From: Owenia fusiformis
Lineage: Eukaryota > Annelida > Polychaeta > Sabellida > Oweniidae
Direction of reading: 5' to 3'
Assembly: GCA_903813345.2 (NCBI GenBank)
Contig: CAIIXF020000007.1
Coordinates: 19,395,564-19,459,563 of the forward strand
DNA: 64,000 bases
The translations under genes and the position numbers were made by a program. How positions within the stretch are numbered: position 1 is the stretch's first letter; every line of letters starts with the position of its first letter. The notes below the pieces were generated by a model. That model was not told the origin of the DNA and searched no databases. It saw only the letters and a program-made list of their open reading frames with translations. Below, piece after piece: positions 1 through 64,000 of the stretch.

Positions 1-3000
1 ACTTAAGTCATCTTGACGGTGTCACACTTTAACACTAAAATTGGTAGTAATATCATTATTTAGTATCAAGCGTCATATGTATGTAAATATATGAGTGTAC
101 AATTTACTACCTCTAAATGAATAACTGAACATTTAAAAAATATAGTGCCAAAGATTTTTATTTTATTCAGAGACAATGATTTATGTTTTGGGTCTGAAAC
201 TGCAAAATAGCTGCAAGGTGATTAGAGGCAATGCATAATAATAAGACCAGTTTCTATATCATATTAAGTTTTGGTAAAAATACCAGTAAATCGGCACTAT
301 TTTTTCAAAATGGCTACCAGATTTGATTCTAAGAATTATATTTGCAGTTATAAATAAGGCTGTTTCATGTCTCTGTATAAGTGTCATACATGGATAGGGC
401 TGATTGAAATATAATATCACAATTGACACAAACTGACATACACACACAGAGTGGATTCTATTGTGTGTTATTCAAATTTCATATTAATTAAGATAGCCTT
501 AGTCTGATGACTTTCTGACATGTTCGTGCTGTGCATGATATGAATATGCCCACTTACTTGTCCAAGTTAAGTGACAGCGCACAAATATGTTTTATAATAT
601 TACTTAATTTTCTCTACATGTTAATATGAATGTAACTCTCTTTTATTTAAGACGTAAATAAATTAATTATACATACATACATACAATAGAGTGTAAGATG
701 TTATAAAACCTTTTTAAGCGCTTGCAAATGTTTCATGTACAATTTTGAAGTTGTTAAGGATATATAATGTGGAAATGTTAAAATTCATTAGAATTGAAAA
801 AGGAGATGTCTACCTTTCAAAATTATTGTTGAACAACCTTAAAAATTCCATGGGCTTTTTCTTGAAACCCTATGGAAAATCTAAGCATTATCTTAAAATA
901 AAGTAAAGAACTGTTAGACTTTTTGGAAATAGACATGTGAGCAAAGAAACTGTTAAATGTTTGCATTTTTAGAAGTTTTCTTGTTAATGCACAGTATTGA
1001 AATGTGAAATGAAATTGATTCGACCCAAAGAATTATATTATTTAGTAATCTACTGTCTGATAAAGATATAAAATAATGGAACCAGGTTTATTTTGGCACT
1101 ATTTAATTTGGCAATTTAGACTCTCGAAAGGTTTTAATTTGATGTACTTATGTAATCCGCATTTCAATTAGCAATTAAGAATTTAATGGAAATTCATGTT
1201 GGGAATATGGACTCTTAATCAGCAATTCAATATGGGTACCAAATTAAAACTGGTTACATTATTTCCAGGCCCGCAGCCAGAAGATGAGCGGAGGGAGTGG
1301 CCACTCCCCCTAGCCAGAAATTCATTCAAAATCAAGCTGTTTTTCACCATTCTGAGCACTTTTCGCATGATTTTTTGCCAAAACTGTCAAAAAGCTCCCC
1401 CCTTGGCAAAAACTTCTCCCTTGGTAAAACCGCTCCCCCCGGTAAATGCAGACTACAGGCCTGATATCATAATATGGTTGAAGGCGATATCTTGTTTTTA
1501 TAGCACACTATATTTTTTTTATTACTTTATGTAGAATAAGAAGGGGATACTTTAGAATTCATAGATGACAAATCTGTTTGGGTACAAATAGACTTCTAGA
1601 GGTTCATTTTTACATGAAGGTCGGGTCATCTATGAATTCTGGCGTATTTCCTCCTCTTTTGTAAACATTACATCCAATTTCATTTTTGACGAAAATGAAT
1701 AAATAATACATATTTTACAAACGTACAAAAATACATGTAGTATATATTATATATATATACACAGGGTTAAGGTTTTTGGGAAACGTCTTGTTTTATCATG
1801 GCATTATCAAAATCTACTTGATCATAGCGAAAATAATATCTAAAATGTGGTCAAAACATTTGATTTATATAATTTCCATTCATGTATGGTATATAAAATA
1901 TGAATAAATACATGTAGTAGAAATAATTGATCTATGTGAGCAAGTTGTCAATAATTACATAATATCAATAATAATATCTTCTCTTGAAATAAAATGAGTT
2001 GAGTGAAATGAAGAGAATATTTTACCACAAAATCCTTCAGATTCAAAAAAGATATTAACACATTTGCAGTTATTTCAAAGATGACTTCTAGCAAAGGATT
2101 CTGAAGTACAATTCTGCAATAGAAATGTAGCTTCACTGGCATTTGTACAGAAGTTACTAGCACACTAATTTTAAAATTAAAGAATCAATTTGAGCAATTG
2201 TCAGCTTTCTATCTATTAATTTGGATACTGCCTAACATTTAATCATCCCCCCCGCATCCAGTCTCATAATATACCACAATACCATAAATGTAGATCAGTC
2301 ATGTAAGAGATTTAATACATATACATATTTAAATCTTGAAATATATATATATTATAATGTACAACAAATGATATACCAGCTATAGCCTACATTAAAAGTC
2401 ACAGTCTTTCTGTTTACTTAATTACAACAATGTATTTATACAAAAATAGTAATGGCATTTGTGCATGCAATTTCTACAATTATCTGGGATTAAAATACTT
2501 GTACTTGAGTGTGTTAATCCACATAATGTGAACTATGTACAATAATTATAAAGGCACGGAATGCTTCATCATGTTACTCAGCTCTAACAATATACACGTA
2601 CAATAAATATGTCACTATCACCTGCTACGCGTTACAAAAGTAAATATATGTAACGATTTGTTACATATTGCCAACATCTGTCAACATCTACACTGAAGTC
2701 CACATGTCAGTCATAAAAAATGTTGAACAATCACATTTTTGTAGACGTTGATTTTAGTAAGATTACTTCCAACGTTTTATATGCTTTGCTGCCATTCTAA
2801 TAATTGAAAATAAGAAATTAAAACTAGGATATGCTATTTTGTTATCGAGAAAATATTTATCATATTTGCTTCAAAAATAAGTGATTCCAAGAACTGTGAT
2901 ATTTTAGGTAATGACTTGTGAGTCATTTTTTCTGTGTTTGTTGGTACATTTGTATATTAATAGGTCATTTGTTTTATAAAAGTTGATTTCAAAAGTATAC

Positions 3001-4005
3001 AGTATAGAAACGTTAAAGCTTAAATATTGATCAAAGTATATTCAGCAGCGTTAACCTCTGCACACAAATGTTAATTTCACCACTGGAATATGACTCCTGT
3101 AGATTTAATTAATAATGTAAAAACAATTAATAAAGCTTATTCTAAACCAGCTGGGGTTTAGATAAATCACAATCCTTAAACAATAACAAACACTGCAAGA
3201 AAATATACTTTAAATCAGTTTAATTTGGCAGTGTTTTGGGATATTTTCCATTTTAAATTAAAAAGCATTGACAGTTTTTAATTAAGCATAATTTTGTGAA
3301 TTTGCATCATAGGTTAACATAACATAACAATTTGTGATCTTTTACAGAATTGGCAAAGTGGCTATAAAGTGGGCGCCAAATTAAAGCAATTTACAGTAGA
3401 TTACTTCAAGTCTGTCAAATGTTGGTATTAACGCCCTTTGTCAACGTTTGAATTAACAATAACAAATTTAACTTTATCGACACCCTCTCCTCTTTAAAAT
3501 CTGTTAAAGTCTATGCGTCATTAAAATTTCCACTCTTACAGTAACATCTGAGCCAATAGAAACAGGATAACAAGTAGGTTGTCTTGTGACAATATGATAT
3601 GTGATACGCCTTTAGATTTGATTATGGTCCTGCGTGACAAGCACAAGTAATTTCTAACTGATATTGTATAGCATATAATTCTACCTTATTATAGGTGTGA
3701 CACTCGCCTTATGACAACACCTTTCACAAACAATATACAATTAATCAAGGGCCTGTATTAACAATTATGGGCATATTATGGACATACTGCTAACACCTTG
3801 TTGCGCAAAGTATAAGAAAGCGAAAACTCATCTAAATGTAATAAAACTGTTTTAGTCTCATTATAATTTGTTGTCACGGTAACTTATATTGCCCAAAATC
3901 TCTTGTTACATCTTTACAGGTGTTCATTTTCTGAATATCATTTTTAAATACAATAGTAATAATTTGTTTTAATTTTTACATGTTATCTTAAAAATATCTT
4001 TTTTT
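1..4005. other. Non-coding flank downstream of the LGR-type receptor gene
   Basis: A+T-rich sequence with only short open frames that have no family likeness and no consistent splice sites. It holds one small transposon (1266-1463), an AT-dinucleotide run near 1741-1760 and an ATAC/ACAT run near 671-684. The 3' UTR of the minus-strand receptor gene should start just below 4006, but I could not point to a convincing polyadenylation signal. Confidence 0.6.
1266..1463. mobile_element. Small DNA transposon, CAGGCCCGTAGCC family (family A)
   Basis: The element begins CAGGCCCGCAGCC and ends with the complement of CAGGCCTGTAGTC. Its interior shares with copies near 14133, 17295 and 18336 a stretch on attctgagcacttttcgcat and a run of C-rich blocks. 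The terminal CAGG and dispersed copies suit a non-autonomous hAT-like element. I did not find a clean target-site duplication here. Confidence 0.6.
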
Positions 4006-7000
4006 TCATTCCTTCTGAGAACTTATAGAAGGAGACCGTGTAATGTTCACTTCATCATTTATGGATTCTGGGTCTTGTTTAATCTCACCGTTTTTATCAT
4101 CAATACAACCTTCAGCTTTTCCATTGTTCACTTCAATGTCCTTAACAGGTACATCTTTGAATCGTTCCAATAGATCAGCAACAAGGTTGTTCAGGTCTGT
4201 CTCATCAGTAGCCTTATCATCATCTTTATACTCTTTTACACTGCTTTCTGTTTCTTTCATGGTAAACCTATGGGCCTGGTTAGTACCCTACAATAGTTTA
4301 CAATGTTAATTGAATTCTGTTACTATTTTCACAGGTTAAAGGCAGATCTGCATGAAACAAACAACAAGCTATGAGTGTGTGAATATTTATTTGATAATTT
4401 GGAAGAACGACAAGTTCCCACTCTTGTTTTATATTCCAAGAATTGTAATAGGTGTTATCATGAGGTGGGAATGTCATATTTTGATAAAATTAAAAAAAAT
4501 TCTTTAAAATATTTTTTGGTAAAGTGCAGGTGCTAGTAAAGCGCAAGAGCATATATATTAATTCCTCTCAGTGGTGTAGCGTGGGTATTTTGTGAGTGTA
4601 CGCAACACTGATCGAAACGAACAAGCTTTGAAGTGAAAGGGGTGGTGGTTTCTCCCTTCAAGGCAATTTGAAAATGAGATTGCATTTGAAGCGTTCTAGA
4701 GTATTTTGAAATACAAGATTCCGACTAATATAGACTAATAAAATGTAAACTACATGTATTTGCAATTTTTATCAATTTTTAAAGTGTGGGGCAATTCAAT
4801 ATGAAAATCAACTGTTCTCTAAATTTTGAAAGTATGCCATGGTATTTTATGCGTATATGATGCTACGCCATTGACTCCAATACTTTACAAAGAAAGATGT
4901 AATCTGACATTTTCGTTAACTTCGTATTTAATTAGAACTGGCTTCCAACAGAACTCCTGTAGAAGAATGATTAGAATGAACAATAACAAGACGTGGCTTA
5001 TTTTAAGTTGAAATATAAATTTGTATGAAATTCTTGATATTTCTTGGCAAAATGTTCTGCACTTTACCAAAATTAGTTGTTCCAATCCTAAGGTAATTTC
5101 CAGTTTGTTTTCAGGTAACATTGTGATTTCTGTTCTGATACTAATTACTGTTATGAAGCTTAGTGTAAGCTTTCACACATTCACGATCTATTGTACAGAC
5201 AGTGGGGTGTCAAATGGCAACATACACTAACATAACTACCAATACACAGAATATATTATTAACAAATGCTCACTGTGTGACACAAAAATAGCATAAGATT
5301 ATCAAAGCGTTTTAAAAAATATTCAGAAACTAGTGTCTCAAAAGTTTTGTACTGGTTCTACTGAATTGTAAACATATAATAAATTTTGCTGAGGGAATCA
5401 ATCAAAAGTAACTTAAAGGGTTAACTGAGTGTGGAAAAATAATTGGCTTCTCCATAATTGTGATCTATAGTTCTAAACATGTCGGACACACCCTGTTATG
5501 TGACACATCATTATTTCAAACACAAGAATTGTATTGTATAATATTTCAAGTAATACCACCCTTACCTCTATGCAATGTACAACAATGTTTCCAGCTGTGA
5601 CTTCACTATGTAACACCTTGTTCTCATGGCAACTAGTGAGACAATTCTGAATCTGTGTCCTCAAACTGTTTATCTTGCTTGTGTCTAGGGTGTTGCCGGA
5701 GTTCAGAAAGTTTTCTAGGGACATTCCATCCTTCTCGATTTTTACCTCATTTATGTCTGAAGACAAGATAGAATACTATGCGGAAAAGTTTGGCAAGTTA
5801 ACAATAAATATCATCCCAATTAAAAAGACGTTTTTTGACAGAAGATGACTGTTTTTCCTGTCTCTATATATCAACATGTGAGATGGATGCATTTTTGATA
5901 TTGTTTTTATCACCAGACTTCACTTTAGTTTCTACATACTTACACCATAAACAATTTAAGTCACATCACTTTTAAATCTGAGTGAGTCCTTACAATTAAA
6001 ATACAAAGTTATTAACATGCAAAATGTCACCATCTTCCATTCGTTGCAGACATCAAACACTGATTGCTGAACACCATCCACAAAAAGATTGGAAACTATA
6101 AAAATATGTCACCACTTGCGATGGTCACATAAGTGATGACACAACTGCAAACTTAAACTATATGTAAACACTACAATAACTTCAATATCTGCCACCAACC
6201 TGCAGCTCCCACATTCACATCAAGGGCTGGCAGTGATCTACACTTAGATCTGCGGAGTCCTTGAGAGCGCCTTAGGGAGGAGCGGGGAGTCACATCCTGG
6301 CGATTATGCCCCAGTGAGAAGCAAGCATATAGGACAGGATTTAAAGCAGCATTCAAAGGGAGCACAAGGGCAGCCAACCATACTATGATGTCCTCATGGA
6401 ACTTTAGACCTGCAAATTTTACATTAAAATTGAGAAGTAGGCATCACAATCCTGTTTTCTACCACTTCAACCTTTGCATCCAAAACTGTTTTTGACAGTT
6501 AGATATCTCTTTGGTGAAAATGGTGAAAATAATTTCCTTTTTTCCTCAAAGCAGTAAAAATCTAATTCTTTTCTTTTAGACACATAGTTCCTCTTCCAAA
6601 CAAAATCTTCCCAGTGTAGATAAGTTGATAAATGTCAGGGATGTGTGCACAATAAGCAAGCAATACTCTCGCAACATAAAATTGAATTTTATCATACTCC
6701 AACAAGTTAACAATTGTCTTATGTTATATATCTGTTAAAATGTTATATATTGTTATAATCTTATATCTGTTAAAATGAATGTTTACAAGTACATACCTGC
6801 CAGCTGGAATATGACGCAGATGAAGATGGCCAGAGAGACAAGGCAGTCAGTCAGCACAATCACCAGCATCTGTAGTGAGAGGACATACTCACTCCTCACA
6901 TGCCTGTTGACCTCACTGTACTTAATCTTGCAGGCTTTGATTAGGACAGCTGTGTAGCAGACGAAGGCAATGATAGTGGAGCTCCCCAAAAGGGTCATGA

Positions 7001-10000
7001 ACACACCAAGGGTATACTCGAATGCGGGACTATGGAGAGGTCCAAGACCTTGACTCACTAGAGGTAAAGCAACGCACATTTTGTTGTCTCCATACAAACC
7101 ATCGAAGTATGCAATCGGGAGGGCAGGTATGATTCCGAAAGCAAGGCTGAAGATCCATGCTATCCCCATAGTGACGTGCATTGCTTTGGGGCTCCATTTA
7201 TCAATATGTGCGGGGATAACAGTGACAACCATCCTCTCAAGAGTGATGACAATGATACTGAACAGAGACATAATGATGCCCACAGTGGAAATGACACCAA
7301 TACTGATGCACAGAATACTGCTACGCCAAGCTGGGCTGACGTAAGGGAACATGTCACGATAGTACAGATCCACCGCAGCAATGATGAGTGTATAGATGCT
7401 TATAAGGAGGTTAGCAAGAGCCATGTGGAACACAAGGATGACTGGAGGGATGGACAACTCCTTGCGAACAATCCTCATACTTATGACATAAACATTACCA
7501 AGTACACCAACCAGCCCAAGTATCCAACATACAATTTCAAGCACTCTTGAGGATGGGTCATTAAATCTCCGAACAAGGTCAGAACAATCTGGAACCTCGG
7601 ATGGTTCCTTTGTAGCCATACATTGAACCTCTTTGTTGGTAAACTCACAGCAGAAGGCATTGTGGTCCACAACACTGAAACAAATAAGAAAAAATAAGAA
7701 AACACAACACTGTATGATGCATAGAATCTCACCTAAAATACCTTGATGCTATTGCAGAGATATTTCTCAATAGAGTATAACATGCCACTGGGCTGAGTTT
7801 TCATTGAGGTATTGAGGTCAATCATGACTCTAAAGCAATGAACATGGAATTAATACATTCATATATTAAATGCATATGACTGCTTTGGATCAAGCTATGA
7901 CATTTTGTTTGTGTTTTAGCCACGATTAAAGAATTTTCAAATTATCAATGAAGTTATTTATAACAAATGATTGTTTAAAAAATTTTAAACTGCAAGAAAA
8001 TAAAAATGTTGGAATGACATGAAAGAAAATTGAAAAAGAACAGGGAAATAAGCTATTGAACTTGGAACAACCTTGCAGAAGTAAGACACACCATGGAAAG
8101 AAACCATAAACAACTCACATTTTCTTCAGGGCAGTAAGGTCCTCAAACAAACCACCAGATATAGAGAGTAAGGGGTTGTTGTCAAGATACCTGTGAACAA
8201 CAAAACATTGAATATAGAAATGACGGTGCTGTATGAAATCTGTATATAAAGTGAGATTTGTACAAAAGACAGTCACAAAAATATGCATTTGTAGTGCATT
8301 ATGCCCAAGATGCCCATTACATGTTCCTGACCATCATTTCCCATGGTATTACCATGGTATATCATGGTTGATGACATTTCATGGCATTTCATTGTATGGT
8401 GTGACAATCAAATACCATGGTCATACTATGGCATTTCATTGCCAAAATCATAACTCTCATTTATCATGGTTTTATCATTGAATTTCATGATTGGTGGTAT
8501 TTCATAGCATTTTATTGTCAAACCTGAGCATCAAATACCATGTTCATACCATGGTATTTCATTGCCATAATCATAACTATGATTTATCATGGCATATCAT
8601 TGCATTTCGTGGTTGATTGTATTTCATACCATTTCATTGTCAAACATGACCATCAAATACCATGGTTATACCATGATATTTGATGGTTTCACAGGTTGTT
8701 GTTTTCATTCATTTAGCCGGTTGTGAGAAATCTAGTGAAACCCCTGCATATTGACATGGTATACCATGGTATATCATGATAATTAAATGGTACCACTGCA
8801 TATCATGCTTGAGTGTCTAGACCATGATATCACTGCATTGATGGTATTTGACCATGAACTACTGTGAAACGGTGGCATTTTTTATATACAAAATTACTTG
8901 TTAATTGACATGATATTAGTTTAGAAAATTTATTCGTATACCATGGTATATCATGATCATTAATGGCACCATTGCATTTCAAAGTTAACAGGGTTTTTTT
9001 CGACTGTGATATCACTGGATTTGATGGTTTCTGACCATTAAATACTGCGAAACGGCAATATTTTTTCAATGGAAAACTCATGGAAAGCAGTTAACCATGA
9101 AATGCAATGGTGCCATTTAACAATCAAGATCGGCCATGATATTACCATGGTATTTCATGACCATAGACCATGGAATGACCATGGTCATACCATGGAATGA
9201 TCATGGTCATACCATGGAATGACCATGGTCCATTTCAACATTGACAGGTTATTCTGTTGATTTCATAAGTATTTTGGCAATGCTGTGGCCATGATTTAGT
9301 CTCAAGATATTGTAAAATGTATATGAGCAATTATAATGGTACATCATTGATTGTCTGGGAGGGGGACCTTGCCCCTTTAAATGAGATTAGTATAGCTTTA
9401 AAAGATGAAATATGAATTAACTTACAATTCTTCCAAAAGGCTGAGTTGTGAAAATGCATCCCTGTGTATACTCTCTATTCTGTTGGATGACAAATCACTA
9501 CAATAAGAACGTAATATTATATTTAAATACAGTTGATAACAAGTGGCATTATCTTTCATTTTCTACTCATGTGATCCTGTCATTTTTCCGAAACTGAGAA
9601 ATATCAACAGTTATGTTTGAAAAGTCTTGAAACTAAGTACTATGTTCACTGTACAATTTTGAACTCAATCATCAGCTTCCTTTGCCAGATTTAATTGCCA
9701 ATTGTTTTATTTTCAAAACCTCTATAATTATACATTATCATTTTTGCAATAGAGTAAAGCACATGGGCTCACATTCTGATACTCATAGCATCTTTCTGTT
9801 TCACCTCAGGGCTGAGAAGAAATGAGATGTCATGGTTTATCATGATGATGGGCTCATATTTGTACTTACATTTTCTTCACTTTGATGAAGCTTTTCAGAC
9901 TTGTTTCATCTAGATGTGATATGATGTTGCCTGTCAGATTTCTAAAAAGATCAAATATAATAGTACCCATCACAAACCAACAAACAATCAATAAACAAAA

Positions 10001-13000
10001 CATTCAGCATAAACAAACAAAACGATGTCTGGAGAAAAATTACATATGACTATTTACAGGACTATATCAGATGACCAGATGTATGTGATTTGTATGACAT
10101 CAAGTATAATCATTTTTCTTTTGGAGGCAGCCTATTAAAGTTTTTATTTGAGATAGTTATTTATCAAATTAAATAGAACTTTGCTAGTATTACATGTACA
10201 TTTGGTTTGATTTTCACATTATTTACATAATCTATCTTCAGGTTTTGTACCATAATATCTACCTGTTTCAATTTCTAGTTTGTGATTTGATAGACTTAAC
10301 CTAGTAAAGCAGTTTCTTTCCTCAATATTTTAATGCAATAAATAGTTTTCAAAAACATTAGACTTTTTGAATGTAATATACTATACATAGTAAGTTCGCA
10401 TTTTGTTATTTTATCTTGGGTTTTGACCAGGAGATATTTTGGATTTCCATATTTTATAGTAATTTTATTTCTATATTTTATTAGAATGTTTGGTTAACTT
10501 TTTTCGGTTAACTTTGTTTATATAGAGGTTTGATTGTCTTGTGTTTTCTATTGTTGCCCTTAGTGAATTCTCAATGCACCAATTAATGCTTTGTTGCAGC
10601 GTTGCTAGCTGCTTTTCAATATATGCAATTGGAACACTGGAAAATAATGATACTTACAACAATTCAATGTCCCTTGGGTCTTTAAATGAAGGGACTTGTG
10701 ATATAATTCCATCTGTGCAAATAACGGCTGTTGGAGAACAATCACAAATTGTAGTATTACATGAGACACCAGACAGTGATTCTACTGTTGCATCACTGGT
10801 GGGCAATGTTTCCATAGTGAAATTCATAGCTGGATCTGCTGAAAATAGAAATCATACTTCTGATTATGAATTGTAATCTGCAATCTGGTGGAACTTCTCA
10901 GATGAGGAAAAAGTCTGAAAATCATATTTCATATTCTGTTAAAGTGGCAACAAGGCCTGTAGAGAGGAAAATTGAAAACATTCACTTTTCCTGAGCTATC
11001 AGGGTAACATTTGGCTTAAGGTCTTCTTTGTCAGACCTATTTCCTTAAATGTATGGACATGCTTATCTATTTCAGCTTTTAGAAGTGTAAATAAATGCAG
11101 ATATTTCAGCTGAAATAAGGTTCATTCAGGGGGGTTATTTATTGATAATGAAAATAGATGTTAGCATTGCTGAAATATCTAAACTTCGATATATTTGACT
11201 CTAAGGTCCATGATCGTTGGATACGTCTCTGCACTAAATGATAACATGATAAATGTCTAAAGATAACTGTTATTCTATTTTGACAAAAATAATACAAAGG
11301 ATAGGTATCGATATGGTGAACTGAATTCAACAATGTTTTTCTCTTTAGCCAATCATTGAAAACATTCTGTAAAAGAACAAAATCCTTTATGTAATGTTGA
11401 CTGATTGAAAACAATTTAATGCAAAAAGTATTTATATATATTTTATACAACTGTTTTTATTAACATTTTTTGTTTTTGGTGCAATTGTTTCTTGTTCCTT
11501 TCTACCAATTCTTGAGAATGAAATAAAATGTCTTTCCGAACCTTTTTGGAACAAAATAGCATATACAACATTTTCTTAGACCTCTCAATATTATAGTTAT
11601 ACAAAGGAAATGTTGGTTGATTTAACAAAAAGTATTCAAAACCCCCCAAAATGGATAAAAATTAGGATAAACCTTTTATTTCATTAACAAGACACTTTTT
11701 TAAAATCAACCAAAATTTACTTTGTACAATTACAATATTGAGAGACCTAAACACGTTTTGTTTATGTTGTTTTGTTCCAATGAGGTTCGGAAAGATGTTT
11801 CATTTCATTCCGAACACATAATACCAAGAACAAAAGAACTGTCTGATGAGTTTTCTAAAACGATATAGAGAAAAGTGTATATATTTTTTTCAAATTATAT
11901 TGTTACCATTCAAAAGATGACCATTAAATTGACGATATGTGTAAAATTTTTAGAATTTTTTGATGACTGGTTTAAGAGAAACGTGTGTTCAAAAAATTCA
12001 CCATATCGATACCAATCCTTTAGATAGCAATTGAGGTAACATGTAAGCCAAAGAGGATATCATACTTCTATGGTTCATATAATCAAAAACATTCTTCTGT
12101 TAAATGTTGGTGAGGCAGTCACCTCTCCTGGTTCATAGCAGCTAGCATTTTTAATATAATCATAAATCATAAGCAAAATGAATTGCTCATAAACCCGTAA
12201 TATAAGATTCACTGTACGCAGAAGTATGGATGACAGCTAGAACATGATAATAACAAAAGCAGGATGTTAAGCTCTCATATGTTAGCTAGCAAAACTGATT
12301 TCCTTTGACAATTAATGAAACATGTTTAGAACTTGATAGCATCCTGTTTCCAACTGGTTATTACCTGGGGTTACCTGATGCTCATGACTTTTTATACCTG
12401 AGGTGTCAAATGACACACGACAAGGGTGAGAGGCTCCTGAAGCTTTAAGAATTCTTATATTCATCATTCAATGATTTTGCTGATAAAGTATGCTTGATGT
12501 CAAAACAATGTATTTTAAAAATCATGGTGTTTTTTGTTACCTATGGGTTTAATACTTTTCTGGATAGCTCAGAATATGCTGTAATACTTGTACTTTAAAC
12601 TAGATCAGATATTACAAAATTGTAAGCAACATTCTCAATTTGTCAACTAGAAAAACTCCATAAAGTAGCAAATCCCAATGAACAAATGACAAAACATATT
12701 TTTCATTATATTATAAGTTATTGAATGATTTGAAGTGCAATACAGGATATATTGTGCTTGAGAAAATCCAAAATGGCTGCCTTAACATTTACCCAGAATG
12801 CCGAAAAACTAATCAGGTCTGAAAATGTGAAATTGATCCGTCAAATGGTTATCCTGAAAATGAGTAGACAAGACTTTACAGACACAATTTTGAGCTTTGA
12901 TAATGATTGTTACACTGAATCTGTTCATTAATTACCCTTATACTTTTGCTGTCATTGCGTGTATTTACATCATATCATAAAAATTGTCCTTAATCAGGTA

Positions 13001-14450
13001 ATGTTGCTGATCACAAACTAATATTTAATCAGACTGGAATTATGTTGAAGCAGATGACCCAGAGTGTTGCAACCATCCCAGGTTATGAGCAATAAAAATG
13101 TTATCATGCTACTAGTCTGCATGGCATCATAGAGCATTTTGGATAATCAATCATTTATTATATTTTTCTCTTATATCTGGATAGGACACTCCAGTAACTC
13201 ATACTCATACATGTGACCTCATTTGATATACAATTCAAATTGATCACTATTATAGCTACTTTCATTATTACAATAACAATATTTTTATTTGTCTTGAAAT
13301 AATGCGAAATTAAGCGGCTAAATAATGTATATATACTGTATGTATAAATACTTATAACTTTTATTTACATTTACATCTTGTATCATAACATGATTACATT
13401 AGTCACAACTCCTCACTAAAACTACTAACTAAAACTAGATATTTTATAAAAATACACGATTAATATATTTACTGAAAGCATACAAGAGAGGCAAAATATT
13501 TTAAAGTGTGATGCACAAATTATGCTGATTATTCTAAATTGTTAAATGAATGGTAGATAAAACCAAGATTTAGGAGTTGATCATTTGAAATTATATTCAA
13601 AAATAAATTGTTACTAATGTAAGTAAAATGCAACATATTATAAATGGCCAAAATGCATTTAATTGTTCCTGACAAGTAAAGTAAAAAAATATTTGAAAAT
13701 ATTTGAAAACCGCCATTCATTAGAATTTTAGAGTACCGAGTTCCAAATTTTTTAAATGGTCTTATCTTTTTCTTATGCTTTCTTCAGCAAAAAAGTTTCA
13801 GTTTTTTTTATTTTAAAATCAATGTAATTAAAATAATAAGCTGCAAGAAACCCAGTAGGCAACAGAAGTCATATGCTGTGGTGTTATAGTAATGAAGTAT
13901 AACTATTTAATTATACTTCTAATTTGTTATAGTTTCAAAGAAAGCACTTTTTGAAGTGATATTATTTATAATCCAAAAACATATCTATTCTAGCTACAAG
14001 ACCCTGTGAAGAATGAAATTCATATTACATGTACATATGTTTTTAAATAGATTATTCGAAGCATGCAGCACTGGGATGTCGTTCAAGACTTTATACATCA
14101 ACCCAGCAATAAAATATAAATATTATAAATATCAGGCCCATAGCCAGCTATTGCCTGCTAAGGGGGGGGGGGGGGTACTTTTCAAAAAGTTCAGGGAGGG
14201 GGGGTCCACACTTAACAAATTTGGCCAATTGAAAAGTGCTCGGAATGGTGAAAAAGTGCACGAATTTTATAGTTTTTGGCGCTCGAACCTTCTCCCACAT
14301 ACCATAGTGACAATTTTTTCCCTGATATAATAAAAATCTACCTGTTCCTGTTGCCTCTGTTGTAAGATTCTGCGGGCTTTGTGGACTAACACATTGCGAC
14401 AAAAGCATCAGCATCACAAGTGCATCCCTGAACGTCTTCACTAATCCCAT
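4006..14450 (-). CDS. LRR-containing G-protein-coupled receptor (LGR / relaxin-receptor-like) with pseudokinase-like tail
   Basis: Nine exons on the minus strand: 14450-14342, 10838-10658, 9941-9870, 9497-9426, 8190-8119, 7674-6797, 6409-6200, 5756-5566, 4275-4006. Every junction is GT-AG and keeps frame, giving 684 residues. Residues 1-24 form a signal peptide. Residues about 55-95 are a Cys-rich N-terminal cap (CxCxxxxxxC). Three phase-2 exons of exactly 72 nt each encode one LRR (97-168), and a CCEF hinge follows. TM1 lies near 213-236 with the GN motif; the DRY site reads ERM (315-317); TM7 has NPVLY. This matches LGR/RXFP receptors, which bind peptide or glycoprotein hormones at the plasma membrane. 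Only three or four LRRs are seen, against ten or more in most relatives. The last two exons resemble kinase helices D-F with HSE in place of HRD. The donor at 6200 (CAG|GTTGGT) is weak; reading through it would stop at 6171. The ligand and exact subfamily are unknown. Confidence 0.85.
8325..9235. repeat. CATGG-rich palindromic tandem repeat in receptor intron 5
   Basis: Dozens of CCATGG / ATACCATGGTAT palindromes. Roughly 8340-8690 holds about three imperfect copies of a 123-bp unit (for example atttatcatgg at 8459 and 8582). About 8755-9070 holds a second, longer unit of about 180 bp (taccatggtatatcatgat near 8758 and 8938). The stretch ends in three copies of a 22-bp accatggaatgaccatggtc unit (about 9167-9230). 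It lies between the receptor exons at 8190 and 9426. Confidence 0.75.
11286..12035. repeat. Long inverted-repeat (foldback) element in receptor intron 1
   Basis: The two halves are diverged reverse complements. Near 11300 the sequence reads aaaggataggtatcgatatgg, and near 12003 the complement of aaaggattggtatcgatatgg. Further in, gtctttccgaacc (about 11531) pairs with ggttcggaaagat (about 11783), and the inner pair caatattatagttatacaaa matches near 11736. Arms are about 340 bp and the centre is near 11660. There is no open frame, so a foldback transposon is the likely origin. Confidence 0.7.
12762..12880 (-). repeat. Diverged single copy of the 162-bp satellite unit
   Basis: The reverse complement reads gattagttttt-cggcattctgggtaaa-tgttaaggc-gccattttggattttc. 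This is the end of the unit arrayed at 24890-26301. Before it come cttgtctac and accatttga blocks in the same order as in the satellite, with about 35 bases missing between them. It lies in receptor intron 1, in the opposite orientation to the array. Confidence 0.7.
14133..14295. mobile_element. Family A transposon fragment close to receptor exon 1
   Basis: Starts CAGGCCCATAGCC, continues into a G run and then ttggccaattgaaaagtgct, the inverted counterpart of the interior of the family A copy at 1266. The far end is not clear. It lies about 45 bases from the first donor of the receptor gene, inside intron 1. Confidence 0.55.
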
Positions 14451-14582
14451 CTTTTAAAATCCAATTTCAATCAATTCTCATATTTTTATATAATCAATAA
14501 ATAAATTCCTGATTATACTGAGAAATTATCATTTGAGAAGATTCTCCAGTGCTCAATTCCCCAACTGCTGTAAAATACTCAT

Positions 14583-14614
14583 TGACAGTTCTCTGAACTG
14601 GGTGTGTTTATATA
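14583..14614 (-). promoter_or_regulatory. Candidate core promoter of the LGR-type receptor
   Basis: On the minus strand TATATAAA lies at 14614-14607. An initiator-like TGTCAATG has its A at 14583, 31 bases after the first T of the TATA box, which is canonical spacing. This would give a 5' UTR of about 132 nt before the ATG at 14450. Transcription start data would settle it. Confidence 0.5.
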
Positions 14615-15483
14615 GCTTGCAGATAATAATTAACAGGGCGTTATATTGCATGGTTTACTAATAAAGGTAAATATACACAGTGGCATGTAATCAGAGGAGG
14701 CATGACAGGTTAGGATTTCTACCAAGAATTTTTTTGTTCAATTTGAGTTAGTTATAATGGCACTATGTCTTCATGCTACAGCATAGGAGAAATGATCAAG
14801 TTTTATAAGGCCTTAAATTATTTTACTTCATACTTTTGAAACTCAGAAAGTGAAGACGAAGCTCTCTTTTAAGAAGTGAAGTTGAATGAATGCAAAGGGT
14901 AAATTTTGCTGCACTTTGGTACAAAAAATAAAAAATATTGCACAAAAACATAAAATATCAATTAAGCAATAACAAAAAACCTAATGTGAGTGATTTCTAT
15001 TTACCTAAAATAATAATAGCTATTGAAAACATTCTGTTCTTGATCATGAAACATAATTATAAATTATACAATAAATTAATATTTAGGCCTCCTCGTGCAT
15101 TTGAAATATCAAACTTTAAAATCTTGTTGTAGTCTGTTTTAAGGGAATTTGCAAATGGAAGGCCAATCATTAATTATTTCATCCAATCAGCTTGCTTGGA
15201 GGACAGTTTGCAATTTGCATCCCTCCCACAGAGATCATCTTTGCATGGAGATAGGTTCAGCTTTGAATTCTGGGATATTTCCTCCTGTTTTCACCACAAA
15301 ATGAATTAGCCATACTACTAGTGCCATCTATCAATACAGCAGAATTTATTCAATACTAGCATGGGCTTTCAATTAGACTAGTTGAAAGTCCATGATATTA
15401 GTAAAGCCATGATATGTTACTTGATCATCAATTGAATTTAGTTCAGTTTTCTGAAAAATTCAGTTTTCTGAAAATTCACATCC

Positions 15484-16436
15484 CAAATAACTCAGATGCG
15501 AGTAGGTAGTTACCACTTTCACCACCAGTGGCTCATTCGATGATTTGGGTCAGATAGCATGGCGGGTATAGTAGAAAGTTACCCTTTAACTGAAATACTC
15601 ATCAGTTTTAGTAGTTCAATTTTCATATCACCCTTATGTTATGCAAATTGAAATATGTCCAGTAAAAGAAAATATTATCTGTCCAATACAAGAAAAGGTA
15701 TTTCACTTTTTGTGATTTTATAACATATGGGGAATTTCCCCGAACCAGAAGTCACATTTTCAAGATTAAAGAACAGGTCCATTTAACAGACTCTTGGCCC
15801 ACTTAGATTTTTTCTGAAAAACTCATTCTTCCATTTACTTTTAAATCCGATTGCAAGTTGTAGATAAACCTTTGTTCTTGAGATGTGCAATTTCTAAAAG
15901 TGGCATAAGTTTTCCGTTTCTTTGAAAAATTGGCAGTAAGAACCCCTATCACAAGACTGTCTGAATATGGGTACACCATGTTTACCATCAAAATAATATT
16001 TTTATTTGAATTTTTAATGACGTAAATTAAGATTATTTCCACTCGTCTATTCAGTTTAAAAAAAACACTTACTACACATAAGCAATTTTATCTATTGTGA
16101 AAGTCAATTGATGGTGAGGGTTACAGATCATCAATAATTTAAAGATACATGTATCCCACAGATACTGCATCAAATAGCAAAAGCCATAGGTACCGTATTC
16201 TTTGTTATTACTGCCCACCCCCTAATAAGCACCCACCCCACTTTGAGAGGGTGATAATAGAACACTGCACTAAACTGCTATAAACATGACATATTTGTAA
16301 TTTGATCGAGGGGCTCTGTTGGGGATTTCTTCAATCACTGTCAACATTGTCTAGTTAGATTCTTGCAAGATCTAACTGACCCGAACGAGCCACCTGGCAG
16401 TGAAACTGGTAACTACCTACACGCATCTGAGTTATT
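15484..16436. mobile_element. Element of about 950 bp with inverted repeats of about 75 bp
   Basis: AAATAACTCAGATGCGAGTA at 15485 and following is matched by the complement of the sequence ending at 16436, which reads AATAACTCAGATGCGTGTAG. The match continues through ggtagttacca, ttcac, and ctcattcg/ctcgttcg to gggtcag on each side. The interior has no long open frame. I could not define a target-site duplication, so the class is unknown. It lies between the receptor promoter and boule. Confidence 0.65.
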
Positions 16437-17086
16437 TTTTAGATTTGAATTTGTGAAATTTTTAAACTACCGTATTTGCCGTAATTGGCGCCCATGTTCC
16501 TATTAGTGCCCCCCCAGACTTTATATTCATACATGTTGAAGATAATAAAAAGGAAATTGTGTAAACCATTAATGTTATTCATTCTGGAGCAACTCAATAG
16601 GCAGTAAACCTTCCCTTTGGGCACAATAATAATTTGAAGTGCAAGGATTTAGTTGTTGAAACCTTTTGCTGTGATCAAAGTCCATTCATGTATGATACCA
16701 AATATCATGATATCATCAAATCATAAAGTTTCCTGCTTATAAGCTTATCCGCACCAAGTGTTTAGGGGTAGCACATATCTGATAATTTTTTTCCAATTTT
16801 TATATCTTTATATTTAGACTGTATGACCATAACTTAGTACCCAACACAGCTTGGTTTAAAGATTTAAGCCCTGGACTCAGAACAATGTGGATTGACCATT
16901 CCTTGAAGGTGTTGCTTTCCAAAATTTGCATGAGATGCGGAGCATCCATTGTTAATTTTAGGAAACAACGCCTGCTAAAAGGAATGGTCACATAATGCAT
17001 TGAGTCTTGGGCTTAAATTTTTTTACACATACCAAAGTATTTTCTAAAAAATCATCTAAGATACAAAATCAATAAAAGAACATATG

Positions 17087-17222
17087 CAGTGGCAGATCCA
17101 GGAACCAACAAATGTTCAGCCAGAGAAAAAAATTTTTTTGCGCCCCTAAAACCGAAAAGAGCCCATTTATGACCAAAAAGGTCTGGGCCCACCCAAGGCC
17201 CCCCCCCCCAGATCCGCCAGTG
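17087..17222. mobile_element. Small DNA transposon, CAGTGGCGGATCC family (family B)
   Basis: Begins CAGTGGCAGATCCAGGAACC and ends CAGATCCGCCAGTG, the imperfect complement of the start. The interior contains cgcccctaaaaccgaaaaga and gaccaaaaaggtctgggccc, shared with copies at 18081 and 49072. The TIR form suits a hAT-like non-autonomous element. Confidence 0.65.
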
Positions 17223-17294
17223 ATATGAACACATGTGAATTATCTATAAAATATCTGTATACTGGATACTTTGAAGATGTCTGTGCCCCCTCCC

Positions 17295-17456
17295 CAGGCC
17301 CGTAGCCAGGGGAAGCGGCCCGTAGCCAGGGGGAGTGGAGGGAGCGGCCACTCCCCCCTCCACCGGCCAGAAATTCTTACAAAATCATGCAGTTTTTCAC
17401 CATTCTGAGCACTTTTCACATGTTTTTTGCCAAAAACTGTCAAAAAAGCTCCTCTC
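17295..17456. mobile_element. Family A transposon copy
   Basis: CAGGCCCGTAGCCAGGGG opens the copy, with an internal 19-bp partial repeat of the same end. It continues ccactccccc, caccattctgagcactttt and gccaaaaactgtcaaaaa, as in the copy at 1266. The far terminus is missing or diverged. Confidence 0.6.
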
Positions 17457-18051
17457 TATGAACAAAAAATAATATAATACTAGCCTGCCAGGCATCATGG
17501 TGGTTCAAGAAAACACCTCTACATGCAACCCACATTTCTTCAGAATGCTGTACAAGTGACACCTGGTCTTGCAAGGCCATACGAAGTAAATACTTTGTTA
17601 AATGTGCATGAGTCAGAGACATATAAAACAAATGTCATGGGAGTGTTTTATATGTCTCTGAGTCGGGGCATGAGTATATAGTAAGTCATACAAGGAAAAT
17701 AAAGTACAAACTCATAAAAACACAAACTTGCCATCTTGTTTAGTACACAAACACGTAAATAAAAGGAGGGTATGATATAATATAGGTCCATGGATATACC
17801 AAGGACATACCGACTTGCAGTGACTGTCTATGTCTATGGCAATAATCTGCAAAAGGCTAATTAGCCCATATAAAGCAGATAGAATTTAACAGTGATAGAA
17901 TTTAAATAGAATATAATTTAAAACAAAAAACATACAATGCAAGTTTCAACCCAGTTGTACTTAGGGTATATTTTGACAAACATTATCAAACAGGGGCATA
18001 GCCAGCAAATGTCATGGGAGTGGGAATTACATTATTATGTTTACGACTGTA

Positions 18052-18480
18052 CAGGTCTGTAGCCAAGGGGTGGTGGTAGCCAGGGGCGGATCTGTGAACC
18101 AACAAGGGGGGGGGGCAAATTTCGGGTCAGGGAAAAAACTTCCACCCTTGAGCGGAAAATATTTTACGCCCCTAAACCCCAAAAGTGGGCCTACATTTTG
18201 AAATTTTGAGGACCACTTTCCTCAAAATTTACCCTGAAATTAAAAAATAAGGCCTTTAAAGGCCCAGTTATGACCAAAAAGGCCCATTTTTTGGCCGGGC
18301 CCCCAGACCCTCCCATCACCCCAGATCCGCAAGTGGGAGCGGAAGGAGTGGTCGCTCCCCCCAGCCAGACATTCTTTCAAAATCATGCTCTTTTCCACCA
18401 TTCTAATCTGAACCCTTTTCGCATGATTTTCTAGCCAAAACTGTCGAAAAGCTTCCCCTTGGAAGCTGGCTTGGGCCTGC
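18052..18480. mobile_element. Family A transposon interrupted by a family B transposon (18081-18335)
   Basis: The outer copy opens CAGGTCTGTAGCC at 18052 and closes with gcttgggcctg at 18480. Its interior (gtggtcgctcccc, caaaatcatgctc, ttttcgcatgatttt) resumes after 18335. Between these lies CAGGGGCGGATCTG at 18081 running to CAGATCCGCAAGTG, a family B copy with the shared ccctaaaccccaaaagtggg block. The order shows that B landed in A. Confidence 0.6.
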
Positions 18481-18899
18481 AATAATTCTGCAATGCCTAT
18501 CTCAAATTTCGTCCTTCCACGAAAAGGGACGTTAAACAGAGGATCTATTTATCATGATCTGAATATGTACTACACAAGTGTCAACGTCTTGAAATCACTG
18601 AAATCTGTGAATCAATCAACCAATGAATGATCATCTATTTTGAAGTAAATTGGCGGGAAAACTTTGATTGACAAGCACGTGTTCTAGAAGAGTTGATTAA
18701 AAAGGGGACGGAGGAAAAATCAATCCAGGCCCGTCGTATCAATTTCGATGAATTTGTTAAGAATCAAATTAATTTACATTTTTTATAAATGGCATAGCTT
18801 TCATTAATTAAATTAATATAAATTTTGTGAAAGAGAACAAGTTAATCAATTCGTAATATCATCCTCACACCCCTTGTGTGTTTCCTATCCTGTTGCCCA

Positions 18900-18982
18900 T
18901 ATAAACATGCGCATCTTTCCAGTTATCCGGAGTGAAAGTTGTGTCAGAATTTTCAGACTGCTGGTTAGATCGTCTATAAATC
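18900..18982 (+). promoter_or_regulatory. Candidate boule core promoter and short 5' UTR
   Basis: TATAAA at 18900-18905 lies about 80 bases before the ATG at 18983. Transcription from about 18930 would leave a 5' UTR of about 50 nt. No strong initiator is visible, so this is a position-based guess. Confidence 0.35.
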
Positions 18983-21900
18983 ATGGTAAGCCAATTTTAC
19001 TTCAATAATTGTTTGTTCATATACTCTATTCGACAACTCATACAATTTCACAGTGGATTACATTCATGTTTCCAAGGAAAACGATGGATCTTTTGCAGAT
19101 TTCGAGGCAGACATTTCTCATTACAAAATCTGGCTTGCTTTCCGTGTTCTAAATTTAGCTGATTCTGTACATTTGTTCAGCTCGTATTTCACCTGATCGC
19201 ATAGTCTACCGTTAATCACGATTTACCAAATGTATTTGAATGTGTTTTATAAATTGACTGAATTGATTTTCTATGCCTCTGATCACAACAACGGGCAATT
19301 TTTTAATTTTTGTGTGATGCTCTTAGGCCTGAAAGGGGGGGGGGTCACTGAATGGTCCCGTTTTCATCAATTTTAGTTTTAAAGAAATTGCCCTAACAGC
19401 AAGTTTGATTATTTCATGGACCCCAATCCCCAATTCTCTCAACAGTATTTTCATTTTTTATGTTTGAATCAGAATAACTAATGATAGGCCATTATTGTGA
19501 CATTCTACACTGTTCGTTGGACAGAATGTCAGTACAAATGCAATCACCTTTGGTTCTTGCTTTTTATGACATTCAACTCTGCTGAAATTCACCATATTGA
19601 GTGGCATATCATAATTTATTCCTAAAGAAAGTTCAGTGAGGCAAATTAGAGTGTGGTGTCAAATTACTACAGAAGTTGATTTTGAACTGTGAAGTGCAGA
19701 CATGACTTCAAATTAAATCACCTAAAAGTCAAGTGACATTCTTCATTTCCTCCAAGCAAAGGCTAGATGTATCGCATCAGTCATGCATGAAATGGAATTG
19801 TGGCCTATGGTGTGATCATGGATGGACTTGAAAATCTAGAGAAGTCTCCACAGTCTATCATTCTTTCTAAATAATTTATTAATTTCATGAATATTTCCTG
19901 CTGTTTTCAGTCCACTCCAGATATTTCCCCTTCCAGCAGTCCTGCATCTACAAGTGGTACATACCCTCCAAAATTTGGGACAGTTATCCCAAATAGGATA
20001 TTTGTAGGAGGAATACCCCCAAACGTAAGTACCTTGAGCATTACACCAACAATTACATGGGGCAGTTTTTTTTTATCTTGATTGAACTTCTTTTATCGTA
20101 GAGTAGCCTTTAATTTGTTATTTTTCCAAATGTTGACATTGTTAGATTGATGCATTAATAAATCGAGAAATTGCTTTGCAGTGAACAGCAAAGGAGATCT
20201 TCAATCTATTTTTATGTCACAACTGCAAGCTTGGTGCTCTCGCCATAACCATGGTCATGAGTTTGAAACTTGTGAGCTCCTCGCCTTTTAATTTTATCAA
20301 TAATCTGCAAAAGGTTAATTTAGTAATGAGGCCATTTGAAGCAGATGTATAATTTAACAGTATAAATAGACATATAATCCTTAAAATCGCAAATTTTATA
20401 CTTGATATACATGTCATGTCTAGAACATTTGATATTAAGCTTATCTATATTGTCTGTGATCAAAGATGAAAGTTATTAAGTTGCAGAAATGTCCAAATTT
20501 TATAGAACTGAAAAAGGGACTTTTGCCATTTTAAAATATTTTCTGAAGCAATTGATCTGGTCCATTTTGGTCCTCTCTCAGAAATACTATCTAGTATCTA
20601 GTATGATGGAAATTTTTCAAAAATAGAACAAACCAAATAATGCATGACTTTGAAATAATAAACATTTTCATCAATATTACAACTATCCCAGTAATTTTGG
20701 AGAAACCTTCATGTAAATGTGGTAAAAATAAGATGACCTTTACGATAGTAGTACATGATGTGCCCCATTTTCAATAACTATATATTGGATCAGAACTGGC
20801 TGCCTAGAAAATTCCTGCAGAAGAATGATTGATTTTAGCCATTGCACCGGATCTATATTTTTTTGTTCAAAATAAAGTGTTCAAAATTCTTGATATTTCT
20901 TAGTAAAATATCATGCTCAGGCTCCTTCCGAAAAAATACCTGTTCTTCAACTCCTCTAGCTTTGATGAATGTGAGAGGTTGCACCTGTTATATATGTTTT
21001 CTCTAGGTTACTTGATTGCATATTATTAGTAAACGAGGAATTAGGTGTAGCCAGGGGTGCGAATAGAACCATCTCTAGATATAGAAGAAGAGCTTTAAAA
21101 TGCTTTTCATACGAAGCTTCTAGGTCAATTTTGAAGGAAGTTGCATCAATTTTTGTAAAATTCAAAACAAGTTTTAAAAAATTGGTAACTATCTTTAGAT
21201 CATATCATACATTTTATTTTATTTAGACCACTGAACAAGATCTGAAACAGTATTTCTCAAGCTTCGGGGCAGTTAAAGATTCCAAAATAATAGCTGATAG
21301 AGCAGGTGTATCAAAGGGGTAAGTTGATTCAATTGTTTTTAGTATTCTGTACTTTAAAGCCAACAAAATTATTCAAGCTCAGTTATAGTATACATCATTC
21401 AGCTTTTGATCATGGCATTCAGACATTGAATAATGTCCTGTTTCCTTAGCTTATCAATCTGTTGACATAAGTAAAACATTTTTAGGGTGATTATCAGGTC
21501 CAAATATTTAGAATCTAATGGTAAAGAGATATTCCTGGCTTATCTGAATATAGCAGGTAACAACTTTAAACATACAGTACATGCTTTCCAATATGCTTGT
21601 TATAAAACTGAGAATGCTTCCCTTAGCTGCTAGGATGGCATGTTGAAAAGATCAGCCTAAATTACTGCTAAAATATTGCAAGTTTTTTACCTGATGGGAA
21701 TTCTGACAGGAAACTGATGAGTGCAACATCTGATATATGGTGCATCATTAGGGACGAGTTTCCTACTGATTTTTGAAATTAATCCAATAAAGAAGATGAT
21801 TCTCAGTGAAGTAGAGATACATTTTATCTAAAAATACAAGATAATCATTATAAACCTGCCATATACTCAGAGGGGGAACTTTAGACTAGTTTTTGCATGT

Positions 21901-24900
21901 CTTGTTTGTCAATAAATAAGCACAAATGGCATTCTCTACTCTCCCAAGATTTTTCATCAAATAGATGCAAAATTCTCATTTCACAATTTTGACAAATATT
22001 TTCCATATGGGTTAACTAGATGCATACCCATTTTCAAAATTTCAAGTGGGTGCATCACCTATTTACTTAATTGCTAGGAAGAGCAGGGGACCATCATAAA
22101 AATGCTGCAACGTGAACGACATTTCTTTCTTTATTTCTACTTGTTAATGCAAGATTATTTTTCTTGAAAGTAAAATGTACCTTACTATCTTCAAATATAT
22201 AATTACAGGTCTGCATAATTTTGATGTATACAGTTTTTTGGTGAAATTTGCTGAGATAAACATGGGATATCAATAGACTAGATTCTCTGAAGTCTGTTGG
22301 ATATAGACTAGGGGAGGTTTAATGGGGCTCATACTAATATAAAATCAGTCTCATTTTGGAAATGTTATGAAAAAGTCACTAAATGTCTTTCCTCCTGCAG
22401 TCCTGAAGAATTTCCAAAAAATGATTTTGGATCCTGCTGTAGCTTCAAACTTTGTTGTCTCATATCATCGATTTGTTCACAAGCATTGTTTAATGTTTTA
22501 TGATTTTTGTTCCAGCTATGGTTTCATCACTTTTGAAACTCAGGAGGATGCTGAGAAGATAATAAAGAAAGAGGTGAGTTCTTGTCACAATACTATTGTG
22601 ACCAAACTCTGGCTGAAAATTACATGAGTTTCTGATACCCAGACCCTATGTCATTTTCATGTGATTTCTATTATGTAATTTCAAATGCTAAAACCCTTTG
22701 ATTCTCTCAATTTTGTTTGATGGACTGGTTATAGTCTAGGCATTGCTGAGTCACTGACCCTATCTTGTTTCCAGTGTCTGTTCACACCTACTATGCCAGT
22801 CATTTATCTGTAAGATGTTTCCAAAACTATTGACAAAGTTTATCAGCAGCCATCTTGTCTATTATCTCATATTTAGAAGAATGAAATATTAGCATATCTT
22901 TCATATAATCATTTTTTATATCAAAAAATTACAATTCTCCATTTCGCTGTTCGCTCTTTGAATCAGAACGTTCGCATATATGGTGCATATATGTACTCAA
23001 AAAGGACAAAATTTGATTGGTCAATATTTTTCAACGATGCATTTCGTGTAGCTATTTGTGAGACCCGAAAGTTCTAAATCAAATTAATTACGCAATTTTG
23101 TTTTTACACCCGCAAGCTAAATAAAAAAATGACACCATCGGAATTCTTCTTCTTTGTCATTGAATTAATAGTCAGTATACCAGATTTAATCAATAAAAGA
23201 TTATACAATTAACAACAAAATTCGGAAACGAGTATGTAAGATTTGCTTTCGAACCACTAAACTTGACCTAGATAATAGCGACGTGTCTTCTTTGGTCAAA
23301 TGCTCAGTTGTTTGTGGGTTTTCAACGTAACTCTATAATGTAATATGAAGATGAGTACTTTTATTCAGTTGTTGCATCGATGTTACAGTTTGTAGTGCAG
23401 TAATATTGGCATGAACGTGTTGAAAGTCGAATGGAATTGCTTTTTCCAATATGGCGACTAGTCACGTGACTTCTTCTCTTCCGGAATATACTCCCATTTT
23501 CAATCATTGTTTTCACCCCGTTAGGAGCCAATAAAATGAAAAAAAATATATGTTATATAAAGATTATTAAAAGACTAATTGTTTCTGATAGTTTGTTTTC
23601 TCCGATCGCATGGAGATTCGATCGAAAATATCGCTTGAAAAATGGGTATGAAAATCCCCATGTTAAACCAACGGGGAAAAACAAGGTAGAAAAATTTTGT
23701 TCCCCCGCGAACTGCATCATGGGAAATATTTTGACCTTATAAGGAAAAACTTTCGCGCCATCTTTATTAGAGATTCAATACTACCGAATCCGCGATTTTA
23801 AGAATTGTAACCTCTTGTCTTTTCTCATGCTTCATTTAGCAGCCTTATCTTATAAAAATTGTTAAATTGATTTAATTCCCATCTTATACACGTTTATAGG
23901 GGGACAACCTCATATTTAAGGACAGAAAACTAAACATTGGAACAGCTGTTAGGAAACAGGTGAGTAGATGGCTTTGCATTAGATCTGTGTTGCCCTCTCC
24001 AGTTTGTCCTCTCAAACACAATTGAATTAGCATTGGGCAAGTAGACAGTGTGGAGTCAGATATGACAGTTAATTCTTTTTATCGTACCTAACAAGAGTTA
24101 CGATATCTGTGCTTTCATTAACGCCGTCCCATAATGGAGAGGACCCGGTTTTTACTATAGGGACCCCAAACAATGAAAATGAGGGGTCACTTGGACGCAG
24201 TGCAGGTCATATCAAAAAAATCAACTCTTTTATTTGGTCAAAATCCGCTAAATAAACAAAGGATATTCTATTTCTAAAAGAAATAGAATTTTCTTTCGAA
24301 GTTTCTTTCCCGGAAGTTGATTTCTGATCAAAATAGTATGAGGTATGTGATTGGACAATCACTAGTAGTTGATTTCCGAGCGGTAATCGGTATGAGACCT
24401 ATGATTGGCCGAGATTATTGATCGCGCATGCGTCTTAATAATTTTAACTAATCAAATTGCTGGATTTGCTGCGCATGCGCAAAAAACTGAACCAAAAAAT
24501 GGAACCTCACGGAGATTGCTCCTAATGAAACTTTCTGAGCGATCAAAATCAATAGCAAATTGCTTTGAAATACGCGAAGAAAAATGGTATTTAATGGTTG
24601 AAAATTAGTTATCTCTTTCTAATGAAGGTATCTGCATCATTTAATGACCTACTAGACGTGTGTAGTACACTGATCTGGGCCAAAAAATAACAAAACTGAT
24701 GCAAACTTTTCATCAACTTTTTTCGTTCAGTGCAAAAATGTGACTTTGAATTCCCGGGAACCTTTTTTCATGGGGACGCACTTTTTTGAGGGGGGACGCA
24801 ATTTTGGAAAATCAATCCGTCCCAGGGAAGCAGTTTTGGACAAGCCTACTGAAAGCACTGGATATTGTAGTCAGCTTGGCGGGCGGGCGGCGTCTCACTT

Positions 24901-27900
24901 TTCAGCTTGTCTACAAACCATTTGAGGGATTCATCTGAAATTTTCAGGGATGTTTCTACATATCAAAGTCAAGAACTGATTAGTTTTTGGGCATTCTGGG
25001 TAAATTTTAAGGTGGCCATTTTGGATTTTCCGTCCTAAAATCTTCACTTTCAAGACTTGTCTACAGGTTTTCAGCCAAACCATTTGAGGGATTCATCTGA
25101 AATTTTCAGGGATGTTTCTACATATCAACGTCAAGAACTGATTAGTTTTTGGGCATCCTGGGTAAATTTTAAGGTGGCCATTTTGGATTTTCCGTCCTAA
25201 AATCTTTACTTTCAAGACTTGTCTACAGGTTTCCAGCCAAACCTTTTGAGGGATTCATCTGAAATTTTCAGGGATGTTTCTACATATCAACGTCAAGAAC
25301 TGATTAGTTTTTGGGCATTCTGGTTAAATTTTAAGGTGGCCATTTTGGATTTTCTGTCCTAAAATCTTCACTTTCAAGACTTGTCTACAGATTTTCAGCC
25401 AAACCATTTGAGGGATTCATCTGAAATTTTCAGGGATGTTTCTACATATCAACGTCAAGAACTGATTGGTTTTTGGGCATTCTGGGTAAATTTTAAGGTG
25501 GCCATTTTGGATTTTCTGTCCTAAAATCTTCACTTTCAAGACTAGTCTACAGGTTTCCAGCCAATCCATTTGAGGGATTCATCTGAAATTTTCAGGGATG
25601 TTTCTACATATCAACGTCAAGAACTGATTAGTTTTTGGGCATTCTGGTTAAATTTTAAGGTGGCCATTTTGGATTTTCTGTCCTAAAATCTTCACTTTCA
25701 AGACTTGTCTACAGATTTTCAGCCAAACCATTTGAGGGATTCATCTGAAATTTTCAGGGATGTTTCTACATATCAACGTCAAGAACTGATTGGTTTTTGG
25801 GCATTCTGGGTAAATTTTAAGGTGGCCATTTTAGATTTTCTGTCCTAAAATCTTCACTTTCAAGACTAGTCTACAGGTTTCCAGCCAAACCATTTGAGGG
25901 ATTCATCTGAAATTTTCAGGGATGTTTCTACATATCAACGTCAAGAACTGATTAGTTTTTGGGCATTCTGGTTAAATTTGAAGGTGGCCATTTTGGATTT
26001 TCTGTCCTAAAATCTTCACTTTCAAGACTTGTCTACAGATTTTCAGCCAAACCATTTGAGGGATTCATCTGAAATTTTCAGGGATGTTTCTACATATCAA
26101 CGTCAAGAACTGATTGGTTTTTGGGCATTCTGGGTAAATTTTTAAGGTGGCCATTTTGGATTTTCTGTCCTAAAATCTTCACTTTCAAGACTAGTCTACA
26201 GGTTTCCAGCCAAACCATTTGAGGGATTCATCTGAAATTTTCAGGGATGTTTCTACGTATCAACGTCAAGAACTGATTAGTTTTTGGGCATTCTGGGTAA
26301 ATGTGGGGAGGATATTGTGATGACATACTCTCGAAAACTAATATGCGGAGGATATTGTGACGATAAACTCTGCTTGTTGATTTACCGCTATATTGAACTC
26401 TTTGACAATAATATTATACACTAGTATACTTCTAGTAAGTGTAGGATAATAAGAACATCCTATGATTTTTTCAGAATATCATTTTAATCTACACTGTGAT
26501 ATATGCACTCATTCGCTACGCTCTCTCTGTGCAATGATATTCCTCAAAAACATAGGATAACCTAGAAGTATCAGAAAATACAGTCTTACATCAAACCTAT
26601 GTGACCCCTAAGCCATCCTCCTAAGCAGGTGTCCAGGGTAGGTACCTCCTTCTTTCCCCCTGCTATAACCAATTTGGAAGCACCCGATAAAACTGAATCA
26701 CGTGATCTAATTATGCGCCGATGACGTATACATGATTGCTGTCGCAATGTTGCGACAGTGAATCAAATTGCGAGTTCTTAATCGGGGAAATGCTAACTGC
26801 TTATCGCAGGGGGTAAAAAGAAAGAAGTATTCTGGATTTTGAAGCCCTGTGATCGGAGGATGCCCCTAAGCACATTGACTTACATTTGGAGGTATAGTAG
26901 ATAAGGCAAGGTGATAATAAGAGAAGGGTCGGTTACGGTTCGGTTCGATTAACCGCGGTTTTTGGCCTCACGGTTCTACTGGGACCGTCTGATCACCAAG
27001 AACCGAGTCCAGAACGGTTCCATCATTCCCGGGGAAATACTTTATTTTCGTGCAGTGTAACATGAATACCAATTTTTTGCGCAAATAATTTCAGCTCTAT
27101 TTCATCTTAATAGCGAATGAAAGAACCATTTAAACGACAATTGAACAACTTAAACGATCCATACGGTAATAAAATTGTCTCCTTGGGTATTTCATTGTGC
27201 TTCCACGTCTCGAGGGAACATAAATCTATTTGCGAGCGCAAGGAGGATTGGCTCCCAGGATCGAAACTCGATATTTTCCAACAATGAAAACGTCGAAATG
27301 TCGTTATTTTCTGAAATTAAAACCGACTATAAATTCAAAATAAACAGTTCAAAAGATTCGAACCAATATCTCGATCATTTCTTGTGAGTTTTGGAATTTT
27401 TCGTTTGGAAATAAGACCAAAATTCACGATTTAAATGTTGAAGTGAACAAAATGGCGGCTGTTTGAATTCGAATTTTGTATTACGACATACCCATATATG
27501 GGACAGAATATCGGTGGTGCACTCTGGGAGCCAATCCTCCTTGTGCGAGCGTGAATTAATTTCGCGTGTTTTAAAAATGGCGGACAGTTTTTGAAGTCTT
27601 AGGAAAAGAGCTAGTAAAACCGTAATAGAGCCTTTCCCCGCGATGCCTAAGTTGGATGCTTGGAAGTATTCGGTTTCTACGATGAGAATATGTCTACCCT
27701 ATGTCGGTTGTGCAACACAACATTGAAGTACGCTGCAGGTTTCCAATTTTTGTGATTGAAACTTTTTGTAATTTTTTTTTAATTTTAAAAATTAAGACTG
27801 CAATCTTTATTAGACTTCAATTCATTCCCTATCTTGTAACTGCCTTCTATTACCCACTCATAGTAACTGTACATTTTTATGAATGATATTTACACTTTTT

Positions 27901-30900
27901 CATGTGTCCTACCCCAGGTCCTACGTCAGGTTGAGAATTTGGGTAAACACCCCCCTAGCCCACTGCACTGTTATTCCCAACTGAAGGACATCTGGGCTCT
28001 CCATATAATTTAAGTTTTCAGGAAACACATCTGCCGTGAGGAAACATATTGAAAGGTCTTACCCAACCAGACCCAATTTAAAAAGGAATCCCTCCCATCT
28101 AATACGGGGCAAGCAACTTGTTGAGAGCCACATACAAATTGTTCAATTCTAGTTATTTAATTCCATAAATATTCAATGATTATCAGCTATCATCATTCCA
28201 TATTGATCATTTATAAGATTGAAAATAAAATAATATCCCCTAATAATACAAAATAAAAGTGAAACACCTTTTTATGTTGCCATATTTGTGGCACCAATTG
28301 CAATTTATGAGGCCCACCTTATTAAGTATATGATTGAAGAACCGACCGAACCGAGAGACAAGAACGGAGAATCGTACCGAACCGAACCGTGACCGACCCT
28401 TCTCTAGTGATAATGGATGGATTGATTCTTGGCATCATGAATAAAAACAAGGAAAAAGAATTAATGAATGTGAAAATTCATCAAATTAAAAAATATTCTT
28501 AATCAGAATCATGTTTATTATCTTTTGTTTCAGCAAAGTTTTCCTCGATATGACCCCACTTTAAGTCCTGGTGTGATGGTTGCTAATGGGGTCCCTTACA
28601 CTTACCAGAATGGTATGGCCATATTCCACTCACCGGATGGTGGTTATCCAGTTGCACAACCTCAGGTAGATATTAAATCTTTGTCTCATGCTCATAGGCA
28701 TAAAATTGTTTCCTTTGTTTTGTCTTAGGAGGACAATCATGTGCCTATTCATATTCAAGCTCATATTCTAAGTTACTGAGGTGACTAGATGTTTGTGCAT
28801 GTTACTGAATTCTAACTGATGAAGTCAGAAATGTCCAGTTGAGTGGGTCCAGTGATCTCTCCATATTGAAGCAACTGTACACAATTGAGGAGTTGGAAAA
28901 CCAGCTTGCATTCTAAGATCGTGAAGAATTGAAATATTATGACCATTTTGGAATTTCTTAGTTAAGATGCATTCTGGAGAGAATACTGTGTAACTCAAGA
29001 AGCATCCACCCCCACATCTACCCACTAGGTTCTATTGTTTACTCTTATGTTTGTATTTTAGACAGCCCACTACGTGATGCAAGCTGCAGGCCTACAGGGT
29101 GTTCCACAAATGTATCTCCCTCAGTCCCCATATCAAACTCAGGTAAGTCTCTGCATGTCGTTGATTTACTCACACTCTTAACATTAACACAGGGTTGAAA
29201 TAGATTTTAGTTTCATCTCTGGTGAAAAATAAATAAATCAAAACTTTTCAAAAAATGATCTTGAAGTTATAATGAAGTTGTTCAGACTAAGGATTTGAGA
29301 CTATGTCAATGAGTTTATCAACAAGCTTTTGCTAAAAGTACATCTTGGTACTGACCAATGATTTTAATTTAATTTTAACCCAGGTAACTCCTGTCATGGA
29401 ATATTATATCATACTATTTTCAAAGCTATATGTCTAGAAGATACTGGATGGTGGATGCCATGCCAGAACAAATGGGTATAGAATTTAAAAGCTTCCATTT
29501 TATCAAAGTTATTTGTATAATTGGGTCAAATATTCCATGTGGAGCTACATCCAAAGATCTTCAACTGTTTATACTGTGGTTCATATAGGTCAGGGCAAGA
29601 TATTTCTGGATACAAAGAAAACAAAAAATGTTCAGTGTTACCTGATGGGATTCCCTTACAGATGTTTTCACTCATCTGGCTCTCATATTCATAAAATATT
29701 TTGAAAAACTAGGTGAAATATGCCGTAAATTTTAGACTTAGAGGAATTGAGATGGAGTTATGATATTTGATATTTCCTGAAAAGATAATATGTTTTGTGA
29801 ATACTAAGAGCCAAAAGGATACCTGTACTTTATAGGCTGATATGATGCTTGATGCGAAAGGAAACATTGGGAGAATTTGTTGCACATGGTAATTCGGTAG
29901 AAACTCTGAATCACATTGTATTTAAGGTAGATTTCAACAGTTTTTTAACATGGTGTCTGGGTGTACACAAAGTACATTGTATATTTTTGTCTGTTGAAAC
30001 AATTCTGTCTCACATGAAGATAGGATCCGGATAGTCATGGCCCATTGCTTAGTTATGCCTGTCTTCAAATGAGACAAGGTGAAATATATGACTGATAGAC
30101 ATGGATTATGCACTTAGCCAGAATACAAGGGTTCTATTGGAAGAGCAGGGAGAATATCACAAGAATTTTTTCGTAGACTACAAAACTTTTTCCAAACTAC
30201 AATGTATGTCAAAATGTCAAAAATTAACTTCTTGATTGATGTTTACATATGAATTTCAAACTTGGTATAGTCGTGTGTGCAACCCCCTTATCCACCTCAC
30301 TACCAGCATATAAGACCTTGTGGGGGGGGGGTTGTAATGTGTGGGGGTCACAAGGGTTTGAAACTAGACTAAATGGTGTATGGTATTTTTCATATGTATA
30401 GATGTTAGGCTGTTTTCAATTGAGGGCAGTTTCAACTGGGTTCAAAAGCTATTTTCAATTGGGTGCAGACATCATTGTTTCATTTCTTTGAAGTTCAGTA
30501 AATAATTATCTTGGGTTAATGTGACCTTTCCAAGACTTTACACAATTATTCTGTTGTCTTAAAGGAATACCTGGCATCAGGTAGATCAGATAGTGCTTGT
30601 AGTATTGTTAGATAATCAACCAAAATCTCCTGATAAACTGATAATGATGTTTTGTTTGATGATTTAACTTCTATCTTATGTCTGTTCTACTGTTGCTCTT
30701 GGGCAAAATTCTCTGTGAATCAAACAATTTCAAAGTTAAAGTAGATAATTCTTGAAATGGAAATAAGGATATCATACAAATCCTCCCAACAAACTTTGGT
30801 TTTGAACTGTCAAAACATTAGAATAAATAACTGAATTGGTTTTTGATGATAAGCTTTACACTTCAACTAAATTCCTCTCATTTATAATGTGATTAAGCAG

Positions 30901-33900
30901 ATAGGTATTGTTTTACAATGTAGACTCATGTTATCATATGGCTATATTTGGCAACTGGGACCTGCTGCTTAAAGGCTATACTGTTTCATCTAGTAGATAA
31001 ACAAACAGGCATTATTTCTCTCAGAGCTATCAAATGGCCAAACAAGCAGATATATTGCAAACTTTCAGGTAGGGCTCCTTCTAGACTACCTGAGCCAGAT
31101 ACTGTTTCATGTTCAGTAGTGTGTGACTTTATTTTTCCAGTCTGATGATTTTGAGTACCTGATGTAAAGGTTATTAGTACTTACAGGAATATCTTTGAAT
31201 GTTGACCCCTCATCACGTACTATCTTTGAGAAACTTTAACAAAATCATAGTAGTTAATAAAATTGATGACTGATAGAGCAAGCCACGTGTGTTTAATTGA
31301 TATTAATCTTGATTCAGTAAGCCACACATGTTAAAATATAACCTCCAATAAAAATGAGTGATATTGTCAAACTGGATTATATCACAACACTTGGATATAA
31401 CCTATCTACAAGCCCTTGTAAGCCCATCCTACTACATACCTCCCCTGTGTAAGAAGGTGTGTAGTAAGGTAGTGGGAGGGGGTCATAGTATCTTGTAGCT
31501 AGACCACTTGGATACTTCTGTTCTGATATTGTATCATGTTAACAAGATCAAGGAGTTTGAGGTTTTCTTTGACATGAGTGCCATCCCATGAATATAAGGT
31601 TCATCAACATTTTCTGTTAGCACTCTGTTTTTCTGGCAAATTACCTGAAACATAAACTTTGTAGTAACCATGTCAGGTTCTCTCCCACAAACCTAAGTGA
31701 GATAAGTCTAAGATAGCTTGATGCATTTTTTGTGGCATATAAAAACCACCAATTCAAAAACAGCTGCAGAGATAAGATGATGCTGGACCTTTATATGCCT
31801 ATGAGGACTGGCGAATACATATGTAAACATTTCCTCACAAAGCACATGGCTTTTTGGGTTAACCCTTTGCAGATTGCGATCATGATCAAGTGCTGGATTA
31901 TATTTCATTACAAGCCTTACCCCAACCTAGAAAATCTTGAATTCTCTTGAGAACTATCAACACTTTTATAATCTTATCTAAAGCTTGAGAAACTGGTGAA
32001 ATAAAGCATCAAAGCTATCCGTTATGTCCAACTAGTGTAATATTCTAGACTATTCCAGTGGAAACATTGCGTAGGGGCAAATTTGGATTTCTGGGCCCTC
32101 TAGGTTTTTATCTAATCTTATCTATTCAAGGAATTGTAATCTGATTTATTTTATAAGTGTTAACACAGATGGATCTCAATCAGATTTCGTTAATATTGTG
32201 TGGTGAAGTAAATTTTGTTGTGGTAGACTCTCAGTTTTTGATTCCCCACATGTTGATAAATATTATTATTGTACAGGTATCAATTTATATCATCGATCCT
32301 TTTTGATTCTTCTTTTAAAGTAATTGGATATTTTGTTGAATTTCAACTTGGGTATTTTATTATGCATAGAGATAGCAGCAATATATGGGGAAACACTTAA
32401 GCATCATCGCATTTATGTGCATTTTATATACATTAGAAAAAACTATTCTCCAATGCAGAAACAAGGGCCTGTTTTGATTGTTTTATTTTGACACTATTTT
32501 TTTCTTGATGTTCCACTTAGGACTTTTTTTTCTACTTTGGACGTGATCTACTTGGATGTGTTCCACTTGACAATTTGTATACTTGAACTGTTTTCTTAAG
32601 TGAGTTCAAAATTCTCATGTTTGCAATTTAGACCAAAATTGGTCAAAATATGCCTATTTTCATGAATTTTCTCATTTTCATATGGGTGCAATAGATTTTC
32701 AGGTTGGTACAAGCCTGTTTTTAAATCTCAGGTGGGTGCTGCACCCACTTGCTTTAATGCTTGGGAGTTCACTGCAATATATTCATTTCTATGCAATCAC
32801 TCTTTATCGTATTGACAATCCTTTTTTTATTTCTTATTTTTGATTATTTTATGATAAGGATTATGGTTTCCATGATTCAAGTATTTCACTTTTAGTTGTA
32901 GTACAAGTATGCATGTATGAAAAACTATATATTTTTAAAATTACAAATATAAATGCTTCTTTCTCAAAGGTTCAAACAAAAGTTGAGTTAATGGTGTGGC
33001 ATATTCTCCACAATTTTCAGAAGTTCAGCCAATTGAACTGTTTGGCACAAATAGCCCAAGAATGGCCATTCAAGAAATAGCCAATTTAGGCTAATTATTG
33101 TGAGCATCAGTTAGTAAAAAATCATCTTGATATCTCTATGTTTTTCAAATAGAGCTCTCGAAGATTCAGTGATTTTTAAAAGAAATTCTCATTTTTTAGG
33201 AAACCAATGACATTTTCTAAACTGCAATGATTTATAATATTTATTTTTCTTCATAATTCAGCCCACTAAGAACACCATATCAAATATATATCTCTTATTT
33301 CTGCCACATTATACAGCCAAATTGAAATGAACCAGGATGCCATATATTTTCACGGGAAAATAAAATAATCATCAGGGATGATTGTTTGTCAGTTTAATCT
33401 TTGTTTGATGCAAGTCATGCATTTACTTAACTGCGTTTTACTCTCTGAAATGTTTAAAACACAAGAAGTTAGATGTTTTCCAATAGCCAAGGTCTAAAAG
33501 TCAATTAGGTGAAGTATTCCTTCAGACCAGAATGTCCTGACACGAGAACATGAAATATGATTGAGACCATTAGCTGTGGAAGATGTATGGAAATTCTGGC
33601 ATCCTATTTCTGTAGGTCATAGCTACACCAGGTGTTGCCTATCCCAATATACGCCATACCTTAGGGACCAACTCAATATATCAAATGATTTTCTCACAAA
33701 TTGTGATATTCAATATTTTTTGTTGAAGCAATCAGTAGCATTCACTGGTGATCCACTCGATTACGCTGGAACCGTTTCGGTAACAAAATGTCGGAATGTC
33801 TAAGGCACCGTTTCGGTAACCAGCATAATCAAGCGGATCCCCAGTGAACATTGGGGATTTTTAACCCCAAAGGCAGTGCTAAACAATTTTTAATGTGAAC

Positions 33901-36900
33901 CCGAAATACAGTAACATAACTGTTAACAGGGAACGCTCTCAGGATTTACCAAAACTGTTCCTTGTATCTTATTCATATTGATTTAAGATCTTTCAAATGA
34001 GATATTAGCTTCAGTCATAACAATAAGATGTACAGTGTAACCAATTTTCCATGTTCCTTGTAAACGGGTCAATTTTCAAGTTTTCCCTAAAACAGTGTTG
34101 TTCCCAGTTGACAGGTGTTCCATACAGAGTGTCTATTAACATGCAAGTCAATGGAAAAATATTTGGTTCTTTTGAAAGCTGTTCCATGTTGACAGGCATT
34201 CCTTACAGAGAGGGGTTCCCCCAGACAGATTTAACTGTTACAGTTCAATTGAACAACACCAAAAAGCAGAATTTGACAGTTGATATCATAATATTTGAAC
34301 ATAATCACACTTCCCAATATAAAAAACATCCCAGTTAATGGACAGTGGCTTTTTAGTCCTACTGTATTTCTAAACGTGATGATATGCAAAAACCAGAGAA
34401 GCAGAAGTTTCTTAGCACTTTAAATGTTTTCTTGGGATCCTTGTTTTGCACCAAGACTGTTGTATCTCACCATTTCTCTCCTACTGTTCCATTTACCTTG
34501 GCCAGAGTATGCTTGGAGAATAGATGCAAGATTTTTGAGATGTTCCCATGCCCCCTACAGTTGCTGACTATGTTACATGGTGGCACCTGAGCCTAGCTAG
34601 CATCTTGTTACATAGTTCTTCTAGATTCCTCACTTTGTATTTATGATCAAGCAAAATAAACAATATTATTAGACCTTTAAAAAACTAAATGTTAACAGTT
34701 TTTGACTTGGTTAAATGTAAATAAGAAAAATTGTGGCATCAACCTTTCAGAATAATGTAAGTCAAAGCAAGGTTGAATGGATATGCAAAGCTGCATCATA
34801 CTAAGGTTTAGCATCATGTGTTTTGTTCAATTTTTATGATTTTGGTCAATTTTGAGTTGTTCAACTGGGTAGACAATGTATGTGGTAATTCAGGTTCTGT
34901 GATATGGTTGTTGGAGAACAAATCAAATACATGTAACTATAATTTGTGACCTTGAGGCATTTGTCAAATTCAAACAGAACAGTTTTTTTTCTTTTAGGTG
35001 AATTGATGGCATTGGAGTTACCCTGCTTCCAGTTTTTGCTTATTGGACATTACGCATGAACTCCATTTTCTTAAGATTATATTATTATCCATCTTGACCA
35101 ATCAAGGTATTTCATACTTGTCTAACTGAAGGGGATGTTATGCAGTAAAATTAATATAATGAGAAATTGCACATCGTCTCTCACCTCTATTAAGTTGGTT
35201 CTATTTTTTGTTGTTAATTTATAGGGAGGTTGATGTATTGAACCATATGGCTTGACGGAGTCAGACTTGAGAGTGTCCAGTGTGACATCAGAGTATTCTG
35301 ACATCACTACCTATTGTCATATGATGAGTAAGTGGATGCCATGGGTTGATGTTACAGTTCCAATTAACTTTACCGTTTCAGGCTTTATTCAGAATTTTAA
35401 TGTGTTGTTTAATTTGGTTATTAGGGTCCTGTTCCGCTTCACAGTAAATCTCAGAAGATGCATGTCTCTTTTTTATGCATGACTTGTTTTTTTCCTGTTG
35501 GTTGGTTGGTTGGTTACACCACTGTTGGGCTGTGGGATCTTAAACCACCAAGAAAACTTATCAAATCCTAAATGCACTCAATCATCAGTGGATCAACGCT
35601 GAGCCAACCACTGAATATATCAGTCTTTAAGTTAGCTGCTTATTGAAGAGTAAGCCGAAGCCAGTAGAAGTGTGTGCCCAGATTCAACCATCTATAGGCC
35701 TCCACAACCCATGGACCTCAGGAGGGCACTCGACTGACCATTTTTATGTTGTTAGATTTATAAGGAGTTCATATTGGATGCATATATCAACGTTGATTCC
35801 ACTCTTAGTGGCGGATTTCATGTCTTTTGCATCCAGTTTGGACACCACTGTATTGTTGTTGGTTATACTACCATGTTGTTGCTTGGATAATGGTAGAAGT
35901 TTTAGTCATGATTTAATTATTTATAAACACATACTTTTGCTTGTTAATTACTTCAGCTTGCAATTTTCCATGCATTTTGACTAGTTTTCTTCAAATTTTG
36001 TTAATCCTAAAGTTAATATTTTGTTACATTTTCTTAACATTTTTTTTCTTTCCAAAACATGAATTAGTCTAACTTTCTAAAATTGTGCAATAAAATCATG
36101 TGAACTTCTACTATTATCCCATATTGAGTTAATGTTGTAAAACATCACAACCTTTCCAGTTTCAACTTTAAATTGGTACATCACAATTCAATCTTTCCAA
36201 TAATATATCGAATAAGCTGTGAGAAAATTACACTGTAGTTGATTCTTTGATACTGTATTTCACAAAAATGTGGCATCATATATAGGCAGTGGGAGGGGGA
36301 CACTTCTTTGAGGGCCATATGATGTTTATATAACCTAGAAATTCAAAACAATCTTGGATACTGTGACACCTCTTATTCTTTAAGTCAAATGTTGTGTGAT
36401 ACCACAATAAATATTGTATCATGTTTTTCTTTTTTTCTTAAAATACCAGCATGAAATTTGTGAGTTTGATGATAGTGAAAAATTCTTGAACTGTGAACCA
36501 GGTGGTGATATTTTGCCAAGTAGATTTGTTTATTTTCCAGTAAAATGCACAAGATAGATTAAAGAGATAATCTGCAATTGTTGTATTCTTATCACAACTA
36601 GACTATGTACTCATTGGCATTTTCTTTTCTTACTTGTTTACACATCTCCAGCATTACATGTTGAATTATGACAACTTTTAGCTGCGCCATTTGGTCCATT
36701 TTTCAATCTCTGACATATATTTGTCTGTTTTACTTTCTAATCAATCATTTTTTTAAAACAAATCAGGTCAAAATTTATTCTATATTTGACTGATCAAAGC
36801 ATTGATTTTCAAATGCTACAAGCAGCGTAGATTTAGCTTGTATTCGCGAAATGCAACTTTCTTCTATTGGCTACCAGATTAACCTACTATTTTGTGGGCA

Positions 36901-39900
36901 ACTCATTTAAATATGAATACTACCCGTCACTATTCCTTCATATTTAAATGAATTGGTCATAAAATAGTAGGTTAATCTGGTAGCCGACAGTAAAAATTTG
37001 CATTTCGCAAATTCAAGCTTAGCTCCACATCTCAGATTCTTAAAAGTAAGGTTGAAAAGAGAAATTGCATGGTGCCAGGCTATAACCTCAGTATTGACAT
37101 TATTTTACACATGATATCCCAAATCAGATAATTGGTGAATGGCTGGGGGTACTATAATACTGGGATTGTAACTCGGATGAAGAACAAATATGCATTTGAG
37201 ATTTATTGAATAGAAAATGCCAAATGACCATATAAAATGTCTCAATTGACTATACAATGTGTCCCAATGTTTCATGACAAGATAAATGTTGCTTATTGTT
37301 GTGTTACTTTAAGTTAAGTTGAGAGTTTCTTATGTTGCTTTGTTTTAGACTGCTGGTACGGCCCCTCAGTGGCCCGTAGCCCCACAGACTGCATCGACCC
37401 AGTGGAGATGGGCCCCACAGGTCAGTAATTCATTTATCTGTAGAATACCTTCATCAGGAGAACACTCCTAAGTCCTGTTAGTCAGTATAAAATGAACCTA
37501 TGTAAGTGAAACGCTTCTCGAGTAGAATACTACAGTGCTGGGGTAGTGGTATTTCAAAAAATTGTGGCAACCTTAGATTATTCAAAATTCTCACGTATTT
37601 TATTAGGGAATTTGAACAGAATTTACTGTTTTATAGATGCCTCATCCTTTCCCTAAAGCAAAATAATGTTAAACATAGAATTTAATTACTCTTGGCTCTG
37701 GTATATGACTCTGTATGAACTCTCTTAGGTAATTATTATATGGTAAGTGTAAAAAGTAAATATTGCACCTACGGACATGAGATTGTACACAGAAAGGTAA
37801 TAAATGAGGTGTTATAGTGGAGATATGGGCCAAAAAGATACAAGAGAGTACTAGCATAACATCACTTTACCTGAGGGTATATTAAGGGTATACTGATTAT
37901 CCCAATGAACGAAGTTCGGTAGGGATATAGTGAAGCCCTCCGTCCGTCCGTCATTTTTTCGCAAAAATCATAAATTTTTCATTCTAAACCAAAGTAATTA
38001 TTAATATTATTGTTTGAAATTTTGGTAGTATATTCGCAACATCTATCTATTTCACATATATTTCATGTTTTTCATCCTGACCCCCAGGAGCCATGTATGG
38101 GGATTTTTCTGATCGAGCCTCATAAAATTCAAAATGGCCGTCTAATGTACGGTTTCGCAATAATTTTTCGATCCCTTCAAAGTATGGCTATATAATAATC
38201 AAATTGAAGGAATTTTGGAGTAGATCACAATTATGGTATTATTTTTCAGATTTGTACCTGGTAAAATTCAAAATGGCTGCTTTGCAGGAATTCGCAATTC
38301 TAAAATCTAAATTTTTCAATTTTAACCAAAGTAATGAGTATAATTGATTGGATTTTCGGTAATTGATATTTTATTCGTTGGGATTTGCTACTGCGCGGAG
38401 TTGCCGTTATCTAGTTATTTACTGAATAGTTTTGTTCTCTATTATGCAATAGTGAGCAGTGATGCCAACTCTCTGTTACAAGATCATTTGTACCACCCAA
38501 AATAAAAAATCCTCTATACTTAATAGGCCCTCTAATTTTACCGACCCACTCTACTTTTCAGTTTGTTAAAATGTTGAGAACCCAATGAACATGTTTTTGA
38601 AGGGGTTATATGTTCAATTTATGGGTTTGTTTACAGATATTTTAGGCAACATTATAGTTAGAGTTGTGGACTACTCTTTTTGTCTACAAGTGCAGTGCAG
38701 ACTTTCATCTAAATTAAATATTGAATCCAGAACTTTGCACTCATTGTAATATGCTCTACTAACTGAGGGAGGCGAGCATATCATATAGTATGTTCAAGAT
38801 TACCTCTATCATAGGGGTTACCACCGGGGTGTGATAGCCAAGAAATATGGGAAGCATGAAAATCTTACAGACCCTATACAACTAGTTCTAGCTCATGGTA
38901 TTACCCAGCACTGAAGCATGGATATCAACTTATCAAGATTAAAGGTTATTCCTGAAATGTGTTGTTGATAAACAAAGTAGGATAGTTAACAGCAATTAAA
39001 ACTCCAGGTAAACATGTAGCCGATCTTGTAATTAGATGACTCCCAATTAATTTAATGAATATCTATAGGCTCACTTGCTTCTAAATCTTCTATTGTACAC
39101 TTCTCCTGGAAGTTTATGGAGTTTTCCAATCACTTAAAAATTGTTCTTTTGGATTTTTCAAATAAGGTAAAATAACGATTGTTGATTTAATTACAATGAT
39201 GATTACAGGATTACTTGATAAACATCAAATGAAATTCATTATTCTTAACTGGGTTTTGCACAGGTGATAATGGGTTTTAGTTTCTTAGACACTATCTGTA
39301 TACATGTGCTTCCTCTGGTTTACCTGTTACCAAGGTGTCTGTTTGACCTTCCTGAATTTCCACTAACTGCCAACATTTCAGCAAGTCTACAATTTAAAGT
39401 GCAGGTGAAACATTGAAGATTGTCAGATTGTTAAATAAAGCAAAAATTCTAATAAAGTTTTTTGTTGTATATACTAGTAGGTGCAACATTGCACAAAGTT
39501 TTAAAATGACTAACTTATAAGATCTATTGGCTATGATTGCCATCTCTTCTAGATATAATTAACAAATTAATGTGTCCTTGATTTGACCTTAAATTCTGTA
39601 CAGTAAAACATGTAAAATGGAACACTTATTAAAGGGAAATGCTTAAAATTCCCATGAACCATTACAATATTGTAAAATGAACATCTCAAAGTGGAACACC
39701 TCCCAAGTGGAATACTAGTTTAGGTACCAAAGTTGTTCCACACATACAGGTTTTACTGTACACAAAAAGGTTTTCTCATCAGTTCAGTTTTGCATTTATT
39801 TTTATTTTGATATTTTCATCTGCAGTAAAACTGTTATGATTTTCATAATGACTACCTCCTGGTAGGGATTATCTATGCAGGAGTGATAAGGAAGAGTCAA

Positions 39901-42900
39901 CATCAGGTATCATGGACAGTCTAGAAATGAAATAGGAGAAGTGTTTAGTGTGGACCACAAGGGAGCAATTAGCTATTAACATTTTCTGCTTGGAAAAAAG
40001 TTAAGGTGAAAATGATACCTGATGTTTGGATCTTGACATCTGAGATATACCCTTCCAAATTATGTCTGCCAATGTGCAGTGCTCTTTCTGAACATTGTAC
40101 ACAATTCATGTCACAATTTACTATGGAACCAATGGAGTCATCTTGCCGTCCTTCTTATAAAGTAAATTAAAGTAATTTTGAATAAGCATACCAACTAAAC
40201 TTTGCCGAAGTATGTATGATAAGGGACCAGATCACAAGGAAGAATGTTTTGCATGAGCCTTCTTGGTTTAGACTATGTTGGCTTAGAAAGAGAATTCCAT
40301 CCAAGAATGTTCTCATTCACCCCCCCCCCCCCCAAATTACACATCAACATAATATCTCAAGGGTGGCTCTGGAAATTGACAGGAGAGGAAATTTTAGGCC
40401 ATTTTTCAAAAACTGAGGTCTGTTTAGAAAATGAGGCCATTTAGGCCAATGGTGAGAAAATAAGGGATTTTTTTGCTTCTAGCTTTGGACCACTGATCTT
40501 TTGGACTCCATGAAAGGCTAATGTGACTCTCATCTTCATTTGGATTCCCACTTTCATCATCTGTAACCTGTTCACATAAGGTGTCCAGAAAAATGCTTTT
40601 TATGTTATGTTTATGTTTGTTTATATCACTGGCTTGTAAATTCACAAAATGTGAAATTCTGTCATGTGATCCATTCTATTTTGAGTGAACCATAAAAGAA
40701 ACAAACTCTGAAGTTTCAAAATTCTTCATAAAATCAATAAACAAAAATTATAGGACATGATGATAACCCAGGTAGAAAAAAGAATGTTTATACTACTTGG
40801 TACTCGTCCATGTTGAATGTTTATACAGGAGATAATACTGCAGTTTGGAATGAAAACACTACCTGGAGATAGGCTCTGAAGAACACTGGCGTTCCTGCCT
40901 CTTGGAAAATGTCAAAATATCCTATCTTATTTCTGGCTATCTCCCAGTTGTAAATAAAGCGAGGGGTCATTTCTTTTTGACTTTGTGGGTTGAGGTGTAA
41001 CCATTTAAGGTACTGCATGCTGATTCACCTGGTTCCCTCACATACTGTGTAGCTTCTCATTTATCATCTATCATTAGACATGTGCCACATACAGGGCATA
41101 AAATACATTGAAAATCCTGCTGATAGTCAAGATTATGATTTTGGTTTATATTTGGGATAGGATTACAGTCTGGTGTTGATAAACTTATTTACAATACTGA
41201 ATTAATTAATAACTAAATACAATCTTCTATTACTATACAGTATACATGGCATCAAGTTCAGACTTTTTGTATCTTCAATTCATTTGCTTCGCTGAACTCC
41301 TCCAGTGCTCTTCCCAATTGAAACTCAGAGATACAGCCTGTTAGATTTTGCCTCCAATAATTCAGTAGACCTTTAGTAAATTTTCAAAATCTAAACTTTT
41401 GCCCTTAATCTTTAGGGTAAGGTTGTGTGATTCTTGACAGTTTATAAAAATGTTGGCGATCCTAAAATATAGTGGTAAGTTCTGTATGTTAATTTTTTGT
41501 AATTGCAGAGTCCTCCAATGGCCCAGAACCCATACATCTACCAACAGTTGCCAACTATCCCCCAGGAGATGGCAATGCAGATGGCGTATGCACCACCCCA
41601 GCAATACGGCCATACCCCCCAGGAAATGGAGGCTGCTATGATGGAGGCTACCCCACAAGAGGTGATGACCTTCTATAATTAGTGTGTGACTGATCTATCA
41701 CAGGGTTGGGCAAATCTAGTAAACATTATGTGCAGTCAGCGCAGATCTTATCCTCCTAGCCCATGTACTATCAGAGCTCCTGTATCTGATATCTTTCCAT
41801 GTACTTGTAAATATTTGTAAATATTTTTTACCACAATCATGAGCTTTGATGGCTCAGTTGAAACTTTACAAGTCTACTGTACACTGTAATCATATTAATT
41901 TACTGCAGTTAAATTATTCAAGAATGACTTCCCTCAAAGTTTGGCGTTTTGTCTTTGTCATGAATTTCCATTTTCAAGATCTTTTCTTTCGATATATTTA
42001 CAAAATCAAAAGTCTAGCCTATTAATATGACAATAAATAGTTACAGTAAATTACTTGTGAGTTTCATGTGTCAAAACACTCAAAATGCTATTGCATTATA
42101 AACAGTCAAATCAGATGTATATATTTCATAGACTGTATTTATGACATAATATATGTACAACTCTTAAATGTGCGCCAAATCTGCACCTTTTTTTTATTAT
42201 TTGTATTTATCAGCATATATTTATTTCCACTTAGTATAAGATAGATTAAGTTATTGTTAGGTCTAAGTTATTTAATTTATGTTGTAATTTAATTTATTAT
42301 GATTTTAGTCATGTGCAATCTATGTTAATTAAGTGCAATCTGTTGGAGTGAGAATCTCATTAAAATGTTAGGAATCAGAGGGATGAACTAACTAAGGTAG
42401 GGATAAGTGATTGGCAGATATTTGATTTCATGCTCAGTAATAGAGTTATCTCTAGATTGATACATCAGGTGCTACCTGTGTGTGAGATTGTGTGCTTTCA
42501 ATTAGGGATGAATTAATATGCATCCTAAAGATTACCTCAAAGATGGCCAAGTTATAATAGAGAGGAATAAAGCTAACTCTTATACAATATACAGTATGTA
42601 CAAAGTACAAATGTTTTTTCTTTTTGCTTTTTCTTCATGTTCTTTCCAATCCTGAATGATTCAGTTGATTTTAAATCACAAGAGAATACTTTCGTATGAT
42701 ACAGGAACATTTTTCATGAAACCAAAAATGTATATAAAAGTTGATATTTTGATATTATGTGCCATCTATTTAACCATTATTAAACTATTTGACTCAACAT
42801 TGAATCAGCAATAAGTGACCACAATTTTTCTGATAATCTTGAATTATGAAAACCAGTAAAAAAGTGAGGTATTTTTTTTTTGTAACTAATATTGTTTTGT

Positions 42901-43842
42901 AGCAAAATAACATGTTTTTAAGGTTTCACCTGGTTGTTATGTCATGTTTTCAGCTGCTCATTAGCTTGCACCACACACTCTCTACTAACCTTTAAATTTG
43001 GTTGCTTACTTGTGTTTTGTCTAGTGGCACTGCACCATATAGAAGTCCCTTGCATAATACCTGCTTTGTATAGAATCTAGCACTGTGTTAGGGAGAAGGG
43101 AGTTGAGCCATTTGCCATTTGGTTATATACTTAGTTTGCATTGGATGCCTTGCTGTACCTGCTAACTTATGTTGCTTTTGCCAGAGCTGGGAGAAATGTG
43201 GATCATTTTGAACTAGCATTATTTTTGAGATGAAAGGTTATTGCAGTTGCACATATAAAGTGCTATGAATAGAAGAACTAATTCAAACATTTCTCTCAGC
43301 TCTGACCAGATCAGTGATAATGCCATTCAGTTTGCAAACATATGTACACATATTTGGTGAACATGTTAATTGTTTGATATTTCACTGAATGCTGCTTATA
43401 TTAATTGCTCTGCTTCTATGCTTGGCTAGACTTATGTACTGATATTCTAGATGTGTTTATTGTCTAGGGCAGTATGGAACGGTCTACCCCACATCATGTT
43501 AGTGTTAGCATCACGGGGGATAACAACAGAAAGCCACCACTGATGCCCAACACTCCAAGCTCTGTAGTTGGTGTCAGTCTCCAGCAAGCCACTTCTACTT
43601 GCCGTCCTGTCACCTTCATACAGGCCCCACTCAACCATCAGCCAACCACCACTATACTAACCAAACCTGTGCCCCGCTTTGTCACCAAGAATGTCAATGG
43701 TACCCTGATCAATGTGCTAGCTAAGCCTGGAGAATGCACCCAGGCTCTAATGTCCCCACAGAGTCCCGAGTCCTGCCTCCGCAATGCTGGCAATCCTCTC
43801 ACGCCTCCACCCACCCCTGAATGCTGCATAAATCGCCACTGA
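18983..43842 (+). CDS. BOLL: Boule / DAZ-family germline RNA-binding protein
   Basis: Ten exons: 18983-18985, 19911-20024, 21227-21318, 22516-22573, 23900-23959, 28534-28665, 29062-29142, 37349-37420, 41509-41661, 43468-43842. All junctions are GT-AG and in frame, giving 379 residues. The first exon contributes only the ATG, which is followed at once by GTAAG. Residues 25-109 are an RRM: the TVIPNRIFVGGI start (RNP2 IFVGGI at 31-36), DRAGVSKGYGF, RNP1 KGYGFITF (69-76), and the FETQEDAEKI and KLNIG motifs that mark the Boule/DAZL family. After residue 110 comes a Tyr/Gln/Pro-rich region with YTYQNG, then a Pro/Thr/Ser-rich C-terminus ending in PPPTPECC. Boule proteins bind GU-rich 3' UTRs in the germ-cell cytoplasm and promote translation needed for meiosis. 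The family is certain; the long C-terminal exon (residues 256-379) is accepted on frame and splice sites alone. Confidence 0.93.
24890..26301. repeat. 162-bp tandem satellite, 8-9 copies, in boule intron 5
   Basis: The block (aaac)catttgagggattcatc recurs at 24915, 25077, 25239, 25401, 25563, 25725, 25887, 26049 and 26212. The spacing is 162 each time, except one 163 caused by a single extra T. From 25239 on, copies alternate in several marks: agattttcag / aggtttccag, cttgtctac / ctagtctac, gattggttt / gattagttt. This gives a 324-bp higher-order dimer. There is no reading frame of note. Confidence 0.95.
26426..26571. repeat. Small foldback element
   Basis: ATACTTCTAG at 26426 is complementary to CTAGAAGTAT at 26562. 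Inside, atcctatgattttttcagaa pairs imperfectly with the complement of ttcctcaaaaacataggat. The centre carries cactcattcgctacgctct. Confidence 0.6.
26614..26862. mobile_element. CATCCTCC-ended foldback transposon with 9-bp target-site duplication
   Basis: The element starts CATCCTCC and ends GGAGGATG, and is flanked on both sides by CCCCTAAGC (26605-26613 and 26863-26871). It is close to a full inverted repeat: ctttccccctgctat pairs with the segment gcagggggtaaaaag, and the exact centre is a hairpin CTGTCGCAA-tg-TTGCGACAG at 26739-26758. A 9-bp duplication suits a Mutator-like (MULE) non-autonomous element. A shorter copy lies at 50427-50515. Confidence 0.85.
26919..28406. mobile_element. Non-autonomous hAT-type transposon of 1.49 kb
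   Basis: GTGATAAT flanks the element at 26911-26918 and 28407-28414, the 8-bp duplication typical of hAT. The left end reads AAGAGAAGGGTCGGTTACGG, and the complement of the right end reads TAGAGAAGGGTCGGTCACGG. The match goes on through TTCGGTTCG. No transposase frame is present. The element fills most of the sequence just before boule exon 6 and contains another transposon at 27239-27543. Confidence 0.9.
27239..27543. mobile_element. hAT-type MITE nested in the larger hAT element
   Basis: It has perfect 19-bp ends: CAAGGAGGATTGGCTCCCA at 27239-27257 and its exact complement at 27525-27543. The 8-bp duplication TGCGAGCG lies at 27231-27238 and 27544-27551. It is 305 bp long with no coding capacity. 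The perfect ends suggest a younger insertion than its host element, whose ends differ at several bases. Confidence 0.92.
33741..33848. repeat. Short inverted-repeat element in boule intron 7
   Basis: TTCACTGGTGATCCACTCGA at the left is matched by the complement of the right end, TTCACTGGGGATCCGCTTGA, and both continue ttacgctgg / ttatgctgg. Inside, accgtttcggtaac occurs twice as a direct repeat. The element is 108 bp and probably a MITE. Confidence 0.7.
36826..37031. repeat. Foldback element with arms of about 85 bp in boule intron 7
   Basis: The left arm includes gctaccagattaacctacta and tcatttaaatatgaa; both recur as complements in the right arm in mirror order. Only about 20 bases (around tacccgtcactattc) separate the arms. 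The outer parts gcgaaatgca and agctt also pair. Confidence 0.85.
38000..38410. repeat. Repeat region with AAAATGGCNG motifs
   Basis: A ccgtccgtccgtc run (37939-37951) precedes two diverged copies of a segment carrying aaatttttca and aaccaaagtaat (about 37973-38002 and 38311-38337). In between lie aaattcaaaatggc blocks at about 38126 and 38257. Likely a transposon remnant in boule intron 8. Confidence 0.4.
39601..39758. mobile_element. Tc1/mariner-superfamily (pogo-like) MITE
   Basis: Starts CAGTAAAACATGTA and ends TACAGGTTTTACTG, flanked by TA on both sides (39599-39600 and 39759-39760). It is 158 bp with no frame. The interior has repeated tggaacac / gttccac blocks. A single end of the same type, cagtaaaacttgt, lies at 63551. 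Confidence 0.75.
41509..41682 (+). CDS. BOLL: Alternative last exon of boule (short isoform)
   Basis: The donor after exon 9 is poor (GAG|GTGATG). If it is not used, the frame continues for six codons (VMTFYN) to TAG at 41680-41682, giving 261 residues. AATAAA at 42032 and 42566 could end this mRNA. Either form, or both, could be made; cDNA would show which. Confidence 0.5.
   Translation, partial: SPPMAQNPYIYQQLPTIPQEMAMQMAYAPPQQYGHTPQEMEAAMMEATPQEVMTFYN
41806..41823 (+). promoter_or_regulatory. Tandem Pumilio-type sites in the short-isoform 3' UTR
   Basis: Two TGTAAATA octamers lie at 41806 and 41816, ten bases apart, 124 nt after the short-form stop. They fit the PUF-protein consensus UGUANAUA. 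Two further sites, both TGTATATA, follow at 42116 and 42729. Confidence 0.5.
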
Positions 43843-46371
43843 GCCAGCATGTGTTTCTCTTTGTAGCCTAGTTCTAGTGTCGCGTAGTTCTAGTGTAGAG
43901 ATATTAACTGTACTTATAATAAAACGTTAGAAAGCATGGATCTCCAAAGGGTGGTGGACATAGACTATTGGATGCACTCACTGTAAAACACTATTTAATA
44001 ATTAAAAGTTGAAGTCAAACGTGTGTACTTTCCAGTTGAATTTGCTGAGGCGTTTGTAACTTTTGTATACATTTTGTTCTTATAGTTGTTTATGAATATC
44101 TGATATATATATCTTGGTAAAATGTAGTTGACTTTCGATACTATTTATTATTTGTACGCCTAATATATTGTTAAAAGCATAAATTAATGACAAATATTTA
44201 TGGAAAGTAAGAAAGGATAGAGGGAGTTAGTGGTAGCTTTCTAAAGACACTGCAGAATCTGAAGCCTGAAAGGCACTGTACAAAATAACTAAAAACCATA
44301 AAAATATGAAAAAGCCAAAAAAACAAAGACAATGTAAGTGTATATAGTGCCAAGGTCCTTCTAGGCAATTTATTACGGGTGATCTTTTAACAACGTAATA
44401 TTTTAGTGTCTGCAATGGCCAGAGAGTATGAAAAAACGGTAGATTTTAACAACTACAAAGCATGGAGAGAAATAGCATCCTGTGATATTCTACCAATAAT
44501 TCTGCTGAATTTTAAACTGACTAGGAGGACCTGTAAAACCCCTGCCACAGCTGAATATTTAATCCAACCAGAACGTATGTCTCGTCTGTATATTTTATAT
44601 AAAAATTGATGTGGCAGGGGTTATTGAGATAAACTACTGATCAAAGTGCGACTGCTAAATAAAAACTGCTGAGTATGTAGTTAACCATGTAAACATACAA
44701 CTCCATCTACAATTGTAGAAATATGAAACTAAAATGTACATCTTTATTTGTAGGTGTAAAACCACTTTGGAATGCCAATTTTTATTGTAAATGAATTAAA
44801 CCAATTGTCTGTTGAACTTTGACTTGTTAAAGGTGCTCTGTTAACGTATACAATATTTTTGTTATCGGTTGATGATACATTGTTGAAAATACATTAGTAT
44901 CTGTTGTTATGTTGCCAAAATATTCAAATAATGTCAATCATTGTTGTTAAAAACTTGTCAGTGTTAATGCGTGGTGCTTCAATCATAAATATGCAATCAA
45001 ATTTGTTTGTTAAATTATCAATTTTGTTAGTCTCAAATATTTTGATACAGTATTAGGTTAAATTGAAACTGCAATAATGTAAAGGATGCCAATGGTTACA
45101 AGTGCCTTAAAAAGGGAGGTTTAATAGAAGTCGCACTCAAGGTGTATTATATTTTCATATATATATCTGTACATACATAGCATGTAAGGTATATTCAGCC
45201 ATAATCAGTAAAGTAAATGTGCTTGTCTTGTCCAAAATGTTCACATTACATGGCATAAGATATAGTCCCACCTCACATATCTATCTAACATTTTAACCCC
45301 TAAAAACAGCTAACTAGGTGTGTTAAGCTCTCAACAAGTTATCTAATGAAAACGTTGCAATTTTTTGTGAGAACTCATCTGTTCAAAGCCTCATGTTTTA
45401 TGCCATGTAGTTGAGAATGTACTTTAGTAGACCAGCAGCTTATATTTTGTTGTATGTAATTCTACATGTTGATCATTATATGTAAAATATTTTGTACATA
45501 GAGAATACTTTATGAAAGAATCACTGTGGATGTATTTGTTCTGGTTGCCATGGTGTTCCTTTCTGGTGCAGTTTTGAACAGAAGTCTGTTACTATAGTTT
45601 GTATACCCATTGAGCAACATGGGAATGGAAGAGAATGCCTCAAGGTTACAGCCAAGCAAACATATCCACATATTGTAGTTGAAGAATGAAGCAATATGGG
45701 TAGTCATATCTTAAGTCTATCATATTAAGAAAAAAAGATGGGCATCATTGATTGCGATGCCATCTATGTATAAAATTGCAAGTTATAAGACTCTTTGATC
45801 AGGTAGCATATAAAATATTTCTGTGATATGACTTTTCAGTTTGCTCTATCGGCTACAACATGAAACCTCTAATATATAATAATGATCGGTAATTGAGAAG
45901 TAATTTATATTAAGTAATTTAATTATCTTCATTTATACATTATCCTATCTATATACAAATCAAATTTTTACTGTTTAGGTTCAGATCTTTTAGCATATGT
46001 TTGTAATTTTGTTCACTGGACATTGTTCCACAATTATATTATTATTTCACTATGATCTATTTTAGCTGATTGTCATTAACTTAATTTTTGTATAATTTCA
46101 TAATAGAATTAAACTTTTAAGAAATGGTAGTTTTAGAGCTGGGTATTGTATTGAAGATCTTCCAAGTGAATTGTGACAAATGAAGTGCCACAACTTGGTA
46201 GACCTTAATAACTTATCGACCAGTCTCTGTAGTACATTTTAAAGAAGCAGTGTGAACAATGTCTGTCTGTCGTCTGTATTTGTCTGTAAAAATCAAAAGA
46301 AACATTAGTTAAGGATCTGTGTATAGTTAAGGTATGTATTGTCCTGTCAAGCTCGGATAAACATAAATAAA
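43843..46371 (+). other. Probable 3' UTR of the long boule isoform
   Basis: U-rich sequence without reading frames follows the stop. Polyadenylation signals lie at 43918-43923 and 46366-46371, so the UTR could be about 0.1 or 2.5 kb. Within it are TGTACATA Pumilio-type octamers at 45168 and 45493 and a long-stem inverted repeat at 44537-44622. The extent is inferred from the AATAAA positions only. Confidence 0.4.
44537..44622 (+). repeat. Perfect 13-bp inverted repeat (possible RNA hairpin)
   Basis: AACCCCTGCCACA at 44537-44549 is exactly complementary to TGTGGCAGGGGTT at 44610-44622, with a 60-nt A+T-rich loop. The G+C-rich stem stands out from its surroundings. If the region is transcribed it would fold into a stable stem; it could equally be the ends of a tiny transposon. 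Confidence 0.6.
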
Positions 46372-49071
46372 TCTATGTCTAACTGTATATGAGTTTGTTT
46401 GTCTTTTCCATTTGTGATGTGTCAAGGTCACCCTCAAGGTCAAACATGTGCTTTGGAGTAGTAATATGGAGCAGTCATAGGTCAAGTATTGAAAGTTTAT
46501 CAGTGTTAAATGAGAAATTTTATCAGCCATCAGTACCTCTTATATCAACTGGCCACCACTTTTGTCTGAAAAATCCCTTTTAGAGATATACCTCAAGAAT
46601 TGTCACTCCATTTTGCATTTACAAATTGTTACTAGAAAAGTATCATAATTGCGAAGTATTGAACCAACCTCAGGGTTTTGAAGCCCAAACAAACATCCGA
46701 AATGGTTGTCCCTAATAGATAACTTGTATTGACAAAGGTTGAACAAAGCCAGACAAAAATCTAAAAAGACCATGATATTTGAAGAAATCTTTTTGGCCAT
46801 AACTTGGGAATTATTGGTGGATTTCTGCAAAATGACATATTTGGTTTGTTTTTAGAGGAAAAATCTTGAGGATTATTGGACTTACTATCACTTAGGCTAG
46901 TATTGGTTTAAAAACAGGAAATGTAAGTTCAATAATTATCCAGTTATGTCTAAAAATATCCTAGATTTCTGTTTTTACTCCACTGGCTGACATTTATCAT
47001 ATTTTAATCAGCAGATTGGTTTGCAACCTGCAGTTCTGAGTGTGATTAGAAAATAATTTACCAGATACACGAGATATGACAGGTGATCCAAGAGGAATGT
47101 TGTCTTCACAATCTACTAACCAGATGTTTCGAATCTCATAACAGCACGTGACAAGTATCCTTCCTCCCAGTAAGATACCTTATAGATTTATTTGCAGTTA
47201 TGTCTGTATGTGTATTTCTTTCTTCCTTTGGTAACTTTTTTAAAACGTCTATCTTTTGGAATATCATGAAATTATTCAGGTTTAGAAATACAATGTAGAG
47301 TTGTATTTCTAATGTACTATTGCAATATGTGCCAAGGGGAAAATTCCAAAAATGGTTACAGAACAGCAATTTAGGGCAAAAACTTCATTTCTTCTTTGAA
47401 GAAATATCAACGGACATTTGAACACCTATTTTCTCAATAAAATACGTTCGTTTTCAAGCTTTGAATAGTTCGATGCTTGAAGCAAAATGTGGTGCTCGTT
47501 AAATACTTACTTGAGCTTTCAAAAGAAAGCAAATGCCGACCATTATAAAAACGCACCTGTATTAGGATCAAAACTTCAGGAAACACCCCTTTAAGCCCCC
47601 AAGATTAAACTAGTTGTGCTTTGAGAATAATTTTTGAAAATATTGTCATTAGGATAAAAGCTAGAATTCCCCAAAAAGCTGGATTCCAATATTTGAGAGT
47701 AAAGACGAGAAAAATAATTATATTCCGCTCGATGAAATATAACTATAAAAGCTCATCAAGAATGGACAATCTTGCACGTGCTTATGCAATAATCTTAAAT
47801 TTAGGTTTTGAGATCATCAAATACTAAACATTTAAACAATTTGTTTTCTCCACTCCATTGGATAAATCCCAGCAACAGTTACGGTTTTGACCGATTTAAT
47901 TTTTATTTCGCATGTAGCACCTTGTGCGCAATTAGTTCATTTCTGCAGTTATAAATTGACTATTATTCTCTTATTTTTTTCAACACAAAATAGGATGTCT
48001 GTTATGCTTTAAATCATTGTTTAATATCAATATAGACGTGTCGCAAAAAGCTCGCGCACGCATTGTTACACATTTTGTGGCGTAATCCAGAGGATCCTCG
48101 CTTTTAACATGATAGAATGTGACGTTTTTGAGAAAAATGTACACACATGAAAATCCTTTCGTCCTCCACATTTACCTCTATATCTCAAAACATTTTAGAC
48201 GAATAACTCTGATATCATATATATATTGTTAATGGGCTAGGAGCATCATAAAACACGAATCAATTGATATTTTAGGTGAAATAAATATACGTGTTGCCAT
48301 GCTTGAAAATAGGCGAATGGCGTAAATTAGCCCTATTTTAATGAATTTTGAAAACCTTTCGTCCTCCACTTTTCCACATACAACAGAAAACAAATACTTT
48401 TGTGAACAAAATCAACTATTTATTAATAAACTAGAGTTTAGGAGCAAAATAATCATGTATGATTTATTAAAAATTGATCTCGTATTTTTTGTTTAATGTA
48501 CACCTGAAAAGTTGAAGGTACCAAAAAATGAGCAAAAAAGGTCGCTGTCAACAGATTCTATTTTTCAGACTCTATGACGTCACAATATGGGACGCTTACT
48601 AAAATTCATCCTTTGAAATAAAACTTCCATCTACCTTTATCAAGACGAAAAATAAGTATAATAGTCATATATTGTTTGAGTTATGAGCGTTTAAAGACGA
48701 AAAATAATTCAAAATGTAACGTGTCAACATGGGATATTTGCCAGATGTTTTGGTAAAAAACTCTTTTTTAAAAACGAACGCGCAAAAAATGTGAGCGGAG
48801 TGTAGTTGATCTAAAATCTTCATCGAAACAGCTTTAAAATGATATATAACTTTAATTAGAATATTATCTTATAATCCGGGGAATCAAAGTTACATTCACG
48901 CGATACGCTTAAAAAACAAATGCGCCACCTTTTTGCGATACGTCATAAGAAATAATGCATGAGACGTCAAAAAATAACAATAGGGGCCTACTGAATAATC
49001 TGAACAAAACGCCCACCTGAAGCTACGTTCACACCAACGGCGCTTTGATGGCGCTTTAATGCGACGTGCAA
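46372..49071. other. Non-coding interval between boule and the transposon nest
   Basis: No exon with family likeness is seen. Two copies of TCAAGGTCA, three bases apart, lie at 46422-46442. The phrase cctttcgtcctccac occurs at 48155 and 48355 within otherwise loosely similar sequence, which suggests an old tandem repeat of about 200 bp. Confidence 0.5.
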
Positions 49072-49292
49072 AAGCCGCCAGAAAAAAATTGGGCCCTTCA
49101 AAAATTTTGGGCGAAAAAAGGCCTTGAGACCCCAAAAAGTGGGCCTTTTTGGTCATTACTGCGCCTTTTAAGGTCTTATTTTTATTTTCAGGCCAAATTT
49201 TGAAAAAATGGGCCTCAAAATTTGGGCCCACTTTTGGGGTTTAGGGGTCCTGAAATTTGGACCCCCCTTGTTGGTTCCCAGATCCGCCCCTG
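49072..49292. mobile_element. Family B transposon copy
   Basis: The right end, read as complement, is CAGGGGCGGATCTGGGAACC, the same as the start of the copy at 18081. The interior shares ccccaaaaagtgggcc, gaccaaaaaggccc (as complement) and gggtttaggggtcc. The left end is diverged. Confidence 0.65.
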
Positions 49293-49900
49293 TACAATAT
49301 GTAATAAATTGTAATATTGTAAACGTTCTGCTGTGTAATTCTTTGTGTGCTTAAGGTGGTAAAAACTGATCGTTAAAGTACTATGCAATAACATGAATAA
49401 AACAAATCTTAAAAGTATTTGGAAGTTGTTTTCGTGCTTTTTGATTAATATTCATTGGACACTCATAATTTATTATTGTTCTTTTTCCGAATTATGAATG
49501 ATTCAAAACAAGCTGCAATTTGCGCGTTTTTAGTATTCTTATCTTCATGATTGGCTTACCATGTTTATTGCTTAGACCTATCAACTTATTGATAAATGCT
49601 GATCTAATGAGATGCATTGAGTCGTTCTAGTACATTAACAATCCAATAATTGCTCCTATGATTCTCTAAACAAAGAGAAGGGGTTAAGAGAACGTACGTC
49701 CGTAAAGGCAATAACCTGATAACTCTTAAACACTTTCTAATGGCAATTTGGCGGCCGTTTTTATTTCTGGTACTTTTACGTTGCTGCTATAGAGGGTGTC
49801 CCGAAAGTATGGGACCCCCACCCTAGGCAGACATATACCAATGTCTCCAATGGATGTGCCATATGTCATTTTAAAGCATATCCATTTACATTGATTTGCA

Positions 49901-50405
49901 TGGAAAAGAGACACTCAAATAATACACACACAGATAAGACTTAGATGCAGCGACTTAAACCAAGATCTACATCTCAACCATGTAAAGGACAGCCCCAAAT
50001 GTGAATGCGGAAACCCAATAGAAAGTGCCGAACACTATTTCAAAGAATGTACTTTATACCAAAGACACAAAACAATTCTACCTAGGACAACATTGACAGA
50101 ACTTATCCATGGAAATGCAAGGAAAACAGATGAAGAAAACAAAGCCACATTCACTGCTGTTCACAATTACATAAGAGTTACAAAAAGATTCTCTAACAAG
50201 TAGTTTTTCCTCCTTTCACTCTCTCATTTCTTCCCAAGCCTCCCATCCTGCACAAATAAATAAAACTGTAATAATTCTCTAGGACAACCAAAGGAGAGGA
50301 CTTAGAATAGGCGAAAGCCTCTTGTCCGATCCATTTCGTCCAATTGTATTAATATAATGTATGTAAAACTTATAGACGAATAAAATATTTTTAATAATAA
50401 TAATA
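49901..50405 (+). pseudogene. 5'-truncated non-LTR retrotransposon (LINE) 3' end
   Basis: ACATTGATTTGCA duplicates the target at 49888-49900 and 50406-50418. The frame is open from the first inserted base to TAG at 50201-50203 (100 residues). It carries a C-x-C-x8-H-x4-C zinc motif (CECG...EHYFKEC), as found after the reverse transcriptase domain of many LINEs. The 3' end is (TAA)n, typical of I-like and related clades. It is a fragment with no polymerase motifs and cannot be active. Confidence 0.88.
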
Positions 50406-50426
50406 ACATTGATTTGCAAAGTATCA

Positions 50427-50515
50427 CATCCTCCTAAGCAGGTATCCAGAATCCGTACCTCCTTCTAAAAAGAAAGAATATGTTCTGGATTTTGAAGCCC
50501 TGTGATCGGAGGATG
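50427..50515. mobile_element. Short copy of the CATCCTCC-ended element
   Basis: Starts CATCCTCCTAAGCAGGT and ends CCTGTGATCGGAGGATG, the same termini as at 26614-26862, but only 89 bp because the middle is missing. It is flanked by AAAGTATCA on both sides (50418-50426 and 50516-50524), a 9-bp duplication. Confidence 0.88.
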
Positions 50516-50639
50516 AAAGTATCATGGTTCACCGTCATCTTTTTCAAACATATTATACAATAATCCTAGTATAATACGCCATGTTTTATCGTCAAGGCCT
50601 GTAGGATGGCAAAACAGACAAAAATCAATAATATCGGAA

Positions 50640-50800
50640 CACACTTATACATGTAACTAAAAAGTAGTGGAGCGATATTGTTGAAATTTTATATTTTATT
50701 TGAATACTAATACTTGGAAAATTATTACGCTTTCTAGTGAGAATTTGGCTATTAGGCTCGACCATTCCGAAAATGGTGGCCACGCCTTGCTTGGCGTTGC
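50640..50800. repeat. Dispersed repeat shared with about 60587
   Basis: gtagtggagcgatattgttgaaattttata here matches gtagtgcagcgattttgttgaaattttata near 60587, followed in both by tgaatacta, atttagct / atttggct and a GGCCAC block. No ends were defined. Confidence 0.55.
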
Positions 50801-52044
50801 TGTTATTATATCTAGGCCTAGTTTAAGATGCGATAAAGCGTCTCCAATAAGAATCAAATCGTTTGTCATAAATCATACCTGACATAAAAAAAACCAAGGC
50901 CAAACGCGTCGATAACGATTTGTGTTTGCGAGTGTACTACCTGATTGCGCATAAAGAAATAAAGAAATAACGCTTGTTGTCCCAAGAACGAGTCCAATAA
51001 TTTGAAATATTTCATGATTAAAAACTTCAACTGAAAAATGGCATAAATCATTTACATCACGTGTGTACATCTAGACTAATGAAAAGAAGAAAAATCTTCT
51101 TTACTTTATATTATTGCTAAACACCTATGTTTTTTTAGAGATACATGAATTAATGAATCATTTTTGTCCGATTGTGGGCAGTAAAAAATAAATGATTTAA
51201 AGCTGATCCTTAAATTATTTCACGATATCTATCCATCTATGAGTTGACCTATTTTTGGAAAAAAGTTGGGTACCATATGTCTTTTATGATTTTTTGCCTA
51301 CACACTCTTATTTAAACAAGGGCTACCGACTTACAAACAAAATTGCCTGACGACGTCAAAGGAGAACCTCAAGATTTGCAATCGCTGACTTGCTGACACA
51401 CATAAAGGTAATTTTTGAAGATTTTTTATATTGATTTTCTTTATTTCTGGATACATTTATATTTCAATTTCTATTTATGTGTTTTTACACTAACAATTTA
51501 AAGTAATGATTTGTCACGTAGGCCTTGAGTTATTTTCTAAAGTGATAATTATGTCCAGGTGAATTCAAAGTAGGCCTACCTTTTTAACTATTCAAAAAAG
51601 ACCTTTTCAATCTGATTTATAAATCAACAATTTCTTATTTTATATATCCTTCAGCTAAATACATGAAATACACTCAACAAATTAACACTTTTAATATAAA
51701 TCAGAACTTGAACCAACATTTACTGTTAGATTGCTTGAATCTCGGTGACCATTAAAACAAAACTTGATTGTTTTTGTCACATTGTAATAAATGTTGCTTA
51801 CTTGGCCATGTGATCTTATTCATACTTTGCCATAGACCTGTAGATAGAAACGATTGACTAATGTGTAAAAATCAATTTGAAATAATTAAAGAGACCACGG
51901 CTACTCGCACGTCTCATCAATCGCGAAAGTTGTGAAATGTTATATACAGGGTGAGCCAAAAAGGGTAATTCTGAGAGATTTTGATAACTCAGTCGTTCAG
52001 ATTTTTAACTCATATTCGGCTCATGTTCAATGCTCTTTCATTGA

Positions 52045-52199
52045 GGCCCGTAGCCAGCTTTTGCCCCAAAGGGGGGGGGGTGACTTTAATTTCTGAAAAA
52101 TTCCAGGGGGTTCATCAAGCGAAAACTGCTCAACATGATGATAAACTGCATGTTAAGGGGAGGGGGTGCCCGGACTACCCCAACCCTGAGCTACGGGCC
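52045..52199. mobile_element. Family A transposon copy with GGCCCGTAGC ends
   Basis: GGCCCGTAGCCAGCTTTTGC opens the copy and GAGCTACGGGCC closes it, exact complements over ten bases. It has a G run and tcatcaagcgaaaactgctc inside. It lies within the mariner-like element. Confidence 0.65.
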
Positions 52200-52218
52200 C
52201 AATGCCGATCTCGTCTTT

Positions 52219-52779
52219 CTGGAAGCAAACTTGAACCTAGGATGAAGAAAAATCCTAGTTCATTGTAGTTTGAACTCAAATCTCCTTTTTCAACTCTCTG
52301 ATAGTTCAGGGTTGTTAGTGTAGACATTGCTTTGCGATAGCCCCAAAGATATAGTGACTGTTGGAAAAATTCAATTCACTTTATTTAATTAAAAGTCAAT
52401 CATGCACTCTTTCACACAATACATGAAAACGATTTTCATTAGATTTTCAGCAATCATGTTTTAGTTGTAAACCAGAAGCAATTTAGTGTTTGGCCAAAAC
52501 TGGAAGCAAACTTGAACCTAGGATGAAGAAAAATCCTAGTTCATTGTAGTTTGAACTCAAATCTCCTTTTTCAACTCTCTGATAGTTCAGGGTTGTTAGT
52601 GTAGACATTGCTTTGCGATAGCCCCAAAGATATAGTGACTGTTGGAAAAATTCAATTCACTTTATTTAATTAAAAGTCAATCATGCACTCTTTCACACAA
52701 TACATGAAAACGATTTTCATTAGATTTTCAGCAATCATGTTTTAGTTGTAAACCAGAAGCAATTTAGTGTTTGGCCAAA
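52219..52779. repeat. Direct tandem duplication of 281 bp
   Basis: ctggaagcaaacttgaacct begins at 52219 and again at 52500. By eye the two 280-281 bp copies are identical apart from the last base. This means a very recent duplication, or an assembly artefact. Confidence 0.92.
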
Positions 52780-53181
52780 CCCCAACGTACCTTTTTTAGA
52801 ACTCAATATCCATCCTTTCTTCGACAATAGCACCCATAATCTTTGTTACATTTAGGTCAGGGTTGTTCCCAGTATACTGAAATGAAGTATATTTTTGTCC
52901 AAATACCAAGTTTTGAAATTCCTGTAACTTTTAACCATTTGGGGTTTGAACCACGATACTTGGAAAATCAATGTAACTTTGGATGAGCTTTAAAATGATA
53001 TATGACACATACTACGGAGACATTGGTATATGTCTGCCTAGGAGGGGGGATACTTTCGGGACACCCTGTAGTTGTGTGATTTTAATTAGTTGAAAGTTTT
53101 GGAAGTTGTAACATTTGTATATATAATACATGTCATGCCAGTCTTGAGTTCTTGATTACTTGATTGAGTTCTATTTAATTA

Positions 53182-53577
53182 CAGGGTGGGCCAAAAAAAC
53201 AATACCCAACTTCAAATCAAGATAAAAATAGTTATGTTCAATATGGTACACTGAAATTCATAAATAATATGTTAAGTCACAAATGATGCAAAGAAACAAG
53301 CATGTATTCACCTAACAAAATAATATTCTATAAATAAAAAGTTTACATAATTCCATTGATTTACTGTTTTCTCCCTAAAATCTAGAAACCTTAAATAGCA
53401 ACCCAGCCTCCCAAATGAGTATAATAAAACTTAACTATTGATTTTATGACATAGTGGTATATGCCAAATTGTTTGAAAAAGTGTTACCTTTAAAATTTTA
53501 TATAAGTCAATGTACCATATTGAATGTAACTATTATTATTCTGATTTAAAGTTGGGTATTGTTTTTGGCCCACCCTG
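53182..53577. mobile_element. Mariner-type MITE of 396 bp
   Basis: CAGGGTGGGCCAAAAAAACA opens it, and the complement of the right end reads CAGGGTGGGCCAAAAACAAT. Both go on to tacccaactt, aatagtta and caatatggtaca, so the inverted repeats are about 70 bp. TA flanks both ends (53180-53181, 53578-53579). No transposase. Confidence 0.9.
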
Positions 53578-54019
53578 TATATCTATGTAACTATACAGTA
53601 GTTACCGTTCATTATACATTAGTGTCCAAGAAATAAATGTCGTCAATTAATAATCTGATGTATTTTTAAATGTCGCAGATTATTTTAAATTCCGAAAAAT
53701 GTCGATTATTTGAAAGTGTGACCTTAGAGGTCTTTAAGTTCTTAAACTATATGAAACATTGCGACCATCACACCCGATTTAAAAGGCTTTATTCATAGCG
53801 AAAGTAACCGATAAAAACAACATTTCTAGAAAATGTGTAGGTTTCTCAACCTCCAGGGAGTTTTTATTCATAGTTTTCCACTCTTCAATAACTATGACCA
53901 CTCGAGTGACTCGGCATACTATCAACCATTAACAAAAGCCGATACAAGTTTTACTTAATATATCTGTAATGTCAAAATCAATTCTATGATCTTTTTTAAA
54001 TCCATTGTAGCTTTCTACT

Positions 54020-54289
54020 ATGACTGCAGCAAAACTAACAATAGCTGTTTTGATTGGTTTGGTGGTGGTGGCAATGGCGGTGGCCGAGAGGAAAACGAAT
54101 GTTTGTGACGAGGGATCACAAGAACTCCAAGACTGCACGGATTTTACAGAAGGAAGAAGATGCGGAAACTTTTTCGACAGTGTAAATGAAGCAAAACAAG
54201 CTGCACATTTCAGCAATTGTTGCAGTGGTGACGTCCAGTACTCTGTGTATAAGATGTTGTGTGAAAAGAAAGAGGCAAAAGAAGATTAA
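54020..54289 (+). CDS. Small secreted six-cysteine protein, family not recognised
   Basis: The product is 89 residues. Residues 1-22 are a clear signal peptide (Lys-5, a hydrophobic core, AVA before the cut). The mature part is about 67 residues with cysteines at 29, 39, 48, 67, 68 and 81 (C-x9-C-x8-C-x18-CC-x12-C), which would allow three disulfides. The Lys/Glu-rich end has no membrane anchor or dibasic cleavage series. A splice acceptor (ttgtag) sits 10 bases before the ATG, so a non-coding first exon is likely upstream. AATAAA follows at 54346 and 54389. It ends 213 bases from the stop of the opposing Ebony-like gene. Function unknown: a hormone, a structural or defence peptide are all open. 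Confidence 0.75.
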   Translation: MTAAKLTIAVLIGLVVVAMAVAERKTNVCDEGSQELQDCTDFTEGRRCGNFFDSVNEAKQAAHFSNCCSGDVQYSVYKMLCEKKEAKED

Positions 54290-54345
54290 TAACATAATGC
54301 ACTAAACTACGACAGTAGTATGTAGATGACATACATTATTGTAAT

Positions 54346-54351
54346 AATAAA
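54346..54351 (+). terminator. Polyadenylation signal of the small secreted protein gene
   Basis: AATAAA 57 bases after the TAA stop, with a second AATAAA at 54389-54394. Confidence 0.6.
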
Positions 54352-54502
54352 GCCTCGACCGAAATATATTTTAGCCTGTTTTTATTTCAATAAAGTAGTG
54401 ACATGAATACGCGTCACTGTAACACCAGTTATATGAAAGGCATATGCAGGTGTTTGAAGTGTTGACTGAGTTTGTAGTCTATAGCCTTAAGTATTTTAAA
54501 CT

Positions 54503-57500
54503 TCAGAGGTATTTGACCATTGTCTTGAGATAGTAATCATCCTTGGCTTCTTCGAAAGGTGTCGTGCCATTCCATTTGTAGCTTTTTACGTGAATCACTT
54601 TTTCAACTGTGTATCCATAGTAATGTTCATCCAAATCCTAAAAATATAATAAAAATATGAGCGTCTTACCCAATACAGCCTCATCCCGAATTCTCAATGC
54701 CTGTTTGAAAATATCGAATGAGATCAAGGTACTCATTGTCGTGATAATTGCACACGTAGGCCTACAGTAATGGCCTGAAGTGTAGAAGATAATCTGAAGA
54801 CGCCCATTAAAGATGAATGATTCATATGATGTATCTTAAACTATGCCATGTATTATATATTTTAAAGATAAATCATTTCCTTACATTCAATATACCACCA
54901 TCGGATTGAAATTTTTTAGTTTTTAGTGCGGAGTTAGAGGCTAGAATTGACACCAGAGTGTCACGAGCGACAAAAAATAAAAAAAATAAAATTCAAGAAT
55001 TTCCCTTCATATTGCAGTCACAGCTCAATCGATATGCTTGACCGAATCATTACACACTTGATACAGTTAATTCAAAAGATAAGTGTTATTGGTGACTTTT
55101 GCACTAAACTTGTATAAATGTATCTCTATTTGTTTCTCAAATAGGTATTCTGCCATATCCAGCTCCTGATCATCCAGAATATTCATCTTTAAACTGGGGT
55201 ATTGCTAATTGGTCCACCATGTAGGTAGGCCTACTGATTTACACTCTCTGACTAGCAACTCTCCAATTGAAGCATGTTTTAGCAGCTTAAGATTTTTAGT
55301 GTTCAGTCAGTTTTTTAACTTGAAAATCATAAACCAAACCAAATGTTTTTCAAAGGGAATGAAATTTTATGTCTTACCATTGTCACCTGATGGGCGTTCA
55401 CAGAAAGTATTCCCCTGCATCCCTTCGTTTTAGCAAGTTTTAGTACTTCCTCTTCGATCATGTGTAGTAAAACCATATTCTCTCTGTGGGGGAGCATGGT
55501 GTCTGTTGATATCATGAATGAATCTAACCAATCACCTCCCATTTGAAGAAGTTTCTCACGGACTGGCAAGTCTACGTCTTCTAATATTGCACCAACAGCT
55601 TCTTTTAAAAACAGTGGTTTTGCAGTTGATCTATAATTTTAAAAGTTAGGTAGGTCCGTTTATTTGTGAACTAATGAAAGCCCATGGTGAAACTCAGCAC
55701 AACGACATATTCATTAACATAATACTTTCACCAAAATAATTACATAGGACTGTGCATGCTCATCGTGAGTAAGAATTAAATGAAGCAGAGAATGAAAGTA
55801 GGAGAAAGTGTACAAATGTAAAAAGATGAAACCACATGAATCAAACATTGAATCTTTTCAATCAATATGTATTTTGCGTTTTGTACATTGGGAGCAGAAT
55901 TGTCTTTCACTCGAATGAGCTATTCTCTCATCTCCCTTTAAGCAAGATTTAGGCAAGAAAATTAGGCCAGTTATTAATTAGGTAGCACAACCAAAATGAA
56001 AATGTAACGATGACCTTCCATTGCTTACCGTATGTCAAGGATCAATGCAGCAGCGACAATTTTGTTAGTTTCGTTGTCTCGAACAACGAGAGACAAATCT
56101 TCTTCTATCAGTTCCTTCCAAACACTCTTCACGAGGAGCTCTAGGTCTTCAAACGTTGAATCAACGAGAACATCAAGGTCAACTTTCGTCGAGAATGACT
56201 TTGCAACCAATGGGATTACATCCTCGTTATCGTCTGCAGAAGTCATAGGCATTATGGTGTACCTCTTTGATTTTGATTGAAAGTCATTCACACCCTCATC
56301 GTTTCGTTTGATTCGCTCGACGACATCTCCTATAGTCCCTGACTCCAGGAAATCTGCAAAATCGATGCTGTACCCGGCAATTTTGAGCTTTACTATTGTT
56401 GATATAGCATTTAATGAATTTCCCCCTATTTTAAAGAAGTTCATATTGAGGTACGAGCCCGATGGTTGAAGTAACAATTCGCCAGAAATGACATCAATCA
56501 CTCCACGCTCTATGGCAGATAAAGTCTGATCGAATGTAGGGTTGTCTGGGTTATTCACTTGGACGGCATGGTAATGCTCGACTAGCTGTTTCCGATCTAA
56601 TTTTCCCGTCTCTTTCATGAGTGGAAGCTCTAATATGTGATACACCTTAGGAAGCATATATGGTGGTAGGTTTGAAATAAGTGTTTCAAGAAGTTTATCA
56701 TCTTCATTTTCTTTGGTTTTTGTCGTGTAAAACAATACCAATTGCTCATTGCAAAGTAAAACTACCGAAAAGTCAATGTTTTCTATCGACCTGGCGCATC
56801 TTTCAATTTCCTTTGTATTAATTCTATGACCTCTGAGCTTAATTTGAGAATCTCTTCTCCCCTCGTACCAAAGAACACCATTTTTAAACGAGCAAAAGTC
56901 ACCAGTTCTATACAGCGTGGAATGTACTGCTGCGTTCTTTCCCGATCCAAACAGGTGATTTGGGACGAAAGAATTATTTTTCAAAGAATCTACGTAGCCA
57001 TTTGTAACACTAATACCACTCACATATAGCTCTCCTACGATATTGCACCCCACTGGATTTTTATTGTCGTCAAGAAGGTATGTAATACAGTTTGCGATAG
57101 GCACGCCAATCGGAACGCTGTCCCGTTCTTTCCCCATAACATTTTTCAATTCTTCAACATTGTTAAATACTATAAACGTTACGTCTCCGAGCGTTTCTGT
57201 GCTTCCATATAAGTTAGCTAGTTTGATATCGTTGGACAATGCGTTGAAAAAATCTACAGCGACATCGAAAGGTAACTTTTCCCCACTTGATATTACCAGG
57301 CGCATACTTGATTTTAGTTTATTCTCTGACATGCTCTGATAAAGAACTATGCTTTTCAACAAAGATGGAACCGTTGTAATTCTGGTAACCCTTTCTTTCA
57401 CGAGAATTTTCAATAATGTTTCCGTATTTTGTACTTCACCTTTCTGTAGGATAACAATAGGAACACCCTGTAGTAAACTACCAAAGATTTCAGTCAAGGA

Positions 57501-58178
57501 GTCCACAAATAGTAGAGATGTTTTGTGACAACCTATATCATCATCATCGAAAGGAAATTCCCGCCATTGCCACATCAGTCGATTCATTATATTTCTGTGT
57601 GTCAACTTCACTCCTTTCGGCGTCCCGGTGCTACCTGATGTGTATAACACACTTGCAAGCTCAGACTTGCGCCCGTTAGTTATGTGTTCATCATTCGTCC
57701 CCGGGTTATCACCAATCAGGCTATCGTACGCTACGATTCCCAGTTCTCTCTTTGATTGAAGAATCGCGTCTTTAATATTCTCCGTCTCCGATTCATTGAC
57801 TGTAACAACGCAAATGGGGTCAGTTTCAGCGAACATTGTTATCAGCCTTTGGCTAGGTATACCTGGATCAAGTGGCAGGTATGCTGCGCCACTTTTTAAT
57901 ATTCCAAACAGGGCACATATTCTTTGTATACTTGGTGGTATCATGATACAAACAATAGGGGATTCTTGCTTCGCATAGCGTTCTCCTTGACCGGATAGCA
58001 ATCGCGTTGCTATTTCATCCGATGCTGCATCTAACTCCTCAAATGAATACGTTGATTCCCCCTCCTTTAGGGCTGTTTTGTTGAGAACTTTTTGAGCTCT
58101 TATGAAGTTGGAGAAGTATTCATGCACAGTTTGCGATGTTACTTCTTCTTCTTGGCCGTGGATGATACATTCCTCCAT
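54503..58178 (-). CDS. Ebony-like beta-alanyl-amine synthetase (NRPS-type A-PCP-amine domain)
   Basis: Three exons: 58178-56029, 55630-55378, 54637-54503. GT-AG junctions keep frame, giving 845 residues (Drosophila Ebony has 879). Residues about 15-530 are an adenylation domain with all core motifs: A3 YTSGSTGTPKG (179-189), A4 FVDS (224-227), A5 NLYGSTE (322-328), A7 YRTGD (423-427), A8 RRDSQIKLRG (441-450), A10 GKLDRK (525-530). A carrier domain follows with GGNSL, Ser588 being the phosphopantetheine site. From about 637 to the end is a short domain resembling Ebony's GNAT-fold amine-selecting domain, ending in YKWNGTTPFEE. Ebony activates beta-alanine and couples it to dopamine, histamine or related amines in the cytosol. 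The FVDS pocket and the lack of any condensation domain support this, rather than a microbial NRPS or an AASDH. The substrates are inferred. No in-frame stop lies between the upstream acceptor and the ATG. Confidence 0.88.
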
Positions 58179-61100
58179 TTTAGTCTTTTGGGTGACTAGA
58201 CACTGAAATTACTTAAAACGTCCATTTGACAAGTATCGAGTTTGTTACATGCAACTGTGACTGTCTCTACAGTTATGCAAGCCTCTAACAATTGAATTCT
58301 GAAAAATATGAATGAGTTCCAAAGTTAGTCAGGGTCTACTAGTATTTTGACATTAATTCCAAATACGTCCATTTTACAAGTGAGCTTATCACATTGTATC
58401 CCACAGTGCAGTAAAGAAAACCTCAAAAGACATTCTGAAAAACATGAAAGTGTTATACAAAGTTTGTCCGGGTTTATTGTAGCTTTAATTCGAAATAGGT
58501 CTACTTTCTTACAATTTCTCTTTGTGTGATTGAATTAATATATTCGACAACAATATTTTGTGTTTGAACTAGTTTCAAATGAAAAAATATTACCTTTAAA
58601 ACCCCCATATAAAGTTTAGAGGTTGTAACTATTAAAGTCTTAATACAGTATGTTTGCTGTGATATAACAATATATTGTTATTGCATTTAATTGATGAAAA
58701 TGAATTTTATTGATGATATTCGTCAAAAAACTCATTTTTATTGTTTATAAGCCCTTGATACTTATATACATCATTTAAACCAATTTGGCTTGTATTTGTA
58801 GTCTTGCCCAATGTTATCAAAGTGTGACATGTAAAACTTTTTTCAATTCCAAAAAGTTACTTTTGAAGGACTTTTTGAAAAATGATGGGAAATTTGAGTA
58901 TTTGAGAAATGAAAAGCTGACAACTTTTTTTAAAGTCATGACAAATAGTAAATGAATGATGAAAATATATTTTCAATTTTACATGGGGACTTTAATACAT
59001 TTACTATTGCTCAAAATATGGAAGAAGTACAATGAAACAAATAGAACATTGCAAGCATTCCAAAACATTATTGAATCGATTTTGATTTCCGTGAACACGG
59101 TGAAAACGGAATAACAAATTGATAATGGGATTGAATGACGGAAGTAACAAATTTTGCTTTACAAGTCCATTAATCTTCATCAAAGAGAATCTGCCTGCTT
59201 TAATGGGCATTTACATGTGTCCAGGCATTTTTACTTGATTATTGAAAAAATTAAATAAAACCCACTGAATGGTAAAATAGCTATTTTGTTTGATGGCAGT
59301 AGATAAAAAGCATGCCTACTTTTCAGTTAGCTAATCAAATGATTACAAATGAGGATTGACTCTGTATAATATGCATTCATAAATGCTACGAAACATGTTG
59401 CATGGACGAACAGTGAAGAAGGTATTGTCTGTACGAAGACTTATCTCATCGAACGAAATTTGAGGGATGAAGAAAACGCCTCCGTTCGTCTGTCTGTCCC
59501 TGCAATAACTCAAATAACGTCAGCCAAATATCGTGTATGTTTTATACTGAAGCCTGCGTCGTGTGTGTTCATCGATTGCGTTAAGATTTTTCAAACTACA
59601 TGAAAAATATGTTTGACATCAGCCCTTTAATACTTTCTCTATGCACATACCATTTGTCTGATATTTTGTATCCTCCAACACACTGGTTGAATTAGCATTG
59701 CTGATGCATCATTTGTTTAAGATTTGCCTGAAAGTGCCCTTACGGGTTAACTCTTAAATGACAGACAACCAAAACATCAGACAAAATGTTGTTATTTTTG
59801 TGGTGGATTTAGGTTTTGCTCACCGATATTTTGGATCCTCCAAACATTAAGATTTCATCAATGCTCAAAAATGATTTCAAACAATTTTTTCAGAAATGAG
59901 ACTAATCCGATGTAGTATTTAAACAGAGTTACATGTATATAAAGTCTCAATTATATCTAATTTGTTAGTGAATTGAATATGCTGAGCATGTGTTGGAGGA
60001 CACAAAGCATATGGACATTATAAAACGTGTTATTTGTTAATGAGTATGAAATATCAAGCAACCCATTTTGAGAGCTGGTCGGAAAGAGATTTTATTAACC
60101 AGTTTGAAGTTATTGACAGACGAGGTGCATAATTTGTAATGTTGTCCGAGTTTCTATATATATCAACCTTTTAAGCTGTTTTTAAGATTTAATAAGCAAT
60201 ATTTTTATTATAATTCGCATGGTCATGGTAAACAGTTGATATCACGATAGCATACATATTATGTCGTTGGTATCAATACACATGGCGCAGGACTTGGTAG
60301 AATAACAGAATTCATGGAATTTAAAAATATCAATTATCGTGCCCATAAGTACAACCCCATTTCGAAAATGATTGTCGGTTTCAAAATGGCTGCCATTTCA
60401 GTGTCAATTTTACAGTATTTAAGCTACATTTTATAAAACTGTATTATTAACATGTCTTTATTTAATTCATAATTAAAATTTAAAAAACACGGCGCCATCT
60501 TGTAAATTTGGCATATAGGCGGACATTTTGAAAAACGGCGGCTATTCTTTTGTCCGTAATTTTTCGTTTTTCTGGAACTGGAGTAGTGCAGCGATTTTGT
60601 TGAAATTTTATATGTGAATACTAAGAAGCGTATAACAATTTAGCTAATGGGGGCCACTTTGAAAAATAGTGGCAATTTTAATGTGTTCTCTGTTTTTTTG
60701 CTATAACCGGAAAAGTAATGTTTAATGATAATTTGACTAATATAGGCAGCTTTTTCCAAAAATGTTGGTCATCATGTATTCTGATGTTGAGGTTTCCATA
60801 ATCTCCCGCTCCTGGGCATATCTTCCCACTTCAATGAATGGAAAAAAGATGGCAGCACTGGGTTTCATTCATTTTTCATCTATTTAGAATTTTAACTATA
60901 TTTTTTGAAAAAATGAGAAATCTCTCCTGGGTATAGGATAACGCAATTATGTATGGTCGGTTCGGAAATGGGGTTTATCCCTTCGTTTCCTCAAGTAGAT
61001 ATACACATCTTCCTCTATATAAACCCATCTCCAAAACATCCAAGTACATAACCCTTATTTATTATCACGTGTGTACGACAACCTGAGACTAAAATAAATA

Positions 61101-62100
61101 TTTTACTTACTTACATTTGGTCACGGACTTTCTCTTGAAAGCCCATGATATGGTATATTTGTCGACTTTTTAATTTATACTCATTAAGGCTAAAGTTATT
61201 GCAATACTTTGAGAAAATATTGAGCGATACATGACATAATGAAAAATGGGCCCTTGTCCTTGTCGAATCGAGCATCTATAGCTATAAATCTATGAACATT
61301 TTAAATCACTTACCTTTCTAATTTGCTAGCCTTTTGTGTTTGAAAGAGTCCTGGAGTGCAACAGATAGTTAAATTCTGAACTTTGAAACAGTACTGTATT
61401 AGAAGGTTGTTATAGGATAGCTTGTACTTACACTCGTAGCATGCCGAGTTAATGATAAATAACAATTCACATGATAATCACATTCACCATGAGAATTAAA
61501 GTGCAATACACTTTGGAAATAAAACAAATGTGTTAAAACCACTTGGAAGTCAAAGTTGGGCACTGAGCGACGATCATAACTGTTAATAGTAACGAATGTG
61601 TTATTTCAAGCTTAGCAAACCACTACACATGTTATTAGAGATATTTCGCAACGTACTTATGTGTTTATAAATTCCAATAAATATGTTTATAACTTATAAA
61701 AATGTGTGTACTCTATACGTCATCATTTGTAACGCAGCTCTATCCAAAAAACGTTGTTTATAAGTGAGTAAATTATCTCGTATAGACATTATTGGTAGCG
61801 AATCTTCGTGATGCTTGGAATGAAGTCATATATTACTATGCAACCCACCTTATAAACAAGAATTTTGGTAAAAAGAACATTAAAATTGATCGATGAAATA
61901 AATATTTCTATAAAGTATAAGTAAATCTTTTTGCCAAATTTTGCCAAATTTTAATTCACGTATTTTTATAACTTAATAAGTAAGTAATAAATAAGTTTTC
62001 GCAACTCCAGTATACAGGTTAAGCACTCACTTATGACGTATAACTTATTTATCCCATGGTTAGAAGGATATAGATCGAATATCACGTGAAAATATATTTG
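58179..62100. other. Non-coding sequence upstream of the Ebony-like gene
   Basis: A+T-rich, no exon recognised. It holds a cgttcgtctgtctgtcc run near 59483, and the 60345-60790 stretch with AAAATGGCTGCC and the repeat shared with 50640. No promoter could be fixed. Confidence 0.45.
61314..61375 (-). other. Possible 5' UTR exon of the Ebony-like gene
   Basis: A strong donor, GAAAG|GTAAGTG, lies at 61314 on the minus strand. The coding exon of the Ebony-like gene is preceded by an acceptor (taatttcag, about 27 bases before the ATG), so an upstream exon is expected. The left limit of this exon is a guess, and nothing proves that the two are joined. Confidence 0.25.
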
Positions 62101-62143
62101 ATATGTGGATCAAGATATCATATTTCAGCATCGAATCACTTTT

Positions 62144-62189
62144 GAAACCATCGAATATCACCTTTTAAAAAGTGATATTTGATGGTTTC
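62144..62189. repeat. Near-perfect 46-bp hairpin
   Basis: GAAACCATCGAATATCAC is followed by a TTTT/AAAA centre and GTGATATTTGATGGTTTC. Arms are 23 bases with two mismatches and no loop. A related half, cgaaaccaccgaatatcact, lies near 62633, beyond the foldback at 62321-62580, so the hairpin may mark the end of a larger element. Confidence 0.8.
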
Positions 62190-62320
62190 GATTTCTATAA
62201 AAAAAACAAACGTTAAAAAATTCAATTTTATTTTCAATTTTTTCAATTTTTAATTTCTATAAAAAGACAAAAATTCAAAAAAAATTCAAAAAATGTTTTA
62301 AAAATATATCTTTTCAATTT

Positions 62321-62580
62321 GTTTCGCTGATAATGATTTCCCATTGGATAAACGGACAATCCTACGGTTTTTCATTATTATAGGAATATCTTACGGTTTT
62401 GAAAAAATATAATTTATATCCATATATGAATGAGTGGATATTGATATCTTCATGAGTGAGCGCAACGAATGAGTGAAGATATTGATATCCATGAGTGGAT
62501 ATAATTGAGATATTTTTGAAAATCCATAGGATTATCCGTTTATCCCCTGGGAATTCATCATCAGCGAAAAAAGTTGAAAA
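62321..62580. repeat. Foldback element of about 260 bp
   Basis: ttcgctgataatgatttccc and ggataaacggacaatccta at the left are matched by complements of the right end (ttcgctgatgatgaattccc, ggataaacggataatccta). The centre has gatattgatatc blocks and the phrase gagcgcaacgaatgagtg, close to the complement of the core of the foldback at 26426. Confidence 0.8.
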
Positions 62581-62853
62581 ATTTTGAAAAACATTTTTTT
62601 TTGAATTTGATGCAATAATTTTTTTTAAAATTCGAAACCACCGAATATCACTTTTTAAACCAACGAACTAACAAAGATCACTATTCGTAGCTATAGAGAC
62701 GTCTAAAATTAGTAGCTACCAGGAAGGTTTTACGGACCAAAATTCAAAGCTACAATTTCCCCTATTCCAAGTATAATTGCAAAGACCACCATTTAACTTT
62801 TCATGGTTTTATTTTATATGGTTCCAGGAGTTCAAATCACGGGCATACCTCAC

Positions 62854-62985
62854 CTGAAACATGAATGTTCTGCAAGTCAAGTCTGCATTCTGCAACATCA
62901 TCCACGGCTCATTCAGACCTTCAGCTCCTCCTCCACGATTCAATTTATCGAATGTTGAAATGATTTTCGTTACATTTGCTTTTCT
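62854..62985 (-). CDS. Candidate exon of an unrecognised gene
   Basis: On the minus strand 44 codons are open up to a good donor, TTTCAG|GTGAGGTATG, at 62854. The stretch is richer in G+C than its surroundings and encodes a composition-balanced peptide including GGGAEGLNEPWMMLQNAD. The acceptor is unclear (AG near 62985). A second, weaker minus-strand candidate with a GAG|GTATGT donor lies at about 63140-63186. It could belong to a gene running off the window, or be an upstream exon of the Ebony-like gene, since the phases would allow it. The plus strand is also open over most of this stretch, which weakens the call. I do not recognise the protein. Confidence 0.3.
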
Positions 62986-64000
62986 TTACGTGTTGACATA
63001 CCATCAAGTCCCTTGCTTACAGTGCTAAGTGGATGATATCATCCATCTTAATCACTTGTAATATATTGACAATTTTGGCAGAAGTGCTCAAATTTCAATA
63101 TAACCAATAACAAACGAATCAATATGTATTATACATACCTCAATCTACAAAAGGCATCAGAAAAACCCTCAGACAAGGCAATGCCCTGTATATTGTATAT
63201 ACAAGTAGCCTAACTGTGATGTATGAAGGCCCTCGTTGCCTTGTTATTGTTGGCCTGGTTGTAGCTTATCTTACTCTGCATGTTATCAAATATATTCATG
63301 GAGCACTCTGTATGTAAATCCCTGCTAATGGAGCTGTATCGGATTCCATATAGATAGCTTCTAATCCGGTCTATAATTGTAAGATGAGCTTTAGGAAATG
63401 TTAAAGCAGATATCGATCCTGGATCATCCTCGTGAGGCAACAATTACCCCGTTACTTGTTACTTAGACAGCCGAATGTCATTTTTACTTATTCGGGTAAT
63501 AAAAAGTAAATTGAAGTAGGCAGATGAATCAGGAGACGAGATGAGAAGTACAGTAAAACTTGTCTTAGTGAACACCTCTCTCTCGTGAACAAATGTCTCT
63601 AGCGGACACTCTTTCTTCGCAATCCACTGCCTTCTGTATATATTACCATCTCTTTAGTGAACACGTACCAAGAATGTACGTTTTTCTCGGCAAAATGTTC
63701 AATATACACAAGTTTTACTATATGAGTCGAAATACTAGTAAGACCCTACACGTTAATTGCTTGTTTATCAGGTATTAATTTTTGAAATTAAAAAACAGTT
63801 TTTATTAGGGAGATTTGGAATGAGACAAGCAAAGCTAAACTTGTACATTAATTTAATTTGTAAGGGACTCAAATGTTGTTTTAACCTCATCACTAGCCAT
63901 GCATTCATTATTGAATGCCAACATATATTTGAGAAGCAACAACAAACAAATATTATTTTACAAAACATAATTAGCAGTTTATTTATGTTTCAAATTAAAA
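62986..64000. other. Non-coding end of the window
   Basis: Apart from the weak candidate at 63140-63186 and a cagtaaaacttgt transposon end at 63551, nothing with coding or RNA-gene character is seen. Confidence 0.45.

Follow-up and report, generated by a model that had tools for sequence, protein, structure and literature searches.

A relaxin-receptor-like gene of Owenia fusiformis and a remotely kinase-like exon that may form an optional 3′ tail

The minus strand of the window, by which we mean the whole stretch of 64,000 nucleotides analysed here, carries a gene that, judged by its sequence, is a diverged relaxin-receptor-like LGR with an LRRNT-like cap, few LRRs and a rhodopsin-type 7TM domain. 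Downstream of its TM7 exon lies an exon (5756-5566) which profile comparisons support as distantly related to the kinase segment running from helix D through helix E to the catalytic loop, though catalytically dead. The explanation that we prefer, and to which we give about even chances, is that this LGR gene has an optional kinase-dead 3′ tail that would be used for docking.

The receptor gene and its relatives

The most upstream exon of our gene model is an LRRNT-like exon at 10838-10658 (LRRNT E=0.023, 14.7 bits, below the cut-off; borders TCAG and GTAAGT), no first exon further upstream having been identified. Three LRR exons of 72 nt each follow (9941-9870, 9497-9426 and 8190-8119), then an exon encoding the LGR hinge and TM1-TM6 (7674-6797; 7tm_1 E=1.9e-13) and a TM7 exon with the motif NPVLY (6409-6200), which is either spliced at 6200 or, in a short form, runs on to a stop at 6171. 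From 10838 to 6200 the exons have AG and GT borders throughout and, when joined, give a single open frame on the minus strand. The assignment to the LGRs, already made in the preliminary description, was borne out by two comparisons. The joined ectodomain exons, the three 72-nt exons among them, matched LRR_8 with E=1.3e-25 and 89.4 bits against a cut-off of 27, confirming an LRR ectodomain. When the TM1-TM6 and TM7 exons were compared with solved structures, RXFP1 (7tmw) was the best of 30 PDB sequences with E=4.7e-23, and TSHR, FSHR, LHCGR and LGR4 ranked after it. No LDLa pattern was found in the six frames of the window by a scan that also missed the split LRRs, the first exon being unlocated.

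In a receptor intron there are tandem repeats in which CCATGG and ATACCATGGTAT palindromes abound (8333-8681 and 9167-9230). Elsewhere in the window there are a 162-bp array of 8.6 copies with 96% match (24914-26302) and a perfect 281-bp duplication (52219-52779). Just past the low end of the window an open frame is present on the plus strand (L033 8374-8712), which we take to resemble an exon of a short-chain hydroxysteroid dehydrogenase.

At least 26 further 7TM matches of LGR type, 26-32% identical to the receptor, are present in the genome and make up a lineage expansion. Twenty-one of them are located on C2 (eight) and C12 (13), and many, for example L002-L004 and L010, have the ectodomain and TM1-TM6 within a single long frame. 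We compared the receptor with 12 of the 26. A cysteine-bearing hinge is common to the receptor and its paralogues. The class A activation residues (D2.50, CWxP, DRY and NPxxY) are not present as a set in the receptor: the TM2 Asp at 2.50, which is conserved in 12/12 aligned paralogues, is replaced by Asn; the Trp and Pro of the TM6 CWxP motif, retained by 10/12 and 12/12 paralogues, respectively, are replaced by Ser and Ala; the DRY position reads ERM; and NPxxY is retained as NPVLY. The positions concerned are D2.50, W6.48 and P6.50. Their loss suggests a receptor that operates without the usual class A switching.

A separate TM7 exon was found at eight of the 12 paralogue loci, and none was found at L002, L003 and L006. 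At L009 a repeat array that is open in several frames (1565-2460) separates the TM7 exon from the part encoding TM1-TM6. L013 (C8 25756000-25759500) encodes a 7TM receptor in which TM7 and a tail of more than 300 residues share one frame; this long tail contains no kinase match on its strand.

The kinase-like exon

The exon at 5756-5566 on the minus strand encodes SLENFL...NKVLHSEVTAGNIVV and aligns with the hinge, helix D, helix E, catalytic loop (here HSE) and strand 7 of protein kinases. The Pfam profile Pkinase matches it with 19.4 bits (E=7.6e-4), below the cut-off of 31.7, over profile positions 82-132 and in the register that the preliminary description had named, so that helix D, helix E and the catalytic loop follow each other in register, as a remote match under the gathering score. 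A kinase HMM built from 13 loci of the same genome (L016, L017, L019 and L024, being interrupted, duplicate or unreadable, were excluded) gave the exon 20.9 bits, which none of 20,000 shuffles reached (17,649 reported with a score; best shuffle 13.3). Among 3,312 ORFs, comprising those of the window and of the 12 paralogue loci, the exon ranked first with this HMM (E=4.4e-5) as the sole significant match, the next scoring 5.1 bits. By hhalign the probability of a kinase match was 90.4% (P=1.4e-6), as against 0.1% for the reversed tail, and among PDB sequences the best 60 of 69 matches (E<=10) were all kinases, with a top E of 0.26.

The shuffles, the rank among the ORFs and the hhalign contrast all argue against the view that the likeness is a matter of chance, namely that HxxVxxxNIVV merely happens to follow a pair of amphipathic helices. 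We consider that view unlikely, although it draws on the sub-threshold Pfam score, on the still lower score in the joined tail (16.5 bits, E 0.005-0.006), on the lack of any Pkinase row in Pfam for the piece of the exon beginning at helix E, on the Pfam match, with E=0.0012, that the reversed tail made to an unrelated family and on the fact that the exon was singled out from 64 kb. In the version of the tail given in the preliminary description, an unrelated glycosyl hydrolase family equalled Pkinase (E=0.0057), and NCBIfam returned only weak bacterial rows for the tail, the best being a Ser/Thr kinase at E 0.0058. Two fragments of true kinases, 63 and 67 residues long, served as Pfam controls and scored 68.7 and 58.6 bits. 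Since genuine fragments score so much higher, and in view of the drop in the joined tail and the results with the trimmed piece and the reversed tail, we describe the likeness as remote; that it is a kinase likeness of this remote kind is probable on the sequence comparisons.

When HSEVTAGNIVV is aligned to a loop of the HRDLKPENILL type, the His and Asn are kept and the catalytic Asp is changed to Glu. This change from HRD to HSE had been pointed out before, as had the absence of an N-lobe, and both observations hold. In the gene model only a short basic stretch is found between TM7 and the kinase-like exon where the glycine loop and Lys of an N-lobe would be expected, and the kinase HMM revealed no significant N-lobe exon in the window or in the 20 kb past its low end, a search that a very degenerate N-lobe could escape. 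The earlier term 'half kinase' proved too strong, the match being confined to 51 of the 263 positions of the Pkinase profile.

Two further leads were set aside. The letters GNIVV and KYE had prompted the idea of APH, choline-kinase or ABC1 membership, for which the tail pieces gave no Pfam row. A made-up kinase consensus ranked the tail first of 34 genome matches; this rank was discounted as evidence because the query had been partly modelled on the tail. Further copies of the kinase-like exon or of the last exon were not found in the genome, by a search that can miss matches; this counts against the optional tail.

Structural comparisons spoke less clearly. AlphaFold2, given the exon alone as a single sequence, produced a best model with a mean pLDDT of 79 (56-68 for the other four), in which a strand is followed by helices at residues 13-18 and 25-45 and two more strands (E-H-H-E-E). 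With this model protein kinases were absent from the best 50 of 283 Foldseek rows (E<=10; best E 0.87), a result that would suit a chance resemblance. In a second structural comparison four of the 40 rows were kinase-related (the intracellular domain of guanylyl cyclase A (GC-A), TTK twice and MAP2K7), with rmsd 2.9-3.6 and Z 2.4-3.3; around them stood designed and ferredoxin-like folds, mostly near 6 angstrom, most of the other rows having rmsd >5, and the top Z rows were designed proteins, two of which lead the list at Z 3.5. A control kinase fragment of equal length, folded alone, reached a pLDDT of 55.7 and had no strands. Because this genuine fragment gave a poorer model (it was not itself searched), the absence of kinases from the Foldseek rows tells us little, and the model-based evidence on kinase likeness is weak in either direction.

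The 3′ end of the gene

The preliminary description had joined this exon to the receptor through a junction 6200/5756, which is indeed present as a GT-AG site, in phase 1 and in frame, with an intron of 443 nt. Because such an in-frame junction exists, the fusion of the kinase-like exon to the receptor is plausible. Splice sites were scored with a matrix of approximate weights. The measure is rough: even the TM7 exon, about whose reality there is no doubt, has an acceptor that scores poorly (27.6%). By this measure donor 6200 (CAG/GTTGGT) is middling, 3.9% of the GTs on the strand scoring equally well; acceptor 5756 is good (2.6% of AGs) and donor 5566 very strong (0.1%). Acceptor 4275, further downstream, is weak (17.6%), its alternatives 4287 and 4267 standing at 42.2% and 11.4%, respectively.

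We propose that both 3′ ends of the gene may be in use. Where donor 6200 is left unused, translation would run to the stop at 6171 and leave the protein with a short tail of the ordinary kind. Where it is used, the tail would gain a degenerate, kinase-dead C-lobe fragment consisting of helix D, helix E and the HSE loop. Such a non-catalytic fragment might serve as a surface for docking, either recruiting a kinase, a scaffold or an arrestin or competing for one, and splicing would thereby switch the partners of the receptor. The receptor, the in-frame junction and the remote kinase likeness are what the sequence shows; that the junction is used and that the tail serves for docking is what we infer. 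The good acceptor and very strong donor of exon 5756-5566 and its in-frame phase-1 join favour an optional tail. Against it stand the middling quality of donor 6200 and the length of the short form: by hand count 51 residues follow NPVLY up to the stop at 6171, and the eight paralogue TM7 exons that were found all have 41-57 residues from NPxxY to stop, lengths that presuppose that these exons are not spliced onward.

The same two points, a tail length typical of the family (8/8) and a donor of only middling strength, are what commends a simpler account, in which the stop at 6171 ends the receptor, in keeping with its paralogues, and everything from the kinase-like exon onward belongs either to a small transcript of its own or to a downstream kinase fragment that has decayed. 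An ATG inside exon 5756-5566 (MSLENFL) could serve this account, as could the outcome of a simulation of neutral decay without indels, in which 12% of such exons were still open at 35% identity; for this reason the open frame taken alone is weak evidence. Codon use speaks for the exon in its synonymous choices alone, on which just 0.9% of the non-coding open pieces sampled (the pool comprised 126 stretches) score as high; its full codon score was not significant (7.4%), in a test trained on 21 loci that is rough because the longest frame of one of them (L009) is a repeat array. The simpler account sits less well with the good quality of the splice sites that flank the exon, and the frame is open ahead of the MSLENFL ATG, where the AlphaFold2 model places a strand. 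Moreover, the window and the 20 kb past its low end yielded no second ORF with significant kinase likeness to which the exon could belong. We regard this account as possible, at lower odds than the optional tail.

Evidence for kinase likeness did not extend to the end of the tail. The last open stretch on the minus strand (4287-4006, with possible acceptors at 4287, 4275 and 4267) is acidic, ends in SSQKE-stop and encodes TDETDLNNLVADLLERF in frame; this sequence and SLENFL...NKVLHSEVTAGNIVV are both located where they had been reported. The proposal that it contains helix F found no support: the exon had no match to the own-genome kinase HMM, its PSSM score as helix F was equalled by 5.6% of the pieces with an open frame and by 1.0% of the shuffles, and hhalign, run on the last two exons jointly, gave 0.3%. 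Kinase likeness is carried beyond chance for exon 5756-5566 by the shuffles and the profile-profile comparison, and is not confirmed for the second exon.

A possible extra exon, which the preliminary description had missed, is present at 4956-4889 on the minus strand. It encodes WKPVLIKYEV at the place where strand 8 and DFG would fall and has a strong acceptor (1.6% of AGs) and a weak donor (45.9% of GTs). Neither the kinase HMM nor the PSSM gave it profile support, 73% of random pieces reaching its PSSM score, and in view of this score and the weak donor we regard the exon as unproven. Because a stop interrupts its frame at the donor, it could also be the terminal one. The frame is preserved by splicing from 5566 to 4287 or 4275, or from 5566 to 4956 and from 4889 to 4267. 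The candidates for DFG and helix F, KYE and the DLNNLVADLL helix, are thus both without profile backing, and codon use gave no clear signal for 4956-4889 or 4287-4006.

A bolder version of the optional-tail proposal would combine a pseudo-GPCR with a pseudokinase: an animal rhodopsin-class LGR with decayed switches and an alternatively spliced, kinase-dead C-lobe as output module, signalling by docking and not through G proteins. We offer this version tentatively and think it rather less likely than the optional tail as such.

Comparison with known systems

The receptor resembles RXFP1/2 and the GRL101-type invertebrate LGRs in its 7TM domain (RXFP1 being the closest structure) and in its LRRs. 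It differs from them in the loss of D2.50 and W6.48/P6.50, in the possible kinase-like tail and in that no LDLa pattern was found, with the first exon unlocated.

Fusions of 7TM receptors with kinases (GPCR-TKL/K and GPCR-TK) have been described from oomycetes, amoebozoans and choanoflagellates, the GPCR-TKs occurring also in sponges, though in no further lineage of metazoans; none had been functionally characterised to its authors' knowledge (PMC12716839). These proteins likewise have a 7TM domain followed by a C-terminal kinase-related segment, but the 7TM families to which their kinase domains are attached are different ones (PMC12716839). The present case would concern a rhodopsin-class LGR with only about 50 kinase-like residues. 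In place of a kinase domain C-terminal to the 7TM part, we find a match to Pkinase positions 82-132 of 263. Searches of open-licence papers listed no LGR of a bilaterian whose tail resembles a kinase.

The architecture of the tail would be unusual for a receptor, if true. If an animal receptor of the relaxin type did combine a kinase-dead tail with the loss of its class A switches, it would make docking-based signalling testable; should receptor transcripts lack the tail, all that remains is a curious downstream exon.

Among receptors with kinase-dead segments, the kinase-homology domain of GC-A has a catalytic loop without the catalytic Asp. Receptor pseudokinases such as GC-A retain both N- and C-lobes and are single-pass receptors. 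Exon 5756-5566 shares with GC-A the absence of the catalytic Asp, and the intracellular chain of GC-A (9bcs) is among its structural matches (Z 3.3, rmsd 3.1, 51 aligned). Unlike pseudokinases of the GC-A type, the putative tail would be without an N-lobe and would be carried by a 7TM receptor.
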